The translations under genes were made by a program, and so were the position numbers. From the NCBI RefSeq assembly GCF_000801955.1, contig NZ_JSZO01000016.1, positions 1-64,000 on the forward strand: a DNA stretch of 64,000 bases. The letters are read 5' to 3'. The notes beneath the pieces were generated by a model. That model made no database searches. It was not told where the DNA came from and saw only the letters and a list, made by a program, of their open reading frames with translations. This document shows, piece after piece, positions 1 to 64,000 of the stretch. Positions within the stretch are counted from its first letter, which is position 1, and each line of letters opens with the position of its first letter. This DNA is from Ralstonia sp. A12 (GTDB lineage: Bacteria > Pseudomonadota > Gammaproteobacteria > Burkholderiales > Burkholderiaceae).

Positions 1-341
1 TGATAATTCCTAGTTATCGTCTTTCTCTGATTGCTTGGTTCAAATCAAGGGCATGGCCACGCAATTTCGCGCAGGTCTACTAGCCCTCTCAAGCGCAATC
101 CCCAGCTCACTCTCGAGAATTTTGAGCAAGCCGCGCACACTTGGAAGCAGAATACGAGAGCTAACGCTCCTGAAAAAACGAGCCTAGCTCTATCACCCTA
201 CGCTAACCGGATGAGTGACAGGCATTCCGCTTTATCGGCGGCCTCACGCAGTTTCTTGAGGGTTAGTTGTAAAATTCGGAGGGAGGCCTGCGGGGCCAAC
301 GACTGGTTTTCGCCGAAGCGCCGGGACCATAAACGGGCGGG
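1..341. other. No gene recognised at left edge
   Basis: No open frame here looks like a gene. A minus-strand open stretch of about 40 codons ends at a stop at 198-200 and could be the tail of a decayed gene, but I do not recognise it. The plus-strand open frame across 31-549 runs antisense into the neighbouring gene, is rich in Ser and Arg, and reads like a shadow. Confidence 0.4.
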
Positions 342-1097
342 TCAAAGGCGATGCTTTAGAAGGTCTTCCATGGTCTTTGCGGTGGTATTGGCGTCCTCGC
401 GTGAGATACGGCAGCAGTCAAACTTTCCTGTCTCGGTTCGAACCATCATGATGAGCTTCACGAGCTCGTCCCATAACGCGTTCGAAGCAGAGACCACCGA
501 GACCACCTCCGCCGCCGGCGGATGGACTTCCCCTGTCAGCGCGCCATAGGAGTCCACCCATTTCTCGATAAGATCGCGCCGCAAACTGCGGTCTGTGATC
601 GCGGTTTCGGATTCAAGACCATCACGGATGAATCCAACGAGGCTGCTTTGAAGATCCTCGAGAGAATCTGGCGCGCCATACCTCATACAAGCGAGACCAG
701 CATCCGCTGCGTGCCCCCTGAATATATCGCCCATCAGCGCCGGCGTGGGTATCTGCTGGAATTCCGCCCACGCCTCGCAGTATTTTCGTCTGACGACCAT
801 GAGGTCGGCATGCTCTTTTCGCCAGGCAGCGGTATCACACTCGTCAATCACCGTGCCGAGCTGATCGAGCAGTGTGTCAAACGCGGCCAGTGTCTTCGGC
901 GAGGGCTGAGGCGCGCATCGCTCACGAGCCGCGATCGGCGCGCCAGCCCGGAGACAAGACGTATTGGACTGAATTTTATTGATCTTTGCACTGATCTTCG
1001 CCTTCAAATTGGGGGAATCAAGATCACATGCAGCGACCCTCCCTACGACGAGACACGAAAGCATCAGGGTCACCAGGAACCGGAACCTTATGATCAT
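342..1097 (-). CDS. Hypothetical small lipoprotein
   Basis: I do not recognise this family. Starting at the ATG at 1097 gives 251 residues beginning MIIRFRFLVTLMLSCLVV. This is a typical signal peptide ending in a possible lipobox (VAAC, Cys 24), with Asp right after the Cys, which in enterobacteria keeps lipoproteins in the inner membrane. The rest is mixed helix-like sequence with several Cys residues and no motif I know. The start overlaps the stop of the upstream gene as ATGA, so the two genes are probably translated together; an ATG at 1106 is an alternative. Both are divergent from the GH25 genes at 2840-5925, so a shared role at the envelope is plausible but unproven. Confidence 0.6.
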   Translation of the reverse strand: MIIRFRFLVTLMLSCLVVGRVAACDLDSPNLKAKISAKINKIQSNTSCLRAGAPIAARERCAPQPSPKTLAAFDTLLDQLGTVIDECDTAAWRKEHADLMVVRRKYCEAWAEFQQIPTPALMGDIFRGHAADAGLACMRYGAPDSLEDLQSSLVGFIRDGLESETAITDRSLRRDLIEKWVDSYGALTGEVHPPAAEVVSVVSASNALWDELVKLIMMVRTETGKFDCCRISREDANTTAKTMEDLLKHRL

Positions 1098-2380
1098 GTC
1101 TTGCATTTGCTTGCATCCATATCCAAAAGTTGGCCCGGCCGTTGCGGATCTTCCGTCGACAGAAAGGGGATTCCAGGTAAGTAATTTGTCGACCAACCGG
1201 CCCAATCACTCTCGGAAAAATTCATGCATCCTGTGATACCTCTCAGGAAACGATTCATATCGGCTTTCGTCTCGCTAGAATAGTCCGATGATGAAATAAT
1301 AGTTATAACAGAGTAAAGGTCTGCCTTGGTTCGATATTTATATACTTTCTGCTGCGCGATATAGGCATTGATGCTTTTATGCAAATCGTCGCTTGCAGTT
1401 TTTATGCTATCGAAATTGCTGGAAGTTGCCTTGACGATCAACTGAGTGAGGTAAGCGGATTTTGCCGAGACTTCTGTTGGCACCGTCATTTCCCTATTGG
1501 AGACTGACATCACGACCACAGGACTGGCCATGGGTACGAAATTCGACGCGGAACCGGCTTTCTTTTCGAGGGCAAAATAGCCAAGCTCCGAATAAGAGAA
1601 ATCTCGATTCTTCCAAAATTCAACTTCTTTGAGATCCGCGCGTGACCGGCCAAGCAAGGCGTATCGTCCAATCTTGAGCGGCGTCAATGAAGGATTGTTT
1701 CCTGTCTCGATATATTGACGCCCATAGAATTGCGCCGTGTAATCGAGAATCATCTGATTCTGTTTCGACGCAAGCGCCAGGCTGGCTGCCTTGGTCGCTA
1801 CACTGACGATGGATGTGGCTAGCGGGTTCTGCGCAAGCGCGGCGATGCCGGTGCCATATTTCTGGACTTCTGCCAGCGCCTCCCGCGTTTCAAGGTTAGT
1901 TTCGGCCGCAACTTCCATCACGCGAATCCGAAAATAGGGCGCGTATCGATCGTCCCAGGCATGGCTGCTGTAAATGACGAGGTTTGCAAAATTCAATGCC
2001 TGCCCCCCTCGCACCGCCCTCTGGTACCACACAACCAATGGCTCCTGGCTTGTTTCTGCCGATGTATTCACGTCTAAGATAACCGCGATATCCCTTGTTT
2101 TTTCGGTTTCTTCCTGAACATATGGTAGAGAAACACTATTCACCACAACGGTAATCGGGTCTCCGTGGATTGGGTAATTCTTTGTCTTATCTACCTTCAG
2201 CGATGATTCCAGCGCGACGGCATCACCATTCCCGCCATTTTGAAAATAGAAAACGCGATTATCCGGATACAGGGGAGTATTGACGACGTACCGATCTCGT
2301 TCTGTCAGACTCGGTTGCAAAAGTCCGCACCCCGCCACCAGGACTCCGCCTGCAATCGCCGCGCATAGTGATCTGACCAT
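1094..2380 (-). CDS. Hypothetical outer-membrane lipoprotein
   Basis: A 428-residue protein whose first residues, MVRSLCAAIAGGVLVAGC, form a short classic lipoprotein signal peptide; Cys 18 is followed by Gly, compatible with outer-membrane sorting. I chose the ATG at 2380 because GGAG lies five bases upstream and the signal peptide is then ideal; an in-frame ATG at 2404 is possible. The mature part is Ser/Thr/Tyr-rich, mostly beta-like in the first half, with no family I recognise. It is the first gene of a two-gene unit coupled by ATGA to the gene ending at 342, and is divergent from the lysozyme-like genes across a roughly 460-base AT-rich spacer. Confidence 0.65.
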   Translation of the reverse strand: MVRSLCAAIAGGVLVAGCGLLQPSLTERDRYVVNTPLYPDNRVFYFQNGGNGDAVALESSLKVDKTKNYPIHGDPITVVVNSVSLPYVQEETEKTRDIAVILDVNTSAETSQEPLVVWYQRAVRGGQALNFANLVIYSSHAWDDRYAPYFRIRVMEVAAETNLETREALAEVQKYGTGIAALAQNPLATSIVSVATKAASLALASKQNQMILDYTAQFYGRQYIETGNNPSLTPLKIGRYALLGRSRADLKEVEFWKNRDFSYSELGYFALEKKAGSASNFVPMASPVVVMSVSNREMTVPTEVSAKSAYLTQLIVKATSSNFDSIKTASDDLHKSINAYIAQQKVYKYRTKADLYSVITIISSSDYSSETKADMNRFLRGITGCMNFSESDWAGWSTNYLPGIPFLSTEDPQRPGQLLDMDASKCKT

Positions 2381-2613
2381 AGCCACTCCAAAGAATCTAA
2401 TCATTGACCAAGCCGATTGTTTGCATGGCACGTTGCATTATTGGCAATTCCAACGGCCAACGCCCCCCTCTGAGGGAGTAGGTCGTCCGTTGAATAGCCG
2501 AGTGACATGCTTCCCAGTAAGAGCATAGGCGTCCACGACGTTCCTCCACGCCCCCAGTCAGACCGGAACTTCAGCCTGATGAATCGACGGTGCTACAGAT
2601 CGTGACATCCGCA

Positions 2614-2651
2614 TTTCATGATTTTCTGATTTACATAAATCAGATATGAAA
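2614..2651. promoter_or_regulatory. Nested dyad in the divergent promoter region
   Basis: An inner perfect inverted repeat, CTGATTT-ACAT-AAATCAG (2626-2643), is flanked by an outer pair TTTCAT (2614-2619) and ATGAAA (2646-2651). It lies in the AT-rich spacer between the lipoprotein genes and the GH25 genes. Its position fits an operator controlling both directions, but no regulator gene is next to it. The function is inference. Confidence 0.35.
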
Positions 2652-2839
2652 TTAATTTACATGAACCCACCCTACTAATGGCCGATACCGCCGTAAATGC
2701 CATGATCTATAACCGGTTCATCACTTGGTCGAGGTTTGACGCGTGGCCGCGCCCTGCCTGATGAGATGGTGTCCGTGATGGGTGAGGTCTGGAAGCAAGC
2801 ACCGAAAAGTACACGCTGACAAATTGGAGGCAACGGAAC

Positions 2840-3880
2840 ATGTGCATTTCGTCGCGATTTCTTGCTGCCGTCACAATGCTCCTCGCAGTTGCCTCGACCA
2901 CTTACGCGCAAAGCCAGCCATCTGCCGTGACAGGCTCCGATGCATCCGATGCTCCAGGGACGAGTGCGGCAGCCCTGGGATTAGGCGAACTGACCGACGA
3001 GCTCTCGCGCGGCGACCTGTTCGCGTTGATTCGCCAAGCCGACGCTGCCGCAGATCCCAAAGGGGCCAATCAGGCAGTGGAGTATTTCAATCTCTATGGG
3101 CCATTTCGTTTTCCTAACGACGTCGAGGTTGACGCAGTCGAAAAGAAGCCACGGCAGGATTCACTATTTGGGGTCGACGTCAGCCACTACACCTCCTTCG
3201 CCTTTCCGATTGAGCAGCTTCACACGAAGAAGGTGCAGTTTGTCTACATCAAGGCCACTCAAGGTGCGGACTACCTGGATCCAAAGTTTTCCAATTTCTG
3301 GTCGCGCGCCGGTAGGTTGCCCAAAGGCAGTCAGGTCCATCGTGGCGCCTATCATTTTCTTTCCAGCGGCGATCCAGGAATACCCGCGCAGGAGTGGGGC
3401 AAGGCCCAGGCGGCGACGTTCGTAAAGGTGATCAAGGTGAACGGCGGGCTGCTGGCCACCGATATGCCTCCCGTCGTGGACCTGGAGTGGGACAAGGCAA
3501 GAAGGGATGCACCCGACCGCTGGGCCAAGCGCAAGCCTGCCGAGATCATCGAGATGGTTAGTGCCTTCCTCTCTGCGGTAGAGACCGAGCTCCACCGCAA
3601 ACCCATGATCTACACGGCAAGAGCATGGTGGCGCGAGCGGATTGGCTCGGAAGCCCTGTTCGGAAACCTTTCGTCATACCCACTATGGCTAGCGGACTAT
3701 TCGAAGACTGCACGGGCCAGCGAGGTCCCTAACAGCATCAACGACGCGCGCTGGGCGCTCTGGCAATACACGGAAACGGCAACGATGGCGATCGGGTTCA
3801 AAGACCCCTTCGATGCCAACATATTCAAGGGCAAAACGAGCGCTTTCTATTCGTTGCTGGGCGTGGCGAAGTTTGAGTGA
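2840..3880 (+). CDS. Secreted GH25 lysozyme-like muramidase
   Basis: A 346-residue exported protein predicted to cut the sugar backbone of peptidoglycan (beta-1,4 N-acetylmuramidase, GH25 family). Signal peptide 1-23, cleavage after TYA. A linker with a short helical stretch covers about 24-105; the GH25 barrel covers about 108-340. Family motifs seen: GVDVSHY with catalytic-type Asp 113, FVYIKATQG, RGAYHF, PPVVDLEWD with the Asp 214/Glu 216 pair, YPLWLADY, WALWQYT and FDANIF. All expected acidic residues are present, so it should be active. GGAGG at 2826-2830 supports the start. Its stop overlaps the next start (TGATG), so it is coupled to the caspase-like fusion gene. Confidence 0.85.
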   Translation: MCISSRFLAAVTMLLAVASTTYAQSQPSAVTGSDASDAPGTSAAALGLGELTDELSRGDLFALIRQADAAADPKGANQAVEYFNLYGPFRFPNDVEVDAVEKKPRQDSLFGVDVSHYTSFAFPIEQLHTKKVQFVYIKATQGADYLDPKFSNFWSRAGRLPKGSQVHRGAYHFLSSGDPGIPAQEWGKAQAATFVKVIKVNGGLLATDMPPVVDLEWDKARRDAPDRWAKRKPAEIIEMVSAFLSAVETELHRKPMIYTARAWWRERIGSEALFGNLSSYPLWLADYSKTARASEVPNSINDARWALWQYTETATMAIGFKDPFDANIFKGKTSAFYSLLGVAKFE

Positions 3881-5925
3881 TGCGCTTATCTGTTCATGGC
3901 GGGCTGCCAAGACTGCTGCGAGGCTTGCTGGTCTCTTTGGCCTGCATGCTGACCAGCGCTGCGGCACAAGTCCCCGAGTTTTCCGGAACGTGTCCAAACG
4001 GGGCTCCGGCGAGGAAGGAAACTTACTGTCGATTCTTCGTCCATTTCAATAGCGATCCCAATGCGAAACTTGATACGCGAATTGCCGATGCGGTTGGTGT
4101 CAAGACGGCAGCGGAGACACGCTCTATTGGCCTCATTATCGTCAACGACAAGTATCCCAATCTCCCAGGCCATGATATTCCGGCAGCCGCAGTGGACGGG
4201 GATAACCTTGTGCGTTTCTTGACCGAAAAACAGAAATTCGATGAAATCATCGTTCTGCGGAATCTGGACGCGACAGTTGACAATATCAACTATTTTCTTG
4301 ACGACTATCTTCCAAATCGCGCCTCCGACTTCAGTAACAAGGCTCGGCTCCTGATCGCCTACTCCGGTCACGGACGATATGGCAAGTCGGATGGCAGTAC
4401 GGACACACGCGCGGCATTCGTGCTGAGTGGGGCAAGCGACGTTAACGATTCGTCAAACGTCTACAAGATGCAGGAGTTTGCCGCGGACATCGAGGTGCTG
4501 GCCAGTCGCTACTTCCACGTGCTAACGCTGATCAATGCTTGTTATGGCGGTGGATTTTTCACGAATGGCTCGCCCGGAGGCAATGCTGACGCGTTCCATA
4601 AACCGGGCTCCTACGCGCTCACGGCAGGCTCAAGCGACGACCTTGTCCCGGCGCTCGATCCCAAGCGCGGCAGCCTTTTCTTCGATCTTCTGATTAGCGG
4701 CATTACGCAAGGCACGGCAGATCCGCTTTATTGGGATGCCTACAGTACGGTGTCTGCCGACGGGAGCAGCGTGCATCAAAGCGGTCTCACACGCACCCTT
4801 GCATTGGCCACCTATCTTACGAGCGCTTATGCACGAATCGCGCGTGAACGTGCCGCGACGGATTCGAGTTTCCATCTCAGTGACCCTTGGATTGGGCCTG
4901 CGCAGAAGGATATCGCCTGGGGTGGATTCTTCTTCCTGTCCGACCGCGGAAGTGGACCGTCGATGGCCGCAGCCAACGTTTATGGCGGAACAATCGTCGC
5001 AGCAATCGCCCCAACTGCTGGGTCCAACTTCGGGTTTCTCAGCGATACGGTCAGGTCGTCCACCCGCCTAAGGGCGACCGCCCGCCGTCCTTCGGGTCAC
5101 AGGACCGCCATTGCGGACGGCGCCGCGTCGAGTGAGACGGAGTCGTCGACACCCCAGCCCCCGCCCCCTACAACTGCGTCCGAGCTTTCGTTGCCTCCTG
5201 GTCCTGTCAGCAGCATTGTCGGACACCCCGACATCAAGGTTTTCAAAGCCCCCGACATTTATCCCGTACAGGGATATGACTTCTCCTCCGCCGACGGGAA
5301 GATCAACTGGGAGGTCTTCTCCAACACGACGCGACCTCGCTTCATCTATGCGCGAGCGATTGGTTGGTCAGGACCGGACGAAACCTTTGACGACCGCTGG
5401 ACGCACATCAAGGCGCTGGGTATCGATTACGGAGCCTATCTGAAGTATGACTTCTGCCGGTCGCCAAAGGATCAGATGACAAGCCTGTCGGGAATTGTGC
5501 CCGTGGATCAGAATGCACTCCCGTTCGCAATCGAGATCGTCAATCCAAAAGGCGAAAATGAACAGCAACTCGCCTGCTTCAATGCCATGGGGCTCGAAAG
5601 GGCCAAAGACAATATCCTGGAACTCGCTTCTTATGTCCGGGCGCACTACCGCAAGACACCTCTGCTCTATGGCAATCGCAACAATCTCTTTACCTTTGTC
5701 GACCAGCGTGCGGACGATTTCATGGTCTGGCTCGGTAGCTATGGAGCGTCGGGTATCCAGTTACGTGGAAGCAATCCCTGGACACTCTGGCAATATTCGG
5801 GAACGCTCGACGTAAAGGGCGTCGGTCCAAAAACGACGGGCCAGGTTTTTTTCGGCACAGAAGAGCAATATCTTCTTTTCAAACGTGGGCAATCCAACGT
5901 CGCCCTTAAGGCAGTGAAACAGTAG
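3880..5925 (+). CDS. Secreted caspase-like peptidase fused to a GH25-like domain
   Basis: A 681-residue protein with a signal peptide (about 1-29, ending SAAAQ). Residues about 83-330 form a caspase-like (peptidase C14/metacaspase) domain: the strand IGLIIVNDKY, then AYSGHG with catalytic-type His 164, then INACYGGG with Cys 221. After a Pro/Ser/Thr-rich linker (about 395-445), residues about 462-675 resemble a GH25 fold: VQGYDFS (Asp 467), IYARAIGW, YGAYLKYD and NPWTLWQYSG. The family DxE pair reads AIE here, keeping Glu but losing the first Asp, so the glycosidase may be weak or may only bind cell wall. ATG at 3880 overlaps the previous stop. A signal-peptide caspase joined to a muramidase-like domain is unusual; its role is unknown. 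Confidence 0.8.
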   Translation: MRLSVHGGLPRLLRGLLVSLACMLTSAAAQVPEFSGTCPNGAPARKETYCRFFVHFNSDPNAKLDTRIADAVGVKTAAETRSIGLIIVNDKYPNLPGHDIPAAAVDGDNLVRFLTEKQKFDEIIVLRNLDATVDNINYFLDDYLPNRASDFSNKARLLIAYSGHGRYGKSDGSTDTRAAFVLSGASDVNDSSNVYKMQEFAADIEVLASRYFHVLTLINACYGGGFFTNGSPGGNADAFHKPGSYALTAGSSDDLVPALDPKRGSLFFDLLISGITQGTADPLYWDAYSTVSADGSSVHQSGLTRTLALATYLTSAYARIARERAATDSSFHLSDPWIGPAQKDIAWGGFFFLSDRGSGPSMAAANVYGGTIVAAIAPTAGSNFGFLSDTVRSSTRLRATARRPSGHRTAIADGAASSETESSTPQPPPPTTASELSLPPGPVSSIVGHPDIKVFKAPDIYPVQGYDFSSADGKINWEVFSNTTRPRFIYARAIGWSGPDETFDDRWTHIKALGIDYGAYLKYDFCRSPKDQMTSLSGIVPVDQNALPFAIEIVNPKGENEQQLACFNAMGLERAKDNILELASYVRAHYRKTPLLYGNRNNLFTFVDQRADDFMVWLGSYGASGIQLRGSNPWTLWQYSGTLDVKGVGPKTTGQVFFGTEEQYLLFKRGQSNVALKAVKQ

Positions 5926-6036
5926 ATGTCACTGCCGCACCCCGCCAGCGTAACCTTGGCCTGCACCGCCACGCTAGGAAATGTTCGACCCGGTAGCTGT
6001 GGTGCATTTGAGACACCTGCAAGCAAATTTAGGCTC

Positions 6037-6059
6037 CTGGGGGCAACACTGGGGGCAAC
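6037..6059. repeat. Direct repeat CTGGGGGCAAC x2
   Basis: Two perfect copies of CTGGGGGCAAC (6037-6047 and 6049-6059) one base apart. They sit in the 412-base gene-free stretch between the caspase-GH25 gene and the TetR gene, at the right edge of the accessory-looking block. G-rich direct repeats of this look occur beside integrase attachment sites in my recollection; no integrase gene is present here. Confidence 0.45.
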
Positions 6060-6177
6060 TCGAGACAGCGGATTCAGAAGAATGGCTTAGCGACAAGGCT
6101 TTGCAGCAGCTTTTTGATTGCTGTACGTCCCACCATTTTTCGATGTGCGGTGCGTCTCTTTGCGTGTGCCGTTCAGC

Positions 6178-6203
6178 ATAAGGTGTCCATCCGGACACCT
6201 TAT
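6178..6203. repeat. Perfect 11-bp inverted repeat (hairpin)
   Basis: ATAAGGTGTCC - ATCC - GGACACCTTAT is a perfect 11-base-pair stem with a four-base loop. No T-run follows on either strand, so it is not a typical intrinsic terminator. It could be a recombination or protein-binding site at the edge of the block. The remainder of 5926-6337 holds only short broken frames. Confidence 0.55.
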
Positions 6204-6337
6204 CTTCGTTTACACGCACCGCCAGTTCAGCAACATTCCAAACCTGATCAACACGGTCAGCGCCAACCGGGTTTTGCCGACTTCCGGGCGCGCATGAACA
6301 GCATCACGGCGCTGGGCTTCACGTGGGTAGATCCGAG

Positions 6338-6928
6338 TCAGTTACCTGCCTCAGGCCCAACGAGAAGCCTGATCTGAAGTGCTGCCAGTTCACGTAGCCG
6401 CGCTGGCTCGTGATAGATGCGTTCCACCACGGCAAGCCCGCGCGTGAACGCGATGATGGCCTGGGCGGCGCTATCGGGCGGCACCGCCAACGACGCCCGC
6501 AACGCATCGTGAGACAGCGCTTCGGCGATGACCGCCTCCAGCTGTTCCAGGAGGTCACGCACGCGGTTTTGCATGGTCTCGCCAATCGCGTCACTCTCCA
6601 CCGCCGTCTTTGTCGTGAAGCAGCCTCGCGGCGGCAGGTCGGCCGTCATGCTGATGATGGACACGTCAAAGAAGCGTTCCAGCGCGAGACGTGCGGTCGG
6701 GGCGTCCAGCGCCTGCCGAGACTCGGTCAGAACGGTTTCCGCATATCGATCAAACGCGAGCTGGAACAGGTGCTCCTTGCTGCCATACGCGTGGTACAGG
6801 GAGCCGCGCTGGACATCGGTGGCTTCAGCCAGGTCGGCCATGGACGTCGCCTGCCAGCCCTTGACCCAGAACAGCTCCAGCACCTTGCCGAGCACGGCTT
6901 CCTCATCGAACTGCCTGACCATTGCCAT
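6338..6928 (-). CDS. TetR family transcriptional regulator
   Basis: A 196-residue TetR-type repressor. The N-terminal helix-turn-helix covers about residues 5-50 (TSMADLAEATDVQRGSLYHA, followed by the usual GSKEHLF); the all-helical C-terminal ligand domain covers the rest. I start at the ATG at 6928 because GGAGGGG lies eight bases upstream; further in-frame ATGs exist up to 6952. It is divergent from the EamA transporter gene at 7161, and regulators in this position usually repress the neighbouring transporter and themselves. The inducing ligand cannot be told from sequence. Confidence 0.85.
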   Translation of the reverse strand: MAMVRQFDEEAVLGKVLELFWVKGWQATSMADLAEATDVQRGSLYHAYGSKEHLFQLAFDRYAETVLTESRQALDAPTARLALERFFDVSIISMTADLPPRGCFTTKTAVESDAIGETMQNRVRDLLEQLEAVIAEALSHDALRASLAVPPDSAAQAIIAFTRGLAVVERIYHEPARLRELAALQIRLLVGPEAGN

Positions 6929-6955
6929 CTGCTTAGCCCCTCCCATCTCCAATAT

Positions 6956-6997
6956 TTGACACTGGCGTCAACTTTGACAACCATGTCGATAATTATA
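6956..6997 (-). promoter_or_regulatory. Promoter and candidate operator of the TetR gene
   Basis: On the minus strand a perfect TATAAT lies at 6997-6992, about 64 bases before the regulator start. Just downstream the inverted repeat TTGAC-ACTGGC-GTCAA (6956-6971) is placed where a repressor could block transcription. A recognisable -35 box is not clear. The operator role is inference. Confidence 0.4.
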
Positions 6998-7160
6998 GCG
7001 CCATTGCGCGAAGGACCCTTCTGAACTGTTCCGCCCCAGGTACGTGCCAGTCGCCCCCGATGCGCTGGCGCCGAGCCTGGGGCGTTGTCTGGGTGTGCGC
7101 CGGTTGTATTGCAGTTGCAGTTTTCATGCCCCTCACCATGAACGGAGCTTTGGCATAACC

Positions 7161-8174
7161 ATGGACAGCGCCAACCCGATCCAACGCCCCGCCCCCACGG
7201 AAACCACCAGCAGCAAATCCGTGCGTGAGGGCTGGGCTGCGGTGCTCACTGCCGCCACGCTGTGGGGTACAACGGGCATCGTCTTTCACGCGCTGGGCAC
7301 GTCAGGTTCAGGTGGCGCCAATGCGGTGTCGATCAGCTTCTTGCGGCTTGCGCTGTCCGTACCGTTCCTCCTGGTCATGGCGCGCATCCGTGTCGGCACG
7401 TGGCTCGCACCGCTGACGATGCGTGGCTTTTTCGTGCTGGTCGGACTCGGGCTCGGCATGGCGGCCTACCAGCTCACCTACGTGCTGGCCATCGAGCGTG
7501 TGGGTGTCGCCATCTCGGTGCTGATCAGCATCTGTGGCGCCCCGATCTTCGTGGCACTGATCTCGGTGGTGTGGCTGGGTGAGCGCCTGCAGGCGCAGAC
7601 CCTGCTTGCGCTGGTGACGGCCATTGTGGGAACGGTGTTGCTTGTAGGATTGCCCACCGAAGTCAACCAGAACAGCCATGGGTTCTGGATCGGCGTGGCC
7701 ATCGCCGTTGCATGTGCAGTCTGCCAGGCGTTCTATGTGCTGGCAGCGCGCGCTTCAGGCTCGGTCTGCGGGCCCATGCACGCCGGTGGAATCGGCTTCG
7801 CCATCGGTGCGCTCGCGCTGCTGCCCTTCGGCCTGGTCGAAGGCCTGCAACTGAACTACTCGCCCGGTGGCTGGGCGATGCTGCTGTACGTGGCCGCGGT
7901 GCCCACGGCAATTGCCCAAACTCTGTTCCTCAGCGGGCTCAAGGGCACGGGCGCCATCGGCGGTGCGATTGCGAGCCTGCTAGAGCCGCTGGTGTCGACC
8001 GTGCTTGCCGTCATCCTGCTGCATGAGCGCATGACCTGGGTCGGGGTGCTGGGCACCGTCATCCTGCTGAGCGGGATCGTGATCATCCAGTGGACGCCCA
8101 AGAAACGTCTGAACGCCGTCGCGACGCCCTCTCTGAATGCACCGACGCATACCACGACGGAGCCCACGCCATGA
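7161..8174 (+). CDS. EamA/DMT family transporter
   Basis: A 337-residue integral membrane protein with about ten transmembrane helices arranged as two EamA repeats, the drug/metabolite transporter fold of the inner membrane. The first repeat starts at about residue 22 (GWAAVLTAATLWGTTG) and the second at about 180 (GVAIAVACAVCQAFYVLAAR); the conserved E in LLEPLVSTVLA is present. The C-terminus ends in a short charged tail. I use the ATG at 7161, with GGAG at 7144-7147, rather than the upstream frame extension. The substrate is unknown. It is coupled by an ATGA overlap to the ferredoxin-like gene and divergent from the TetR regulator. Confidence 0.85.
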   Translation: MDSANPIQRPAPTETTSSKSVREGWAAVLTAATLWGTTGIVFHALGTSGSGGANAVSISFLRLALSVPFLLVMARIRVGTWLAPLTMRGFFVLVGLGLGMAAYQLTYVLAIERVGVAISVLISICGAPIFVALISVVWLGERLQAQTLLALVTAIVGTVLLVGLPTEVNQNSHGFWIGVAIAVACAVCQAFYVLAARASGSVCGPMHAGGIGFAIGALALLPFGLVEGLQLNYSPGGWAMLLYVAAVPTAIAQTLFLSGLKGTGAIGGAIASLLEPLVSTVLAVILLHERMTWVGVLGTVILLSGIVIIQWTPKKRLNAVATPSLNAPTHTTTEPTP

Positions 8175-8488
8175 CGCTCTATCAGCGCCACATCTTCTTC
8201 TGCACCAATCGCCGCGAAGACGGCGATGCCTGCGAGCAGCACGGCGCGACGAAACTCTGCGCGTATGCCAAGCGGCGTTTCGCAGAGGCCGCTCCGCATT
8301 TGGCGGGCCATGTCCGCGTCAATCGTGCGGGCTGTCTCGCGCAGTGTGAGAACGGCCCGGCGGTGGTGATTTACCCCGAGGCGGTCTGGTACACCTATAT
8401 CGACGCCACGGACATCGACGAAATCGTCGACGAACATCTCGTCAATGGTCGCATTGTTGAACGATTGCGTATCGATCATCCCGCCTGA
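8171..8488 (+). CDS. Thioredoxin-like [2Fe-2S] ferredoxin
   Basis: A 105-residue cytoplasmic protein of the thioredoxin-like (2Fe-2S) ferredoxin family. The four expected cluster ligands are visible: Cys 11 and Cys 21 (FFCTNRREDGDAC) and Cys 55 and Cys 59 (GCLAQCENGP). A further Cys 30 is present. The length is normal for the family, which are small electron carriers whose partners are often unknown. The start overlaps the EamA stop (ATGA), so it is made with the transporter. A terminator follows at once, making this a two-gene unit. Confidence 0.85.
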   Translation: MTLYQRHIFFCTNRREDGDACEQHGATKLCAYAKRRFAEAAPHLAGHVRVNRAGCLAQCENGPAVVIYPEAVWYTYIDATDIDEIVDEHLVNGRIVERLRIDHPA

Positions 8489-8495
8489 CAAAAAA

Positions 8496-8537
8496 GGCAA
8501 GCCGGGCAAAGGTAGCGCGCTGTGCGGCTTGCCGTTT
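8496..8537 (+). terminator. Intrinsic terminator after the ferredoxin gene
   Basis: GGCAAGCCG (8496-8504) pairs with CGGCTTGCC (8525-8533), followed after one G by a short T-run (8535-8537). An A-run precedes the stem. Placement just after the stop fits transcription end of the transporter/ferredoxin unit. Confidence 0.6.
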
Positions 8538-8767
8538 CTGCATCGCTCATTATTCAAGCGATCGAATATCGCTTAGGCAGCGAACGCTGATAAACAGGCC
8601 CGCCGTACAACCGGCTCAAACGGTTGCTCAATGCTTGTCTTATCACCGAAACAAAATAGGACGCATATACAGCAAAACACCCACACAAACTTTTGAACGA
8701 CTTTTCGATATGCCCGGAACCGTGGAAAATCGCGCTCTGATTCCTCCTCCCTCCCCCGCGGTAAGGC

Positions 8768-10114
8768 ATGACAGAAAACAACCCCTCGGAGACCGCGCGG
8801 CACGCTCTCAAGCTGCTGGCCTCACGCAGGTTGACCCCCACGCCAGACAACTTTGCCGCGATTTACTACGAAATTGCCGGCAACAAGCCAACTGGGGACA
8901 CGCAGAACGCAGAACGGACCACCCTGGTGCGGGACTTGTGCGAACAGCTTGCGCGCACAGTTGAGTACTGCCTGCCTGCGCTGGGCGAAGACGAGGCTGC
9001 GGTCAGCGCCGTTGCCTGGGCACTGATCAAGGCGTGCCGCTCAGAAACAGAAAACCTCACCACGCTGAACGCCAAGCTGGCCGCATTCAACCATCGACTA
9101 TCGTTTGCGGCAGAAGACCAGAACGAGATTCGCAAATCGTTGATGGGCCTGCTGCAGTTGGTCTTTGAGAACATCGGCCAGTTGTCATTGGACGACCGCT
9201 GGCTGCGCGGCCAGATTGATGCCCTGCTGAAGGCCAGCGAAGCCCCCTTGAGCCTGCGGCGGCTTGACGACGTGCGGCGTCGCCTCAGAGAGGTGATCCA
9301 CAAACAAGGCGCGTTGAAGGCCAAGTCGATCGAAGCCCAGGAAGAGATGAAGCAGCTCCTGGCCTCCTTCATGGAGCGGTTGTCCGCTGCGGCCGAAACC
9401 TCTGACGAGCACCACCACCAGATGGAAGCGTGCGCCAAGAAGATCGAGTCTGCCAAGACGATCTCCGAGATTGCCCCCGCCATCCAGGATGCGCTGTCGG
9501 CCACGCGCTGGATGTCATTGCAGGCAGCGCATAATCGCGACGAACTCTCGGCGATGAAGAAGAAGGCCGAAGACGCCGCGGCCGAAGTGGCGAGCCTTCG
9601 CAAGGCGCTCGACATGGCATCGGCCTCGGCGCGTCACGACCTGCTGACCGGCGCACTGAACCGCAAAGGCCTGGAGGAAGCGTTGGAGCGCGAGGTTGCC
9701 CGCGCCGCGCATCAGAACTCCACCCTGTCGATCGCTTTCCTGGACATCGATGACTTCAAGTCGATCAACGATGCCCACGGGCACAGCTTCGGCGACGATG
9801 CCCTGTCACATCTGGCCCAGGTGGCGCGCGAATCGATCCGCCCGCAAGATGCACTCGCACGCTTTGGTGGCGAAGAGTTCGTCATCCTGATGCCCGACAC
9901 GTGCCTGGAAGACGGCGTGCAAGCCGTCATCCGGCTGCAACGCACCCTCACTCAGCGCTTCTTTGCCGCCGGTGATACCCGGCTCTTCATTACGTTCTCC
10001 GCCGGCGTGGCGGAGCTTGGCAAGGACGAAGCCCCCATGGCGGCAATCCAGCGCGCAGACCGCGGTATGTACCAGGCCAAACGTGCCGGAAAAAACAAAG
10101 TCGTCAGTGCATGA
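8768..10114 (+). CDS. GGDEF diguanylate cyclase
   Basis: A 448-residue cytoplasmic protein predicted to make cyclic di-GMP from GTP. The N-terminal ~275 residues are helical and end in a coiled coil; I recognise no sensor family there and see no membrane segment. The GGDEF domain covers about 290-445: DLLTGALNRKGL, FLDIDDFKSINDAHGH, then active-site GGEEF at 367-371. RPQD at 358-361 is the product-inhibition I-site (RxxD five residues before GGEEF), so feedback control is likely. No good ribosome-binding site is seen before the ATG. It stands alone, convergent with the DUF2894 gene. Confidence 0.88.
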   Translation: MTENNPSETARHALKLLASRRLTPTPDNFAAIYYEIAGNKPTGDTQNAERTTLVRDLCEQLARTVEYCLPALGEDEAAVSAVAWALIKACRSETENLTTLNAKLAAFNHRLSFAAEDQNEIRKSLMGLLQLVFENIGQLSLDDRWLRGQIDALLKASEAPLSLRRLDDVRRRLREVIHKQGALKAKSIEAQEEMKQLLASFMERLSAAAETSDEHHHQMEACAKKIESAKTISEIAPAIQDALSATRWMSLQAAHNRDELSAMKKKAEDAAAEVASLRKALDMASASARHDLLTGALNRKGLEEALEREVARAAHQNSTLSIAFLDIDDFKSINDAHGHSFGDDALSHLAQVARESIRPQDALARFGGEEFVILMPDTCLEDGVQAVIRLQRTLTQRFFAAGDTRLFITFSAGVAELGKDEAPMAAIQRADRGMYQAKRAGKNKVVSA

Positions 10115-10151
10115 CGCGTTTTTTGTCAGCAACGTGGCGCAAGCGTTCTAA

Positions 10152-10805
10152 CTAGCGCGACTTGCTCCGCGCACTCTTGCCACCCGCGCTACCACGCCCC
10201 GCCTCCTGACCGGCCACTGCCCCGTCCCCGCCCATCCGCTCCAGCCACGACAGCGCATCCACATACGACAGGAACTGCCGCAGATACTCCGGCGATACCT
10301 CGCGCATCAGCAGCAGCGACCGGTGCACTAGGCTGCTCGAATTGAGAGGGCCAGCATTGGTCGGCACTTGATCCAGTGAATCGCGCAACTGCTTCTCGGC
10401 GCTGACGCGGGACCAGGTCTCCCGCACGTCTTCGAGAATCTTCAGTTCGGCGGGGACATGAGGATGACGCCCCAGTGCATTGGTTGCAGCGCGGCTGGCA
10501 TCCTCGCGCGCATGGCTGGCGATGTCAGCAAGCAGTTCAGCCAGCGCGCTGCGGGCCGGCTCACCTGCGACCTCACTCACGTCAGGCACAGGCGCTGCGC
10601 GATCGAAATCATCCGCATAGGCCGCAATCAAGTTGCCCAGCCGTTCATCCAGGACGCGCCGCGCCTCACCCGTTTGGCTGGCCGCACGACGGTGCAGCGC
10701 TTCGATGAAGTGAAAGCGCACACGGTTGAGGCGATCCGCACCGCGTGCGCGCCAATCGTCGAGCGTGGCCTGCGTGGACGAATCAGTTGGATTCACGACG
10801 CCCAC
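10152..10805 (-). CDS. DUF2894 family protein
   Basis: A 217-residue cytoplasmic protein that I place in DUF2894 by sequence style and by its fixed position as last gene of the DUF3348-DUF802-OmpA-DUF2894 operon of Burkholderiales. It is mostly helical and Arg/Glu/Ala-rich, with a basic Gly/Ser/Lys/Arg tail at the C-terminus (about 195-217) that could bind nucleic acid or membrane. The start overlaps the upstream gene by about 23 bases. No enzymatic motif is visible. Its function is unknown; context suggests it works with the stator-like pair upstream. Confidence 0.75.
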   Translation of the reverse strand: MGVVNPTDSSTQATLDDWRARGADRLNRVRFHFIEALHRRAASQTGEARRVLDERLGNLIAAYADDFDRAAPVPDVSEVAGEPARSALAELLADIASHAREDASRAATNALGRHPHVPAELKILEDVRETWSRVSAEKQLRDSLDQVPTNAGPLNSSSLVHRSLLLMREVSPEYLRQFLSYVDALSWLERMGGDGAVAGQEAGRGSAGGKSARSKSR

Positions 10806-11433
10806 CGTTGGAAGCCGACTGCCTCGGCACAGGTGCGATCTCCACGCGTCGGTTCTTGGCGCGGCCTACGTCGTCCGCATTGGAACTCACAGGCTGCTGC
10901 GAGCCGAACGCCGCCGCAAACACACTCGACGCGGGGATACCCTCGTCAATCAGTGCGCGCGTCACCGTCAATGCGCGCTTGGCTGACAGCTCCCAGTTAT
11001 CGGCAAACTGGCGATTGCCCGCCCGCACCTGTTGGTCATCGGAAAACCCGCTCACCATCAAGATCTCGTCACGAGACTTGAGATAGGCCGCCAGCGGGCC
11101 TGCCAGGCTCTTCATCAGCGTGCGGCCTTCCGGCTGCAATTGGTCGGAGTTGAGCGCAAACAGCACGTTGCCGTTGATGCCGATCCGCCCGTTCACGAGC
11201 GTCACGCGCCCTGCCGCCAGCGGGCCTGCCAGTGCCTGCTCAAGCGTCTTGCGGCGCTGGGCCTCGGCCTCGCGCTGCTTGACCTCGTTCTCCAGCTTGG
11301 ACGACAGCTCCAGCTGCACGCCGATCACGCCCACCAAGATCAGCACGAAGGCGCCCAGCACCACCGACATCAGGTCGCCAAATGCAGCCCAGACCGGCGC
11401 GGCCTCCAGGCCGCCGTCAAGTTCGTCGTTCAT
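10783..11433 (-). CDS. MotB/OmpA-like stator subunit (ZorB-like)
   Basis: A 216-residue inner-membrane protein with one N-terminal transmembrane helix (about 20-42) and a C-terminal OmpA-type peptidoglycan-binding domain (about 90-208, ending in NRRVEI). The helix start, AAFGDLMSVVLGAFVLIL, matches the MotB pattern in which a conserved Asp carries protons; here it is Asp 20. A short coiled coil (about 45-72) joins the two parts. The start overlaps the stop of the DUF802 gene as ATGA. By family logic this subunit anchors a proton-driven stator to the cell wall, as MotB does in the flagellar motor and ZorB in the Zorya defence system. The stator role is inference. Confidence 0.8.
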   Translation of the reverse strand: MNDELDGGLEAAPVWAAFGDLMSVVLGAFVLILVGVIGVQLELSSKLENEVKQREAEAQRRKTLEQALAGPLAAGRVTLVNGRIGINGNVLFALNSDQLQPEGRTLMKSLAGPLAAYLKSRDEILMVSGFSDDQQVRAGNRQFADNWELSAKRALTVTRALIDEGIPASSVFAAAFGSQQPVSSNADDVGRAKNRRVEIAPVPRQSASNGGRRESN

Positions 11434-13943
11434 GCTGCTTCGGTGCCGGCCAAGGCCCGCTGGTCACCCAAGCGCTGCAGGTCTTCAAGAATCTGCTTTT
11501 GCGACAGCATGCTCAGATCCACCACTTCCCGGGCCTGCGCCACGTAGTAGGCAAGCTGTTCGTCGCTGCGCGTGAGCGACTTGTCCAGCGCCGCTTCAAT
11601 GCGCTGCAGGTGCGCCACCAGCTTGTCGTTCGATTCGCCGAACAACTGCACGGCCACTCCAAACGCTTCGCCCAGGCTCGCCACCTCAACCGCACTGCCG
11701 GTCACCTGCGCAGCCACCGCGCCGAGCTTGCCGGTCTCGGCCTCAACCCGATCCGTGAACCGCACCCCAACGCGTTCGAGCAACTCCGCCGAGCTTGCCA
11801 CCAGCGCATCCACCGCTACGCGCTGTTCGGCAGACGCGTGATTCACTGCATCCAGCAGCGTCTCCAGCGTGCCCAGCAGGCGCGTACGTTCTTCCAGCAT
11901 CGCCGTATCGCGGACCATGCTGTCGGACAGCTTCTGGCGCAGCTCGGCAACCACCTCGGCGGCAGCCTTGGGCGCTTCCGAAGCGGCCTGCACCAGTCGA
12001 GAAATCTCGGCGATGGTGTCCTTGGCATGGGCCTGCGTTTGCGCGGAGATGTCGCTGGCCGTCTGTGCCAGCGCTTCGCAAGTTGCCTGCTGGTGGTTCG
12101 CGGTGTTGGCGCCCGTCTTCTCCCATTCTTGGCTCAGCTTGGCGCCCATCGCGCCCAGCGCATCCGTCCAGGCAGTCAGACGTTGCTGGTCGCGCGCTTC
12201 CAGCGCGGCTTGCAGGTCGGCATGCGATTGGCGCGACGCATCCAGCAACGTCGCCATCTCGCGCGCGGTCTTGACCAGCGCGTCACAGGTTTCCTGCTGG
12301 CGGCTCGCGGTGTCGGCGCCTGCCATCTCCCACGCCTGACTCAGCTTGGTTCCTGTTGCACCAAGCGCATCGGTCCAAGCGGCCAGACGTTGTTGATCAC
12401 GTGCTTCCAGCGCGTTTTGCAACTCCACATGCGATTGGCGCGACGCATCCAGCAGCGTCGCCATCTCGCGCGCGGTCTTGGCCAGCGCGTCGCAAGTTTC
12501 TTGCTGACGGCTCGCGGTGTCGGCGCCCGCCATCTCCCACGCCTGGCTCAGCTTGGCGCCCATCGCGCCCAGCGCATCGGTCCAGGCCGCCAGACGTTGC
12601 TGGTCACGGGCTTCCAGCGCGGTTTGCAGCTCCACATGGGATTGGCGAGACGCAGCCTGCAACGAGGTAGCGTGCTGCTCAAACGTGGCAGCCGCGGCCT
12701 CCAGGGCGCGCTGGTTGCGGCCCGCCAGTTCTGTGTGCGTCTGTTGTTGCCGCGCGAGCGCATCGCCCCAGACACCGGACAGGCTGCCCACCGTGGCGTC
12801 CAGGCGTTCTGCAACGCCCTCAAGCAGACGCGCCGAGCGTTGTTCAAAGGTTTCGGCAAACCGGTCCAGCGACGTGCCCACCTGCCCGACCAGCGCAGCG
12901 CTTGCGTGCTGATGCTCCGACAAGGCCGTGTTCCAGATGCCCGAGACCGTCTCGGCCGTGGCCTCGAAGCGCGTCGACAGGCCATCCAACTGACGCTGCA
13001 CGGCATGCGTCACCGTCTCATGCAAGGCGGCGGATTCGCGGGCAAGCCCCGCCATCGTCGTATCGACCACCGGCTGAAGTGCCGCACCGGCAACGCGTGC
13101 ACTCTCGGCCGCACTGTCTTGCAACGACTGCCCGACCGAAGACGCAAGGTCACGGTAGGCCGCCTCCGTCTTGTCGAGAAACGCCTGTTGGCTGGCGATC
13201 TGGCGTTCGCTGCTGGCAGCGCCCTGTTGTTCCAGGGCTGTCATCATGGCCTGCAGCCGATCAACCAGTGCAGGCATTGCATCGGACTGCCGTTGCAGCA
13301 ACTTGAACGTCTCTTCACGCTGATGGACGTGCGAATAGATGCGCAGCGTCGTGGCGGTCTTGGTATCGAGCGCCTGAACAGCCTGCAGCCGCTCACGCCG
13401 GCACAGCGCAGACAGCAACCCCAGCATGGCGGATGTGGCCACACCGGCAATCGACGTGCCGAACGAGAACCCCAGCCCCTTGACAGGTGCGGCCAGCGAC
13501 GCGCGAATCGCCTGCAGGTCGGTTGCACTCTCCAGCGCGGCGCCCGTGCCCTTGAGTGTCATCACCATGCCGAGCAACGTCCCGAGCATGCCCAGCAGCA
13601 CCAGCAGACCGACCAGATACGGCGTCAGCGCGGGCCCAGGCAGTGCAACACGCTCGCCTTCCACGCGCAGGCGCACGGCGTTGCGCAGGCTCGGGTGCAG
13701 TTGCTCCAGCCAAGCGCCCAGCTTGGGCGGCTGTTCAGACAGCCCAGCCACGGCCTGCGTGAGCGTGCCCGTAGCCTGCTGATAGCGGCGCAATTCCAGC
13801 GCACCCGCCACGTAGGCGGCGCCAATCACGATCGTGACGACCAGCGCCAACGGGTTCATGCCCACGATGTAGCCAGCGGCGATCCACCCCAAGGCGGCCA
13901 GCCCAACAAAGAAAACAACGAGATTCAGGTGATGTCTGGACAT
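11430..13943 (-). CDS. DUF802 protein: MotA/ExbB-like channel with long tail (ZorA-like)
   Basis: An 837-residue protein. Residues 1-200 hold about four membrane helices (7-27, 30-50, 108-130, 157-180) with the Gly-rich MotA/TolQ/ExbB-type stretches LGMLGTLLGMVMTL and FGTSIAGVATSAMLGL. The remaining ~640 residues are a predicted long helical cytoplasmic tail rich in Ala, Gln and Glu, including three 69-residue tandem repeats (431-637), then DUF802 sequence to the end. A MotA-like channel with a long tail followed directly by a MotB/OmpA-like gene is the layout of ZorA-ZorB. The start lies nine bases after the DUF3348 gene. No ZorC, ZorD or ZorE gene is nearby. Function unknown. Confidence 0.8.
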   Translation of the reverse strand: MSRHHLNLVVFFVGLAALGWIAAGYIVGMNPLALVVTIVIGAAYVAGALELRRYQQATGTLTQAVAGLSEQPPKLGAWLEQLHPSLRNAVRLRVEGERVALPGPALTPYLVGLLVLLGMLGTLLGMVMTLKGTGAALESATDLQAIRASLAAPVKGLGFSFGTSIAGVATSAMLGLLSALCRRERLQAVQALDTKTATTLRIYSHVHQREETFKLLQRQSDAMPALVDRLQAMMTALEQQGAASSERQIASQQAFLDKTEAAYRDLASSVGQSLQDSAAESARVAGAALQPVVDTTMAGLARESAALHETVTHAVQRQLDGLSTRFEATAETVSGIWNTALSEHQHASAALVGQVGTSLDRFAETFEQRSARLLEGVAERLDATVGSLSGVWGDALARQQQTHTELAGRNQRALEAAAATFEQHATSLQAASRQSHVELQTALEARDQQRLAAWTDALGAMGAKLSQAWEMAGADTASRQQETCDALAKTAREMATLLDASRQSHVELQNALEARDQQRLAAWTDALGATGTKLSQAWEMAGADTASRQQETCDALVKTAREMATLLDASRQSHADLQAALEARDQQRLTAWTDALGAMGAKLSQEWEKTGANTANHQQATCEALAQTASDISAQTQAHAKDTIAEISRLVQAASEAPKAAAEVVAELRQKLSDSMVRDTAMLEERTRLLGTLETLLDAVNHASAEQRVAVDALVASSAELLERVGVRFTDRVEAETGKLGAVAAQVTGSAVEVASLGEAFGVAVQLFGESNDKLVAHLQRIEAALDKSLTRSDEQLAYYVAQAREVVDLSMLSQKQILEDLQRLGDQRALAGTEAA
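12033..12653 (-). repeat. Three 207-bp in-frame tandem repeats
   Basis: Units at 12653-12447, 12446-12240 and 12239-12033 encode 69-residue repeats starting ASRQSHVELQ and ending near REMATLLD. Units 1 and 2 differ at only a few residues; unit 3 has drifted, especially in its last third. Such near-identical coding repeats can gain or lose copies by slippage or recombination, which would change the length of the tail in 10-nm-scale steps if it is a continuous helix. Confidence 0.85.
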
Positions 13944-13952
13944 GGTGTCCTG

Positions 13953-14705
13953 CTAGCGGGTACGAAGGGCGGCAAGCAGCCCCTCGACCGGTTGAAAACG
14001 AACATCCAGCTCTGCGAGGAGCACGCTCTGCATGTCCTTGCGGAACGCGTGCAACCACGCACGGGATGGGGGTTGGATGGCTGGAACAGGTTGCGCAGTG
14101 CTCTCTGGTGGCGTATCGGCCGGCGGTTGTTCGGCAGCGCGCAACCGCTCGAAGACCTGCCCAAGCAGTGTCGGGACGGCACTCAACAGCGTGCGCTCGC
14201 GGCCCCCGAGCGCCTGCTCCATACTGGCGTCCAGCACCGCAAGCCGGGCCAGATCCGGCGTCTTTGCTGCCAGCACGCGTCGCAGGCGGCCACGCAGGTC
14301 GCCAATGTCCATTTCCATCGTCTGCTGCATCAAGACGTAGCGCTGCCGGAGATCGGCATAGTCGACCGGTGCGGCCGGCGCTGCGGTTTGAATGGGCGCG
14401 CGCGCGCCTCCGCCCGGCCTGCCATCTAGCGCGCAGGCGGCGGCAATGGACTTCGCCAGTGCGGTACGGACGCGGCTGCACATGGTCTCGGCGTCCATGC
14501 CGGCGGACCGCACACTGGGGGCGATGGCCGGCGGACTGGCGCTGAGCGCCGTCGAGAGCGTGATGGCATCCGTCCAACTGAGCCATTGGCTCAGCTTGTC
14601 TGAAAGCGGCTGCCCGGATTCGGAAACGTCAGCGTCCGTCAGGCGAGCAAGTATGCGGATCAGCGCAGGGCCGCTGAGCGCCCTGCGTTGCTGGGCGTGC
14701 GCCAT
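13953..14705 (-). CDS. DUF3348 family protein
   Basis: A 250-residue cytoplasmic protein assigned to DUF3348 from its sequence character and its place as first gene of the four-gene DUF operon. Largely helical; a low-complexity Gly/Ala/Pro stretch lies near residues 95-115 and a Pro-rich stretch near 195-215, dividing it into about three parts. YADLRQRYVLMQQTMEMDIG and the following helix suggest protein-protein contacts. No catalytic motif is visible. No clear ribosome-binding site precedes the ATG at 14705, but no better start is available. It is divergent from the P-loop kinase gene at 14913. Confidence 0.75.
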   Translation of the reverse strand: MAHAQQRRALSGPALIRILARLTDADVSESGQPLSDKLSQWLSWTDAITLSTALSASPPAIAPSVRSAGMDAETMCSRVRTALAKSIAAACALDGRPGGGARAPIQTAAPAAPVDYADLRQRYVLMQQTMEMDIGDLRGRLRRVLAAKTPDLARLAVLDASMEQALGGRERTLLSAVPTLLGQVFERLRAAEQPPADTPPESTAQPVPAIQPPSRAWLHAFRKDMQSVLLAELDVRFQPVEGLLAALRTR

Positions 14706-14912
14706 GCTACGAGTGCCAAAAAAAGGCTGGAGTTTACACTGCCTGACCGGCGAAACCGCCCTCTACGAGTGTCTAAAGCATCACTTACAGAGGAAGAATC
14801 GCAACAACTGGCGAGGCCACAGGCGATGCAAGGCCGCATCCGCCAACGCATCAGCGCGGCATCGGGCCTTTCGGATTATCCTCGTGCCCCTTGCAAGACT
14901 GGGAGCATCCGG

Positions 14913-15470
14913 ATGCGAATCGCTGTCATCGGCACATCGGGGGCAGGCAAATCAACGCTCGCCCGGCGGCTGGCCGCGTCCACCCAGGCCGCGTATATCG
15001 AGCTCGATGCCATCAACTGGCAAGCGGATTGGAAAGCACTGGCCACTGACGACCCTGCGGAGTTCCATCGCAGGGTGCAGGCCGCTGTCGCCGGCGCGTC
15101 GTGGGTCTGCGATGGCAACTACCCCGGCGTGCGCGACGTTGTGCTGGCGCGCGCCACACACGTCGTGTGGTTGGACTACGCCCGCCCGGTGATCATGTGG
15201 CGGGTGATCCGGCGCTCATTCTGGCGTGCCGTCACCAAGGCCGAACTGTGGCCAAGCACAGGCAATACCGAGGCATTTGCGGCGTGGCTCGACAAAGGCC
15301 ACCCCATCCGTTGGGCGTGGGACACCTTCACGCAACGTCGTGAGCAGTACGCCCGCCTGCTTGAGGCGCCAGTCCTGGCAACCGCCCAGAAGTACCGCGT
15401 GGCACGCCCCCAGGATCTGGCGGCCGTCGAATCCGCACTGGAACAACAGCGCGATGGCGCCAGAACATGA
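14913..15470 (+). CDS. P-loop kinase-like ATPase (AAA/adenylate-kinase type)
   Basis: A 185-residue cytoplasmic protein starting MRIAVIGTSGAGKSTLARRL, a Walker A motif at residues 7-14. It matches the small kinase-like ATPases often labelled 'AAA family ATPase' or 'DNA topology modulation protein': the typical IELDAINWQADW, DGNYPGVRDVVLARA and WLDYARPVIMWRVIRR stretches are all present. These are thought to phosphorylate a small molecule, but the substrate is not known. GGGAG at 14901-14905 supports the start. The stop overlaps the next gene (ATGA). Confidence 0.8.
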   Translation: MRIAVIGTSGAGKSTLARRLAASTQAAYIELDAINWQADWKALATDDPAEFHRRVQAAVAGASWVCDGNYPGVRDVVLARATHVVWLDYARPVIMWRVIRRSFWRAVTKAELWPSTGNTEAFAAWLDKGHPIRWAWDTFTQRREQYARLLEAPVLATAQKYRVARPQDLAAVESALEQQRDGART

Positions 15471-15763
15471 CAAGACAAGAACTCCACACGTTCTTAACCA
15501 CCCACTTTGACCTCGTCTTCGACCCGGTCGAGCGCGGCTGTGCGCGCACCTACTTCCTCGGCAAGGTGGCGTGGCATCCGTCCACAACCACGCGCATCCT
15601 TCACGTTCAATGTGACGCCGTGGGCGTTGTCAGCCAGATCAAACGCTGCGTCTCATCGGACAACAACAACAGCGTGTTTGTACGATTGCCAATGGATTGG
15701 CCGGCGCTTCTCCAGATCGTGACCGACGAGATTGCGCTGCACTTGAAGCCCCTCCACCGCTAG
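15467..15763 (+). CDS. Hypothetical protein, 98 residues
   Basis: A small soluble protein I do not recognise. Starts MTRQELHTFLTTHFDLVFD; beta-rich middle (RILHVQCDAVGVVSQIKRC) and a helical end. The start codon overlaps the kinase stop as ATGA, so it is very likely a real gene, translated together with the kinase. No motif indicates a function. Confidence 0.6.
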   Translation: MTRQELHTFLTTHFDLVFDPVERGCARTYFLGKVAWHPSTTTRILHVQCDAVGVVSQIKRCVSSDNNNSVFVRLPMDWPALLQIVTDEIALHLKPLHR

Positions 15764-15866
15764 CGGAGTGCAGCGCCGGGCGCCTGCCCCGCATTGTGTG
15801 TTTCTACCGCCAGCGGTATCGTGTCGCCCACTACGGCGCCATCGCCCGCTTCTTACGAATTCCCCC

Positions 15867-17009
15867 GTGACCGATCACCCCACCCTCACCTGGACCGACG
15901 TTGAAACCGACGCCGTCCACACCGCCCAGTGGCACTCCGAAGCCGGTAACCCGCCGCCCAAGCGCGTCGTCATTGCCGACGACCGCACCACCGCGGACAC
16001 CGCCTACCGCTTGGCCTGCGAAGGCACGGCACTGCTCTGGCGCGGCGACTTCCAGAACGCGCGCCAACTGCTGCAGGCCATGTCCCGCCGCACCGCGGGT
16101 GGCAAATCCGGCAAGCCGCGCAAGGAAGCCACCTCGCCCATCGAGGCATTCAACTTCCACCGTCAGGCGCAATCGCAACGCGCACGCACGCTCGGCATGC
16201 TGCTGATTCCGCTGGATGCCGATTACACGATCCCGCTGCGCCGCGCGCCTGACCTGCGCGAAGCCTGCAATGAAGCGTATGGCGCGGGTGAAGCCGCTTC
16301 CGTCGTCTCGCTGCGCGAGCTGCTTGGCCTGATCGGTGCGCACGAATGGCGCAAGAAGGGTGTGGAGATTCCCGCGCTGGATGGCGCGCGCATTCACCCG
16401 CACTACGGTGTGTTCTCGCCCGTGCGGGGGGAATACCTTGATCTGGTCGCGCAGGCACCGCTGCCGTCGAAAGCGCTGGCATTCGACATCGGCACAGGCA
16501 CCGGTGTGCTGGCTGCGGTGCTCGCCAAGCGCGGCGTCAAGCGCGTCATCGGCACCGATCAGGACCCGCGTGCGCTGGCTTGCGCGCGAGACAACCTGAC
16601 GCGCCTCGGGCTGCAAACCCAGGTGGACGTTGTTGACGTCGATCTCTTTCCCGAAGGGCGTGCGCCGCTCATCGTGTGCAATCCGCCGTGGCTGCCGGCG
16701 CGGCCAAGCTCGCCAATCGAGCGCGCAGTCTATGACCCGGACAGCGTCATGCTGCGGGGCTTTCTCAACGGTCTTGCCGCACACCTGGAGCCCGGTGGCG
16801 AGGGCTGGCTGATCCTGTCGGACTTTGCCGAGCACCTCGGCCTGCGCACGCGCGAAGCGCTACTCACGATGATCGACGCCGCCGGCCTGCAAGTCATTGG
16901 CCGCAACGACATCAAGCCCAAGCACCCGAAAGCCTCGGATGAAAACGACCCGCTCTACAAGGCGCGCGTTGCCGAGGTCACGTCGCTGTGGCGCCTCAAG
17001 GCGCGCTAA
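15867..17009 (+). CDS. Class I SAM-dependent methyltransferase (N5-glutamine/N6-adenine type)
   Basis: A methyltransferase of about 380 residues. The C-terminal half is a Rossmann-type domain: AFDIGTGTGVLAAVLAKRG (SAM loop), GTDQDPRALACARDN, and the catalytic NPPW motif in IVCNPPWLPARP, as in PrmB/PrmC and N6-adenine methyltransferases. The N-terminal ~180 residues are a separate domain with a Lys-rich loop (RRTAGGKSGKPRK), perhaps for nucleic-acid binding. The start is uncertain: GTG at 15867 best matches the expected N-terminus, but there is no clear ribosome-binding site and the frame stays open to 15768. The substrate (rRNA, DNA or protein) cannot be told. Confidence 0.8.
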   Translation: MTDHPTLTWTDVETDAVHTAQWHSEAGNPPPKRVVIADDRTTADTAYRLACEGTALLWRGDFQNARQLLQAMSRRTAGGKSGKPRKEATSPIEAFNFHRQAQSQRARTLGMLLIPLDADYTIPLRRAPDLREACNEAYGAGEAASVVSLRELLGLIGAHEWRKKGVEIPALDGARIHPHYGVFSPVRGEYLDLVAQAPLPSKALAFDIGTGTGVLAAVLAKRGVKRVIGTDQDPRALACARDNLTRLGLQTQVDVVDVDLFPEGRAPLIVCNPPWLPARPSSPIERAVYDPDSVMLRGFLNGLAAHLEPGGEGWLILSDFAEHLGLRTREALLTMIDAAGLQVIGRNDIKPKHPKASDENDPLYKARVAEVTSLWRLKAR

Positions 17010-17013
17010 TCCC

Positions 17014-18288
17014 CTAGCGCGTCGCCAGATAGTCGAGCACGCCGTGCCCGGCTGCTGCGCCCGTCGCAAAACATGCCGTCAGCAGGTAACCGCCGGTCGG
17101 CGCTTCCCAATCGAGCATCTCGCCAGCGCAGAACACGCCGGGCAGTTGCTCGATCATCAGGTTCGCATCCAGCGCTTCAAACGCCACGCCGCCCGCGCTG
17201 CTGATCGCCTCGTCGATGGGCCGGGTGCGCGTGAGCCGCAATGGCAACGCCTTGATGGCAGCGGCCAACTGCGCGAGATCGGCAAACGCCTCCTTCGACA
17301 GACACTCGCGCAGCAGCCCCAGCTTCACACCGGTGATGTTCAGTTTGCTCTGCAGATGGCTCGACATCGAGCGCGCGCCGCGCGGGCGCATCAGCTCATC
17401 GGTCACACGCTGCGCACTCCACCCGGGCGCCAAGTCCAGCCAGATCGTCGTTTCACCGTCTGCGGCAAGCGCATCGCGAATGGGCGCTGACAACGCATAG
17501 ACGAGGCTGCCCTCCACCCCCGTCTGCGTGACCATGAACTCGCCCTGGCGGAATTGCAGCGCACCGTCGTCACCCGACGGCAAGCCAATGCCAACCGACT
17601 TGACGGGCTGCCCCGCAAAGCGCTCCTGAAAATACGCGCTCCAGTCTGCATCAAACCCACAGTTGGCGGGCTGGAGCGGCAACACCTGCACACCGCGCGC
17701 CGCCAGGTGCGGCACCCAGGCGCCATCCGAACCCAGGCGCGGCCAACTGCCCCCACCCATGGCGAGAACAACGGCATCGGCCTGCACAACGCGCTCGCCG
17801 TCAGGTGTGTCGAAGCGCAGTACCTGTGCATGGCCCGGTTCCGACGCGGCCCCCCAACCAACCCAGCGATGCCGCATCTGCAACTGCACGCCCGCCTCAC
17901 GCAGCCGATGCAACCACGCGCGCAGCAACGGCGCCGCCTTCATCTCGGTCGGAAACACACGGCCCGAGCTGCCGACAAACGTATCGATGCCAAGCCCATG
18001 AATCCACGCGCGCAGTGCATCGGGGTTGAAGCGGTTGATGAGCGGCGCAAGGGCATCGCGCCGCGCGCGATAGCGCCCGAGAAACGCGTCCAGCGGCTCC
18101 GAATGCGTGATGTTCATCCCGCCAATGCCCGCCAGCAGAAACTTGCGCCCCGCCGACGGCATGGCATCGAACACCGCCACACGCACGCCTTGGCGAGACA
18201 ACACTTCAGCGGCCATCAGCCCGGCAGGGCCAGCGCCGATCACGGCAACAAGGGGAGCACCCAGAGGGGCATTCAGTGGTTCAGACAT
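17014..18288 (-). CDS. HI0933/YhiN-like FAD-dependent flavoprotein
   Basis: A 424-residue NAD(P)/FAD-dependent oxidoreductase of the HI0933/YhiN-like group (TIGR03862-type). Near the N-terminus VAVIGAGPAGLMAAEVL is the dinucleotide-binding loop, followed by AGRKFLLAGIGGMNITHSEP, typical of the family. The C-terminus keeps the second FAD contact, VFCAGEMLDWEAPTGGYLL. Length is normal. The ATG at 18288 gives a standard N-terminus; a further ATG at 18336 would add 16 unlikely residues. Its reaction is unknown. Convergent with the methyltransferase gene with only 4 bases between the stops. Confidence 0.85.
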   Translation of the reverse strand: MSEPLNAPLGAPLVAVIGAGPAGLMAAEVLSRQGVRVAVFDAMPSAGRKFLLAGIGGMNITHSEPLDAFLGRYRARRDALAPLINRFNPDALRAWIHGLGIDTFVGSSGRVFPTEMKAAPLLRAWLHRLREAGVQLQMRHRWVGWGAASEPGHAQVLRFDTPDGERVVQADAVVLAMGGGSWPRLGSDGAWVPHLAARGVQVLPLQPANCGFDADWSAYFQERFAGQPVKSVGIGLPSGDDGALQFRQGEFMVTQTGVEGSLVYALSAPIRDALAADGETTIWLDLAPGWSAQRVTDELMRPRGARSMSSHLQSKLNITGVKLGLLRECLSKEAFADLAQLAAAIKALPLRLTRTRPIDEAISSAGGVAFEALDANLMIEQLPGVFCAGEMLDWEAPTGGYLLTACFATGAAAGHGVLDYLATR

Positions 18289-18375
18289 GCAAAGGTGAAT
18301 CAGAGAAAACACAGTGGCGCCCGTCGCGGGCGTCATGACATGAGATGCGATGAAATGAGATACGCAGTCGTACGC

Positions 18376-18717
18376 TCAGGCACCCAGCAGCCTGCGCGCC
18401 AGCACCGACTGCATGTCGCGCCGCCCATCGGCAATGAGGTAAATGATGACGTGGTTGCCCGAGACGCGATAAATCACCCGATACGGCTTGAACGCGGTTT
18501 GCCGAAACTCCTTGATACCAAGCGCGGCCAGTTCTTTCGGGTAATTGCCGCGCTCCGGGTGCATCGCCAGGCTCTCCACAACCTCCTGAAGCTGGTCGAG
18601 CACGTAGTTTGCGTTGGCAATGCAATCAAACTCGGCGATGTAGTCGTAGATCGATTCCAGGTCTTGCTCAGCACCCTGCGTGAGCAACACCTGAAACGCT
18701 GCTGACGCCTTGGCCAT
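18376..18717 (-). CDS. ParE/RelE family toxin
   Basis: A 113-residue type II toxin of the ParE/RelE fold. Seen: AEQDLESIYDYIAE near the N-terminus, VLDQLQEVVESLAMHPERGN in the middle and the closing strands KPYRVIYRVSGNHVIIYLIADGRRD. Family members poison DNA gyrase (ParE) or cut mRNA on the ribosome (RelE); the long helical hairpin and sequence style favour ParE. The start overlaps the antitoxin stop by one base (TGATG), so the antitoxin is made first. Length is slightly above the usual ~95-100. Confidence 0.85.
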   Translation of the reverse strand: MAKASAAFQVLLTQGAEQDLESIYDYIAEFDCIANANYVLDQLQEVVESLAMHPERGNYPKELAALGIKEFRQTAFKPYRVIYRVSGNHVIIYLIADGRRDMQSVLARRLLGA

Positions 18718-18992
18718 CAGCCCTCCGAACGCTTGGCGCGCAAACGTGCCAGCACATCACCAGCGGGCTTGACCTTGCCGTCTGCCACCTCTTGCGTGCC
18801 CAGTGCCAGGATCTTCAGCAGCGCAAGCGTTTCCTGCGTCTCTTCATAGGAAGCCACATCCTGCAGAACGGCCTTGGCTTCTCCGTTCTGGGTGATGACC
18901 AACGGCGCCCGCTGCTCGGCCAATTGCGTGAGCACCTCGGCAGCATTGGCTTTGAGATAGCTGATCGGTTTGACTTGAGAGGAGTAGCGCAT
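18717..18992 (-). CDS. Phd/YefM family antitoxin
   Basis: A 91-residue antitoxin. The N-terminal Phd/YefM DNA-binding fold is visible in VKPISYLKANAAEVLTQLAE followed by LVITQNGEAKAVLQDVASYE; the C-terminal helix (about 50-91) would wrap the toxin. It is first in the toxin-antitoxin pair. Such antitoxins usually repress their own promoter, which here would lie in the 160 bases before 18992, shared with the divergent methyltransferase gene. The pairing of a Phd-type antitoxin with a ParE-type toxin is a known hybrid combination. Confidence 0.85.
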   Translation of the reverse strand: MRYSSQVKPISYLKANAAEVLTQLAEQRAPLVITQNGEAKAVLQDVASYEETQETLALLKILALGTQEVADGKVKPAGDVLARLRAKRSEG

Positions 18993-19155
18993 GGTGGTTC
19001 CTGACCAGTTCGGACAGGACTGAATATAGTCTTTTTACGGACCCCAGACAACCGACGGCATACGGGCTCGCCCCGCTTTCGGTAAACTGGCACCCACTTC
19101 CGCTTTTCTCCCGGCGCCTGCGCCCACGCTGCAGTGCGCCCAAGTTGTCCTGACG

Positions 19156-19992
19156 ATGTCCAACACCACCCACGAAATCCGCCCCAACCAGTCCATCGAG
19201 CTGCTCAAGGAACTGCACATCCTGACGCGCGACGGCAAGATGAACCAGGACAGCCGCCGCAAGCTCAAGCAGGTGTATCACCTGTTCCAGTTCATCGAGC
19301 CGCTGCTGGCTGATGTGCAGCAAACCAAGGGGCATGTCTCGCTGGTCGATCACGGCGCTGGCAAGTCGTACCTGGGCTTCATCCTGTACGACCTGTTCTG
19401 CAAAGAACAACCCGGCGACGGCACCTCGCACATCTACGGCATTGAAACGCGCGAAGAACTGGTCACCAAGTCGACCGAGCTTGCCGCGCGGCTCGGCTTC
19501 AAGGGCATGTCGTTCCTGAACTTGTCAGTAGCGGAGTCGATTACGTCAGACCGCCTGCCGGCCACCATCGACATCGTGACCGCGCTGCATGCCTGCAACA
19601 CAGCCACCGACGACGCCATCCGCTTTGCGTTGGAAAAGCATGCGCAGTCCATCGTGATCGTGCCGTGCTGTCAGGCAGAGGTGGCCGGCGTGCTGCGCAA
19701 GAACAAAGGCAAATCGCTCGGCAACGCGCTGACCGAGATCTGGCGCCACCCGCTGCACACGCGTGAATTCGGCAGCCAGGTCACCAACGTGCTGCGCTGC
19801 CTGCAGTTGGAAGCCCACGGCTATCAAGTGAGCGTGACGGAACTGGTCGGCTGGGAACATTCCATGAAGAACGAGCTGATCATTGCGCAGTACAAGAACC
19901 TGCCGCGCCGGCGCCCCACCGAGCGGCTGCATGAGGTGATCAGCACGCTGGGGCTGGAAGAACTGCACGAGCGGTTTTTTGCGCCGGCTTGA
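19156..19992 (+). CDS. SAM-dependent methyltransferase (METTL25/GSTCD-like domain)
   Basis: A 278-residue protein with a methyltransferase domain of the PF13679 type. Seen: LVDHGAGKSYLGFILYDLF (SAM loop with the Gly-Lys variant of this family), YGIETREELVTKS, LHACNTATDDAIRFAL and VPCCQAEV, the last two corresponding to the HxC...D and PCC features of the family. The substrate is unknown. The gene is monocistronic, ending in a strong terminator at 20028-20063, and is divergent from the toxin-antitoxin pair. Confidence 0.8.
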   Translation: MSNTTHEIRPNQSIELLKELHILTRDGKMNQDSRRKLKQVYHLFQFIEPLLADVQQTKGHVSLVDHGAGKSYLGFILYDLFCKEQPGDGTSHIYGIETREELVTKSTELAARLGFKGMSFLNLSVAESITSDRLPATIDIVTALHACNTATDDAIRFALEKHAQSIVIVPCCQAEVAGVLRKNKGKSLGNALTEIWRHPLHTREFGSQVTNVLRCLQLEAHGYQVSVTELVGWEHSMKNELIIAQYKNLPRRRPTERLHEVISTLGLEELHERFFAPA

Positions 19993-20027
19993 TGGCGCAC
20001 GGCGCTTGAGGCGCTTCCAACATGCAG

Positions 20028-20063
20028 AAAGGGCCTGAACCGTTGGTTCAAGCCCTTTTTTCT
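20028..20063 (+). terminator. Intrinsic terminator
   Basis: AAAGGGCCTGAACC-GTT-GGTTCAAGCCC followed by a run of six T. The stem has one bulge. The preceding A-run means it could also work for the convergent fimbrial adhesin gene ending at 20083. Confidence 0.8.
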
Positions 20064-20082
20064 TTACTACCGCCTGGCGGCC

Positions 20083-21078
20083 TCAGTTGTAGTCAAACCG
20101 CAGCGTCGCGCTCGCATTTGCACGGCCAGCCGTGACGGTTCCGGTGCGGTAGTAGCGAGCAGAAATCGGCACATTCAACGCGGCGCCAGCAGCGTTGCTC
20201 ACTGTCGTCAGGGTCGTGGAATTGACGACCAGCGGGGCACCGCCAAAGAGCACCTGCACGCCAATGCCTTGTGCAACACCCGCGCCCCCCGCTCCCGTCA
20301 AGGCCACCGTCGTAGTGGGGCCACCAGCGGCTCGTGTACCTTGCAACGACATTCTGACGCGTGGCGAAGCGGCGCAAGTCAGCCCGATATTTTGGGGTCC
20401 ACGGGTGGTGGATACCGAGCCGACGTTAGCGAACGAGCTAGCCGCGACGTTACCCAGCGGAATGGTGATGCTCGCCGTGTTGACCGAGCAAGTAGGGTTT
20501 TGAACCGTGAAGGCCGCGGCAAAATTTAAACTTATATTCACCACGTTATTCGTGACGGATCTAGCAACCTGACCGGCTGCAATGGTACCAGGCGTAATCG
20601 CACCAGTCTTTACGAGACGGGCCCTAAAGGTTCGATTGGTGTATTGAAACCCTTGCCCTGGCCCCCGACTCGTCGATCCCTGCATAGGAAAAAAAAGGCC
20701 ACCGTCGAACCCATTGTCCAAGAGTTGGACTGAGAGACCAACCCCTGGAATATTTGTTGCATAAACATTTGGGATAGAGGTTGCGGCAGTGAACCTAGTC
20801 AACTCGTAGCGATAATTAATGGTACCGGCAGTGCAGAAGGGATTCGTGGTCCATCCAGGGGAAGAGACTTGCTCCGCGATGATGCCGCCTACTGCAAGAC
20901 TTGCCGGCACCGTGATAGTGCCAAAATTGACCGTCTGAGGCCCTGACTGAACAGGAATAGAGCAGGTTTGCGCGTACACAGACGAGGAGAAAATCCACGC
21001 ACCCAGGCTGAGCAGCCAGACAAAACATAAGCCGAGATGGCGCTGTTTTAATGCCAGAAAATAACGAAATGAAAACAT
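20083..21078 (-). CDS. Two-domain fimbrial adhesin (tip subunit)
   Basis: A 331-residue exported protein. A signal peptide (about 1-36, ending VYAQ) precedes an N-terminal domain (about 37-190) with Cys in TCSIPV and NPFCTAG, and a C-terminal pilin domain (about 195-331) that starts NPTCSVNTASITIPLG and ends ASATLRFDYN, with the second Cys in LTCAAS. This two-domain layout and the Tyr-bearing last strand match FimH-like tip adhesins of chaperone-usher fimbriae. ATG at 21078 is chosen because GGAG lies six bases upstream. It is the last gene of a chaperone-pilin-adhesin group with no usher. The receptor is unknown. Confidence 0.75.
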   Translation of the reverse strand: MFSFRYFLALKQRHLGLCFVWLLSLGAWIFSSSVYAQTCSIPVQSGPQTVNFGTITVPASLAVGGIIAEQVSSPGWTTNPFCTAGTINYRYELTRFTAATSIPNVYATNIPGVGLSVQLLDNGFDGGLFFPMQGSTSRGPGQGFQYTNRTFRARLVKTGAITPGTIAAGQVARSVTNNVVNISLNFAAAFTVQNPTCSVNTASITIPLGNVAASSFANVGSVSTTRGPQNIGLTCAASPRVRMSLQGTRAAGGPTTTVALTGAGGAGVAQGIGVQVLFGGAPLVVNSTTLTTVSNAAGAALNVPISARYYRTGTVTAGRANASATLRFDYN

Positions 21079-21330
21079 GGCCACTCCAATTTACTCAAGA
21101 ATCCAATTACACAAGGCGCAGTTGACTACCTCATCACCCACAGACAGCCCAATATTTTCACTCGTGTTCATGGAAACACTTCGATTATGACTTCACAAAC
21201 CATGAAGATCGATTGATTCCAATTGCCCAGCATCTCGCATCATCTCGCCGCCTAACAACATTGAAGTGCCTACTCACACGCGAGAAAAAAGACGGTACTT
21301 GCAATCGTTGTCTCAGACGATGCCCCGCGA

Positions 21331-21894
21331 TCAGTTGATGGTGAACGTCAACGTGGCCGTCGTATTGGCCGTACCGGCAGCCGGGGTTGCCCCGACCAGC
21401 CCGGTGGTGTAGTAGCGCGCCCCAACGCGCACCGTGACGGTGCTGGCGCCGGTAATCGGGACGCCGACGTTGCGGCTCAGCAGCGTCGTGGGTGTGCCAG
21501 TCGTGCCGACGCTATACAAAAGCTGCACACCCACGCCGCGCGCAACCCCGGGGTTACCGTAGCCGGTCAAAGCCAGCACGGTGGTGTCCGAGGTGGCGGA
21601 GTGTTGCGTGCCAGTCATCGTCATCGTCATTCCGGGACTGCCGGTGCAGCTCAGTGTGATGTTTTGCATCCCGGCAGTAGGAGAGACAGCGCCAACTGCC
21701 GTGAGCGTGCTGGCTGCAACGTCACCAAGAGGAATCGTGAGCGACGCCCCCCCCGTAATCTGGCAATTCCCGGTAATGTTGCCCGTTACGTTAACCGTGG
21801 ACGTTTGAGCAAGTGCCTCGGTAGCGCCGCCGGCCATCAGCAGCAGGGCAGCCAGTACATGGGGCAGGCAACGCTTGGTGTTCGCAATCTTCAT
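21331..21894 (-). CDS. Fimbrial major subunit-like pilin
   Basis: A 187-residue exported pilin. Signal peptide about 1-29 (ending EALAQ); then VTGNITGNCQITGG with the first pilin Cys, LSCTGSPG with the second, and the C-terminal donor-site strand TATLTFTIN. It strongly resembles the pilin domain of the adhesin that follows (GARYYTTG versus SARYYRTG), so the two evolved together. The start at 21894 gives a clean signal peptide. It lies between the chaperone and the adhesin genes. Confidence 0.8.
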   Translation of the reverse strand: MKIANTKRCLPHVLAALLLMAGGATEALAQTSTVNVTGNITGNCQITGGASLTIPLGDVAASTLTAVGAVSPTAGMQNITLSCTGSPGMTMTMTGTQHSATSDTTVLALTGYGNPGVARGVGVQLLYSVGTTGTPTTLLSRNVGVPITGASTVTVRVGARYYTTGLVGATPAAGTANTTATLTFTIN

Positions 21895-21978
21895 GAAGAA
21901 CTCTGTGGGTGGAAGGTTTGGCAATAGCGCCGGTTACGGTCAAGGGTTTTGCAGTGCACGCGTGCCTGCAGAAAATCG

Positions 21979-22728
21979 TTAGGGCGCAAGCCGAACTTCC
22001 TGCTCGCTTGACCCACCAAAATCGTCCATCACTTCAAAGCTGGCCAGAACATCGCCACTGGGGCGGCTCGTGAGCTTGAGCGGCGCGAGCGAAAACGTGG
22101 TCGTGGCGTGAGGTGCCACAAAGCCGCCCTCACCCGTGCGCTTGAGTACACCGTCAACCTTCAGCCCAACATCGCCAAAGTTGACGTAGTACGGCGTGGG
22201 GTTGCTCACCTCCAGGGCAACGTCCTTGCCCTTCTCGCCAGCCACCCACTTCCAACTGAGCTGCTTGAATGCCGTTGCGGCATCCCCTTGCAAGCCCGAC
22301 GGGCGGAAGAACAGCTTGATACGCGTGCGCACCGCAAACTGGATGTTGTTGTCGGCGTCTGAATCCGCCGCCTTGGGCGGCACCTCCAGCACGTTGAACC
22401 AGTACAGCGTTTCTTGGTTGTCCGGCAGCGGGTCACCCGTGTAGCTCAACCGAGCAGCTTGGCCACTGCCGGGCTCCATGCGAAACATGGGCGGCCGGAT
22501 AAAGAACGGTGTCTTGATGGTCTCCGGCGTTGCCGATGGGTCGCCCGCGTCCACCCACACCTGCACCAGCACAGGCCGCGTGCCCTCGTTATCCAAGGGC
22601 ACCGTCACCTCCTTCACATTGGCGGGATAGATGACACGCGTCCCGCCGATGACCACACCGGCTTGCACTGCACTGGCACCGCACCCCATCACCAAGAGGC
22701 AAGCGGCCATAAAACGGCGGAGAGACAT
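21979..22728 (-). CDS. PapD-like periplasmic fimbrial chaperone
   Basis: A 249-residue exported protein: signal peptide about 1-23, then two immunoglobulin-like domains. Family features: GTRVIYPANVKEVTVPLDN at the start of domain 1, PPMFRMEPGSGQAARL (the G1 strand and the conserved Arg), then TLYWFNVLEVPPKA and FRTRIKLFFRP-like NIQFAVRTRIKLFFRP. Such chaperones hold fimbrial subunits in the periplasm until an usher takes them. First gene of a minus-strand group (chaperone, pilin, adhesin). No usher is within the group; the nearest is at 38138-40939. Confidence 0.88.
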   Translation of the reverse strand: MSLRRFMAACLLVMGCGASAVQAGVVIGGTRVIYPANVKEVTVPLDNEGTRPVLVQVWVDAGDPSATPETIKTPFFIRPPMFRMEPGSGQAARLSYTGDPLPDNQETLYWFNVLEVPPKAADSDADNNIQFAVRTRIKLFFRPSGLQGDAATAFKQLSWKWVAGEKGKDVALEVSNPTPYYVNFGDVGLKVDGVLKRTGEGGFVAPHATTTFSLAPLKLTSRPSGDVLASFEVMDDFGGSSEQEVRLAP

Positions 22729-23031
22729 GCATCACCTCATCGTTGGAGTCGGAATGGAGAGGACCTGACCCACTGGCGCGTTTGCTGCCCCCATGTGCAG
22801 CAGCTTGCGGTGTGGGGAGATCTCAGAAGGCGCTCAGCCGTACTGGCAGCAGAGCAAATAGACAGGTCCGAAACTCCGGGGCCTGATTGTGACGATCAAC
22901 GGCCCACGGCGTTATCAGACGGCTCTTAAATTTGAAGGCACAGTCACCAACATTTGACTGGCAGCGCGGCGTTGCACCGGCTTGATGGCATCCCTGCCCG
23001 TCTCAGGGATACGTCTTTCTATCTTTTATCG
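22729..23031. other. Gene-free upstream region of the chaperone
   Basis: No gene seen. It should hold the promoter of the chaperone-pilin-adhesin group reading left; I could not pick a convincing -35/-10 pair. The right part marks the end of the C4-like element. Confidence 0.4.
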
Positions 23032-23307
23032 TTACTGGCGCTCGCCAGCCCGCTCTAAGGCGGTCAGCACTTCCCACGTGTCAGGGTTGACCTGACACCC
23101 TTCCAGCACCATCGACACAAACGCGCCGATGCCATCCAGAAACCCCGCCCGAAACTCTGGCGGCTGCCGGGCGGCGTAGGCCAGTTCCCAGCGCAGCGTG
23201 TCGGGCCGGAGCTGGCGGTGGGTGCGCAGATCGGTCTGCGTGTAGCGCAGGTAGTCTCGCGCGGCCAGTGCGCCGGTCAGGTAGATGCGGCGTTGGGTTG
23301 GCGTCAT
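23032..23307 (-). CDS. Small hypothetical protein controlled by a C4-like antisense unit
   Basis: A 91-residue soluble protein with a helical N-terminal half (RRIYLTGALAARDYLRYTQT) and an acidic C-terminal part (GFLDGIGAFVSMVLEG). I do not recognise the family. Its ATG overlaps the stop of a 30-codon leader reading frame (ATGA), so its translation probably depends on the leader. It occupies the place that the antirepressor gene takes in phage P1/P7 c4-icd-ant units and that inhibitor genes take in related phage and satellite units. A role as a prophage-derived regulator is inference. Confidence 0.6.
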   Translation of the reverse strand: MTPTQRRIYLTGALAARDYLRYTQTDLRTHRQLRPDTLRWELAYAARQPPEFRAGFLDGIGAFVSMVLEGCQVNPDTWEVLTALERAGERQ

Positions 23308-23396
23308 TGCGCACCTCCTGACCGGCAGGTTTGGGGGCGGCGTGTGGGTGGGGATGGGTAAGACGCGGGGCGGTGCCCGCGTTGGGTGCTTGGCAT
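23304..23396 (-). CDS. Short leader reading frame coupled to the next gene
   Basis: A 30-codon reading frame with ATG at 23396, preceded six bases earlier by a strong AAGGAGG (23407-23401). It is Pro/Arg-rich (MPSTQRGHRPASYPSPPTR) and ends in ATGA shared with the 91-residue gene. The ribosome-binding site sits in a hairpin (CTCCTT pairing with AAGGAG) and is also complementary to the loop of the C4-like RNA upstream. This matches the icd/orfX leader in P1-type c4 operons, whose translation opens the following gene. The peptide itself may have no function. Confidence 0.6.
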   Translation of the reverse strand: MPSTQRGHRPASYPSPPTRRPQTCRSGGAQ

Positions 23397-23448
23397 AGAG
23401 CCTCCTTGGGATTGAAGGAGACCCGCCATCTCGGCGCTAAACGAGGGT

Positions 23449-23526
23449 GGCGGGCCTGACGGTGGTGTTAGCGACCCGGCCCCCAAGGAAACCGGTAGAC
23501 CCGAAGGTCTCACCACCCGGCCCGCC
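23449..23526 (-). ncRNA. C4/CI-like antisense RNA (phage immunity type)
   Basis: On the minus strand nested stems are visible: an outer GGCGGGCC (23526-23519) with GGCCCGCC (23456-23449), an inner GGTGGTG (23517-23511) with CACCACC (23467-23461), and a hairpin AGACC-TTCG-GGTCT (23510-23497) capped by a stable C(UUCG)G loop. The unpaired part contains TTTCCTTGGGG (23491-23481), of which TCCTTGGG is exactly complementary to CCCAAGGA (23410-23403), the ribosome-binding region of the leader frame. GAGACC (23511-23506) is complementary to GGTCTC at 23423-23418. This is the arrangement of the C4 antisense RNA of phages P1/P7 and CI RNA of P4. The family match is my recollection, not a search. Confidence 0.6.
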
Positions 23527-23632
23527 AGAGTAGGCGCGAACGGGAGCAGCAGTGCGATTGCGTGCAGCAATCGTCCGCCCTTGGTGTTTCAGGTCGCTAA
23601 ACCCGGCTACCGTTGGTGCGGCAGCGGTCGCA

Positions 23633-23638
23633 ATTATA
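23633..23638 (-). promoter_or_regulatory. -10 box of the C4-like unit
   Basis: A perfect TATAAT on the minus strand (23638-23633), about 107 bases before the structured RNA. No good -35 box is seen at 16-18 bases. C4 and CI transcripts are made from a constitutive promoter upstream of the RNA, which fits this position. Confidence 0.45.
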
Positions 23639-23702
23639 GCGATGCGGGCGCGGCCCGGATTCTGATTCTTCGGCGTCGATACGGCTGCGAGCCCCGCCGA
23701 CA

Positions 23703-23976
23703 CACTAAGACCCAGCGCTGACTCTCAAAGACCCGATGGTCGACTCTTTTAGACCCGCCGCTGGCTCTCTGCGTCTCGACGCTGGCTCTCTGCGTCTCGA
23801 CGCTGGCGCTAAAAGACCCGAGGGGTGACTCTTTTTGTCTCGGCGCTGGCTCTCCGAGTCTCGGCGCTGTCTCTCAAAGACCCGATAGCCGACTCTTTTT
23901 GACCCGGCACCGGGGCTTTGCGTCTTGGCATCGACTCATCAAGACCCGATGCCGGCTCTCCCACACCCGGCAGTGA
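23703..23976. repeat. Array of about 13 degenerate 20-22-bp repeats
   Basis: Contiguous units with a common pattern: a CTCT start, then GACCCG or GTCTCG in the centre, then a GCTGG-like end. Unit starts: 23721, 23743, 23765, 23786, 23807, 23828, 23850, 23871, 23892, 23914, 23934 and 23956, plus a partial unit at 23703. The units at 23765 and 23786 are identical. Many contain a small dyad, e.g. GACC-CGAT-GGTC and GCGTC-TC-GACGC. There are no unique spacers, so it is not CRISPR. Both strands lack a convincing gene. It lies just upstream of the C4-like promoter. Confidence 0.75.
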
Positions 23977-24140
23977 CATGTCGCGCCTCGCGCGCCGCTC
24001 CCACATCGTCAAGCGCATAGGAGTTTTCGGATTCTGCGGCCAAAACGGCCCTTCGGCCTTGCGGTCACGCGCCTTGCCCGCCACTCTCGCGCGGTCGTGC
24101 CAACCGGCATGACGTGGTTGTTCAACTCATAAGGCATGCA

Positions 24141-24611
24141 ATGACGCAAAACCTGATTTCGTTTGCCCCCACCACCACTGATCTGGCCGCCATTGACGGC
24201 GCGCTCAAGACGCTGGAAGACAAGCTCATCGGCCTGATCGACCTCTCCCCCACCGAGCGCCACACGCTCACCAAAATGGGCGACAAATCTGAAGCCTTCT
24301 GCCGCCAGGCGGTGGAAATCCTCGGCACCAACCCGAACGTGCTGCCGCCCAACTTCAACGTGGCGGAAATGCGCCGCGATCTGGCGGGCTTCGACACGCT
24401 GCGCACGCGCCTCATCCGCATCGAAAAGCTCACTGAAAAAATGCGCGACTCGCAACTTGCGCTGGGCAGCGATGTGATGACCGCCGCACTGGAGGGCTAT
24501 GCCTTGCTGAAGGTGGCCGGCAAGGGTGAAGCGCTGGATACCGCACGCAAGGCGCTGTCGGTGCGGTTCAGCAGCCGCACGGTGAAAAAGGAACCGGCGC
24601 CAGCACAGTAA
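24141..24611 (+). CDS. Hypothetical protein, 156 residues
   Basis: A soluble, almost wholly helical protein (TDLAAIDGALKTLEDKLIGL; RRDLAGFDTLRTRLIRIEKL) with a basic C-terminal tail. I do not recognise the family. AAGG at 24131-24134 supports the ATG at 24141. No signal peptide or membrane segment. The length and pattern resemble small helical-bundle proteins. It is followed by a strong terminator, so it stands alone between the repeat array and the first autotransporter gene. Confidence 0.65.
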   Translation: MTQNLISFAPTTTDLAAIDGALKTLEDKLIGLIDLSPTERHTLTKMGDKSEAFCRQAVEILGTNPNVLPPNFNVAEMRRDLAGFDTLRTRLIRIEKLTEKMRDSQLALGSDVMTAALEGYALLKVAGKGEALDTARKALSVRFSSRTVKKEPAPAQ

Positions 24612-24631
24612 CGCTGCACCGCCAGTCAGCC

Positions 24632-24661
24632 AGCCCCCGCCCCGTGCGGGGGCTTTTGCTT
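24632..24661 (+). terminator. Intrinsic terminator
   Basis: AGCCCCCGC (24632-24640), loop CCCGT, GCGGGGGCT (24646-24654), followed by TTTGCTTT. Perfect nine-base stem. Confidence 0.85.
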
Positions 24662-24718
24662 TGGGCCAGCGCCCGCCAGGCGTTGCGGGCCATGCACGCG
24701 CATCGGCCCCAATGTGCA

Positions 24719-24812
24719 CCTGCACAAGATTTAGGACTTTTCTCATTCAACGAAAACCCGTCGATCCCTAGCATGGACTCATCAACCTAACCAACCATGA
24801 AGGAACCGGGAT
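24719..24812 (+). promoter_or_regulatory. Conserved upstream region of the first autotransporter
   Basis: This stretch is nearly the same as 28144-28235 before the second autotransporter: both carry TTCTCATTCAACGAAAACCC, CCCTAGCATGGACTCATCAA and CAACCATGAAGGAAC close to the start codon. The conservation beyond the coding region suggests shared control. AAGGA before GGGATATG is the likely ribosome-binding site. I cannot name the regulator. Confidence 0.5.
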
Positions 24813-27800
24813 ATGAACAAGGTCTATCGCAGCGTGTGGAACGCAACAACGAATACGTGGGCAGCGGCCGCCGAAACGGCCAAGTCGCACAGCAAGGGCA
24901 CGGCACGTGCCGCACGCCGCGCTGTGGTAGCGCTGGCGCTGGGTGGTGCTGCCATGGGCGGCGCGTTTGCTGCTGAAGAGTGCACGACCGACGATGGCCG
25001 CAAGGGCGCGAAAGATTCGGCTGGTGTGTGCACGCCCGCCAGCATGGGCACCATGGGCACGAGCGCCATCGGCACGAGTGGCATTGGTACGAATGCCGCG
25101 CTGGACGATACGTTCATCAAGGTCATCGGCGCTTCCAACGCAAGCCGAGTTGACAGCACTGCCGGCATTGCGATTGGCGGTTCCGCCACCGTTGATGCAA
25201 AGGCCAACAATGGCATTGCCATTGGTTCTGGCGCCTTCGCGAGCACCAGCTATGGCGCACTGGCATTGGGCGGCGGCGCACAATCGAGCGGTGTCGGCAG
25301 CGTTGCGATCGGTACGGGCCAAAGCGGCAAGGCCGGTGCGACTGCATCGGCCGATGGCGCCGTCGCCATCGGTGGTTCCACCAGCAACTTGACGTTTGCA
25401 CAGGCAACGGGAGCGGGCGCCGTTTCGGTAGGGGTCGCGTCAAGCGCCTCGCAACAGGGTGCGGCCGCGCTGGGCGCAGGCGCCAAGGCTTCGCATACGG
25501 ACGCAGTCGCGCTGGGCACAAATTCGGCCACGGATCGCGCTAATTCCGTCTCGGTCGGCAGCGCCACCACGAAACGCCAGATCACCAACATGGCCGCCGG
25601 CACGGCAGCCACGGATGCCGTGAACGTCTCGCAGCTCACGCCGGTCGTGAACGCACTCGGCGGCGGTGCAACGGTCAACGCGGATGGTTCGGTGACCGGC
25701 CCGACCTACAACCTCACCAACGGCGGCATCACCTACAACGTGGAAGACGCGCTCAAGGGCCTGGACAACGGCCTGAGCACCGCCAACGGCAACATCACGC
25801 AGAACACGACCGACATCACCAACCTCCGCAACGGCACGATTGGTCTGGTGCAGCAGGATGCGACCACCAAGGACATCTCCGTGGCGGCGGCAACTGGCGG
25901 CGACAAGGTTGACTTCACCGGCACCGACGGCGTTCGCAAACTGACGGGTCTGGCCAACGGCAACGTGGCCGCAGGCAGCACTGATGCAGTGACGGGTGAC
26001 CAACTGAACACGACCAACGTGAACGTGGCCAACCTGGATGGCCGTGTGACCAAGAACGAAGGTGACATCACCACGATCAACACCAACGTGACCAACCTGG
26101 ATGGCCGCATGACGGTTGCCGAAGGCAACATCACGCAGAACACGACCGACATCACCAACCTGCAAGCGCAGGTGGGTAACGGCACGATTGGTCTGGTACA
26201 GCAAGCGGGCGCAGGTGCAGACCTGACCGTGGGCGCTGCCACCGATGGTGCCAACGTCAACTTTGCTGGTACGGCGGGCGACCGCAAGCTGGTGGGTGTG
26301 GCCAACGGTGATGTTTCGGCAACGAGCAAGGAAGCGATCAACGGTTCGCAACTGCACGGCGTGTCGCAAAGCGTGGCAGACGCCATCGGCGCGGGCTCGT
26401 CGGTCAACCCGGATGGTTCGATCACGCAACCGAGCTTTACCGTGGGTGATGGCAACGGTGGCACGACGATCGTGCACAACGTGGGCGATGCCGTGACGAA
26501 CCTGGATGGCCGTACGACCACCAACGAAACCAACATCACCAACCTGCAGCAGCAAGTGGGTAACGGCACGATTGGTCTGGTGCAGCAAGCCGGTGCGGGT
26601 GCAAACCTGACCGTGGGTGCCGCTACCGATGGCAAGGCTGTCGACTTCACGGGCACCGAAGGCGCTCGCAAGCTGACGGGCATTGCCAACGGCGACGTGG
26701 CCGCAGGCAGCACCGATGCGGTGACGGGTGACCAACTGAACACCACCAACCTGAACGTGGCCAACCTGGATGGCCGTGTGACGAAGAATGAAGGTGACAT
26801 CACCAACATCCGTAACGACCTGAGCAACGGCTCGATCGGCCTGGTGCAGCAAGCCGGCCCGAATGCCGATGTGACGGTGGCTGCGGCCACGGGCGGCACG
26901 GTCGTCAACTTTGCAGGCACCGCGGGTGACCGCCGCTTGAACGGCGTGGCCAACGGTGTGGCGGATAACGATGCTGTGTCCATCGCCCAGATGAAGGCCA
27001 TGGGCCTGTGGGATCCGAACGCCAACCTGCCGATGGCAGCCGTGGTGTATGACGACATCACCCTGAGCAGCGTGACGTTTGGTGGCACGGGCGGCACGGT
27101 GCTGAACAACGTGGCGCCAGGCCTGATCGCTTCGGGCAGCATGCAGGCGGTCAACGGTGGCCAGTTGTTTGACCTGGAACAGAAGATGGGCAGCTACTAC
27201 TCGTACCTGGATGGCCGTGTGACGAACCTTGAGCAGAACGGCGGCGGCAGCGGTGGTGGTTCGGGCGGCCCGGTGGACTTCAGCGGCTCGGGCAAGGACA
27301 GCACGCAAGTGGGCGCGGGCGCCAGTGCTTCGGGTGACAGCAGCACGGCAGTCGGCAACGGTTCGGCCGCCTCTGGCGAAAACAGCACGGCCATCGGCCA
27401 AGGCTCCAGCGCCACGGGCAGCAACTCCACCGCCATCGGTCAGGGCTCGCGTGCAGATCGTGATGATGCTGTGTCGTTCGGCTCGGAAGGCAACGAGCGC
27501 TACCTCACCAACGTGAAGGACGGCGTGCGTGACACCGATGCAGTGAACAAGGGCCAGCTCGACCGCGCCATTGGCGGACTGCAGAATCAGGTCGACGATC
27601 TGTCGCGCAACGCCTACGCCGGCATTGCCGCAGCCACCGCGCTGACGATGATTCCGGGTGTGGACCCGGGCAAGAACCTGTCGCTGGGTATTGGTAGCGC
27701 GAGCTACAAGGGCTACCAGGCCGTTGCAATCGGCGGCGAGGCGCGCATCACCCAAAACATCAAGATGAAGGCGGGCGTGGGCCTGTCCAGCGGCGGCACG

Positions 27801-27833
27801 ACCGTCGGCGCAGGCGCGTCGTACCAGTGGTAA
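24813..27833 (+). CDS. Trimeric autotransporter adhesin (YadA/Hia-like), 1006 residues
   Basis: A surface adhesin secreted by the type Vc route, predicted to form a trimer on the outer membrane. Residues 1-54 are an extended signal peptide (ESPR: MNKVYRSVWNATTNTWAAAA, then a hydrophobic core ending GGAFAAEE). A YadA-like head with IAIG/VAIG repeats spans about 105-245, then a neck (TDAVNVSQL), and a stalk of NITNL/NLDGRVT coiled coil with four GLVQQ repeat modules. Short head-type repeats return near 830-890 (SGENSTAIGQGS). The last ~65 residues form the membrane anchor ending in VGAGASYQW, with terminal Trp. Two Cys (CTTDD, VCTPAS) near the mature N-terminus are unusual. Paralogue of the next gene. 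Confidence 0.92.
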   Translation: MNKVYRSVWNATTNTWAAAAETAKSHSKGTARAARRAVVALALGGAAMGGAFAAEECTTDDGRKGAKDSAGVCTPASMGTMGTSAIGTSGIGTNAALDDTFIKVIGASNASRVDSTAGIAIGGSATVDAKANNGIAIGSGAFASTSYGALALGGGAQSSGVGSVAIGTGQSGKAGATASADGAVAIGGSTSNLTFAQATGAGAVSVGVASSASQQGAAALGAGAKASHTDAVALGTNSATDRANSVSVGSATTKRQITNMAAGTAATDAVNVSQLTPVVNALGGGATVNADGSVTGPTYNLTNGGITYNVEDALKGLDNGLSTANGNITQNTTDITNLRNGTIGLVQQDATTKDISVAAATGGDKVDFTGTDGVRKLTGLANGNVAAGSTDAVTGDQLNTTNVNVANLDGRVTKNEGDITTINTNVTNLDGRMTVAEGNITQNTTDITNLQAQVGNGTIGLVQQAGAGADLTVGAATDGANVNFAGTAGDRKLVGVANGDVSATSKEAINGSQLHGVSQSVADAIGAGSSVNPDGSITQPSFTVGDGNGGTTIVHNVGDAVTNLDGRTTTNETNITNLQQQVGNGTIGLVQQAGAGANLTVGAATDGKAVDFTGTEGARKLTGIANGDVAAGSTDAVTGDQLNTTNLNVANLDGRVTKNEGDITNIRNDLSNGSIGLVQQAGPNADVTVAAATGGTVVNFAGTAGDRRLNGVANGVADNDAVSIAQMKAMGLWDPNANLPMAAVVYDDITLSSVTFGGTGGTVLNNVAPGLIASGSMQAVNGGQLFDLEQKMGSYYSYLDGRVTNLEQNGGGSGGGSGGPVDFSGSGKDSTQVGAGASASGDSSTAVGNGSAASGENSTAIGQGSSATGSNSTAIGQGSRADRDDAVSFGSEGNERYLTNVKDGVRDTDAVNKGQLDRAIGGLQNQVDDLSRNAYAGIAAATALTMIPGVDPGKNLSLGIGSASYKGYQAVAIGGEARITQNIKMKAGVGLSSGGTTVGAGASYQW

Positions 27834-27890
27834 GGCACTGGGCGGGCCGGTCTGCCCGCCCTGCCATGCCGCTTTGTTGAATCAATCTTG

Positions 27891-27927
27891 AAAAAGCCCG
27901 TTGCCACCATGGCACGGGCTTTTTTTC
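27891..27927 (+). terminator. Intrinsic terminator
   Basis: AAAAAGCCCGTTGCCA-CCA-TGGCACGGGC followed by seven T. It separates the two autotransporter genes into independent transcripts. The rest of 27834-28143 shows no gene. Confidence 0.85.
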
Positions 27928-28143
27928 TTTGGCGCAGTCCATTCCTTGATGTGCCTGTAGCGCCACCTCACGCGCGGATTCTGCATCCAGGGGAATGTCC
28001 TATGGCATTCCGGGAAGAATGCGGACCCGTCTCAATCCGAGCCAAGCGCCCGCTCCCTAAGGCCAGTCATGGCAACTCAACATACCCCCGAGCCTCTACA
28101 TTGCCGTTGCGCGCGCCACACGGCCATCCGCCGGCTTGCGCAT

Positions 28144-28235
28144 CTGCACAAATTTAAGACGTTTCTCATTCAACGAAAACCCGCCAATCCCTAGCATGGA
28201 CTCATCAACCCACCCAACCATGAAGGAACAGGGAT
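28144..28235 (+). promoter_or_regulatory. Conserved upstream region of the second autotransporter
   Basis: A close copy of 24719-24812 (see there). Differences are a handful of bases and one-base indels. Marks the duplication boundary on the left side of the second gene. Confidence 0.5.
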
Positions 28236-31200
28236 ATGAACAAGGTCTATCGCAGCGTGTGGAACGCAACAACGAATACGTGGGCAGCGGCCGCTGAAAC
28301 AGCCAAGTCGCGCAGCAAGGGCACGGCACGTGCCGCACGCCGCACTGTGGTTGCGCTGGCGCTGGGTGGTGCTGCCATGGGCGGCGCATTTGCTGCTGAA
28401 GAGTGCACGACCGAAGACGGTCGCAAGGGCACGACGGATACCGCTGGCGTGTGCACGCCCGCCAGCATCGGCACCATGGGCACGAGCGCCATCGGCACGA
28501 GTGGCATTGGCACGAATGCCGCGCTGGATGATACGTACATCAAGATCACTAACAGCGGGGGCACGGCAAGCGTAAATAACAGCGCGTCCGGCATTGCAAT
28601 TGGCCCTAGCGCTACCGTTGGCAGCCCAACTATCAGAACCGGCAACGGCCTCGCCATTGGTCAGGGCGCCCAGTCACTCGGCACCTATGGATCGATGGCA
28701 TTGGGCGGCGGCACACTATCGAGTGGTGTCGGCAGCGTTGCGATCGGTACGGGCCAATCCGGCAAGTACGGTGCAACCGCATCGGCCGATGGCGCCATCG
28801 CCATCGGTGGTGCCACCAGCACCTTGACGTACGCACAGGCAACGGGGGCGGGCGCCGTTTCGGTAGGGATCGCGTCAAAGGCCTCGCAACAGGGTGCGAC
28901 TGCCCTGGGGCGTCAGAGTGAGGCCAGCGCAGAAAATGCCGTGGCACTGGGTAGCGAGGCGAAGGCAACCGGAACCAGCGCAACCGCCCTCGGCAACTTG
29001 GCCAACGCTGCCGCCAACGCGGTCGCGATCGGCGCCTCTGCCAACGCGGGAACCGTTGCCGGCAACATTGCCGTGGGCAACCTCGCAAACGCCTCTGGCG
29101 CCCGCAGCATTGCGACCGGCGTCAACGCCGAAGCCTCGGGTGCCAACTCGATCGCCCTGGGCAGCACCGACAACGACGCATTCCGGGCACGTGCCACGGG
29201 GTCAAACGCCATTGCAATGGGCGTGAATGCGCGCGGCACTGCTGACAATGGCATCGCCGTGGGCCAAAACGCCGACGTTCAGGCCACTGCCACGGGCTCG
29301 GTCGCCTTGGGTTCTGGCTCGATCGCCAGCGCCGCCAACACCGTGTCGATCGGCAATACCACCACGCAGCGCAAGCTCGTCAACATGGCCGCCGGCACGC
29401 AAGCTACCGACGCCGTGAACGTGTCGCAGCTCACCCCGGTCGTCACCGCCCTGGGCGGCGGCGCCAGCATCGACCCGAACACGGGTGCCGTCACCGGCCC
29501 GACGTACAACCTCACCAACGGCGGCCCGCAAACCACCGTGGGCGGGGCATTGGCTGCGCTCGACAATGGCCTGAGCACCGCCAACGGCAACATCACGCAA
29601 AACACGACCGACATCACCAACATCCGCAACGGCCTGAACAACGGCACGATCGGCCTGGTGCAGCAAGACGCGACCACCAAGGACATCAGCGTGGCGGCAG
29701 CAACTGGCGGCAACAAGGTCGACTTCACCGGCACCGACGGCGTTCGCACGCTGACGGGTCTGGCCAACGGCAACGTGGCTGCGGGCAGCACCGACGCAGT
29801 GACGGGTGACCAACTGAACACGACCAACGTGAACGTGGCCAACCTGGATGGCCGTGTCACCAAGAACGAAGGTGACATCACCACGATCAACACCAACGTG
29901 ACCAACCTCGACGGCCGTGTAACGACTGCCGAAGGCAACATCACGCAGAACACGACCGACATCACCAACATCCGCAACGGCCTGAACAACGGCACGATCG
30001 GCCTGGTGCAGCAAGACGCGACCACCAAGGACATCTCCGTGGCGGCGGCAACGGGTGGCGACAAGGTCGACTTTACCGGCACGGACGGCGTTCGTACGCT
30101 GACCGGTCTGGCCAACGGCAACCTGGCTGCGGGCAGCACCGACGCAGTGACGGGCGACCAACTGAACACGACCAACGTGAACGTGGCCAACCTGGATGGC
30201 CGCGTGACGGTTGCCGAAGGCAACATCACGCAGAACACGACCGACATCACCAACATCCGCAACGGCCTGAGCAACGGCACGATCGGCCTGGTGCAGCAAG
30301 ACGCGACCACCAAGGACATCTCCGTGGCGGCGGCAACGGGTGGCGACAAGGTTGACTTCACCGGCACCGACGGCGTTCGCACGCTGACGGGTCTGGCCAA
30401 CGGCAACGTGGCTGCGGGCAGCACCGATGCGGTGACGGGCGACCAACTGAACACGACCAACGTGAACGTGGCCAACCTGGATGGCCGTGTGACCAAGAAC
30501 GAAGGTGACATCACCACGATCAACACCAACGTGACCAACCTCGATGGCCGCGTGACGGTTGCCGAAGGCGACATCATCGACATCCGCAGCCAACTGGGCA
30601 ACGGCTCGATCGGCCTGGTGCAGCAAGATGCAACCACCAAGGACATCTCCGTGGCGGCGGCAACGGGTGGCGACAAGGTCGACTTCACGGGCACGGACGG
30701 CGTCCGCAAGCTGACGGGTCTGGCCAACGGCAACGTGGCTGCGGGCAGCACCGATGCGGTGACGGGCGACCAACTGAACACGACCAACGTGAACGTGGCC
30801 AACCTGGATGGCCGTGTGACCAAGAACGAAGGTGACATCACCACGATCAACACCAACGTGACCAACCTCGATGGCCGCGTGACGGTTGCCGAAGGCGACA
30901 TCACCGACATCCGCAGCCAACTGGGCAACGGCACGATCGGCCTGGTGCAGCAGGATGCGACCACCAAGGACATCACCGTGGCGGCGGCAACTGGCGGCGA
31001 CAAGGTCGACTTTACCGGCACGGACGGCGTTCGTACGCTGACTGGCGTGGCCAACGGCGCCGTCTCGGCCACCAGCCAAGACGCGATCAATGGTTCGCAA
31101 CTGCACGGCGTGGCCGACAGCGTGGCCTCGGCCATCGGTGCGGGCTCGACGGTCAATCCGGATGGCTCCATCTCGGCCCCGAGCTTCACGGTTGGCGATG

Positions 31201-33398
31201 GCAACGGTGGCACGACCATCGTCCACAACGTGGGCGATGCGGTGACCAACCTGGATGGCCGTACGACCACCAACGAAACCAACATCACCAACCTGCAGCA
31301 GCAAGTGGGGAACGGCACGATTGGCCTGGTGCAGCAGAACGCAACCACCAAGGACATCACCGTGGCGGCGGCAACTGGCGGCGACAAGGTCGACTTTACC
31401 GGCACGGACGGCGTTCGCACGCTGACCGGCGTAGCCAACGGCGCGGTCTCGGCCACCAGCCAAGACGCGATCAATGGTTCGCAGCTGCACGGCGTGGCCG
31501 ACAGCGTGGCCTCGGCCATCGGTGCGGGCTCGACGGTCAATCCGGATGGCTCCATCTCTGCCCCGAGCTTTACGGTTGGCGATGGCAAGGGTGGTACGAC
31601 CATCGTCCACAACGTGGGCGATGCGGTCACGAACCTGGATGGCCGTACGACTACCAATGAAACCAACATCACGCAGAACACGACCGACATCACCAACCTG
31701 CAGCAGCAAGTGGGCAACGGCACGATTGGTCTGGTGCAGCAAGCGGGCGCAGGTGCAGACCTGACCGTGGGCGCTGCCACCGATGGTGCCAACGTCAACT
31801 TTGCTGGTACGGCGGGCGACCGCAAGCTGGTGGGTGTGGCCAACGGTGATGTTTCGGCAACGAGCAAGGAAGCGATCAACGGTTCGCAACTGCACGGCGT
31901 GTCGCAAAGCGTGGCAGACGCCATCGGCGCGGGCTCGTCGGTCAACCCGGATGGTTCGATCACGCAACCGAGCTTCACGGTTGGCGATGGCAACGGTGGC
32001 ACGACCATCGTCCACAACGTGGGCGATGCCGTGACGAACCTGGATGGCCGTACGACCGTCAACGAAACCAACATCACCAACCTGCAGCAGCAAGTGGGTA
32101 ACGGCACGATTGGTCTGGTGCAGCAGAACGCAACCACCAAGGACATCACGGTGGCGGCGGCAACGGGTGGCGACAAGGTCGACTTCACGGGCACCGACGG
32201 CGCTCGCAAGCTGACGGGCATTGCCAATGGCGACGTGGCCGCAGGCAGCACCGATGCGGTGACGGGTGACCAACTGAACACCACCAACGTGAACGTGGCC
32301 AACCTGGATGGCCGTGTGACGAAGAACGAAGGCGACATCACCAACATCCGTAACGACCTGAGCAACGGCTCGATCGGCCTGGTGCAGCAAGCCGGCCCGA
32401 ATGCCGATGTGACGGTGGCTGCGGCCACGGGCGGCACGGTCGTGAACTTTGCAGGCACCGCGGGTGACCGCCGCTTGAACGGTGTGGCCAACGGCGTGGC
32501 CGATAACGATGCAGCTTCGATCGCGCAACTCAAGGCCATGGGCCTGTTCGACCCGAACACCAACCTGCCGATGGCAGCCGTGGTGTATGACGACATCACC
32601 CTGAGCAGCGTGACGTTTGGTGGCACGGGCGGTACGGTGCTGAACAACGTGGCGCCGGGCCTGATCGCTTCGGGCAGCATGCAGGCGGTCAACGGTGGCC
32701 AGTTGTTTGATCTGGAGCAGAAGGTCGGCAACTACTACTCGTACCTGGATGGCCGTGTGACGAACCTTGAGCAGAACGGCGGCGGCAGCGGTGGTGGTTC
32801 GGGCGGCCCGGCCGACTTCAGCGGCTCGGGCATGGACAGCACGCAAGTGGGTAAGGGTGCTGATGCCTCGGGTGATTACAGCTCGGCAGTCGGCCAGGGT
32901 GCGGTGGCATCGGGCAGCAACAGCTCCGCGATCGGCCAGGGTTCGAGCGCATCGGGTTCGAACAGCTCGGCCATCGGCCAGGGTGCAAATGCGTCGGCTG
33001 ACAATGCCGTTGCTCTGGGCCAAGGTTCGGTGGCGGATCGTGAAGGCACCGTGTCGGTCGGTTCGGCAGGCGCTGAGCGTCAGATCACCAACGTTGCAGC
33101 CGGTACGGCACCAACGGATGCTGTGAACGTGCAGCAGATGAACAACTCGGTGCGCAGCGCACGCCAAGACGCCATGGGCGGCGTGGCCGCAGCGATGGCG
33201 GTGGCAGGCTTGCCGCAGTCGTCCATGCCGGGCCGCACGTTCATGGCCATCTCGGGCAGCACGTACGGTGGTGAGTACGGCACGGCCGTTGGCGCGTCTT
33301 ACATGACCCGCGACGGCAAGTGGACGGTCAAGGCCGCGATCAACACCAGCAGCCGCGGTGAAGTTGGCGCGGTGGTGGGCGGCGGCTTCTACTGGTAA
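28236..33398 (+). CDS. Trimeric autotransporter adhesin (YadA/Hia-like), 1720 residues
   Basis: A larger paralogue of the previous gene. The extended signal peptide (1-54) differs at only a few residues. The YadA-like head (about 105-375) is longer, with many AxAIG/SVALGSG-type repeats, then a neck (TDAVNVSQL) and a long stalk built of nine GLVQQ modules, each paired with AAATGGDKVDFTG, STDAVTGDQLNTT and NLDGRVT segments. Head-type repeats return near 1545-1625 (SGSNSSAIGQGS). The anchor (about the last 70 residues) ends GAVVGGGFYW and is clearly different from that of the first paralogue (MAVAGLPQSSMPGRTFMAIS). Expected to mediate adhesion, autoaggregation or biofilm formation. Repeat blocks are nearly identical at DNA level, so copy number may vary between strains. 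Confidence 0.92.
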   Translation: MNKVYRSVWNATTNTWAAAAETAKSRSKGTARAARRTVVALALGGAAMGGAFAAEECTTEDGRKGTTDTAGVCTPASIGTMGTSAIGTSGIGTNAALDDTYIKITNSGGTASVNNSASGIAIGPSATVGSPTIRTGNGLAIGQGAQSLGTYGSMALGGGTLSSGVGSVAIGTGQSGKYGATASADGAIAIGGATSTLTYAQATGAGAVSVGIASKASQQGATALGRQSEASAENAVALGSEAKATGTSATALGNLANAAANAVAIGASANAGTVAGNIAVGNLANASGARSIATGVNAEASGANSIALGSTDNDAFRARATGSNAIAMGVNARGTADNGIAVGQNADVQATATGSVALGSGSIASAANTVSIGNTTTQRKLVNMAAGTQATDAVNVSQLTPVVTALGGGASIDPNTGAVTGPTYNLTNGGPQTTVGGALAALDNGLSTANGNITQNTTDITNIRNGLNNGTIGLVQQDATTKDISVAAATGGNKVDFTGTDGVRTLTGLANGNVAAGSTDAVTGDQLNTTNVNVANLDGRVTKNEGDITTINTNVTNLDGRVTTAEGNITQNTTDITNIRNGLNNGTIGLVQQDATTKDISVAAATGGDKVDFTGTDGVRTLTGLANGNLAAGSTDAVTGDQLNTTNVNVANLDGRVTVAEGNITQNTTDITNIRNGLSNGTIGLVQQDATTKDISVAAATGGDKVDFTGTDGVRTLTGLANGNVAAGSTDAVTGDQLNTTNVNVANLDGRVTKNEGDITTINTNVTNLDGRVTVAEGDIIDIRSQLGNGSIGLVQQDATTKDISVAAATGGDKVDFTGTDGVRKLTGLANGNVAAGSTDAVTGDQLNTTNVNVANLDGRVTKNEGDITTINTNVTNLDGRVTVAEGDITDIRSQLGNGTIGLVQQDATTKDITVAAATGGDKVDFTGTDGVRTLTGVANGAVSATSQDAINGSQLHGVADSVASAIGAGSTVNPDGSISAPSFTVGDGNGGTTIVHNVGDAVTNLDGRTTTNETNITNLQQQVGNGTIGLVQQNATTKDITVAAATGGDKVDFTGTDGVRTLTGVANGAVSATSQDAINGSQLHGVADSVASAIGAGSTVNPDGSISAPSFTVGDGKGGTTIVHNVGDAVTNLDGRTTTNETNITQNTTDITNLQQQVGNGTIGLVQQAGAGADLTVGAATDGANVNFAGTAGDRKLVGVANGDVSATSKEAINGSQLHGVSQSVADAIGAGSSVNPDGSITQPSFTVGDGNGGTTIVHNVGDAVTNLDGRTTVNETNITNLQQQVGNGTIGLVQQNATTKDITVAAATGGDKVDFTGTDGARKLTGIANGDVAAGSTDAVTGDQLNTTNVNVANLDGRVTKNEGDITNIRNDLSNGSIGLVQQAGPNADVTVAAATGGTVVNFAGTAGDRRLNGVANGVADNDAASIAQLKAMGLFDPNTNLPMAAVVYDDITLSSVTFGGTGGTVLNNVAPGLIASGSMQAVNGGQLFDLEQKVGNYYSYLDGRVTNLEQNGGGSGGGSGGPADFSGSGMDSTQVGKGADASGDYSSAVGQGAVASGSNSSAIGQGSSASGSNSSAIGQGANASADNAVALGQGSVADREGTVSVGSAGAERQITNVAAGTAPTDAVNVQQMNNSVRSARQDAMGGVAAAMAVAGLPQSSMPGRTFMAISGSTYGGEYGTAVGASYMTRDGKWTVKAAINTSSRGEVGAVVGGGFYW
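29620..32400 (+). repeat. Stalk repeat region of the second autotransporter
   Basis: Nine coding repeats, each opened by NGTIGLVQQ or NGSIGLVQQ, of two interleaved types: one with QDATTKDISVAAATGG and STDAVTGDQLNTT, the other with AVSATSQDAINGSQLHGV. Long stretches are identical between units and also between this gene and its neighbour: by eye 31737-31975 equals 26199-26437 over 239 bases. Confidence 0.85.
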
Positions 33399-33509
33399 GC
33401 CGTTACCAAAGCTCTGGCCTGCGTGTAAGGGCTGTCTGTCTTCCGATAGCGTTCATCCCAGTTCCTTCTTGGGAGGCAGACAGGTCAAACGCGCGGCGTA
33501 TGAGGGGAA

Positions 33510-33540
33510 GGGCTCCGGGCAACCGGGGCCCTTTTTTCTT
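33510..33540 (+). terminator. Intrinsic terminator
   Basis: GGGCTCCGG-GCAA-CCGGGGCCC (33510-33531) with one wobble pair, followed by six T. Ends the second autotransporter transcript. Confidence 0.8.
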
Positions 33541-33688
33541 TTGTCCACCAGGTTTGACATGGTTTTCGGACGCTTCCGCTGTTCGTGCCCTGCCCGCAGC
33601 CATAGAGTCGGGGCTGTGTCTGAAAGACCCGTCCCGTGCGTGTGCGGCGGCACCCCCGATCCAGTCGTTGCCTGATGACCCATGACTC

Positions 33689-34408
33689 ATGAATCCTGTT
33701 CTGATCCGCGTTGCAGTGGCGGATGACCACCCGGCCATCCTCTTTGGCGTCAAGCATGAATTTGCAACCAGCCCGTCGATTTTGATCGGTGGCGTGGCGC
33801 GCGACTCCACTGATCTGATCGACCTGCTCGATCGCACCCCCATCGACGTGCTGGTGTGTGACTACGCCATGCCCAGCGGCCGCTATGGTGATGGCATGGC
33901 GTTGCTGTCGTTGATCCGGCAGCGCTATCCGCATGTGCGCATTGCGGTGATGACGATGATCGAGAACCCGGCGCTGCTGCAGGCGCTTTGGGTGGAGGTG
34001 GGCTGCATCGTGAGCAAATCTGACCTCATGCACCACCTGTCTCTGGCGGTGCGTGCGGCGTTTGCCGACCGCCGCTATGCCTCGCCCAATATTGAGAAGA
34101 TCCTGCGCACCATCGAGCCACCCCAGCGCGGCGCCAGCAGCCCACCACCACTGACACCGCGCGAGCTGGAAGTGGTGCGGCTGTTTGTGTCGGGCATGAC
34201 GGTGAACGAGATTGCCGCGCAACTGCATCGCAGCAAGAAGACGATCAGCACGCAGAAGAACGCGGCCATGCGCAAGCTCAATATCGTGCGTGATGTGGAT
34301 CTGGTGCGTTACGGCATCGAGACGGGGATCTTGCCGGCGGTGTCACGCAACGCCGATCCGCTGCATGACCAGGGCGGCCCGATCGACGCACCGCTAAGCG
34401 ATGCGTGA
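33689..34408 (+). CDS. NarL/RcsB-type response regulator
   Basis: A 239-residue two-component regulator. The receiver domain covers about 5-120 with acidic pocket Asp 12/Asp 13 (VAVADDHPA) and phospho-acceptor Asp 58 (VLVCDYAMPSG). The C-terminal LuxR-type helix-turn-helix covers about 150-212 (LTPRELEVVRLFVSGMTVNE, then IAAQLHRSKKTISTQKNAAM). The DYAMP and SKKTIST patterns are those of RcsB/BvgA-like regulators that partner hybrid kinases. The hybrid kinase gene lies convergent, 34 bases away, and is the likely partner. Adhesin genes on one side and the fimbrial operon on the other are likely targets; that is inference. Confidence 0.88.
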   Translation: MNPVLIRVAVADDHPAILFGVKHEFATSPSILIGGVARDSTDLIDLLDRTPIDVLVCDYAMPSGRYGDGMALLSLIRQRYPHVRIAVMTMIENPALLQALWVEVGCIVSKSDLMHHLSLAVRAAFADRRYASPNIEKILRTIEPPQRGASSPPPLTPRELEVVRLFVSGMTVNEIAAQLHRSKKTISTQKNAAMRKLNIVRDVDLVRYGIETGILPAVSRNADPLHDQGGPIDAPLSDA

Positions 34409-34442
34409 CATGGCAACGTGTGCGCCGGTGGGTTGCGCACGC

Positions 34443-37427
34443 CTACGCACTGCGGCGCGCAAGCACGTCTTGGGTCAGTACGGCAAGCCGCTCCAACGCG
34501 GGCTGAAGGGCGACCAGGTCATCCCCTTGCTTGGCGTGTTGCTCCATCTCTGCGCACGCATCTGAGACGGCCTGCTCGTGCACCATGGCGAACGTGCCTT
34601 TCATGGCGTGCAGGTCGCGCAGCGCAGCGTTGCGGTCGCCCGTTGAGAGCGCCACGCGCAGCGCGGCAAGCTGCGCCTGCGTTGACTGGGTGAGCGCTGT
34701 CAGGATCGCGCCTGACAAACGCCCTTCACCAATGCCGACACCGTTACCGGGCACAGGCTCGGGGGCCTGAGCCACCACGGCCTTGGCGCGCAGCATGCGG
34801 CGCAGCGTGGCATCGAGCGTTTTGAGCAGCACCGGTTTGACGAGCACGGCATCGATGCCCTCTTGTATGCAGCGGCGGTGTTCTTCCACTTCTGCATGAG
34901 CAGTCAGGGCGATGATCGGCACCTTTGCGCCCTGCGCCCGCAGACGCCGCGCGAGCCCGTAGCCGTCCATGCCGGGCATGTTCAGGTCGGTCAGCACGAT
35001 GTCATAGGGCTGGGCGTTGAAGCGGTGCAGGGCAGCGTCGCCGCTGTCGGCCATGTCGACCCGATAGCCGAGCGCTTCGACCTGCATGCGGATCAGCTCA
35101 CGGTTGGCGGCCTGGTCGTCGGCAGCCAATACACGTACGTGCGCCACGCTTGCCACCGGTGCCGCGTCGTTGCCAGCATCGACACCAGCGTCAGCAACGG
35201 CACCGGCATCGGCGATGGCAAACGGCAGCGTGACGACAAACTGGCTGCCCTGCCCAGGCGTGCTTTCCAGCGCAATGGTGCCGCCCATCAAGCCCACCAG
35301 CCTGCGGCACAGCGCAAGCCCAAGGCCGCTGCCGCCAAACCGGCGCGTAATGGTGGCGTCTGCCTGCACGAACGGCTCGAACAGGCGTGCCTGCTGCTCG
35401 GCGCTCATCCCGATACCGCTGTCGACCACGCGAATGGCAATGCCGGGCTTGCCGGCTGCATCTTGCTCGGCGCGCAGCGCGATCTGCACCCCGCCCTTGT
35501 CGGTGAACTTGATGGCGTTGCTGAGCAGGTTGGAGACAATCTGGCGCACGCGCGTCGGGTCACCCAGGTACGAGGGGGCGACGCTGTCACCCACGACGCA
35601 GTCGAACTGCAGGCCTTTTTCCTGCGCAATGGGTTCAAAGATGGCGGCAACCTGGCGCACCACCGTCGCCACATCAAACGGAATGGATTCAACGGAGAGC
35701 TGCCCTGCTTCGATCTTCGAAAAATCCAGCACGTCGTTGATGATGCCGAGCAGCGCGTTTGACGACGCGGTGACGGTCTGCAGCCGTTCGCTCACGGCGG
35801 GTTGCAGCGGCATGCGCCCGACCAGCTCCAGGTTGCCCAGGATGGCGTTCAGCGGCGTACGGATCTCGTGGCTCATCGTTGCCAGGAAGACAGACTTGGC
35901 GCGGTTGGCGTTGTCTGCGGCCTGCTTGGCTTCGTGCAACGCCAGTTCGGTGCGCTTTTTGTCGGTGATGTCGGCAAAGGCCAGCACCAGGACATCGGTG
36001 TTGCGGTAGGGCACCTGCGCCAGGCTGAGCGCCAGATCGATCTGGCCGCCATCGGCTGTGGCAAATGCAACGTCGTCACGTATGACACCCGCGCTGCCAC
36101 GCGTGGCATAGCGGCGCACTATTTCTGCGGGCAGCGACGGGGCATCGGTAATGGCCTTGCCAGCCACCTCGTTCATCACCGGGCTGCTCAGCATGGGCAT
36201 GCCGCTGCGGACGTCGATGACACTCAGGCCAATGGGCGCCAGTTCAATCAGCATCTGGTTCAGGCGCTCGGTTTCGACCACACGTTCGGAGCGTTCGAGC
36301 ATCGGCACGAAGACACGCCGGTTGAACCACCACAGCAGCACCCACAGCACGGTGATCAGCCCCGCTGTCAGCAGCAGCGTCAACCGGATCTGCGGCCAGA
36401 CGCTCGCCAGCACGTCGCGCCAGTGGAATGCATACACGACACGCCCACCCGCAGGACCAGGCGGCGCGGCAACCATGAAGACACCGTTGCTGGCGCGTTT
36501 GGCCACCATGCCGGGCGCGCGGGGCAGCTCGCGCACCGCTTCCAGGATCTCGGGCCGCGCGCGATCGCCCGCACTCGTTGCAACAGGAATGCCGCCGCTG
36601 CCCAAGACAACGAACGTGCCGTCAAACCGGTCGGTCGACAGCGATATCAGCACATCGGCCGGCGCGACCTCGCACACAAACACGGCAAACGGCTTGCCGG
36701 TGGTGTCCAGCCCCTGGATCGACATGCGGATCGACAGCTCGCCCGTCAACGGGTTGCGATAAGGCGCAAGCCAACGCACCGTGTGCAGGCCGGTGCCCGA
36801 GTCAATGGTGGTGGCGGGGGCGATGGATTGGCCGTCTTGCTGCGTGAGCGCATTGAACAGCGCCGGCCGGTTCGCCAACGCTGCGTCGAGCTTGGCCTGC
36901 TCGGGCCAGGGGAAGGCCGAGATCGCCAGGAAGTCGTGCGACGGTGTGTAGAGGTACGTGGTGAACCGGTAGCCCTGGATGGCGGCGGTGGTGGACAGCG
37001 TGCGCGAGACACTGTCGGTCAACGCAATGAAGCGCTCAAGGTCGGGCACGGGCGTGTTGGGCGTGGCGCTGGCAAACAACACGGAATGCAGGCCGCTGTC
37101 ATGCTGGCGCACCAGTTGGCCGCCATTTGCATGAAAGCGGGCAGCATCGCCCGGGGCGGCAGTCAGGTTCTGGTTCCAGACCAGCTCGGCCATGTAGATG
37201 GTGCTGCGCAGCACGACCTCGGCCTTGGCCACCTCGCCGGCCATCCGCTGGCCCTCAACGGCCAGCTCGCGCCGCTCTGCCTCGATATGCGCATAGACCA
37301 TCGACGCCACTGCAATGCCGAACGTGAGCAGTGCCAAGACGGTGAGGACGATACCGCCGCCAAACAGCGCAGAACGCCGAAAGCGGCGCATGGCCGAGAG
37401 TACGGTGGATGAGGGGGTGTTGGGCAT
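34443..37427 (-). CDS. Hybrid sensor histidine kinase with receiver and HPt domains
   Basis: A 994-residue inner-membrane sensor. Transmembrane helices about 19-43 and 348-368 frame a ~300-residue periplasmic sensing region. Then come a PAS-like segment (about 390-490), a histidine kinase core with SHEIRTPLNA (phospho-acceptor His 520), ATPase boxes (SNLLSNAIKFTDKGG; VVDSGIGM; RRFGGSGLGLALCRRL), a receiver domain with Asp 814 (LTDLNMPGMDG), and a C-terminal HPt domain with His 940 (DLHAMKGTFA). This is the full BvgS/EvgS/RcsC-style phosphorelay. The start is the ATG at 37427; a longer frame to 37496 has no signal-like sequence. The convergent NarL-type regulator is the likely final acceptor. 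Confidence 0.9.
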   Translation of the reverse strand: MPNTPSSTVLSAMRRFRRSALFGGGIVLTVLALLTFGIAVASMVYAHIEAERRELAVEGQRMAGEVAKAEVVLRSTIYMAELVWNQNLTAAPGDAARFHANGGQLVRQHDSGLHSVLFASATPNTPVPDLERFIALTDSVSRTLSTTAAIQGYRFTTYLYTPSHDFLAISAFPWPEQAKLDAALANRPALFNALTQQDGQSIAPATTIDSGTGLHTVRWLAPYRNPLTGELSIRMSIQGLDTTGKPFAVFVCEVAPADVLISLSTDRFDGTFVVLGSGGIPVATSAGDRARPEILEAVRELPRAPGMVAKRASNGVFMVAAPPGPAGGRVVYAFHWRDVLASVWPQIRLTLLLTAGLITVLWVLLWWFNRRVFVPMLERSERVVETERLNQMLIELAPIGLSVIDVRSGMPMLSSPVMNEVAGKAITDAPSLPAEIVRRYATRGSAGVIRDDVAFATADGGQIDLALSLAQVPYRNTDVLVLAFADITDKKRTELALHEAKQAADNANRAKSVFLATMSHEIRTPLNAILGNLELVGRMPLQPAVSERLQTVTASSNALLGIINDVLDFSKIEAGQLSVESIPFDVATVVRQVAAIFEPIAQEKGLQFDCVVGDSVAPSYLGDPTRVRQIVSNLLSNAIKFTDKGGVQIALRAEQDAAGKPGIAIRVVDSGIGMSAEQQARLFEPFVQADATITRRFGGSGLGLALCRRLVGLMGGTIALESTPGQGSQFVVTLPFAIADAGAVADAGVDAGNDAAPVASVAHVRVLAADDQAANRELIRMQVEALGYRVDMADSGDAALHRFNAQPYDIVLTDLNMPGMDGYGLARRLRAQGAKVPIIALTAHAEVEEHRRCIQEGIDAVLVKPVLLKTLDATLRRMLRAKAVVAQAPEPVPGNGVGIGEGRLSGAILTALTQSTQAQLAALRVALSTGDRNAALRDLHAMKGTFAMVHEQAVSDACAEMEQHAKQGDDLVALQPALERLAVLTQDVLARRSA

Positions 37428-37601
37428 GGCGTGGCAGTCCTGGGCGGCACGAAGCACTGCGCGCCATCTTACGTGACAAGCCACACACAAAGACAAGCGC
37501 CGACGTTGAAGAACAACGTCGGCGCATCCGGAAGACTAAGACCACACCGAGACAAAAGGGCGAAACGAACCACCCGCCCTCGCGCCCGCTAACCGGCCTT
37601 T

Positions 37602-38135
37602 CTAGTTGTACTGAATCGCAAAGGTGATACCGGTATCAACGGTTCCACTTGAGGCACGTGCGCCAACCTGCCAATACCCCGCCTGCAACGGGAGCGTGAC
37701 CTGATTGCCGATGACGGTGGCCGTGCGCTGATTGGCCGTTCCATCGGCGCCGATCGTTCTTCCATCGCTCGATTGCAACTCGACGGCCACACCGGCTGCC
37801 GTACCGTTATTGCGATAGCGCAGCTTGTCCGTGGCATCAGACGTGCCCGAGAAGGTGAACGTTGCGCTGATCAGCCCTGCAGCGCAGTTGGTCAGCGCCA
37901 GGGTGAACGTCTTCAGCCCAGTCACCTGACCTTGTTTGAGCTGGGAGACTTTGACCGGATCCAAGGGGACCGCGTGGTCAGAGCCGCCCACACCCCATTG
38001 GCACGTGCCCGCTGTCAAACGCCCAGTCACACTCACGTTGGATGACTGGGCCAGCGCTGCAGAAGACGCGCCGCACAGCGCCAACGCTGCCAATGCGCGC
38101 CACAGCGTACGGATCGATGAATTGCTTTGTCGCAT
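37602..38135 (-). CDS. Fimbrial minor subunit/adhesin-like pilin
   Basis: A 177-residue exported fimbrial protein. Signal peptide about 1-29 (ending AALAQ), then VTGRLTAGTCQWG with the first pilin Cys, LALTNCAAG with the second, and a C-terminal donor strand GITFAIQYN with penultimate Tyr. Last gene of the chaperone-usher operon, two bases after the usher stop, the place where tip or terminating subunits are usually encoded. Single-domain, so it is more likely a minor subunit than a two-domain adhesin. Confidence 0.8.
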   Translation of the reverse strand: MRQSNSSIRTLWRALAALALCGASSAALAQSSNVSVTGRLTAGTCQWGVGGSDHAVPLDPVKVSQLKQGQVTGLKTFTLALTNCAAGLISATFTFSGTSDATDKLRYRNNGTAAGVAVELQSSDGRTIGADGTANQRTATVIGNQVTLPLQAGYWQVGARASSGTVDTGITFAIQYN

Positions 38136-38137
38136 GG

Positions 38138-40939
38138 TTAGCCCTGCACTTCAGTGCGCGGTGACGGCGTCAACCGCGTGGAAGAAAAACGCGCCTTTGT
38201 CAGCATCGCGCCATGGGGCTGCGGCGCCTGACCGAATGCCTCGGAAAGATTGACCGGCTGCACCGCTGGTGCACTTGGCTCACTTGGCGCACCAGGCTCA
38301 CAAACGGCATCAAAGCGCTCGAAACCGCTCGCAGCCGGCTTGTCTGGCAGCGTTACGTTGATGCGACAGCTGTTTTCCGCGCCCTCGCCCCAACGCACCG
38401 TCAGCGCGCCCGAAGTCAGCAGGCCCGTGGCGATGACGCGGCTGGCCTGTCCAACCACGCCAACGTTCGTGCCTTGATCGTCCACCACTTCCGCCCCGAA
38501 AGGCAGCGCCTGCCCATCGGGCTTCTGGCTGTCGATAATCACGGCGCGTCCGGCCTTGGTCTCATACGTCAGCTTGACCACCGCGCCCGCACGCGGCGCG
38601 ACGCTTACCGTGGTTGACTTCAGCTCCGTGCCGGCTGCCATGCCCTTCGGGTCCAGCGTGACGGTGTTGAGCTCGTACGGGTTCAGGTTCGACACAACGG
38701 CATAGCCCTTGCGGTCAACCACGGCACCCTGGCTGTTCGACACCCGTGCGCCGGCGGCATCAGGGGCATACACCAGGCCGATGGTGTCGCCCAGCATTGG
38801 CGCGAACGTCACGCCGCCGCCGTGGACAACCAGACCGCCCGACGCACCAACACCCACCTGGCGATACCCGGTACCTTGGCTGTAGTTGGCGCCAACCTGG
38901 CCGTAGGCGCCGCTGTATCGGGTATTGGCACTCAACGCCGAACTGCCGTCGTTGCGGCCCACGGTCATGCCGTAGCCGATACGCTGGTCTTCGCCGGCAT
39001 TGCCGGACAGGCTGACCTGACTGTTGCTGCCGTCCCGATGCGACTGGCTGTGCGAGGCCGAGACCGTTGGCGAGGTGACCTTCGAGCCCAGGGGGATGCT
39101 GACGGTAAAGAAGAGCCGTGTATCCCACCGTGAATCGATCGTCGGCGTGGGCGCATCGATCGCACCCGGGATCTGGTTGAAATCGCTCCAGCGCCCCGCG
39201 TTGGCAATGGACTCCCGCGTGCGTTGCGCGGTGATGCTGTAGGTCAGGTTACGCCACCGGTTCGAATAGCCAATGGTGTAGTCCAACTGACTGCCGCCGC
39301 CCGACCAGTAGTTGCGCATGGAGGCCGACACGTTGAGCGAGCCCGCCTTCTCGCCAAGCGACTGAGCGAGGTTCAAGTCGACGCGGCTGCGTTGGCGCAA
39401 CACGATGTCCGTTGGCAAGCCACGCGCCGCCGCATCGCGCACCGCAACCATGTCGCTCAAGCCCACGAACCCGCTGGTGGAATAGCGATACGCAGCAACT
39501 GCCAGGTTGGTGCCGGTGTTGACGATGTTCTTGTTGTAACCCACGCGCACCGACATACCGTCGGACGACGATTGACCCACCGACTGATGCGCTTGCGTGA
39601 CGTCCAGCGAGAACGCACCCACGTCGGTGTTCACAGCACTACCGGCCAGGAACGAGCGATAGCCCGATGCCAGCGTGACACCGCCGTAAGCCGTCAGGAT
39701 GTTGGTCAGACCACGCTGGTAGGTGCCCTGCAGGATACCGGGCGCATCCTGCAGATTCAGTCCGTTGACCTTCCCTACCGTTGCACTCCACCGGCTGATA
39801 CCCGGACGAAGCAACTGGGTCACCGTCGAGAACGGGACGACGAAGCGCTTGACGCGCCCATCGGCCTCGGTCACTTCCACATGAAGATCACCGCCGTACC
39901 CGGTGGGGTACAGGTCATCAATCACGAACGGACCCGGGGCTGCGTTGGTTTCGTAGATCAGGTAGCCATTCTGGCGAACAACCACACGCGCGTTGGTTTC
40001 AGCAACGCCACGCACCACCGGCGCAAAGCCGCGCAGCGATTGCGGCAGCATGCGATCTTCCGTCGCCAGACGCACGCCGCGCACGCGCACGCTGTCAAAC
40101 ATCTCACCCGAGGTAAACAGGTCACCCGCCGTGAGCTGCTCGCGCCACGCCGGCAAGTCGTGCTGAAGATAGGTCGCGGCAGCTTGATAGCCCGACCCAC
40201 CGACGGACGACAGGCCCAGCGCGCCCTGGTGATACACATGCCACGAACCTTTGTGAATAGCGGCATTGATCCCCAGGTACCCGCTGGAGTAGTTGGTGCC
40301 GCCACTGTTCGTGTAGGCGTTTGCGTTATAGCTGAGGGTGGCTGCCGTCGTGCCTGCATCCCATTGCGACGGATCGACATAGCCGCGGGCCTGGCGCTGC
40401 TCGTAGATCTGGGGAACGGTGAGCGTCAGCTCCTGGTTCCCCATGTCGAAGTTCATGGTCGCATCGGGAATATAGCGACTAAGGGGGGCGCAGAAACGCC
40501 CTTCCGGCAACCGTTCGGCCTTGCCTTCTGCCGCCGCCATCGCGACTTTCCAGACGTCTACGCCGTAACGCGAAAGCGACTGTGCGTCGAGGCACAGCTG
40601 CGTCTGCTGCGAGCCGGGCTCCGTCACAAACATCACGTCTTCGCGGGCGCGCCACTGCTGGTTCAGGACCACATCGGCACGGTAGGTGCCGGGGGTGATG
40701 TAGCCGCCTTTCTCGAAGCGAGAAATATCGACCTGGCTGCTCGTACCCTTCGGGAAGAAGTCCGGGTCGAATGTCACGGTCCCAGAGGTCGAAGGAGCCG
40801 CGTCCGTCTCTTTCTCTTTCTCTGTTGGCGCGGCATAGGCCTTCGGCGCCAGTGCAGCAGCGATCATCGCAGACAGCACATAGCCACGCGGCAAGCCCAA
40901 GGCTCGCGCATGTTTTGTCATGGCGTCACGAGGCGACAT
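38138..40939 (-). CDS. Outer-membrane fimbrial usher (FimD/PapC family)
   Basis: A 933-residue usher that assembles and exports fimbrial subunits across the outer membrane. Signal peptide about 1-36; N-terminal chaperone-binding domain starting VTFDPDFFPKGTSSQVDISR; a large beta-barrel with plug; the family signature region RVRGVRLATEDRMLPQSLRG followed by FAPVVRGVAETNARV; and C-terminal domains (ELKSTTVSVAPRAGAVVKL, then FGAEVVDDQGTNVGVVGQ). Length is slightly above the usual ~850. AGAAGG five bases before ATG at 40939 supports the start. The only usher in the window; it may also serve the usherless group at 20.1-22.7 kb. Confidence 0.92.
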   Translation of the reverse strand: MSPRDAMTKHARALGLPRGYVLSAMIAAALAPKAYAAPTEKEKETDAAPSTSGTVTFDPDFFPKGTSSQVDISRFEKGGYITPGTYRADVVLNQQWRAREDVMFVTEPGSQQTQLCLDAQSLSRYGVDVWKVAMAAAEGKAERLPEGRFCAPLSRYIPDATMNFDMGNQELTLTVPQIYEQRQARGYVDPSQWDAGTTAATLSYNANAYTNSGGTNYSSGYLGINAAIHKGSWHVYHQGALGLSSVGGSGYQAAATYLQHDLPAWREQLTAGDLFTSGEMFDSVRVRGVRLATEDRMLPQSLRGFAPVVRGVAETNARVVVRQNGYLIYETNAAPGPFVIDDLYPTGYGGDLHVEVTEADGRVKRFVVPFSTVTQLLRPGISRWSATVGKVNGLNLQDAPGILQGTYQRGLTNILTAYGGVTLASGYRSFLAGSAVNTDVGAFSLDVTQAHQSVGQSSSDGMSVRVGYNKNIVNTGTNLAVAAYRYSTSGFVGLSDMVAVRDAAARGLPTDIVLRQRSRVDLNLAQSLGEKAGSLNVSASMRNYWSGGGSQLDYTIGYSNRWRNLTYSITAQRTRESIANAGRWSDFNQIPGAIDAPTPTIDSRWDTRLFFTVSIPLGSKVTSPTVSASHSQSHRDGSNSQVSLSGNAGEDQRIGYGMTVGRNDGSSALSANTRYSGAYGQVGANYSQGTGYRQVGVGASGGLVVHGGGVTFAPMLGDTIGLVYAPDAAGARVSNSQGAVVDRKGYAVVSNLNPYELNTVTLDPKGMAAGTELKSTTVSVAPRAGAVVKLTYETKAGRAVIIDSQKPDGQALPFGAEVVDDQGTNVGVVGQASRVIATGLLTSGALTVRWGEGAENSCRINVTLPDKPAASGFERFDAVCEPGAPSEPSAPAVQPVNLSEAFGQAPQPHGAMLTKARFSSTRLTPSPRTEVQG

Positions 40940-40976
40940 CCTTACCTTCTCCAGATAAAAGCAGCAGGCGGCCGTA

Positions 40977-41108
40977 CCGCCTCACCAGAGGCGGCATAAG
41001 CCATACAGATTTTTTGAAGGGGGGAACCGTTTGGGGGCGCAGCCGGTGTTTGCTTGCTGCCGCAGCACGCGGCGTCAGCTACCGGCGCGACCGCCTCGTC
41101 AGAGGCGG
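40977..41108. repeat. Two copies of a GC-rich hairpin between chaperone and usher
   Basis: CCGCCTC-ACCA-GAGGCGG (40977-40994) and CCGCCTC-GTCA-GAGGCGG (41091-41108): the same seven-base stem with different loops, 114 bases apart in the 196-base gap. They resemble REP-type elements or mRNA-stabilising hairpins that could lower usher expression relative to chaperone and pilin. Function is inference. Confidence 0.6.
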
Positions 41109-41135
41109 CACCCGCCTATGACTGCGAGACGACAA

Positions 41136-41882
41136 TCAGCGCGCGAGCGGCGCTTGCTTCTGGACCAGCGAGCCGTAGTCAGTAATGACCGTGAAATCGG
41201 CCTTGATGTCACCCGAAGGGGTATGCGTCACATCCTTGAGCGGAAGTGTCGCGCTCTGCCCAGGAGCCACCATACCGCCGTCGCCATCCAGGGTTTTGCC
41301 GTTGACATCGATGCCAACCCGGGCAAAGTTGACATGGTATGGCGTGGAATTGGTCACCTGCAGCGCCAACGCTTTGCCTGCCTCGGCGGGCATCAGCTTC
41401 CACGTGAGTTTGTCTGCGGCCTGGTCAACGTCACCTGCCAGCTTGGCAGGGCGGAAAAACAATTTGATGCGTGTGCGGAACGCAAACTGCAGCCGGTTGC
41501 GTCCGTCTTTGTTGTCTGCCTTGGGTGGCACTTCCAGCACGTTCACCCAAAACAGCGATTCTTTATCTGTCGGCAGTGGTTCACCGGTATACATCAGGCG
41601 TACGGCCTGCCCCTTTCCTCCGTCCATGCGGAAGATGGGTGGCGCCACCGTAAAGGGAACCTTGGCCGAATCCGGTGTCGATTTTTCGTCGCCGTCATCC
41701 AGCCAAACCTGAACCAGCGAGGGGATCTTGGCCTCGTTGCTCAGCTTGACCGTGACTTCTTTTTCATCAGCCGGATAGACGATGCGCGTACCACCAATGA
41801 CAACGGTAGCGTTGGCACCCACCGAGAACAATCCAACCGCAATGGCCAGACCTGCCATGACATAACGCAATACGTTGTTCAT
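41136..41882 (-). CDS. PapD-like periplasmic fimbrial chaperone
   Basis: A 248-residue exported chaperone with signal peptide about 1-26 (ending VGANA), then GGTRIVYPADEKEVTVKLSN, PPIFRMDGGKGQAVRLMYTG and FWVNVLEVPPKA in domain 1, and RTRIKLFFRPAKL leading into domain 2. Closely related to the chaperone at 21979-22728, suggesting duplication of the system. ATG at 41882 has GAGG eight bases upstream. Lies between the pilin and usher genes of the complete operon. Confidence 0.9.
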   Translation of the reverse strand: MNNVLRYVMAGLAIAVGLFSVGANATVVIGGTRIVYPADEKEVTVKLSNEAKIPSLVQVWLDDGDEKSTPDSAKVPFTVAPPIFRMDGGKGQAVRLMYTGEPLPTDKESLFWVNVLEVPPKADNKDGRNRLQFAFRTRIKLFFRPAKLAGDVDQAADKLTWKLMPAEAGKALALQVTNSTPYHVNFARVGIDVNGKTLDGDGGMVAPGQSATLPLKDVTHTPSGDIKADFTVITDYGSLVQKQAPLAR

Positions 41883-41952
41883 ACAGTACCTCGCTGAAGG
41901 GTAATGGCATCGGTGCCACATGTGACACCGATGCCCTTGTAACTGAGTGCTT

Positions 41953-42540
41953 TTAGTTGTAGTACGCGGTGTACTGCACGCGCGTGGTCACCGCACCTGG
42001 CGTGGGCGTTGCCGTGCCGGTGGCGAAGTACTGTGCACCCATGTTGATCGTCGCAGTGTTGTTGGTAATCGGTGTCATGGACTCAACGAACTCGGCCGCG
42101 TTATTCAGGTCGATCGTCGTGCCGCTCGTGCCCTTCGTCAGTTGGACGTTGGTGTTGGTTGCGGCGTTATCACCCGCGACGTTGAGCAGCGTACCCGTAG
42201 CCGGATCAACATTGCTGCCGCCGCCAGCGCTGAACGACAGACGAGCAAGCTTGCCGTTCACACACGAGCCTTGACCCGGGCCGCCAACGATCAGATTGAA
42301 CGCCTTGTGATTGGCAGTTTTATTTGCCGCCAGCACCGATGCGCCAACCGGGTCCAGCGCCACGCTGACGTTGCCTTTGCCGCTGTCGGTACCTGCACCG
42401 CCTGTAATCGTGCAGGTTTCGTCGCTCACCGCACCGGTCACTGTAATCGTTCCGCCACTGAAAACCTGAGCCTGAGCGCTGCCCATTACCAGAATGCCTG
42501 CGGCCATTGCGATGGCGGACACAAACTTGATGCTCTTCAT
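41953..42540 (-). CDS. Major fimbrial pilin
   Basis: A 195-residue exported pilin and first gene of the complete chaperone-usher operon, the usual place for the main shaft subunit. Signal peptide about 1-24 (ending GSAQAQ); then TGAVSDETCTITGG with the first pilin Cys and PGQGSCVNGKLARLSF with the second; the last residues VQYTAYYN give the tyrosine-containing donor strand. AAGGAAG before the ATG at 42540 supports the start; the upstream in-frame ATGs lack a signal peptide. Confidence 0.85.
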   Translation of the reverse strand: MKSIKFVSAIAMAAGILVMGSAQAQVFSGGTITVTGAVSDETCTITGGAGTDSGKGNVSVALDPVGASVLAANKTANHKAFNLIVGGPGQGSCVNGKLARLSFSAGGGSNVDPATGTLLNVAGDNAATNTNVQLTKGTSGTTIDLNNAAEFVESMTPITNNTATINMGAQYFATGTATPTPGAVTTRVQYTAYYN

Positions 42541-42963
42541 GAGACTACTTCCTTGTTGGATAAATAATCGTTTTCTCATCGGTGTGATGAGGTTCTTTGC
42601 GACAAACCCCACGACAAACCGCGTAACAGACAGCGGCCAACAGACTTCACCTTATCTACGGCAACCCGCGCCTTGAATGAGGTATGTCTGATATCCGGAC
42701 ACCGCAAGAACACGGCATGGCGTGCTGGCGGATACTAGGAGATGCAAGCCAAGGAGGCCATCGGAAAAGGCTGAATTTGCGCAAGATGCCAGGGCGTTCC
42801 AATCGCCGTCAGTGGCAACGCAATGACCAAGGGCTACGTGCCGACAGCCATCTTCAACGCCGCCATCTCGCGTGTGTCCCCACCCTCGCGATCGAGCGTA
42901 AATTCGACCACAAGTTTGGCTCGAAACGCGTATCAGCGAGCGCGTCACTGATCAGGCATCGAC

Positions 42964-43230
42964 TCATTTCGATGCGTCCGTGATCCTTGTCGATTTCCCG
43001 GCGGTCTCCCAGGCAATCCCGATAGAGCCGAGAGCTGCCCGCGCGGCTTTAAACACCTGGCGGCTGCGCTGATGCTGTGTGCCCTGGTTTTCCTTGGCCA
43101 CTAGCATGTAGTCGCACCAGCGTCGATGATGCGCCGGGCAATCTCCCGCTGGCATCCTACGGCGCCGACGGTGACAATCGCGCCCTTGAGCTGCAGTGCA
43201 CCCATACCCCCCACCCAAGCCCGCTCACAA
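42964..43230 (-). pseudogene. ISAs1-type transposase remnant
   Basis: Two minus-strand frames together spell a broken ISAs1-family transposase piece: LKGAIVTVGAVGCQREIARR and IIDAGATTC in one frame (about 43200-43101), then YMLVAKENQGTQHQRS and FKAARAALGSIG in the other (about 43110-42990). The family pattern is 'GAIVTIDAMGCQ...IADAGADYVLALKGNQ'. A frameshift near 43105 and loss of both ends make it non-functional. No terminal inverted repeats were found. The rest of 42541-43331 shows only short frames and should contain the pilin promoter. Confidence 0.65.
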
Positions 43231-43331
43231 GCCCTACTCACGACGCGTTGACTCGCCTTTGGTTTTCGTGCGATTGCCCTGTGCATACTCCCGCTACCTG
43301 GCCATCGATACGAAAACGACGTTGTCCCCTA

Positions 43332-43994
43332 CTAAGCCATTGACGTGTCGGACTGCAATGCCGCTGCATCCAGCAGCATTGCGTAGGTGCGTACCAGCTC
43401 AACCACCGAACTCGTCCGCAGCTTGTCAAACACGTTCGCCCGATAAGTCTCCACGGTCCGTGGCGACAAACCGCCCAAATCACGTGCGATCTCTTTGTTG
43501 CTCAGGCCTCGAACAATGCCGTTGAGCACCTCGCGCTCACGTGTGCTGAGTGTGGCGATGCGCGCGGCGCGCTCCTGTTGTGCGCTGCGGCTGCCTCGCG
43601 ACTGTGTGTGACGGCGGATCGCGTGCTGAACCACACCGATCAGCTCGTCGTCGTCCACGGGCTTGCGCAGGAAGTCGAGTGCGCCGCCCTTGAACGCCCT
43701 TCGACAGGAATCGACGTTTCCATGACCGGTCATGATGACGATCGACAAATCGGGACGATTGCTCAAGCGATCCAGAAGGTCCAGGCCACTTATGCCGGGC
43801 ATCCGGACGTCAAGGAGTGCGCAGCCGAGCGCGCTATCGTCGGCGTCGGCAAGGAAAGCGCTCGCGTCCGGATAGCAACGCGTCTGCAAGCCGACCGTAC
43901 GCAGCAGTAGCGCAAGGCCATCGCGCACGGCCTCATCATCGTCAACGATGGCGACGATGGAGGTTGTTGTATGCAATTCCAGATTTGCGTTCAT
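43332..43994 (-). CDS. FixJ-type response regulator
   Basis: A 220-residue regulator with a FixJ-style receiver (about 12-125; IVAIVDDDEAVRDGL and phospho-acceptor Asp 62 in ALLDVRMPGISG; later MTGHGNVDSCRRAFKGGALD) and a C-terminal LuxR helix-turn-helix (about 150-205; LSTREREVLNGIVRGLSNKE, then IARDLGGLSPRTVETYRANV). The ATG at 43994 overlaps the kinase stop as ATGA, so the kinase and regulator are made together. Its targets are unknown; FixJ relatives usually activate transport or metabolic genes. Confidence 0.88.
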   Translation of the reverse strand: MNANLELHTTTSIVAIVDDDEAVRDGLALLLRTVGLQTRCYPDASAFLADADDSALGCALLDVRMPGISGLDLLDRLSNRPDLSIVIMTGHGNVDSCRRAFKGGALDFLRKPVDDDELIGVVQHAIRRHTQSRGSRSAQQERAARIATLSTREREVLNGIVRGLSNKEIARDLGGLSPRTVETYRANVFDKLRTSSVVELVRTYAMLLDAAALQSDTSMA

Positions 43995-45433
43995 GCTGGT
44001 TCTTCTGCAAGCGGGAGCATCAGCACGGCCTCGGCGCCGCCGGACGGCAGGTTCTGTAGGGTCAATGCGCCGTCCAGGCGTTGGGCAAGCGTGTCGCACA
44101 GCGGCAGGCCCAGGCCCAAACCGCCAGAGCGCGTCGTGAAGAAGGGTTCGAACAGGCGAGGCAGGATGTCTGCAGGCACGCCCGGGCCGTTGTCGACAAC
44201 GCTGAAGCGATAGCGTCGCCCGACGCGGCTGCCGCTGACGCGAATCTCACCGCGCATGCCATGGCGAGGTGCAGCCACGAGGGCATCGCGCGCATTGCGG
44301 ATCAGGTTGTAGAGAATCTGCTCCACTGCCACCTGCTCGCCGAGCGGTTGTGCGCGCGGTGCAGCATTGCTCCACACGAGGTGAATGCTGTCGCGTGCCA
44401 GTTCATCGCGAAACAGGAACAGCAAGGTGCCGATCAGTGCGTCGGCATCGATCGCACTGCGTTTTCCCGCTTGCGTGGAGGCAACGGCCGTGCGCAGCCG
44501 ATCGAGGATGGCGGCTGCGCGCTTGGCCTGCGCGACACCGGTTTGCAGCGCCCGGCGCACGCTGTCCTGCTCGGCGGGCATGTCGAGCATGCGTTCAGCA
44601 GCGCGGACGTGCGAGATGATGGCCGTCAGCGGTTGGTTGAGCTCATGCGCAAGGCCGGCGGCCATCTCGCCAAATGTATCCAGCCGGCCGAAGCGATCGA
44701 TGCGCGCCCGCGTGTGTTCGCGCCGACGGATTTCCCGCAGCCGCCACACCCCCGACGCGCCCAGCGCGATCAACACGGCGACGGCGTTCCAGAGCGCAAT
44801 CGGGAGCCACGGCAGGTCGGCAAGCGTCAGGGTGCGCGTGGTGTCCAGCACGAAGGCCTGCGGCTGCACGGGGAGGTGCTTTTCGAGACGAAGCGTCCAG
44901 CCCGGCTGCGCATTCGATTCGGCACGTTGCAATAACCCGAATGTGTGATCGCGCAAGCGCAGCGCGGCAGACGACACCGACTCCGGCCAATCGCCCGCAT
45001 CAAACATCCGGGACGGCTCGACGCGCACCGCCCAGCCGCTTCCGGCAACAACCCAGTACGCCTGTGCGCCGTCAAATTCCAGCGCGAACTTCCCGTTGTT
45101 GGCATGTGCGAGTGCGGCTGTCGGCATGACGCCCCCCTCTCCTTGCCATCCGACGCTGGGCGTCCAATGCGCGATGGCCGTCACCTGCGGCATGCGCTCG
45201 CGCAGGCTGTCGAGCATGTCTTCCGGCGGTGCCGCAAGCGGTGTTGCGCCCAGCGTCGCCAGGATGGCCTCGTGTTGCGCGGCCTTCTGGCTGAGCTGCC
45301 GGATGGCGATGCTCGAATCCTGGAAGAAGCGGTTGTACGCCTCGGAAACGGCGCGTGAGACGATCAGCGCCGTGCCCGCCAGGCTCAGCGCAAGCCAGGC
45401 CAATAGGAGGATGAGGCGGGAGGGAATCTTCAT
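43991..45433 (-). CDS. Sensor histidine kinase (DctB/FixL-like)
   Basis: A 480-residue membrane kinase. Transmembrane helices about 7-25 and 209-228 enclose a ~180-residue periplasmic sensor region. The cytoplasmic part begins RFGRLDTFGEMAAGLAHELN, with phospho-acceptor His 263, and continues with ATPase motifs NLIRNARDAL, VVDNGPGVP and FFTTRSGGLGLGLPLCDTL. No PAS domain is present between membrane and kinase core, unlike FixL, so DctB-like is the better description. ATG at 45433 gives a clean N-terminal membrane anchor. Coupled with the FixJ-type regulator by ATGA. Confidence 0.88.
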   Translation of the reverse strand: MKIPSRLILLLAWLALSLAGTALIVSRAVSEAYNRFFQDSSIAIRQLSQKAAQHEAILATLGATPLAAPPEDMLDSLRERMPQVTAIAHWTPSVGWQGEGGVMPTAALAHANNGKFALEFDGAQAYWVVAGSGWAVRVEPSRMFDAGDWPESVSSAALRLRDHTFGLLQRAESNAQPGWTLRLEKHLPVQPQAFVLDTTRTLTLADLPWLPIALWNAVAVLIALGASGVWRLREIRRREHTRARIDRFGRLDTFGEMAAGLAHELNQPLTAIISHVRAAERMLDMPAEQDSVRRALQTGVAQAKRAAAILDRLRTAVASTQAGKRSAIDADALIGTLLFLFRDELARDSIHLVWSNAAPRAQPLGEQVAVEQILYNLIRNARDALVAAPRHGMRGEIRVSGSRVGRRYRFSVVDNGPGVPADILPRLFEPFFTTRSGGLGLGLPLCDTLAQRLDGALTLQNLPSGGAEAVLMLPLAEEPA

Positions 45434-45794
45434 GGAGGTTCTTGTTGCCAACTGGCGTTGTTGATTGTCTTGGCTGCAGCGGCCAAAGACTCGGCACTCG
45501 CCACGCTGGCAAGGCGAAGAAAGGGCTGTGGGTTGTTCATCACGCGGCGCTGGACGGGTTCGCCATCGAGATCCTGGCCAACAGTGTTGGCAGGACCGTA
45601 GCCGCATTTCCGGTCAGAAGACCGGCTGAAACAGCGTCTTTGCATGCAGGAGAGTCGAAACAGAAACGCAGGTCATGCCGGTGGCAGACGCCGGGCGCGT
45701 CACAATTCGGCACGCATTCGAATGTACCGACGGGCGGCGACTGGGCGAATCAGAACGGTCTGATTCGGTGGAGAGTCCGTGTGCGGGTTACCGG
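45434..45794. other. Gene-free spacer
   Basis: No gene recognised. It contains the small perfect hairpin CCGGTC-AGAA-GACCGG (45610-45625) and presumably the promoter of the sensor kinase gene. The hairpin lacks a T-run. Confidence 0.4.
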
Positions 45795-46688
45795 CTACTG
45801 CGCGCGGTAGTACTCGCGCATGTAGTCGACGAAGGCGCGCACCTTGGGCGCGACATGGCGCGTGTGCGGATAGAGCGCGTAGTAAAGGCGCTTGCCGAGC
45901 GTGCAGCCCGGCAGAACATGAACCAGATGCCCACGCGCCAGCGCCGGCCGCACGGTGTTCCACGTAAACGCCGCAATGCCGACGCCCGCCAGCGTGGCGG
46001 AATAGGCGGCGGTAATGGCATCCGTCGTGAGCCGCACGTCCAGCGCCACGCGTACCACTTCGCCCCGCGCGGGTTCGATCACCCACTCAGTGGCCGTCTG
46101 TGAGCCAGAAAAGGCGATCAACGCGTGCTTGGTGAGTTCTTGCGGCGTGGCCGGCAACCCGTGTCGGGCCAGATAGGCCGGCGAAGCGACCAGCACGATA
46201 TCGGACTCGACCAGGGTTCTCGCGACAAGGCTGCTGTCACCCAGGGGCTGGCTGATCCGCAGCGCAACATCAAAACCGTCTGCAACAAGGTCGACCATCT
46301 CGTCGCTGCACGACAGATCGAGATGGATGTCTGGATAGCGCTGTTGGAACGCTGGCAACCAGTCGGCAAGCTCCAACGTGCCGATGGCCAGCGGTACGCT
46401 CACGCGCAAGGTGCCGGCAACACGCTGGTGCTCATTTGCCATGGCCTGCGCGGCGGCTTCTACGCGGGCAAGAATGTCGACGCAGGCGTCGTAGTAGCGT
46501 TGCCCTGCGGCCGTGACCGCAAAACGCCGGGTCGTGCGATTGAGCAATTGCACGCCCAGCTCGGCTTCCAGCCGCTTCAACTGCCTGGAGATGGACGAGT
46601 GCGTGCTGTCGAGGCGCTCCGCAGCAGCAGAAAACCCTTGCGCCTCGACGATGGCGCAGAAGACGCGCATGGCAAGCAACTGGTCCAT
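45795..46688 (-). CDS. LysR family transcriptional regulator
   Basis: A 297-residue LysR-type regulator. The N-terminal winged helix-turn-helix spans about 1-60 (FCAIVEAQGFSAAAERLDST, then HSSISRQLKRLEAELGVQLL); the C-terminal two-lobed effector domain covers about 88-295. It lies 12 bases after the isochorismatase-like gene on the same strand, so the two form one unit, unlike the usual divergent LysR layout. LysR regulators of this AaeR/DhcR-like subgroup often act on neighbouring redox or detoxification genes; the effector is unknown. Confidence 0.9.
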   Translation of the reverse strand: MDQLLAMRVFCAIVEAQGFSAAAERLDSTHSSISRQLKRLEAELGVQLLNRTTRRFAVTAAGQRYYDACVDILARVEAAAQAMANEHQRVAGTLRVSVPLAIGTLELADWLPAFQQRYPDIHLDLSCSDEMVDLVADGFDVALRISQPLGDSSLVARTLVESDIVLVASPAYLARHGLPATPQELTKHALIAFSGSQTATEWVIEPARGEVVRVALDVRLTTDAITAAYSATLAGVGIAAFTWNTVRPALARGHLVHVLPGCTLGKRLYYALYPHTRHVAPKVRAFVDYMREYYRAQ

Positions 46689-46700
46689 CAGATAGAGGTG

Positions 46701-47405
46701 TTAGCGCAGAGGCAGATGCGTGATTTCAGACGTCGTCATGACATCGCCGAAGGTGTCTTCGACTTCCGCCAATGCGGCACGATGCAGCGCGTCCTTGTCG
46801 ATCGTCTGGCCGTTTGCACGCGTGATGTCGCGCGTGGCAGAGGCGTCGGATGCTACCACGACGCTATAGCCCAGCGGGGCAGCATCCCGCGCGGCGCCTG
46901 CCACGCAGGCGTGGGTCATCAGGCCTGCAATCACCAGCGTCCTGATGCCTTTGCCCTTCAGTTGCTTATCGATATCGGAGCTGGCAAACACGCTCACGGT
47001 GTCCTTCTTCACCACGATGTCGGTTGCGCGCGGCTCCATGCCCGGCTGGAACTTCACGGTGTCGCCGTCTGCGGCAAACACGGCAGAGCCGGCCGGCGTG
47101 ACGTGCTGCACCTGGAACACCGGCATCTTGTTCTTGTCGGCAAACGCGATCAACTTCTTGGCGTTCTCGGCGGCCTTGGCGCCGTCCGGAATGGGCATCT
47201 TGCCGGTGGAGTATTCGTTCTGGAAGTCGATCACCACCAGTGCGGTCGTCTTCGGATCGAGATGATCCAGCGTGCCGGCACCCGCCATGGCGCGAATGGT
47301 CGGATGCACATTGGGCTGCGCTGCGGAGGCGTTGGACACCACGGCGGCCGTGAGCGACATGCCGGTGGCAAGCGTTTTGATGAAGTGGAAAAGACGGAAG
47401 GTCAT
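46701..47405 (-). CDS. Periplasmic isochorismatase-like cysteine hydrolase
   Basis: A 234-residue hydrolase of the isochorismatase/nicotinamidase superfamily. The catalytic triad is visible: Asp 60 (ALVVIDFQNEY), a Lys at 133-134 (IVVKKDTVSVF) and Cys 167 (GLMTHACVAG). The first ~29 residues form a signal peptide ending NASAAQ, which is unusual for this mostly cytoplasmic family and points to the periplasm. The substrate (an amide, carbamoyl compound or vinyl ether) cannot be told. In one unit with the LysR regulator; divergent from the TonB-dependent receptor gene. Confidence 0.85.
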   Translation of the reverse strand: MTFRLFHFIKTLATGMSLTAAVVSNASAAQPNVHPTIRAMAGAGTLDHLDPKTTALVVIDFQNEYSTGKMPIPDGAKAAENAKKLIAFADKNKMPVFQVQHVTPAGSAVFAADGDTVKFQPGMEPRATDIVVKKDTVSVFASSDIDKQLKGKGIRTLVIAGLMTHACVAGAARDAAPLGYSVVVASDASATRDITRANGQTIDKDALHRAALAEVEDTFGDVMTTSEITHLPLR

Positions 47406-47638
47406 GGCGGCTCCTGAGGAAAAGGTCAGGAGCGCAGTCTGTCAGCGCACTCTGGTCAGGGCCAGACCAGTTGGGCCACAAGATTTGTGCATGGCGCGCA
47501 CAAGTTGCTGCCCCCACCGACCGGGCGGCCCAGCCCACCTAAGCGGCCCGTCAGGTGATACCGGCGGACCGGCATACGGCTTGCATAACCAGCGCCCGCA
47601 TCAACCATCACAACCACACCCCGGGGAGACTGCGCGAC

Positions 47639-49774
47639 ATGCGGCGCATGGGAGTCATCTTGTCGGTGCGGCGGCAACGGCCGCGCCTGCTGCAAACCTT
47701 GTTGGGCACGGCCCTTCTGCAACCGCTGGCCGTGATGGCTGGTGGCACACAGCAGAACGAACTGGCACTGGATGCCACCACCGTGCATGCACCGCAAAGA
47801 GGCACACGCACCGATATCGACACGGCCAATACAGGTTATGTGTTACGCGCGCAGTTGGAGAACCGCCCGCTGCTGCGCCCCGGTGAGCTGCTGGAGACGG
47901 TGCCCGGCCTGATCGTCACGCAGCACAGCGGCGACGGCAAAGCCAACCAGTACTTCCTGCGCGGCTTCAACCTGGACCACGGCACCGACCTGTCGACGAC
48001 GGTGGCCGGCATGCCCGTCAACATGCGCACACACGCGCATGGGCAGGGCTATACCGACCTGAACTTCGTCATCCCGGAACTGCTGAACGGCATTGCGTAC
48101 CGCAAGGGGCCGTATTTTGCGGAGGAAGGCGATTTCTCGGCCGCGGGTTCGGTACGCATGGATTACGTGGACCGATTTCCCGATGGGCAGCACGGCATCG
48201 CGCAAGCAGAAATTGGCGAGCACGGCTACAAGCGTAGCCTGCTCGCGGGGTCAACGGCATTGCCCGCAGGCACCCTGCTCTACGGCTTTGAGTGGCTGAC
48301 CGAAAAGGGCCCATGGGCGGTGCCCGAAGGCGTGCACAAGCTCAACGGCGTGCTGCGCTACACCGTGCCGCTGGGCGGCGGCGAGCGCCTGCGCATCACG
48401 GGCATGGCCTACAAGAACGCCTGGCAATCTACCGATCAAGTACCGCAGCGCGCAATCGATCAGGGCCTCATCTCGCGCTTCGGTGCCATTGACCCAACCG
48501 ACGGCGGTGCCACTTCACGTTACAGCCTGTCTGCCGATTGGCTTCGCCCGCTGGGCGACGGATTGGTCAGTGCCAATGCCTACATCATCAAAAGCCGGCT
48601 CACGCTGTTCTCCAACTTCACCTACGCGCTGGACAACCCGGAGCGTGGCGACCAGTTCATGCAGTTCGAGAACCGCACTACGGCCGGTGCCAACGCCACG
48701 CGCACGTGGTTCGACAGCCTGGCTGGGTGCGACAGCGAAACCGAGATCGGCACGCAAGTCCGCTATGACCGGTTGGACCCGATCAGCCTGTCGCTGACCG
48801 ACGCGCGCACGCCGTATGCGCTGGTGCGCAGCGACACCGTGAACGAAACCAGCGCGGCACTCTACGCGCGCAACAGCACACAGTGGACGCCCTGGCTGCG
48901 CACCGTGGCCGGCCTGCGTGCCGACCAGTTCTGGTACGGCGTCGGCAGCAGCAACCCGAACAACTCCGGACGCGGCACAGACCACATCGTCAGCCCGAAG
49001 CTGAGCCTCATCCTCTCGCCCACCACGCAGACCGACGTGTTTCTCAACTGGGGGCGCGGGTATCACAGCAACGACGTACGCGGCGCAACCACGACAGTCG
49101 ACCCAAGCACAGGCAACCCCGTACAGAAGGTGAATGTACTGGTACCTGCCGTGGGATATGAGGCCGGCGTGCGCACGCGCAATGTGTTGCCGGGGCTACA
49201 GCTGTCTGCGTCGTTATGGCGGCTGGATATCGGCTCGGAACTGGTCTTCTCGGGCGACAGCGGCACCACCGAGCCGAGCCGCCCAAGCCGGCGCACGGGC
49301 ATTGAGCTGGCCGCCTACTACACGCCTCGGCCCGATCTCATCATCGATGCCGATGCGGCGTTCTCACGTGCCAGGTTTCGTGATCATGAAGCGGTGGGTG
49401 ACGACATTCCCGAGGCCATCCAGACCACCGCGTCAGCCGGCGTGTCGTGGTCTGCCGGCCGTTGGATGCTGGGCGCACGGCTGCGCTACTTCGGCCCGCG
49501 CCCGCTGATTGAAGACAACAGCGTGCGCTCAGCGTCGTCGTTCCTGGTCAACCTGAAGGCGGGGTACCGGCTGCGCAAAGACGTGCGCGTATTTGTGGAG
49601 GTGCTCAACGTCTTCAACAAGCGCGCCAACGACATCGACTACTACTACGCGTCGCGCCTGAAGGGCGAGCCTTCGCCGGTTGATGCCGAGGGTGTGGCGA
49701 CCGGCATCCCGGACCACCACATCCACCCCACCGAGCCGCGCACGGTGCGTGCGGGCGTCGCCTGGAATTTCTGA
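47639..49774 (+). CDS. TonB-dependent outer-membrane receptor
   Basis: A 711-residue outer-membrane receptor for active uptake of a large ligand. Signal peptide about 1-35; plug domain starts near residue 45 (LLRPGELLETVPGLIVTQHS, then KANQYFLRGFNLDHGTDLST); the 22-strand barrel follows, ending in RAGVAWNF with terminal Phe. Conserved barrel stretches include SPKLSLILSPTTQTDVFLNW and VFVEVLNVFNKRANDIDYYY. The PEGVHKLNG stretch and His-rich end (IPDHHIHPTEPRT) might suit a metal or small-molecule ligand. GGGGAG at 47622-47627 supports the ATG at 47639. No siderophore gene is adjacent, so the ligand is unknown. Confidence 0.9.
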   Translation: MRRMGVILSVRRQRPRLLQTLLGTALLQPLAVMAGGTQQNELALDATTVHAPQRGTRTDIDTANTGYVLRAQLENRPLLRPGELLETVPGLIVTQHSGDGKANQYFLRGFNLDHGTDLSTTVAGMPVNMRTHAHGQGYTDLNFVIPELLNGIAYRKGPYFAEEGDFSAAGSVRMDYVDRFPDGQHGIAQAEIGEHGYKRSLLAGSTALPAGTLLYGFEWLTEKGPWAVPEGVHKLNGVLRYTVPLGGGERLRITGMAYKNAWQSTDQVPQRAIDQGLISRFGAIDPTDGGATSRYSLSADWLRPLGDGLVSANAYIIKSRLTLFSNFTYALDNPERGDQFMQFENRTTAGANATRTWFDSLAGCDSETEIGTQVRYDRLDPISLSLTDARTPYALVRSDTVNETSAALYARNSTQWTPWLRTVAGLRADQFWYGVGSSNPNNSGRGTDHIVSPKLSLILSPTTQTDVFLNWGRGYHSNDVRGATTTVDPSTGNPVQKVNVLVPAVGYEAGVRTRNVLPGLQLSASLWRLDIGSELVFSGDSGTTEPSRPSRRTGIELAAYYTPRPDLIIDADAAFSRARFRDHEAVGDDIPEAIQTTASAGVSWSAGRWMLGARLRYFGPRPLIEDNSVRSASSFLVNLKAGYRLRKDVRVFVEVLNVFNKRANDIDYYYASRLKGEPSPVDAEGVATGIPDHHIHPTEPRTVRAGVAWNF

Positions 49775-49786
49775 TCGCTCCGTGCG

Positions 49787-51259
49787 TTATGCCGGCCGGC
49801 CGCCCTCGTGCTGTACGCGCTTGTCTTCATACATGGCAACGTCGGCCTCGCGCAGCGCATCTTCCAGACGGCCCGCCTCGTTGCAGGTCGAGCAGCCCAT
49901 CGAGAACCCAAGCGTCGCGCCTGAATAGAACTGGTTGTTGAGCTCGACCAGCTTGCGCAGGCTTTCGATGAGCGTCTGCCCGGCATGCGCATCGGCGCCG
50001 GGCATGAGCACGGCAAACTCATCACCGCCGATGCGTGCGGCATAGGCCGGCTTGTCGATGGCCTTGCCGAGCACCTCGCCGGCGCGGCGCAGCAGCGCAT
50101 CGCCCGCGGCATGGCCAAGCTGGTCATTCACGGTCTTCAGATCGTTCAGGTCGATCATGACCACCGTCACGGGGAATGGCCCCTTGCGCTCCAGCCGGTT
50201 GACCTCGTCCACGTAGAACGAACGGTTCTTCAGCTTGGTCAACACGTCGTGCTTGCCGAGGTATTCCAGGTAGGACTCGGCTTTCTTGCGCGCGGTGATG
50301 TCGGTCAGGGCCAGCAGCACCTTGTTCCAATCCTTCTCACGACCCGGAAACACGGAAAACTGCAGGTGGATGTTGAGCGGGTTGCCGTCCAGCCCGTAGT
50401 TGACCACCTCGCGCTGCTGGAAGAGCTTGCCTTCCCACAGGTCAATCAGTTGCTCGCGAAAGTGCGGGCGCATGTCATCGCGAAACACTTCGGGCAAGCG
50501 GCTGAGCAGGTCATTACGGTTGCGCGCCTTGAACATCTCTAGCGTGAAGCCGTTGACGTCCAGCACCTGAATCTCCTGCATGCAGCGTTCGACAAACTCA
50601 GGGTGCACGTCGGTAAAGGTGCGGAAATCGGTGATGCCCTGCTCGCGCACTTCATCCAGCAGCACCTTGATGGTGCTGAAGTTCTCCACCCAGAGCGAGA
50701 CAGGGGCGTGCTCGAACACGCCCTGCGCGTAGAGCTGGCTGGCTGCGGCACGGCGGCGGGCGTCTTCCAGCTCGGTGATGTCGTCCACGGCCACGAGCAC
50801 GCGGTCCCACGGTTGGTCGTGGTCGGGCAGCAGTACGCCCTTGAGCAGGATGTCGAGGCGGCGGCCGTCGAGCGTGTAGTTGACGCTGCGGCTCTCGAAC
50901 GACGGACTGCCGGACCAGAGCTGCACGAGCTCGCCCACGTGGGCTTCGAGCATGTCGTCGCGCAGCACTTCAGCCAGGCGGGCGGTGAGCTGGTCGGCAT
51001 CTTGCGCGGCATACATGGCCAGGGTGCGCCGATTCACGCGCAGCACCTTGATGCAGGCGGAACACGCCGCCACGCGCGAGACGTCATCTTCCAGAAAGCG
51101 CTGCAGGTCGGTCACCCCGGCTTCGCGCCACTTGGCGAAGAGGCGGTGGAGATCGCTGTAGTCCTCCAGCCAGAGCGAGGTGGGAGTGACATCGAAGAAA
51201 TCGATCAGATCGACCCCGACGGCTGCCGGGCTGCTGACGCTATCGGACGCGGATTGCAT
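49787..51259 (-). CDS. Diguanylate cyclase with two PAS-like domains
   Basis: A 490-residue cytoplasmic protein. Two similar PAS-type sensor units follow each other (about 15-155 and 165-305), each opened by a V/APxSLWxEDx pattern (TPTSLWLEDYSDL; APVSLWVENFSTI) and closed by a DDIT/TDIT motif, showing internal duplication. The GGDEF domain covers about 315-480 (HDVLTKLKNRSFYVDEVNRL; MIDLNDLKTVNDQLGH) with intact GGDEF at 411-415. The I-site RxxD is absent at the usual place (DKPAY instead), so product inhibition may be missing. Start at ATG 51259. Predicted to make cyclic di-GMP. The stop is 12 bases from the convergent receptor stop. Confidence 0.9.
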   Translation of the reverse strand: MQSASDSVSSPAAVGVDLIDFFDVTPTSLWLEDYSDLHRLFAKWREAGVTDLQRFLEDDVSRVAACSACIKVLRVNRRTLAMYAAQDADQLTARLAEVLRDDMLEAHVGELVQLWSGSPSFESRSVNYTLDGRRLDILLKGVLLPDHDQPWDRVLVAVDDITELEDARRRAAASQLYAQGVFEHAPVSLWVENFSTIKVLLDEVREQGITDFRTFTDVHPEFVERCMQEIQVLDVNGFTLEMFKARNRNDLLSRLPEVFRDDMRPHFREQLIDLWEGKLFQQREVVNYGLDGNPLNIHLQFSVFPGREKDWNKVLLALTDITARKKAESYLEYLGKHDVLTKLKNRSFYVDEVNRLERKGPFPVTVVMIDLNDLKTVNDQLGHAAGDALLRRAGEVLGKAIDKPAYAARIGGDEFAVLMPGADAHAGQTLIESLRKLVELNNQFYSGATLGFSMGCSTCNEAGRLEDALREADVAMYEDKRVQHEGGRPA

Positions 51260-51850
51260 GAAACGCTCTACGGGAGACCAAGTGAACACGTTCACCAACC
51301 CCGCGAGCGTACAGGCTTTGCACGCCGCCGCGCGCGATGCCTGCCTCATCCGGAAGAATTACCCCTGAGCTGAATACCGCCCTGTTTCATCGTCAGCAAA
51401 TCGTCAGACTATATTCAGTGCGTTTTTATTCCACACGATCGGCGAGCGATGCGCATACAGTTTTGTTTTATCTGGCGTTGTAATAAATCGCCGATGCATT
51501 TTTACGAAACATTCAAGAAATGCATTCTTCATTTCGATTTTTCAACGCGCTTTGCAGAAGTCACGCACGCAACCCAGAATCCGCCACCAGCCCGCCCTCT
51601 CCAAGGTCAAAAACTACAAGAAATCGAGCCATTCATCGCCTGGTGCGAATTAAATAACTTCGTCTCGATTCAGAGAACTTTTCCTCCAGAATCCGTGCAT
51701 CCCTGAGCGGGACTGTGACGAAGCGCTCACGCAATTTCGTCATTTCTTCCTGCTACTGCGGGGTTATTCCTGTCCCGATTCGGTGGTCCTTCCCCCCAAC
51801 GATTTTCGAGCCCTGGGCTGCCGATTCGTTTCCACTTGAGGAGAAATGCA
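51260..51850. other. AT-rich spacer upstream of the aminopeptidase
   Basis: No supported gene. Contains an open frame at 51449-51706 with unusual composition (see rejected list), an inverted repeat ATGCATTT...AAATGCAT (51494-51525) and AT-rich stretches that could hold promoters for both neighbours. The contrast in base composition with the coding regions is clear by eye. Confidence 0.4.
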
Positions 51851-54094
51851 ATGCGGGATTCGACCACCACCCGTCGTACGGCAGCTACATATAGCAAACG
51901 CAGCGCCGGCAACGCACACCGCTCGTTCAAGCTGGCCCTCGTGGCCCAGGCAACTGCCGCGATGATGATCCTGGCGGCCTGCGGCGGCGGAGGCGACGAC
52001 ACGCTCAGCCCAGCGGCGAACGGCAAGCTCGGCGCCAATGGCTCACAGCAGCAGGGCAATACCAACACGGGCAACACCAATGCGCCGGCACCGGCAGTGG
52101 ATGCGTCAGTACCTCCCGTGGAACTGCCGGACTACATCAAGCCGGTCAACTACAAGCTGTGGTTCCGCCCGAGCGCAGACCTCAACAGCTTCTCGGGCCG
52201 CGCGGATGTGGAGATCAAGGTCACCAAGCAGACCGGCGCTGTCACGCTGGCCGTGCGCGACCTGAAGCTCGACGCCTCGCGCCTGACGCTCACCCCCACC
52301 TCGGGCAACGGCCCGTCGCGCGTGCTGGTGCCGATTCCGCAGTCACAAGGCGCCTTCTATGACCTGCGCGACCCGACCGCCGACATCAAGCCCGGCAACT
52401 ACGTGCTGCACATGGAGTGGACGGGCACGATCAACTTCACCAAGGCCGAGGGCATCTTCAAGCTGGGGCTGCAGGCTGCCACCGGCGAAAGCTCCGACGC
52501 CATCGTCACGCAGGGCGAATCCAACTTCGCGCGTGAGTGGTTCCCGAGCTGGGATGAGCCGGCCTTCCGCAACACCTTTGAAGTGACGGCGGAAATTCCG
52601 GGTGACTGGAAGGCCGTGGCCAACGGCCGCCAGACCGGCGCAACCAAGCTGCCGGATGGCTACCAGCAAGTCTCGTTTGCCAAGACGCCATCGATGCCGG
52701 CCTATCTGCTGTTCTTCGGCGGCGGCAAGTTCGACATTCTGGAAGACAAGTTCACCAACCCGCTCGATGGCAGCAGCATGCGCCTGCGCTGGTGGGTGCC
52801 GCCTGGCGAGGCACACTCGGCGGTGGCCGGCATGCAGTTCACGAAGGAAGCGCTGAACCACTACTACAACTACTTCCAGATCCCGCTGCCGTTCGACAAG
52901 ATGGACACCATCGTCGCCAACGACAGCTACAACAACAAGAACGCCGGCTTTGGCGGCATGGAGAACTGGGGCGCCATCTTCGAGTTTGCCGACCAGGTGC
53001 TGGTGCCGCCCGAGGGCGCACCCACGACCGTCCACTCGATGGGCAAGGGGCGCTCGTTCGTGGTGGTGTCGCATGAACTGGCGCACCAATGGTTTGGTGA
53101 CCTCGTCACGCTCGACTGGTGGGATGACATCTGGCTGAACGAATCCTTCGCCAACTGGTTCGAGAACGTCACCAAGATCACCATCCACCCAGAGTTCCCG
53201 GGTAACACGTGGGCCAACTATGCGGCGGTCAAACAGCGCGTGATCACGCTGGACCTGCAGCCGACGGCCGTGCCGGTGCAGCACAACCTGAGCGATGCCG
53301 GGTCCATGGACTTCCTGGATAGCTTTGCCTACAACAAGGGCGGCCACGTTCTGCAGATGCTGGAGAACTACGTCGGCAAGGACGCCATGCGCCGTGGCCT
53401 GCAAAACTACCTGAACAAGTACAAGTTCGGCAACGGCACGCCGCCGCGCCTGTGGGCAGAACTGGAAGCCGCCAGCGGCAAGCCGGTGGGCAAGGTGGGC
53501 GACAGCTTCGTGCGCCAGACCGGTCTGCCGCTCGTCACCATCGACGCGCAGTGCAACCCGGCCACCAACCAGAACGTGCTGACCATCACGCAGAAGGCGT
53601 TCCCGAACAAGAACGTCTACTCCGGCTACCAGTGGAACGTGCCGCTCACGCTGGCCTACGGCGACAACTTTGGGCAGACGCAGACCATCGTGCTGGACCA
53701 GCAGACCGCGCAGGTCACGCTGCCGACGTGCTCGGCCGTGCTGGCCAACCCGTCGGGCCTGGACTACTACGTGACCAACTACAGCCCGACGCTGTGGAGC
53801 AACCTGTTGGCGCAGGCCGGTGCCATCACCACCGACGCCACCAAGACCAACATCGCAGGCGACGCCACGCAGTTGTACAACGCGCAGTTGATCACCAAGG
53901 CACAGTACGACCAGATTGTCGGCATCAAGAACTTCCAGCCTGCCGTGGCCACGCTGGCCGCCCAGGCAGTGAAGCCGACCGGCTCGCTGCGCCCGCAAGC
54001 GGTGCAGTTGCAGGAAATGCAGTCGATGGATCGCCCGATCCACAAGTTCCGCTACGAAGGCGTCATGAAGCACCTGACGGATCTGAAGCGGTAA
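51851..54094 (+). CDS. M1 family metallo-aminopeptidase lipoprotein
   Basis: A 747-residue zinc aminopeptidase of the M1 family. The N-terminus carries a long signal region ending MMILAACGGGGDD, a lipobox with Cys 44, so it is probably anchored in the outer membrane. After a Gly/Asn/Pro linker the M1 fold starts near residue 90. Substrate-anchor GGMEN at 368-372 (GAMEN in most relatives), zinc site HELAH (His 408, Glu 409, His 412) and Glu 431 in NESFANW are all present. GAGGAG seven bases before the ATG at 51851 fixes the start. Surface M1 enzymes trim peptides for nutrition. Single gene ended by hairpins at 54108-54187. Confidence 0.9.
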   Translation: MRDSTTTRRTAATYSKRSAGNAHRSFKLALVAQATAAMMILAACGGGGDDTLSPAANGKLGANGSQQQGNTNTGNTNAPAPAVDASVPPVELPDYIKPVNYKLWFRPSADLNSFSGRADVEIKVTKQTGAVTLAVRDLKLDASRLTLTPTSGNGPSRVLVPIPQSQGAFYDLRDPTADIKPGNYVLHMEWTGTINFTKAEGIFKLGLQAATGESSDAIVTQGESNFAREWFPSWDEPAFRNTFEVTAEIPGDWKAVANGRQTGATKLPDGYQQVSFAKTPSMPAYLLFFGGGKFDILEDKFTNPLDGSSMRLRWWVPPGEAHSAVAGMQFTKEALNHYYNYFQIPLPFDKMDTIVANDSYNNKNAGFGGMENWGAIFEFADQVLVPPEGAPTTVHSMGKGRSFVVVSHELAHQWFGDLVTLDWWDDIWLNESFANWFENVTKITIHPEFPGNTWANYAAVKQRVITLDLQPTAVPVQHNLSDAGSMDFLDSFAYNKGGHVLQMLENYVGKDAMRRGLQNYLNKYKFGNGTPPRLWAELEAASGKPVGKVGDSFVRQTGLPLVTIDAQCNPATNQNVLTITQKAFPNKNVYSGYQWNVPLTLAYGDNFGQTQTIVLDQQTAQVTLPTCSAVLANPSGLDYYVTNYSPTLWSNLLAQAGAITTDATKTNIAGDATQLYNAQLITKAQYDQIVGIKNFQPAVATLAAQAVKPTGSLRPQAVQLQEMQSMDRPIHKFRYEGVMKHLTDLKR

Positions 54095-54107
54095 GCGCAA
54101 AGGCAAA

Positions 54108-54187
54108 CGGGCTGCTTCCCATGCTCTGGGAAGCAGCCCGCTGCAACGTTGGCTCCCGATTTTCGGCGGACACTGTCCGCCGTTTTT
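54108..54187 (+). terminator. Double hairpin terminator region
   Basis: First hairpin: CGGGCTGCTTCCC (54108-54120), loop ATGCTCT, GGGAAGCAGCCCG (54128-54140), a perfect 13-base stem without T-run. Second: CGGCGGAC-ACT-GTCCGCCG (54164-54182) followed by TTTTT, a standard intrinsic terminator for the aminopeptidase gene. The two may together serve both convergent transcripts. Confidence 0.75.
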
Positions 54188-54208
54188 CATGGGTGCATCA
54201 CACAACCA

Positions 54209-54532
54209 TCAACCCGTGCGATGCAGGAAGGTGGCCTGCACCACGTCGGTCATCCAGATAGCGCTGTCGCCGGTCTGCCCGTGTTCGAGCACCTTGACGG
54301 CGGCATCGAACAACACGCTTGCCAGCGCATCCGACGCCACCAGCTCGATGCGCACACGCGGCACGAACTCCGTCAGGTCTTCCTTGATGGAATGCGCACC
54401 GGCCTGCGAGGCCACCGGCGGATAGCCGTTCACCTCGCCCACCGTCATGCCCGGAAACCCCGGGCAACTGCGCAGCGCCTCATGCATGCGCTCCAGCAAC
54501 TGCGGGCGCACTACGATGCGGATTTCCTTCAT
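54209..54532 (-). CDS. PII-like signalling protein of the metal efflux operon
   Basis: A 107-residue GlnB/PII-like protein (MKEIRIVVRPQLLERMHEAL opens the ferredoxin-like fold; the T-loop region is NGYPPVASQAGAHS; the second half is FVPRVRIELVASDALASVLF). It resembles the PII-NG group, known to be encoded next to CzcA-type efflux pumps, rather than the nitrogen PII with a uridylylated Tyr. The start overlaps the RND gene stop as ATGA, so it is the last gene of the operon. A role in sensing nucleotides or metal to tune the pump is inference. Confidence 0.8.
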   Translation of the reverse strand: MKEIRIVVRPQLLERMHEALRSCPGFPGMTVGEVNGYPPVASQAGAHSIKEDLTEFVPRVRIELVASDALASVLFDAAVKVLEHGQTGDSAIWMTDVVQATFLHRTG

Positions 54533-57500
54533 GCCTTCGACTCCTCATCAAACCATTTGTACAGCGTGGGCAGCATTACCAGCGTGAGCAGCGTGCAGGT
54601 CAGCAGACCGCCGATCACCACGATGGCCAGCGGCCGTTGCACCTCCGAACCCGGGCCCGTGGCAAACAGGAACGGGATCAAACCCAGCATGGCCACCGTG
54701 GCCGTCATCATCACGGGGCGGAAGCGCATGCGCGAACCCAGCCGCACGGATTCCTCCACCGACATGCCCTGCTCCCGCAGGCTGCGGATCGTGCTGACCA
54801 GCACCACCCCATTGAGCACCGCGATACCCCATAGCGCCACGAAGCCCACGGATGCCGGCACGGATAGGTATTCCCCGGTGACGAACAACCCGATGATCCC
54901 GCCCACCGACGCGAACGGCAGCACCAGGATGATCAACGTGGCGTAGCGCACCGAATTGAACAGCAGGAACAGCAGGAAGAAGATGGCTGCTACCGTAATC
55001 GGCACGATCACCTTCAGGTGGCCCATGGCGCGTTCCATGTTCTGGAACTGGCCGCCCCACTCCAGGTAGTAGCCCTCCGGCAACTTGACCTTCTGTGCCA
55101 CAGCGCCCTGCAGTTCAGCCACGAAGCCGCCCAAGTCGCGGTCTCGCACGTTCACGCCCACCACCACGCGGCGCTTGCCCAGCTCGCGGCTGATCTGCGC
55201 GGGGCCATCAGTCACCTCGATGCGGGCGATGCTCTCCATCGGCACCTGCGCGCCGTTGGGTGCCGCCACGATCAGGTTGCGGATGGCCTCCACGCTGTCG
55301 CGGTACGTTTCCGGCAGGCGCACCACTGCGCTGAAGCGGCGTTCGCCCTCGAAGATTTCCGTGGCTTCCTTGCCGCCGATGGCGGTTTCGATCACGTTGT
55401 GCACATCGGCCGCATTCAGGCCGTGACGCGCGATGGCCTGGCGGTCAATGGCGATCTGCAGATACTGCTGGCCGGTGATGCGCTCCACCCGCATGTCCTG
55501 CGCACCCTGAATGCCCTGCGCCACCTTGGCAATCGCCTCGGCCTTCTCGCGCAGCACGTTCAGGTCATCACCAAACACCTTGATGGCCACGTCTGAACGC
55601 ACGCCGGTCACCATCTCGTCCACGCGGTCGGAAATCGGCTGGGCCATGACGATCTGCACGCCGGGCAGCACTTGCAATGCCTTGCGCATCGCCTCGGCAA
55701 TGTCGTCCTGGTTCCAGCCCTTGGGCCATTCTTCACGCGGCTTGAGGGAGACGATCGGGGTCGACTCATTCTGGCCCTGCGGGTCTGCCGGCGATTCGCC
55801 TCGGCCCACGCCAGACACAGCGGATTTCACCCCCGGCACCTGCATCACCAGCCGCATGGCTTCCATTTCCATGCGGATCGACTCTTCCAGCGAGATGTTG
55901 GGCGTGCGGTTGATACCGGGCACCACCGAGCCCTCCTTCATCTCGGGGATGAACGCCGTGCCCAGGAACGGCATCAGCGCGCCGGTGGCAAGAAAGACCG
56001 CCACCGCCACGATGACCGTCTTGCGGCCGTTGTTCAGGCTCAGCTCCAGCAGGCGCAGATACGGCTTCTTCATCTTGCGGATCAGCCACGTATCGTGCGC
56101 GTCGTGCTCGGCGTGCGGGTCGTCGCTGTGCGCGCCTTCCACATGCTTGTGCACCTTTGGCTTCAACAGATACGACGACAGCACCGGCGTGAGCGTGAGC
56201 GACAGTACCAGCGAGAAGAACAGCGCAATCGCAATGGTGAAGGCCAGCGGCGCAAACATCTTGCCTTCCATGCCTTCCAGCGTCATCAGCGGCAGGAACA
56301 CCAGGATGATGATGCCCACGCCAAAGATCACGGGCGTTGCCACCTCTGTCACTGCATGCAGGATGATGCGCGCGCGGCTCTCGTTCGGGTCGCGCGGTTT
56401 GGCCAGATGCGCAAAAGCGTTTTCGACCACCACCACGGAGCCGTCCACCATCAAGCCGATGGCAATCGCCAACCCGCCCAACGACATCAGGTTGGCCGAG
56501 ATGCCGAGCTTGTTCATCGCGATGAAGGTCAGCAACGGCGTGAGAATCAGCGTGCCGACCACAATGAGCGACGAGCGGATGTCGCCCAGGAACAGCAGCA
56601 GCACGATCACCACCAGCACCACGCCTTCGGCCAGCACCTTGATGACGGTCTTCAGGGCGGAATCCACGAGGTCGGAGCGCTCGTAGTACGGCACGATCTT
56701 CAGGCCATCGGGCAGCATGCCATCGTTGTTGATGGCCTTGACGCGATCCTGGATACGGGCGACGACCTCCTTGGCGTTGCCGCCACGCATCATCATCACC
56801 ACACCGCCGACGGATTCCGTCACGCCGTTCTTCACCACTGCACCCGCACGCACCGCCGTACCGATCTTCACCTCCGCCACGTCGCGGATGTTGAGCGGCG
56901 TGCCGTTGACCTCCTTGAGCACGATGGCGCCGATGTCGTTGGTGTCACGCACCAGACCCACACCGCGGATCAGGTACTGCTCCGCAAAGTGCGGCAGCAC
57001 ACCGCCGCCGGAGTTGGCGTTGTTGGCGGCCAGTGCCTCGAACACCTGCTTGACCGTCACGTTGTGATGGCGCAGACGTTCCGGGTTGACCAGCACCTGG
57101 TATTGCTTCTCGAAGCCGCCCTGCGAGTTGATTTCCGCCACGCCCGGAATGGAGCGCAGCAGCGGACGCACCACCCAGTCCTGAGCGATGCGGCGCTGGG
57201 TAAGCTCCTCAACGGAGAGTTCCTTGTCGCCGTCATTGGGCTTGTCGAGTGTGTACTGATACACCTCGCCCAGGCCCGTGGAGACGGGCCCCAGCACCGG
57301 CGTCACGCCCGTCGGCATGCGCGACTGCACCTCGATCAACCGCTCCATCACGAGCTGGCGCGCGAAGTAAACATCCGTCTCGTCGGTAAAGACGAGCGTG
57401 ATGAGCGACAGGCCCGGCTTGTTGAGCGAGCGCATCTCGGTGAGTGCCGGCAGGCCGGTCATGGCCATTTCCACCGGCACAGTCACGAAGCGCTCGACCT

Positions 57501-57678
57501 CCTCCGGAGAACGTCCAGGCGCCTCGGTCGCAATCTGCACCTGCACATTGGTCACATCCGGAAACGCGTCCAGCGACAGCTTGCGTGCGGCATCCAGCCC
57601 GAAGAACAGCAGCACGGCAGCCAGCACGGCCACCACGAGCCGCTGCTTGAGCGCGCCGCGAATCAATGCATCGATCAT
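54529..57678 (-). CDS. Heavy-metal efflux RND transporter (CzcA/CusA family)
   Basis: A 1049-residue inner-membrane pump with the RND layout: 12 transmembrane helices and two large periplasmic loops. Typical features: ALKQRLVVAVLAAVLLFFGL opening, DVTNVQVQIATEAPGRSPEE, GLAIAIGLMVDGSVVVVENA in transmembrane helix 4, and FIPEMKEGSVVPGIN. The DG pair in helix 4 (rather than the DA of copper/silver pumps) argues for divalent cations such as Zn, Co, Cd or Ni, but the ion cannot be fixed from sequence. It exports metal from periplasm or cytosol through the adaptor and TolC-like channel encoded upstream. Overlaps both neighbours by four bases (ATGA). Confidence 0.92.
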   Translation of the reverse strand: MIDALIRGALKQRLVVAVLAAVLLFFGLDAARKLSLDAFPDVTNVQVQIATEAPGRSPEEVERFVTVPVEMAMTGLPALTEMRSLNKPGLSLITLVFTDETDVYFARQLVMERLIEVQSRMPTGVTPVLGPVSTGLGEVYQYTLDKPNDGDKELSVEELTQRRIAQDWVVRPLLRSIPGVAEINSQGGFEKQYQVLVNPERLRHHNVTVKQVFEALAANNANSGGGVLPHFAEQYLIRGVGLVRDTNDIGAIVLKEVNGTPLNIRDVAEVKIGTAVRAGAVVKNGVTESVGGVVMMMRGGNAKEVVARIQDRVKAINNDGMLPDGLKIVPYYERSDLVDSALKTVIKVLAEGVVLVVIVLLLFLGDIRSSLIVVGTLILTPLLTFIAMNKLGISANLMSLGGLAIAIGLMVDGSVVVVENAFAHLAKPRDPNESRARIILHAVTEVATPVIFGVGIIILVFLPLMTLEGMEGKMFAPLAFTIAIALFFSLVLSLTLTPVLSSYLLKPKVHKHVEGAHSDDPHAEHDAHDTWLIRKMKKPYLRLLELSLNNGRKTVIVAVAVFLATGALMPFLGTAFIPEMKEGSVVPGINRTPNISLEESIRMEMEAMRLVMQVPGVKSAVSGVGRGESPADPQGQNESTPIVSLKPREEWPKGWNQDDIAEAMRKALQVLPGVQIVMAQPISDRVDEMVTGVRSDVAIKVFGDDLNVLREKAEAIAKVAQGIQGAQDMRVERITGQQYLQIAIDRQAIARHGLNAADVHNVIETAIGGKEATEIFEGERRFSAVVRLPETYRDSVEAIRNLIVAAPNGAQVPMESIARIEVTDGPAQISRELGKRRVVVGVNVRDRDLGGFVAELQGAVAQKVKLPEGYYLEWGGQFQNMERAMGHLKVIVPITVAAIFFLLFLLFNSVRYATLIILVLPFASVGGIIGLFVTGEYLSVPASVGFVALWGIAVLNGVVLVSTIRSLREQGMSVEESVRLGSRMRFRPVMMTATVAMLGLIPFLFATGPGSEVQRPLAIVVIGGLLTCTLLTLVMLPTLYKWFDEESKA

Positions 57679-58895
57679 GCGCCCTCCATCTCGGCGCGCT
57701 TGCGCTCGTTGTTCAGGTGGAAGCCGCCTTCAACGACGATGGGCTGGCCGGCCTGCACGCCGGAGACAACCGGGCGCACACCGTTCGACTCATCGCCCAG
57801 CTTGACAGGGGTGAGCTGATAGTTCGATTCGGTCGCGCGTACGAACACGTAGTCGCGGTTGTCTTCGCGCACCACAGCGGAGGTCGGCACGACCACGCGC
57901 TCTTCGGGGCGTGACTGGATCAGCAGCGTTGCCAGCATCGACGGCTTGAGCGTGCGCTCGCCGTTGTCGACTTCCGTGCGCACCGTGACCGTGCGCGATT
58001 GCGGATCCACGATGTCGGACACCCAGATCAGCTTGCCGACCATGCGTTCGCCTGCGCCGGTATCGATCTCCACCGATTGGCCTGCACGTACACCGGCAGC
58101 GGCGTTCTCAGGCACCTCACCCACCACCCACACGCGCGACAGGTCGGCCACGGTGAACAACTCATCGGCCGGCTGCACCACCTGGCCGCGCGTCACCTTG
58201 CGCTCAACCACCGTGCCGCTGATGCTCGCCACCACGGGCGAGATCGACGACATGCCGCCTGTGCGCATCTTCGCCAGCGTGGCAGGCGATACGCCCATCA
58301 CACGCAACTGGTCGACTGCGGCGCGCACTTCGGCATCGGCCATCGCCAGTTCGCTCTGGCGCTTCTGCAACTCGGCAGAGCCGATCACGTCTGCTGCCAG
58401 CAGCAGCTTGGCGCGTTCCAGCGCACGCGCCTGCAAGTCGCGTTGCGCGGCGGCCTTCTGATAGGCGAGCTGCGCGGCGCCCAGCTCGGTGCTGTGCAGT
58501 TGCGCAAGGATGTCGCCGGCCTTGACGCTCTGGCCCGGCGTGGCGATCAGCTCTGTCACGCGGCCCGTGACGGTGGCGCCGATGCGCGCAACGCGCTGTT
58601 CATCAAAGGCAATCTGCCCAGGCACGCGCAGGCGCTCGGAGATCGGCTGCTTGCCGACTTGCGCCACCTTCAGGCGCTGTACCAGCGTAGGTTGTGCAAC
58701 TACCAAGTTCGGGTCGGTGGCTTGCTGCGCGGACTTGGCATCGTCAGCGGCGTCCTTGCCGCAGGCACCGAGCAGCAGCATGGCCGCCATGGCCACACCG
58801 GCCAGCCGGATCGAAGAAGAGAAAGAAGAACGTGGGTTCATGGTCGGGCCAGATGCGTGGATTCGGGAAGCAGTACGGGGGCGCGGATGTGTCAT
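57675..58895 (-). CDS. Periplasmic adaptor of the metal efflux pump (CzcB/CusB family)
   Basis: A 406-residue membrane-fusion lipoprotein with lipobox LLLGAC (Cys 45). Barrel-sandwich and hairpin segments follow: RLRVPGQIAFDEQRVARIGA, then VTGRVTELIATPGQSVKAGD near 90-115, a helical hairpin about 120-190, and the second lipoyl half GTVVERKVTRGQVVQPADEL. It bridges the RND pump and the outer-membrane channel. ATG at 58895 overlaps the previous stop (ATGA) and has GGAGG four bases upstream; ATG at 58841 would give a shorter, more usual signal peptide. Second member of the RND trio. Confidence 0.9.
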   Translation of the reverse strand: MTHPRPRTASRIHASGPTMNPRSSFSSSIRLAGVAMAAMLLLGACGKDAADDAKSAQQATDPNLVVAQPTLVQRLKVAQVGKQPISERLRVPGQIAFDEQRVARIGATVTGRVTELIATPGQSVKAGDILAQLHSTELGAAQLAYQKAAAQRDLQARALERAKLLLAADVIGSAELQKRQSELAMADAEVRAAVDQLRVMGVSPATLAKMRTGGMSSISPVVASISGTVVERKVTRGQVVQPADELFTVADLSRVWVVGEVPENAAAGVRAGQSVEIDTGAGERMVGKLIWVSDIVDPQSRTVTVRTEVDNGERTLKPSMLATLLIQSRPEERVVVPTSAVVREDNRDYVFVRATESNYQLTPVKLGDESNGVRPVVSGVQAGQPIVVEGGFHLNNERKRAEMEGA

Positions 58896-60241
58896 GGGGC
58901 CTCCGGTCGCAGGCGGTCGAGTTCAACGGCGGCGGTGCGCAAGTCGGCACGCGCGGCAATCAGGTCGTTGCGTGCCTGGCGGAAGACGCGCTGGGCGTCG
59001 AGGAAGTCGAGGATGCCGCGCTCGCCATGGCGATACGCGGCTTCGGCCACGCGCAATGCAGACTCGGCTTGCTTGACTACGCCGGATTCCAGCGCGCTGA
59101 CTTGCGACTCGGCAATCTCGTACTGGTGATAGGCGGACTCCACGGCCTGCCGGGTCTGCAGTTCGCGATCACGCAGCACGGCGCGTGCGCGTTCGAGCGC
59201 CGCCACCGCTTCACCCACCGGACCTTCGCGCTGGTCGAACAGCGGAATCGACATCACCACGCCCACACGGTTGTCCTGCAGATCGGGCGCGCGGTCCACC
59301 GTGCCGCGCAGCGCGAGCGACGGCCAGCGCTGGCTGCGCTCGTGCGCCAAGCGCGCCTCACCTTCGCGCACGGCGGCGCGATCGGCTTCGAGGTCCGGAT
59401 GCGTTGCCACCACCATGCTGACCAGATCGGCCAGCGGCGGCAGATGCGCGACCGGCGGGGCGTCGGCACCAGCGTCCACGTCAAAGGTCTGCGGCAGATC
59501 GGCACCCACGGCACGGCGCAGCTCGGCCAATGACTGCTGCACGCGCAGTGCGGCGGCCTGCTCGGTGCGCTGTGCGTTGAGTAGTTCGGCATCGCCACGG
59601 ATCAGCTCGTAGCGCGGGGCCTCGCCGGTTTCCACACGCACGGCCACGCGGCGGCGGATCTGCTCGACCAGGGTCACGTCTTCGCGTGCGTTGCGCTGCT
59701 CGGCTTCGCGGCGTACGACGTCGTAGAAACGCAGCTTGAGCTGGGCATCGACATCGCGCGCTTGCGATCGCGCGGTGGCCTGCGAGCCTTCGAAGGCGGC
59801 ATCGGCGGCCTGCGTGCGGGCGGCGCGCTGCCATGGCAGATCGAGCTTCTGCGTGATCGACACGCTATTGGTGCGGCCTTCCGCCGCACCGGGCATGCGG
59901 GCGCGCTGGCGGCCAGCCATGGCTTCAACCTCAGGGTTGGGCCAGGCACGCGCGGTGGTCATCCCGGCCTGCGCCGCCCGCACCTGGGCCTGTGAGGCGG
60001 CAAGCGCCGGGTGGTTGGCGCGGGCCAGATCCAGCAATTGGGGCAAGGTGTAGCGCGGCTGCGGCAGCGCTTCGTCACGTTGTGATTGAACGACCGGCGC
60101 AGGTGCACGCGGCGAAGGCGCTGGGGGCGCGGCATTGGCACTGACCGCCACTGCGGCCAGTACGGCGGAAAGAACAAGGCGTCGCGACGCGCGCACCCCC
60201 GCTGCGGGGCACGGGACGGCCGCATCCTGATTGGACAACAT
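58892..60241 (-). CDS. TolC-like outer-membrane factor (CzcC/CusC family)
   Basis: A 449-residue outer-membrane efflux channel. Signal peptide about 1-37 (ending VSANAAP), a Pro/Ala-rich linker, then two repeated OEP domains: YTLPQLLDLARANHPALAAS and WPNPEVEAMAG in the first, LADLVSMVVATHPDLEADRA and WPSLALRGTVDRAPD in the second, with long coiled helices between. It forms the exit duct of the efflux complex. Its stop overlaps the adaptor start. Order of genes (small protein, channel, adaptor, pump, PII-like) matches czcCBA-type operons. Confidence 0.9.
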   Translation of the reverse strand: MLSNQDAAVPCPAAGVRASRRLVLSAVLAAVAVSANAAPPAPSPRAPAPVVQSQRDEALPQPRYTLPQLLDLARANHPALAASQAQVRAAQAGMTTARAWPNPEVEAMAGRQRARMPGAAEGRTNSVSITQKLDLPWQRAARTQAADAAFEGSQATARSQARDVDAQLKLRFYDVVRREAEQRNAREDVTLVEQIRRRVAVRVETGEAPRYELIRGDAELLNAQRTEQAAALRVQQSLAELRRAVGADLPQTFDVDAGADAPPVAHLPPLADLVSMVVATHPDLEADRAAVREGEARLAHERSQRWPSLALRGTVDRAPDLQDNRVGVVMSIPLFDQREGPVGEAVAALERARAVLRDRELQTRQAVESAYHQYEIAESQVSALESGVVKQAESALRVAEAAYRHGERGILDFLDAQRVFRQARNDLIAARADLRTAAVELDRLRPEAP

Positions 60242-60353
60242 CCGAAATCATCCTGAAAAAGAGGAACAGGCAAGTGCGAACGCCCAGCCGGTCAAAGGGC
60301 CGGCTGGCGCTGCACTACGAACTCAAAGGGATGGTTTCCGGCGAATGCCGGAA

Positions 60354-60878
60354 TCAGGCGCGTGCGGGCGGACGCAGCATGGGGGCCGGCGTGGGGCCAG
60401 CCTGGAACGGCGGAAGAGCAACACGGACGCGCGCGACACGCAGGCCGGGCGTCATGATCATGGGAGGCGGCGGCAGCCAGAGTTCCGGCGCATCGCTGGC
60501 GTGATCGGGGGCAGCAGCATTGCTGGTGGGCACGTCTGGCACGTCGTGCGCCTGCGCTACCCAATGCTCAACGCTGAAGCACTGGCCGGGCTGCTTGACC
60601 ACCTTACCGAGCGCGACCTTGATGGCGCGCTCGAAACCCTTGCTGGGCTTGGCAACGGGTACATCGCCCGGTGCGTCGTCCACCACGGCTTCGATGGCTT
60701 CCAGCGCGTCATCCGCAGCTTGGCCATCGGGGAAATGCGTGGCGGAGAACACCGACACCGTGAACAGCAGACACCAGATGGTGACGATCCACCGTACGCC
60801 GCGCGCGCGCGACAGCACACCACGCGCGGTGGCGCGAGACAGCGTCGGCAAGGCGAGGGGGAAAGTCGTCACAAACAT
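60354..60878 (-). CDS. Small membrane-anchored protein heading the efflux operon
   Basis: A 174-residue protein with one hydrophobic N-terminal segment (about 28-45, VRWIVTIWCLLFTVSVFSAT), which may be an uncleaved anchor or signal peptide, then a periplasmic part with CFSVEHWVAQAH and a Pro-rich end. I do not recognise the family. Its position ahead of the channel gene recalls CzcI, a small exported protein at the head of czc operons, but the His-rich CzcI motif is not seen. Cys 100 with nearby His residues might bind metal. Low-complexity tail weakens confidence. Confidence 0.55.
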   Translation of the reverse strand: MFVTTFPLALPTLSRATARGVLSRARGVRWIVTIWCLLFTVSVFSATHFPDGQAADDALEAIEAVVDDAPGDVPVAKPSKGFERAIKVALGKVVKQPGQCFSVEHWVAQAHDVPDVPTSNAAAPDHASDAPELWLPPPPMIMTPGLRVARVRVALPPFQAGPTPAPMLRPPARA

Positions 60879-60942
60879 GGGCCCCGAATACTATCGGAAA
60901 AATGCTGCATCTGCACAAAACGTCCGGCAGATTGCACGGATG

Positions 60943-61347
60943 TCAATCGGAACCGACCTGATTTTTTCGAATCCGTTCCATTTCGGGCCAGTGGGCCTTT
61001 ACCCAGTCATCCAGGCCGACGAGCGTGCGGTTGAGCGATGCGCCCAGGGGGCTGAGGCGATATTCCACGTGCGGCGGCACGCTGTCGTGGATGGTGCGCA
61101 GGATGAGGCCGTTGGCCTCCAGCTCGCGCAACGTCTGCGTGAGCATCTTTTGCGAGATGCCGTCACCCACGCGGCGCAGCAGTTCGTTGTTGCGCACGGG
61201 GCCGTTTTCCAATGCCGGGAAGATGCGCAGCGCCCATTTGCTGGCGACCAGTTCAAGCGCACGCGTGGATGGGCAGGCGTCGACGGTGCCTGCGGTGTGG
61301 CCGTCAGTTGTCACTGGAGTTGAGGCTGGGGCCATGTTGTCCGCCAT
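60943..61347 (-). CDS. HxlR family transcriptional regulator
   Basis: A 134-residue winged-helix regulator. Core HxlR pattern: ACPSTRALELVASKWALRIF (with the conserved Cys 25, often redox-sensitive), NELLRRVGDGISQKMLTQTL (recognition helix region) and VEYRLSPLGASLNRTL (wing). GGAGG upstream supports the ATG at 61347. It lies 71 bases after the semialdehyde dehydrogenase gene on the same strand, so it may be co-transcribed with it, and it is just upstream of the efflux operon. Its signal is unknown. Confidence 0.88.
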   Translation of the reverse strand: MADNMAPASTPVTTDGHTAGTVDACPSTRALELVASKWALRIFPALENGPVRNNELLRRVGDGISQKMLTQTLRELEANGLILRTIHDSVPPHVEYRLSPLGASLNRTLVGLDDWVKAHWPEMERIRKNQVGSD

Positions 61348-61418
61348 GGTGCCTCCGGAGCACGATTGAGATACGCGTGAACGTAACGCCAATCGTGCCG
61401 CCCCGCAACGACCCTGCG

Positions 61419-62888
61419 TCAGTCGAGCTGCCCCTGGCAGGCGTATTTGGTGTGGAGGTAGTCTTCCAGCCCGTGGACGGAGCCTTCCCGACCGTAACCG
61501 GACTCCTTCACGCCGCCGAATGGTGCCGCCTCGGCCGCCAGCGCGCCTTCGTTGATACCGACGATCCCGCTTTCCAGCGCCTCGACCACTCGCCAGATGC
61601 GGCGGACATCCTGGCTGTAGAAGTACGCCGCCAGCCCAAACGGCGTGTCGTTGGCGGCGGCAATCACTTCGTCTTCGCTGGTGAAACGCGTGAGCGGCGC
61701 GACGGGGCCGAAGGTCTCTTCGCAGGCGCAGGCCATGGTGGCATCGGCACCGGTCAGCACGGTGGGGGCGTAGTACTGCGGGCCCAGGTGTGTCAGGCGC
61801 TCACCGCCGGTCAACACGCGTGCGCCCTTGGCGACGGCGTCCTTCACATGGCGCTCGATCTTCTCGACGGCGCGGGCGTTGATCATGGGGCCGATCTGCG
61901 AGGCGGGGTCGCTGGCCGGTCCGACGTTGAGCGCAGCGACACGTGCGGCGAGCTTGCTCGCAAACGCATCGTGTACCGCTTCGTGCACGAACACCCGGTT
62001 CGGGCACACGCAGGTCTGCCCGCCGTTGCGGAACTTGGCCGCCATGAAGCCTTCAACAGCGGCATCGATGTCGGCGTCTTCAAACACGATAAAGGGTGCG
62101 TTGCCGCCGAGTTCGAGCGACAGCTTCTTGAGCGTATCGGCACTGCGGCGCGCCAGGTGCTTGCCCACCGGCGTGGAACCCGTGAACGTGATCTTGCGCA
62201 CGCGCGCATCGTCCAGCCACACATCCACCACTTCAGGCGTGCGTTCGCGCGACGCGGTGACGATATTGAGCACGCCCGGCGGCACACCGGCTTCCTGCGC
62301 AAGGCGCACCAGGGCGAGTGAAGTCAGCGGCGTATCCTCCGCCGGCTTGCAGACCACGGTGCAGCCCACCGCCAGCGCCGGCGCAATCTTGCGCGCGATC
62401 ATTGCTGCGGGAAAATTCCAAGGCGTGATGGCTGCCACCACACCCACCGGCTCCTTCAGCGCGAACATGCGCCGACCTGGCACCGGCGCGGGAATCACCT
62501 CGCCGTTCATGCGCGTGGCCTGTTCGCCAAACCATTCGATATAGCTTGCGGCGTAGGCCACCTCGCCCTTGCCCTCGCCGAGCGGCTTGCCCTGCTCCAG
62601 CGAAATGAGCTTGCCCAGGTCGTCCTGATGCGCGAGCACAAGGGCATTCCACTTCTTGATGATCTGCGCGCGCTGTTTGGCGGGCACCTTGCGCCAAGTG
62701 GGGAACGCGGCATGCGCAGCCTCCAGTGCAGCACGCGCCTCGGTCGCGCCCGAATCGGGCACACGAGCGATGACATTGCCGGTGGCGGGGTCGGTCACGT
62801 CCAGCAGGGGGCCTGCTGCGGCCGTCCATTCCCCGGCAATGTAGTTGGCGTTGCGGATCAGGTCAGTGCGGGTCAAGGTGAGAGACAT
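61419..62888 (-). CDS. gabD: NAD(P)-dependent succinate-semialdehyde dehydrogenase
   Basis: A 489-residue aldehyde dehydrogenase of the succinate-semialdehyde type, oxidising succinate semialdehyde to succinate with NAD(P). Seen: AGEWTAAAGPLLDVTDPATG opening, ITPWNFPAAMIARKIAPALA, FTGSTPVGKHLARRSAD, catalytic Glu in LSLELGGNAPF and catalytic Cys 293 in NGGQTCVCPNRVFVHE. The C-V-C around the active site is as in GabD. ATG at 62888 gives the normal length. It follows the tartrate/malate dehydrogenase gene on the same strand, 28 bases away, suggesting a shared C4-acid pathway. GabD versus a related semialdehyde enzyme is not fully settled. Confidence 0.85.
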   Translation of the reverse strand: MSLTLTRTDLIRNANYIAGEWTAAAGPLLDVTDPATGNVIARVPDSGATEARAALEAAHAAFPTWRKVPAKQRAQIIKKWNALVLAHQDDLGKLISLEQGKPLGEGKGEVAYAASYIEWFGEQATRMNGEVIPAPVPGRRMFALKEPVGVVAAITPWNFPAAMIARKIAPALAVGCTVVCKPAEDTPLTSLALVRLAQEAGVPPGVLNIVTASRERTPEVVDVWLDDARVRKITFTGSTPVGKHLARRSADTLKKLSLELGGNAPFIVFEDADIDAAVEGFMAAKFRNGGQTCVCPNRVFVHEAVHDAFASKLAARVAALNVGPASDPASQIGPMINARAVEKIERHVKDAVAKGARVLTGGERLTHLGPQYYAPTVLTGADATMACACEETFGPVAPLTRFTSEDEVIAAANDTPFGLAAYFYSQDVRRIWRVVEALESGIVGINEGALAAEAAPFGGVKESGYGREGSVHGLEDYLHTKYACQGQLD

Positions 62889-62915
62889 GGTTCGAGTCCG
62901 GCAGGAATTCAGCAA

Positions 62916-64000
62916 TCAAGCAGCAACCAGCGCGGCAATCGCCTCGCCAATCTGCGTGGTGTTGGCGGTACCGCCCAGGTCTGGCGTGTGCGGGCCGTCC
63001 TTGAGCACGGTCTCGATGGCCGCGACGATGGCATCGTGTGCGGCCCGCCCTGCGCCCTGCCCTTGCGTGAGGAAGTCCAGCATCAGCGCTCCTGACCAGA
63101 TCATTGCGATCGGGTTGGCGATGTTCTTGCCGTAGATGTCCGGCGCGGAGCCATGCACCGGCTCAAACAACGACGGGAAGGAGCGCTCCGGATTCAGGTT
63201 GGCGGACGGTGCCAGGCCGATCGTGCCGGTGGTCGCGGGGCCCAGGTCAGAGAGGATGTCGCCAAACAGGTTGGTGGCGGCCACCACATCGAAGCGGCCC
63301 GGTTGCAGCACGAAGCGCGCGGTCAGGATATCGATGTGCTGCTTGTCGAGCGTGACGTCGGGGTACTGCTGGGCCACGTCATCCGCACGGGCGTCCCACC
63401 AGGGCATGCTGATGGCAATGCCGTTGCTCTTGGTGGCCAGCGTCACGTGCTTGCGTTCGCGGCTTTGTGCCAGGTCGAAGGCGAACTTCAGCAGGCGCTC
63501 GGCACCACGGCGCGAATAGACGGATTCCTGGATCACGACTTCGTTGTCGGTGCCTTCGTACATGATGCCGCCGAGCGACGTGTACTCGCCCTCGGTGTTC
63601 TCGCGGACCACGTAGTAGTCGATGTCACCGGGCTTGCGGTTGGCCAGTGGGCACGGCACGCCTTCAAACAGACGCACGGGGCGCAGGTTGATGTACTGGT
63701 CGAACTCGCGGCGGAACTTGAGCAGCGAGCCCCACAGCGAGACGTGATCCGGCACGGTGGCAGGCCAACCGACTGCGCCAAAGAAGATCGCATCCATGCC
63801 CTTGAGCTGGGCCTTCCAGTCGTCCGGCATCATCTTGCCGTGTTGCTGGTAGTAGTCGCAGCTGGCCCATTCGATGTGATGACACTCCAGCTCGAAGCCG
63901 AAGCGTTCGGCCGCTGCCTGGATGACGCGCAGGCCCTCGGGCATGACTTCGCGGCCGATGCCGTCTCCGGGGATGATCGCGATGCGGAATGCGGGAATCA
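62916..64000 (-). CDS. Tartrate/D-malate dehydrogenase (decarboxylating), 5' end cut
   Basis: A partial gene, at least 361 codons, running off the right edge. It belongs to the isocitrate/isopropylmalate dehydrogenase superfamily, tartrate/D-malate branch (TtuC/DmlA-like): RIAIIPGDGIGREV at the N-terminus, DYYVVRENTEGEY with the family Tyr, substrate and metal site LFGDILSDLGP, and FEPVHGSAPDIYGKNIANP. It oxidises and decarboxylates D-malate or oxidises tartrate with NAD. Only the first one or a few residues are missing, since the motif near the N-terminus is visible. Next to the semialdehyde dehydrogenase on the same strand. Confidence 0.88.
   Translation of the reverse strand, partial: IPAFRIAIIPGDGIGREVMPEGLRVIQAAAERFGFELECHHIEWASCDYYQQHGKMMPDDWKAQLKGMDAIFFGAVGWPATVPDHVSLWGSLLKFRREFDQYINLRPVRLFEGVPCPLANRKPGDIDYYVVRENTEGEYTSLGGIMYEGTDNEVVIQESVYSRRGAERLLKFAFDLAQSRERKHVTLATKSNGIAISMPWWDARADDVAQQYPDVTLDKQHIDILTARFVLQPGRFDVVAATNLFGDILSDLGPATTGTIGLAPSANLNPERSFPSLFEPVHGSAPDIYGKNIANPIAMIWSGALMLDFLTQGQGAGRAAHDAIVAAIETVLKDGPHTPDLGGTANTTQIGEAIAALVAA

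Follow-up and report, generated by a model that had tools for sequence, protein, structure and literature searches.

A chromosomal family of C4-type antisense RNA units in Ralstonia, with separate loop-target pairs and a probable role in switching small helical proteins

The window analysed here, a stretch of 64,000 nt from Ralstonia sp. A12 (contig NZ_JSZO01000016.1, positions 1 to 64,000), carries on its minus strand a compact unit in which a TATAAT box is followed by an isrK-like stretch, a C4 RNA, a 30-codon leader ORF and a gene for a 91-residue protein, designated family A (Table 1). Degenerate tandem repeats of 21, 64 and 85 bases occupy positions 23716-23901, between the C4 unit and a divergent gene designated family F. 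Two adjoining large adhesin genes lie on the plus strand (24813-27833 and 28236-33398); their products are nearly identical over the N-terminal 60 residues, and the first is YadA-type by Pfam. The remaining scanned neighbours were assigned by Pfam to fimbrial chaperones, fimbrial proteins, an usher, two-component proteins, a GGDEF protein, methyltransferases and a flavoprotein; taken together, the named products are fimbrial, adhesin, two-component and metabolic. PHROGs matches in the window were mostly function-less and fell on the same host-type proteins, with two 'tail' labels placed on adhesins. No prophage was recognised around the unit among the window ORFs scanned, and scans of phage, plasmid and IMG/VR collections found no relatives of family A. 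An initial sequence-only reading had described the unit as having no phage genes around it, a description that fits both the host-type Pfam assignments and the empty collection searches.

Table 1. Features of the C4 unit and its divergent neighbour in the window
Feature	Position	Strand	Basis or remark
TATAAT -10 element, presumed unit promoter	23633..23638	-	read from sequence
isrK-like leader RNA 5' of C4 (seqA/a1-b1 region)	23551..23625	-	sub-cut-off Rfam match
c4-a1b1 (RF03163) match	23586-23639		Rfam 24.4 bits, cut-off 46.7
Upstream contact for C4 junction, TTAGCGACCTG vs CGGGTCGCTAA	23590..23600	-	11 contiguous pairs, score 10.5
Weak upstream P3-loop contact, CCAAGGG	23578..23584	-	7 pairs, mean score 6.2
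C4 antisense RNA	23443..23532	-	Rfam RF01695, 69 bits
Variable P3 loop of C4, putative specificity element, TTTCCTTGGGGG	23480..23491	-	contact scores, duplex energies
P3-loop target TCCCAAGGAGG, over leader Shine-Dalgarno; also hairpin loop and 3' arm	23401..23411	-	
Leader ORF, 30 codons, GHRPASYPSPP motif	ATG 23396 to TGA 23304	-	
Family A gene, 91 residues, predicted four-helix protein	23032..23307	-	ATG at 23307
ATGA overlap, leader stop / gene start	23307-23304	-	
Family F gene, 165 residues, divergent, frequent C4-A partner	24114..24611	+	

The structured RNA had been called a C4/CI-type antisense RNA, and this was borne out by Infernal. The window C4 scored 69 bits (E 2.5e-11) with Rfam model RF01695, for which the gathering cut-off is 45, and among 4227 Rfam families C4 alone reached its cut-off anywhere in the 64 kb. 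Rfam draws C4 as stems P1, P2 and P3, the loop of P3 being the variable part. A purpose-built model (R1) comprised 31 C4 sequences, six of them from other genera, and gave 92 bits for the window C4, which is itself a member. Across these 31 sequences 92.6 % of cells in the P1, P2 and P3 stems were paired, 15 of the 27 pairs had changed on both sides (reached by 0/500 shuffles), and a CC-A-CC string at the 3' end was invariant or nearly so. By these measures the window RNA is a member of the known Rfam family C4, whose stems appear to be preserved by compensatory change. The isrK model (RF01394) also matched in the window, at 34.8 bits (E 6.4e-6 in a 501-base search; cut-off 50), and an IsrK-like RNA may precede C4 in this unit. 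Among 20 sampled relatives, isrK was matched at E<=0.01 in seven and c4-a1b1 in four, none above cut-off. In Burkholderia cenocepacia, isrK and C4 are made as one transcript (excerpt of PMC4603805).

The sequence-only reading had dealt with a lone unit; it is one of 12 in its genome and part of a genus-wide family. Ten of the 12 C4 RNAs of Ralstonia sp. A12 were above cut-off, and the 31-sequence model located 197 C4 RNAs in 16 Ralstonia genomes, with 2-23 in each. C4 was present in all 16 of these genomes vs 11 of 45 genomes of other genera from the family and order. In a class-level sample of 369 genomes including Ralstonia sp. A12, the best 11 candidates per genome placed C4 in 24 genomes, with at least 11 in Ralstonia sp. 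A12, at least 10 in G334 and at least six in the next; these counts from the best 11 candidates left unsupported the idea that Ralstonia is the C4-richest genus. G334 belongs to another family of the same class, and its downstream context was read at one locus, L285.

Downstream of the 197 C4 RNAs we identified a family A gene in 116 cases, a gene of the unrelated family B in 22 and neither in 59. Viewed from the genes, 108 of the 113 full-length copies of family A were preceded by C4 (116 of 134 when fragments were included), and so were 22 of 25 family B matches. We read 187 of the 197 places, the unread ones being six of the 59 with neither gene and four of the 116 with family A; two weaker matches brought the reading list to 189. 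De-duplication by sequence reduced 166 matches to 150 distinct ones, and omission of L041:426 (spurious, 20 bits) and L042:1-37 (contig edge) left 148 units. The 53 'neither' places that were read held antirepressor-like genes, a 135-residue class, a 64-residue class and gene-less copies. By eye, the genes downstream at L246, L259, L266, L273 and L276 look like Bro-N-like phage antirepressors, and these are probably prophage C4 units in Ralstonia. The 64-residue class (L247, L256, L271, L274 and similar) has an N-terminal EYQKGV..AREFLR stretch resembling family A, and mostly displays the upstream contact only.

All 16 Ralstonia genomes yielded family A and the 45 others did not; our searches outside Ralstonia returned nothing save one MAG labelled Candidatus Wolfebacteria, perhaps contamination. 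The 91-residue protein had no match in Pfam, PHROGs or NCBIfam, and the antirepressor called for in a P1-type operon was not found in it. AlphaFold2 predicted four helices for family A (mean pLDDT 91.2), with no match at E 0.001 or better among viral structure models; solved structures likewise gave no match at E 0.001 or better to the A or B predictions. The median dN/dS was 0.21 (471 equal-length pairs, dS 0.1-1), a mark of purifying selection on family A. An arrangement akin to a type I toxin-antitoxin system, in which the small protein would harm the cell once C4 was lost, seems to us rather unlikely: the RNA silences, as we read it, a small gene in cis, and in phage systems AntQ, raised via AnrP, kills cells (excerpt of PMC4825925) and Icd blocks cell division (excerpt of PMC8201110), yet the predicted four-helix protein has no similarity to any family in the searched libraries.

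Eight of the 16 Ralstonia genomes and, by a weak match, one of the 45 others carried family B (about 75-85 residues), which was not found in phage, plasmid or viral-contig collections. Its AlphaFold2 model consists of two long helices and a short one (pLDDT 87.9). Ralstonia sp. A12 has five C4-linked family B genes of 75-83 residues (L063, L064, L066, L067 and L068), and in profile comparison the family bears a very faint resemblance to Rop, an RNA-binding protein (E 0.085-0.37). Family F was likewise present in all 16 Ralstonia genomes and in 0 of 45 others; 24 of its 35 full copies lay within 2.5 kb of a C4 RNA (23 divergent, 22 beside family A) and 11 did not. Beyond the family F gene, content varied from place to place in the 13 loci read. 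The 165-residue protein had no Pfam or PHROGs match, and a relative with 36 % identity is encoded on a plasmid of Candidatus Thiodictyon syntrophicum.

A TATAAT on the minus strand was present as had been stated (23638-23633), and the box recurs in the family: 83 of 112 family A units had an exact copy 85-130 nt 5' of C4, vs one of 112 in a control stretch 30-75 nt 5' of C4. None of the 22 family B units had it 85-130 nt 5' of C4. The overlap of leader and gene as ATGA was likewise confirmed at 23307-23304, and coupling of this kind is close to universal in the 91 family A units with a leader contact (defined below). In 40 of them leader and gene form a single reading frame that encodes one longer protein, and in 50 of the 51 unfused cases the leader stop overlaps the gene start (by -4 in 38, -10 in 10 and -1 in 2), so that 90 of 91 are fused or overlapping. 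Read from overlap and fusion, leader and gene appear to be coupled in the manner of P1. The sequence S-Y/F-P-S-P-P was found in 84 of the 91 leaders and, because its codons change synonymously, the motif appears to be kept as a peptide; as a speculation, its proline run could stall ribosomes. An SYPSPP peptide near the leader start was also observed at L012, from another genus.

The sequence-only reading also held that the C4 loop is complementary to the ribosome-binding site of the leader. This complementarity was present, with a score of 9.5 over 11 pairs, and the predicted duplex of the window loop with its own target (-16.0 kcal/mol) was stronger than that with the best of four other leader targets in the same genome (-11.6). 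Another unit of Ralstonia sp. A12 carries the loop TTGCCGTGAGTG. Taken alone the window match is only moderately unusual, its score being equalled by 62 of 5000 dinucleotide shuffles; over the whole family, loop-target matching is far beyond chance by permutation. Among 112 distinct family A units with 53 distinct loops, compared with no pre-selection of units, the mean score of own pairings was 7.86 vs 5.61 for cross pairings in the downstream region and 8.25 vs 5.59 in the upstream region, and each own fit was reached by 0/2000 permutations. Family B (22 units, 19 loops) displayed the upstream contact (own 8.08 vs cross 5.28; 0/2000 permutations) and, as a group, no downstream one (4.67 vs 4.78; 1553/2000).

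A leader contact of at least 7 was present in 91 of the 112 family A units, of which 62 also had an upstream loop contact of at least 7; among the 21 units lacking a leader contact at this level, 12 had the upstream one. In family B, contacts of at least 7 were found upstream in 20 of 22 units and downstream in one (L166, 8.5). Judged by these scores, the leader mechanism leaves some units uncovered, namely 21 of family A and nearly all of family B. Where the leader contact was present, the start codon lay 2-11 nt past it in 88 of 91 units. Within genomes, the own target had the lowest or tied-lowest duplex energy in 85 of 90 units and an advantage of more than 2 kcal/mol in 74 of 90, in a comparison whose units were pre-chosen by an own leader contact of at least 7, which favours 'own'. 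The upstream P3-loop contact of the window unit (CCAAGGG) appears weak, its score of 6.2 lying under the best cross score of 8.0.

Two further elements had been proposed for the leader. A hairpin enclosing the ribosome-binding site is indeed predicted, since the leader folds that way and the arm is present in 64 of 91 units vs 25.7 expected from shuffles. A second C4 contact, GAGACC/GGUCUC, did not hold up: the leader match was 4.58 for own and 4.79 for cross pairings, and GAGACC is part of the covarying P2 stem. A better candidate for a second contact joins the junction 3' of P3 to the upstream stretch TTAGCGACCTG (11 pairs, score 10.5). Over the 112 family A units this contact averaged 7.4 vs 6.4 for reversed strings, suggestive of a modest family-wide signal. 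Altogether, the likeness drawn earlier to the logic of P1 c4-icd-ant and P4 CI is supported, in that a loop facing a ribosome-binding site recurs over the family together with a coupled leader.

Flank comparison placed 86 of the 91 leader-contact units at 34 chromosomal sites, the five without long flanks being left out of the grouping. Fourteen sites were common to two or more genomes, and at 12 of these the loops of the species differed. With one unit per loop per site, and again with units pre-chosen by their own leader contact, each loop fitted its own target better than that of the alternative allele in 50 of 60 ordered allele pairs, equally well in 10 and worse in none. A loop type was never repeated in one genome among the 86 units compared (four family A places being unread): none of 129 same-loop pairs fell within one genome vs 8.4 expected when all loops were shuffled (0/10000 shuffles gave 0). 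Shuffling within shared sites lowered the expectation to 1.92 and gave 0 in 1223/10000 shuffles, and a strong claim of loop exclusion beyond site structure was therefore dropped. Because most units of one genome have their own loop and target, we infer that most would be switched largely independently.

These data also bear on the alternative that C4 and its targets no longer function and are what remains of decaying prophages or satellites. In its favour, phages are where C4 is best known, there are broken and gene-less copies, what looks like a decayed leader follows some of the gene-less ones, and some of the 'neither' copies precede antirepressor-like genes. Against this, C4 is kept at nearly all full-length family A genes (108 of 113), the stems covary, dN/dS is 0.21, loops and targets change together within a site, and no relatives of A or B were found in phages, plasmids or viral contigs. 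We consider a functionless remnant very improbable.

Gene-less C4 RNAs were observed in a common arrangement in L037, L050 and L051 (species G014, G003 and G009), where one site common to all three holds a C4-A unit and, after it, a pair of gene-less C4 RNAs with loop types found in sister species. The gene-less RNAs of the three arrays scored 77-91 bits. Each of the six matched, at 8.5 or more, a family A target in a sister species; five had no family A target above 7.5 in their own genome, one of these fitting an own-genome unit outside family A at 9.0, and the sixth, L051:1208, scored 8.5 within its own genome. In total 14 C4 RNAs, three array RNAs included, were listed as lacking gene A or B and having both contacts below 6.5; among them L257 falls in the 64-residue class and two are weak matches, L271:1783 at 28 bits and L245:1188 at 24 bits. 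Seven of the 14 (L050:1996, L037:1991, L051:1079, L240, L265, L254:941 and L244) reached 8 or more with a target from another genome, with own-genome scores of 7.0 or less in five, 9.0 for L037:1991 and 9.5 for L254:941; the remaining seven fitted no target at 8. The other array RNAs, L050:2127, L051:1208 and L037:2120, fell outside the 14 owing to nearby 6.5-7.5 matches and were scored separately with L082:896, a gene-less C4 that is among the 112 units and outside the 91, its family A gene lying 561 nt on behind another C4.

One reading of these copies is a genus-wide system of RNA specificity in which a site retains its gene family while its loop-and-target type is swapped between species, and gene-less C4 RNAs of other types, stored beside units, serve as a heritable memory, silencing incoming units of the same type. 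This we hold to be doubtful, as we do its extension, in which stored C4 RNAs would be comparable, at DNA uptake, to the orphan immunity genes of polymorphic toxin clusters. Plain gene loss is a fair alternative origin, because an apparent decayed leader comes after the final RNA in each array. The same copies matter for a purely cis-acting attenuator, in which the upstream stretch, C4 and the leader would refold within one RNA and no free C4 would act elsewhere. Both contacts do lie within one transcript, and intramolecular refolding would fit the upstream contacts seen in family B (20 of 22 units) and in 12 of the 21 family A units without a leader contact. Well-structured gene-less C4 RNAs (77-91 bits) beside units are less easily accommodated and would be explained by use in trans or by recent gene loss, and C4 and CI act as antisense RNAs in P1 and P4 (excerpts of PMC5320573 and PMC4825925). 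We regard a purely cis-acting device as improbable.

We instead favour, at a probability of about 0.78, a host-borne C4 switch of the P1/P4 type that has been multiplied, is kept by the host and holds a small helical protein off. The parts visible in the sequences are the RNA family, its stems, the promoter box, the leader contacts, the coupling and purifying selection; from these we infer a course of expression, RNase P cleavage, action in trans, Rho involvement, direction of control and protein function as follows. A single promoter would yield a transcript spanning, in this order, the IsrK-like segment, C4, the leader and the 91-residue gene, from which C4 would be excised, presumably by RNase P as in P1 and P7. 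The P3 loop would then pair with the leader ribosome-binding site, reached in the exposed loop of the occluding hairpin, and the junction would pair with the upstream stretch at the same time. Leader translation would stop and the coupled ribosomes could not reach the overlapping gene; the C-rich, G-poor leader might then be open to Rho. Because a blocked leader would deny coupled ribosomes the gene, the 91-residue protein would be made only if C4 were scarce, titrated or unprocessed. Several steps have counterparts in phages: C4 is cut by RNase P in P1 and P7, C4 and its target come from one promoter in P1, where C4 represses, and CI of P4 acts through termination. Rho entry sites are C-rich and G-poor, and the base content of the leader (C 0.42, G 0.23) compares with C 0.32 and G 0.30 in the gene.

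The sign of control could be more complex than plain repression, as in Gifsy-1, where a comparable layout works via IsrK-driven activation (excerpt of PMC4825925). The isrK-orf45-anrP module of that prophage has the order isrK-like RNA, C4-like RNA, short coupled ORF and gene (excerpt of PMC4825925); in the Ralstonia unit, unlike in Gifsy-1, the isrK match is sub-threshold, the product has no antirepressor match and no antQ adjoins in the window. Were activation of the IsrK type at work, a short upstream RNA would open the leader in trans and C4 would mainly brake this. The similar order of parts, from isrK-like RNA through C4 and an overlapping leader to the gene, and the strong self-hairpin over the ribosome-binding site are consistent with such activation, whose mechanism is demonstrated in Salmonella (excerpt of PMC4825925). 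The window isrK match is sub-cut-off, however, with E<=0.01 reached in only seven of 20 sampled units, and no U-run was seen after the isrK-like stretch in the window; we treat this activation as possible, with the odds against it.

The host-borne switch resembles c4-icd-ant (immI) of P1 and P7 in its C4 fold, in the loop facing a leader ribosome-binding site and in the coupling of leader to gene. The Ralstonia units differ in being chromosomal, in their many copies whose loop-target pairs are separate, in a product that no search identified as an antirepressor, and in having no recognisable phage genes among the scanned neighbours. Contacts both upstream and downstream of the RNA recall seqA and seqC of P4 CI (excerpt of PMC4825925); unlike in P4, no replication genes were seen at the Ralstonia unit, and family B and part of family A show the upstream contact only. 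In Acinetobacter baumannii, C4-like RNAs are abundant and look RNase P-processed (excerpt of PMC5320573). Its Group 1 sRNAs similarly comprise many variable-loop C4-like RNAs per genome (21 sRNAs, 15 full-length), but the excerpted account gives them no assigned or neighbouring targets (PMC5320573), whereas most Ralstonia RNAs have a matched neighbouring region and are associated with two protein families. We found no published account of C4 units in Ralstonia in the open-access literature. New, in our view, are the families carried by the host, their separate pairs of loop and target and the exchange of these pairs at fixed sites, a class with the upstream contact alone, and C4 copies lacking a gene.

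In sum, C4 RNAs, known as parts of phage immunity, are here multiplied, selected and diversified in host chromosomes. The natural swaps of loop and target together are in effect compensatory-mutation experiments, and paralogues with known own targets would provide a clean set in which to test the specificity of small antisense RNAs. If the memory reading were true, gene-less C4 RNAs would silence incoming units of their type. The Ralstonia units could also hint at where the targets of the C4-like RNAs of Acinetobacter might be sought.
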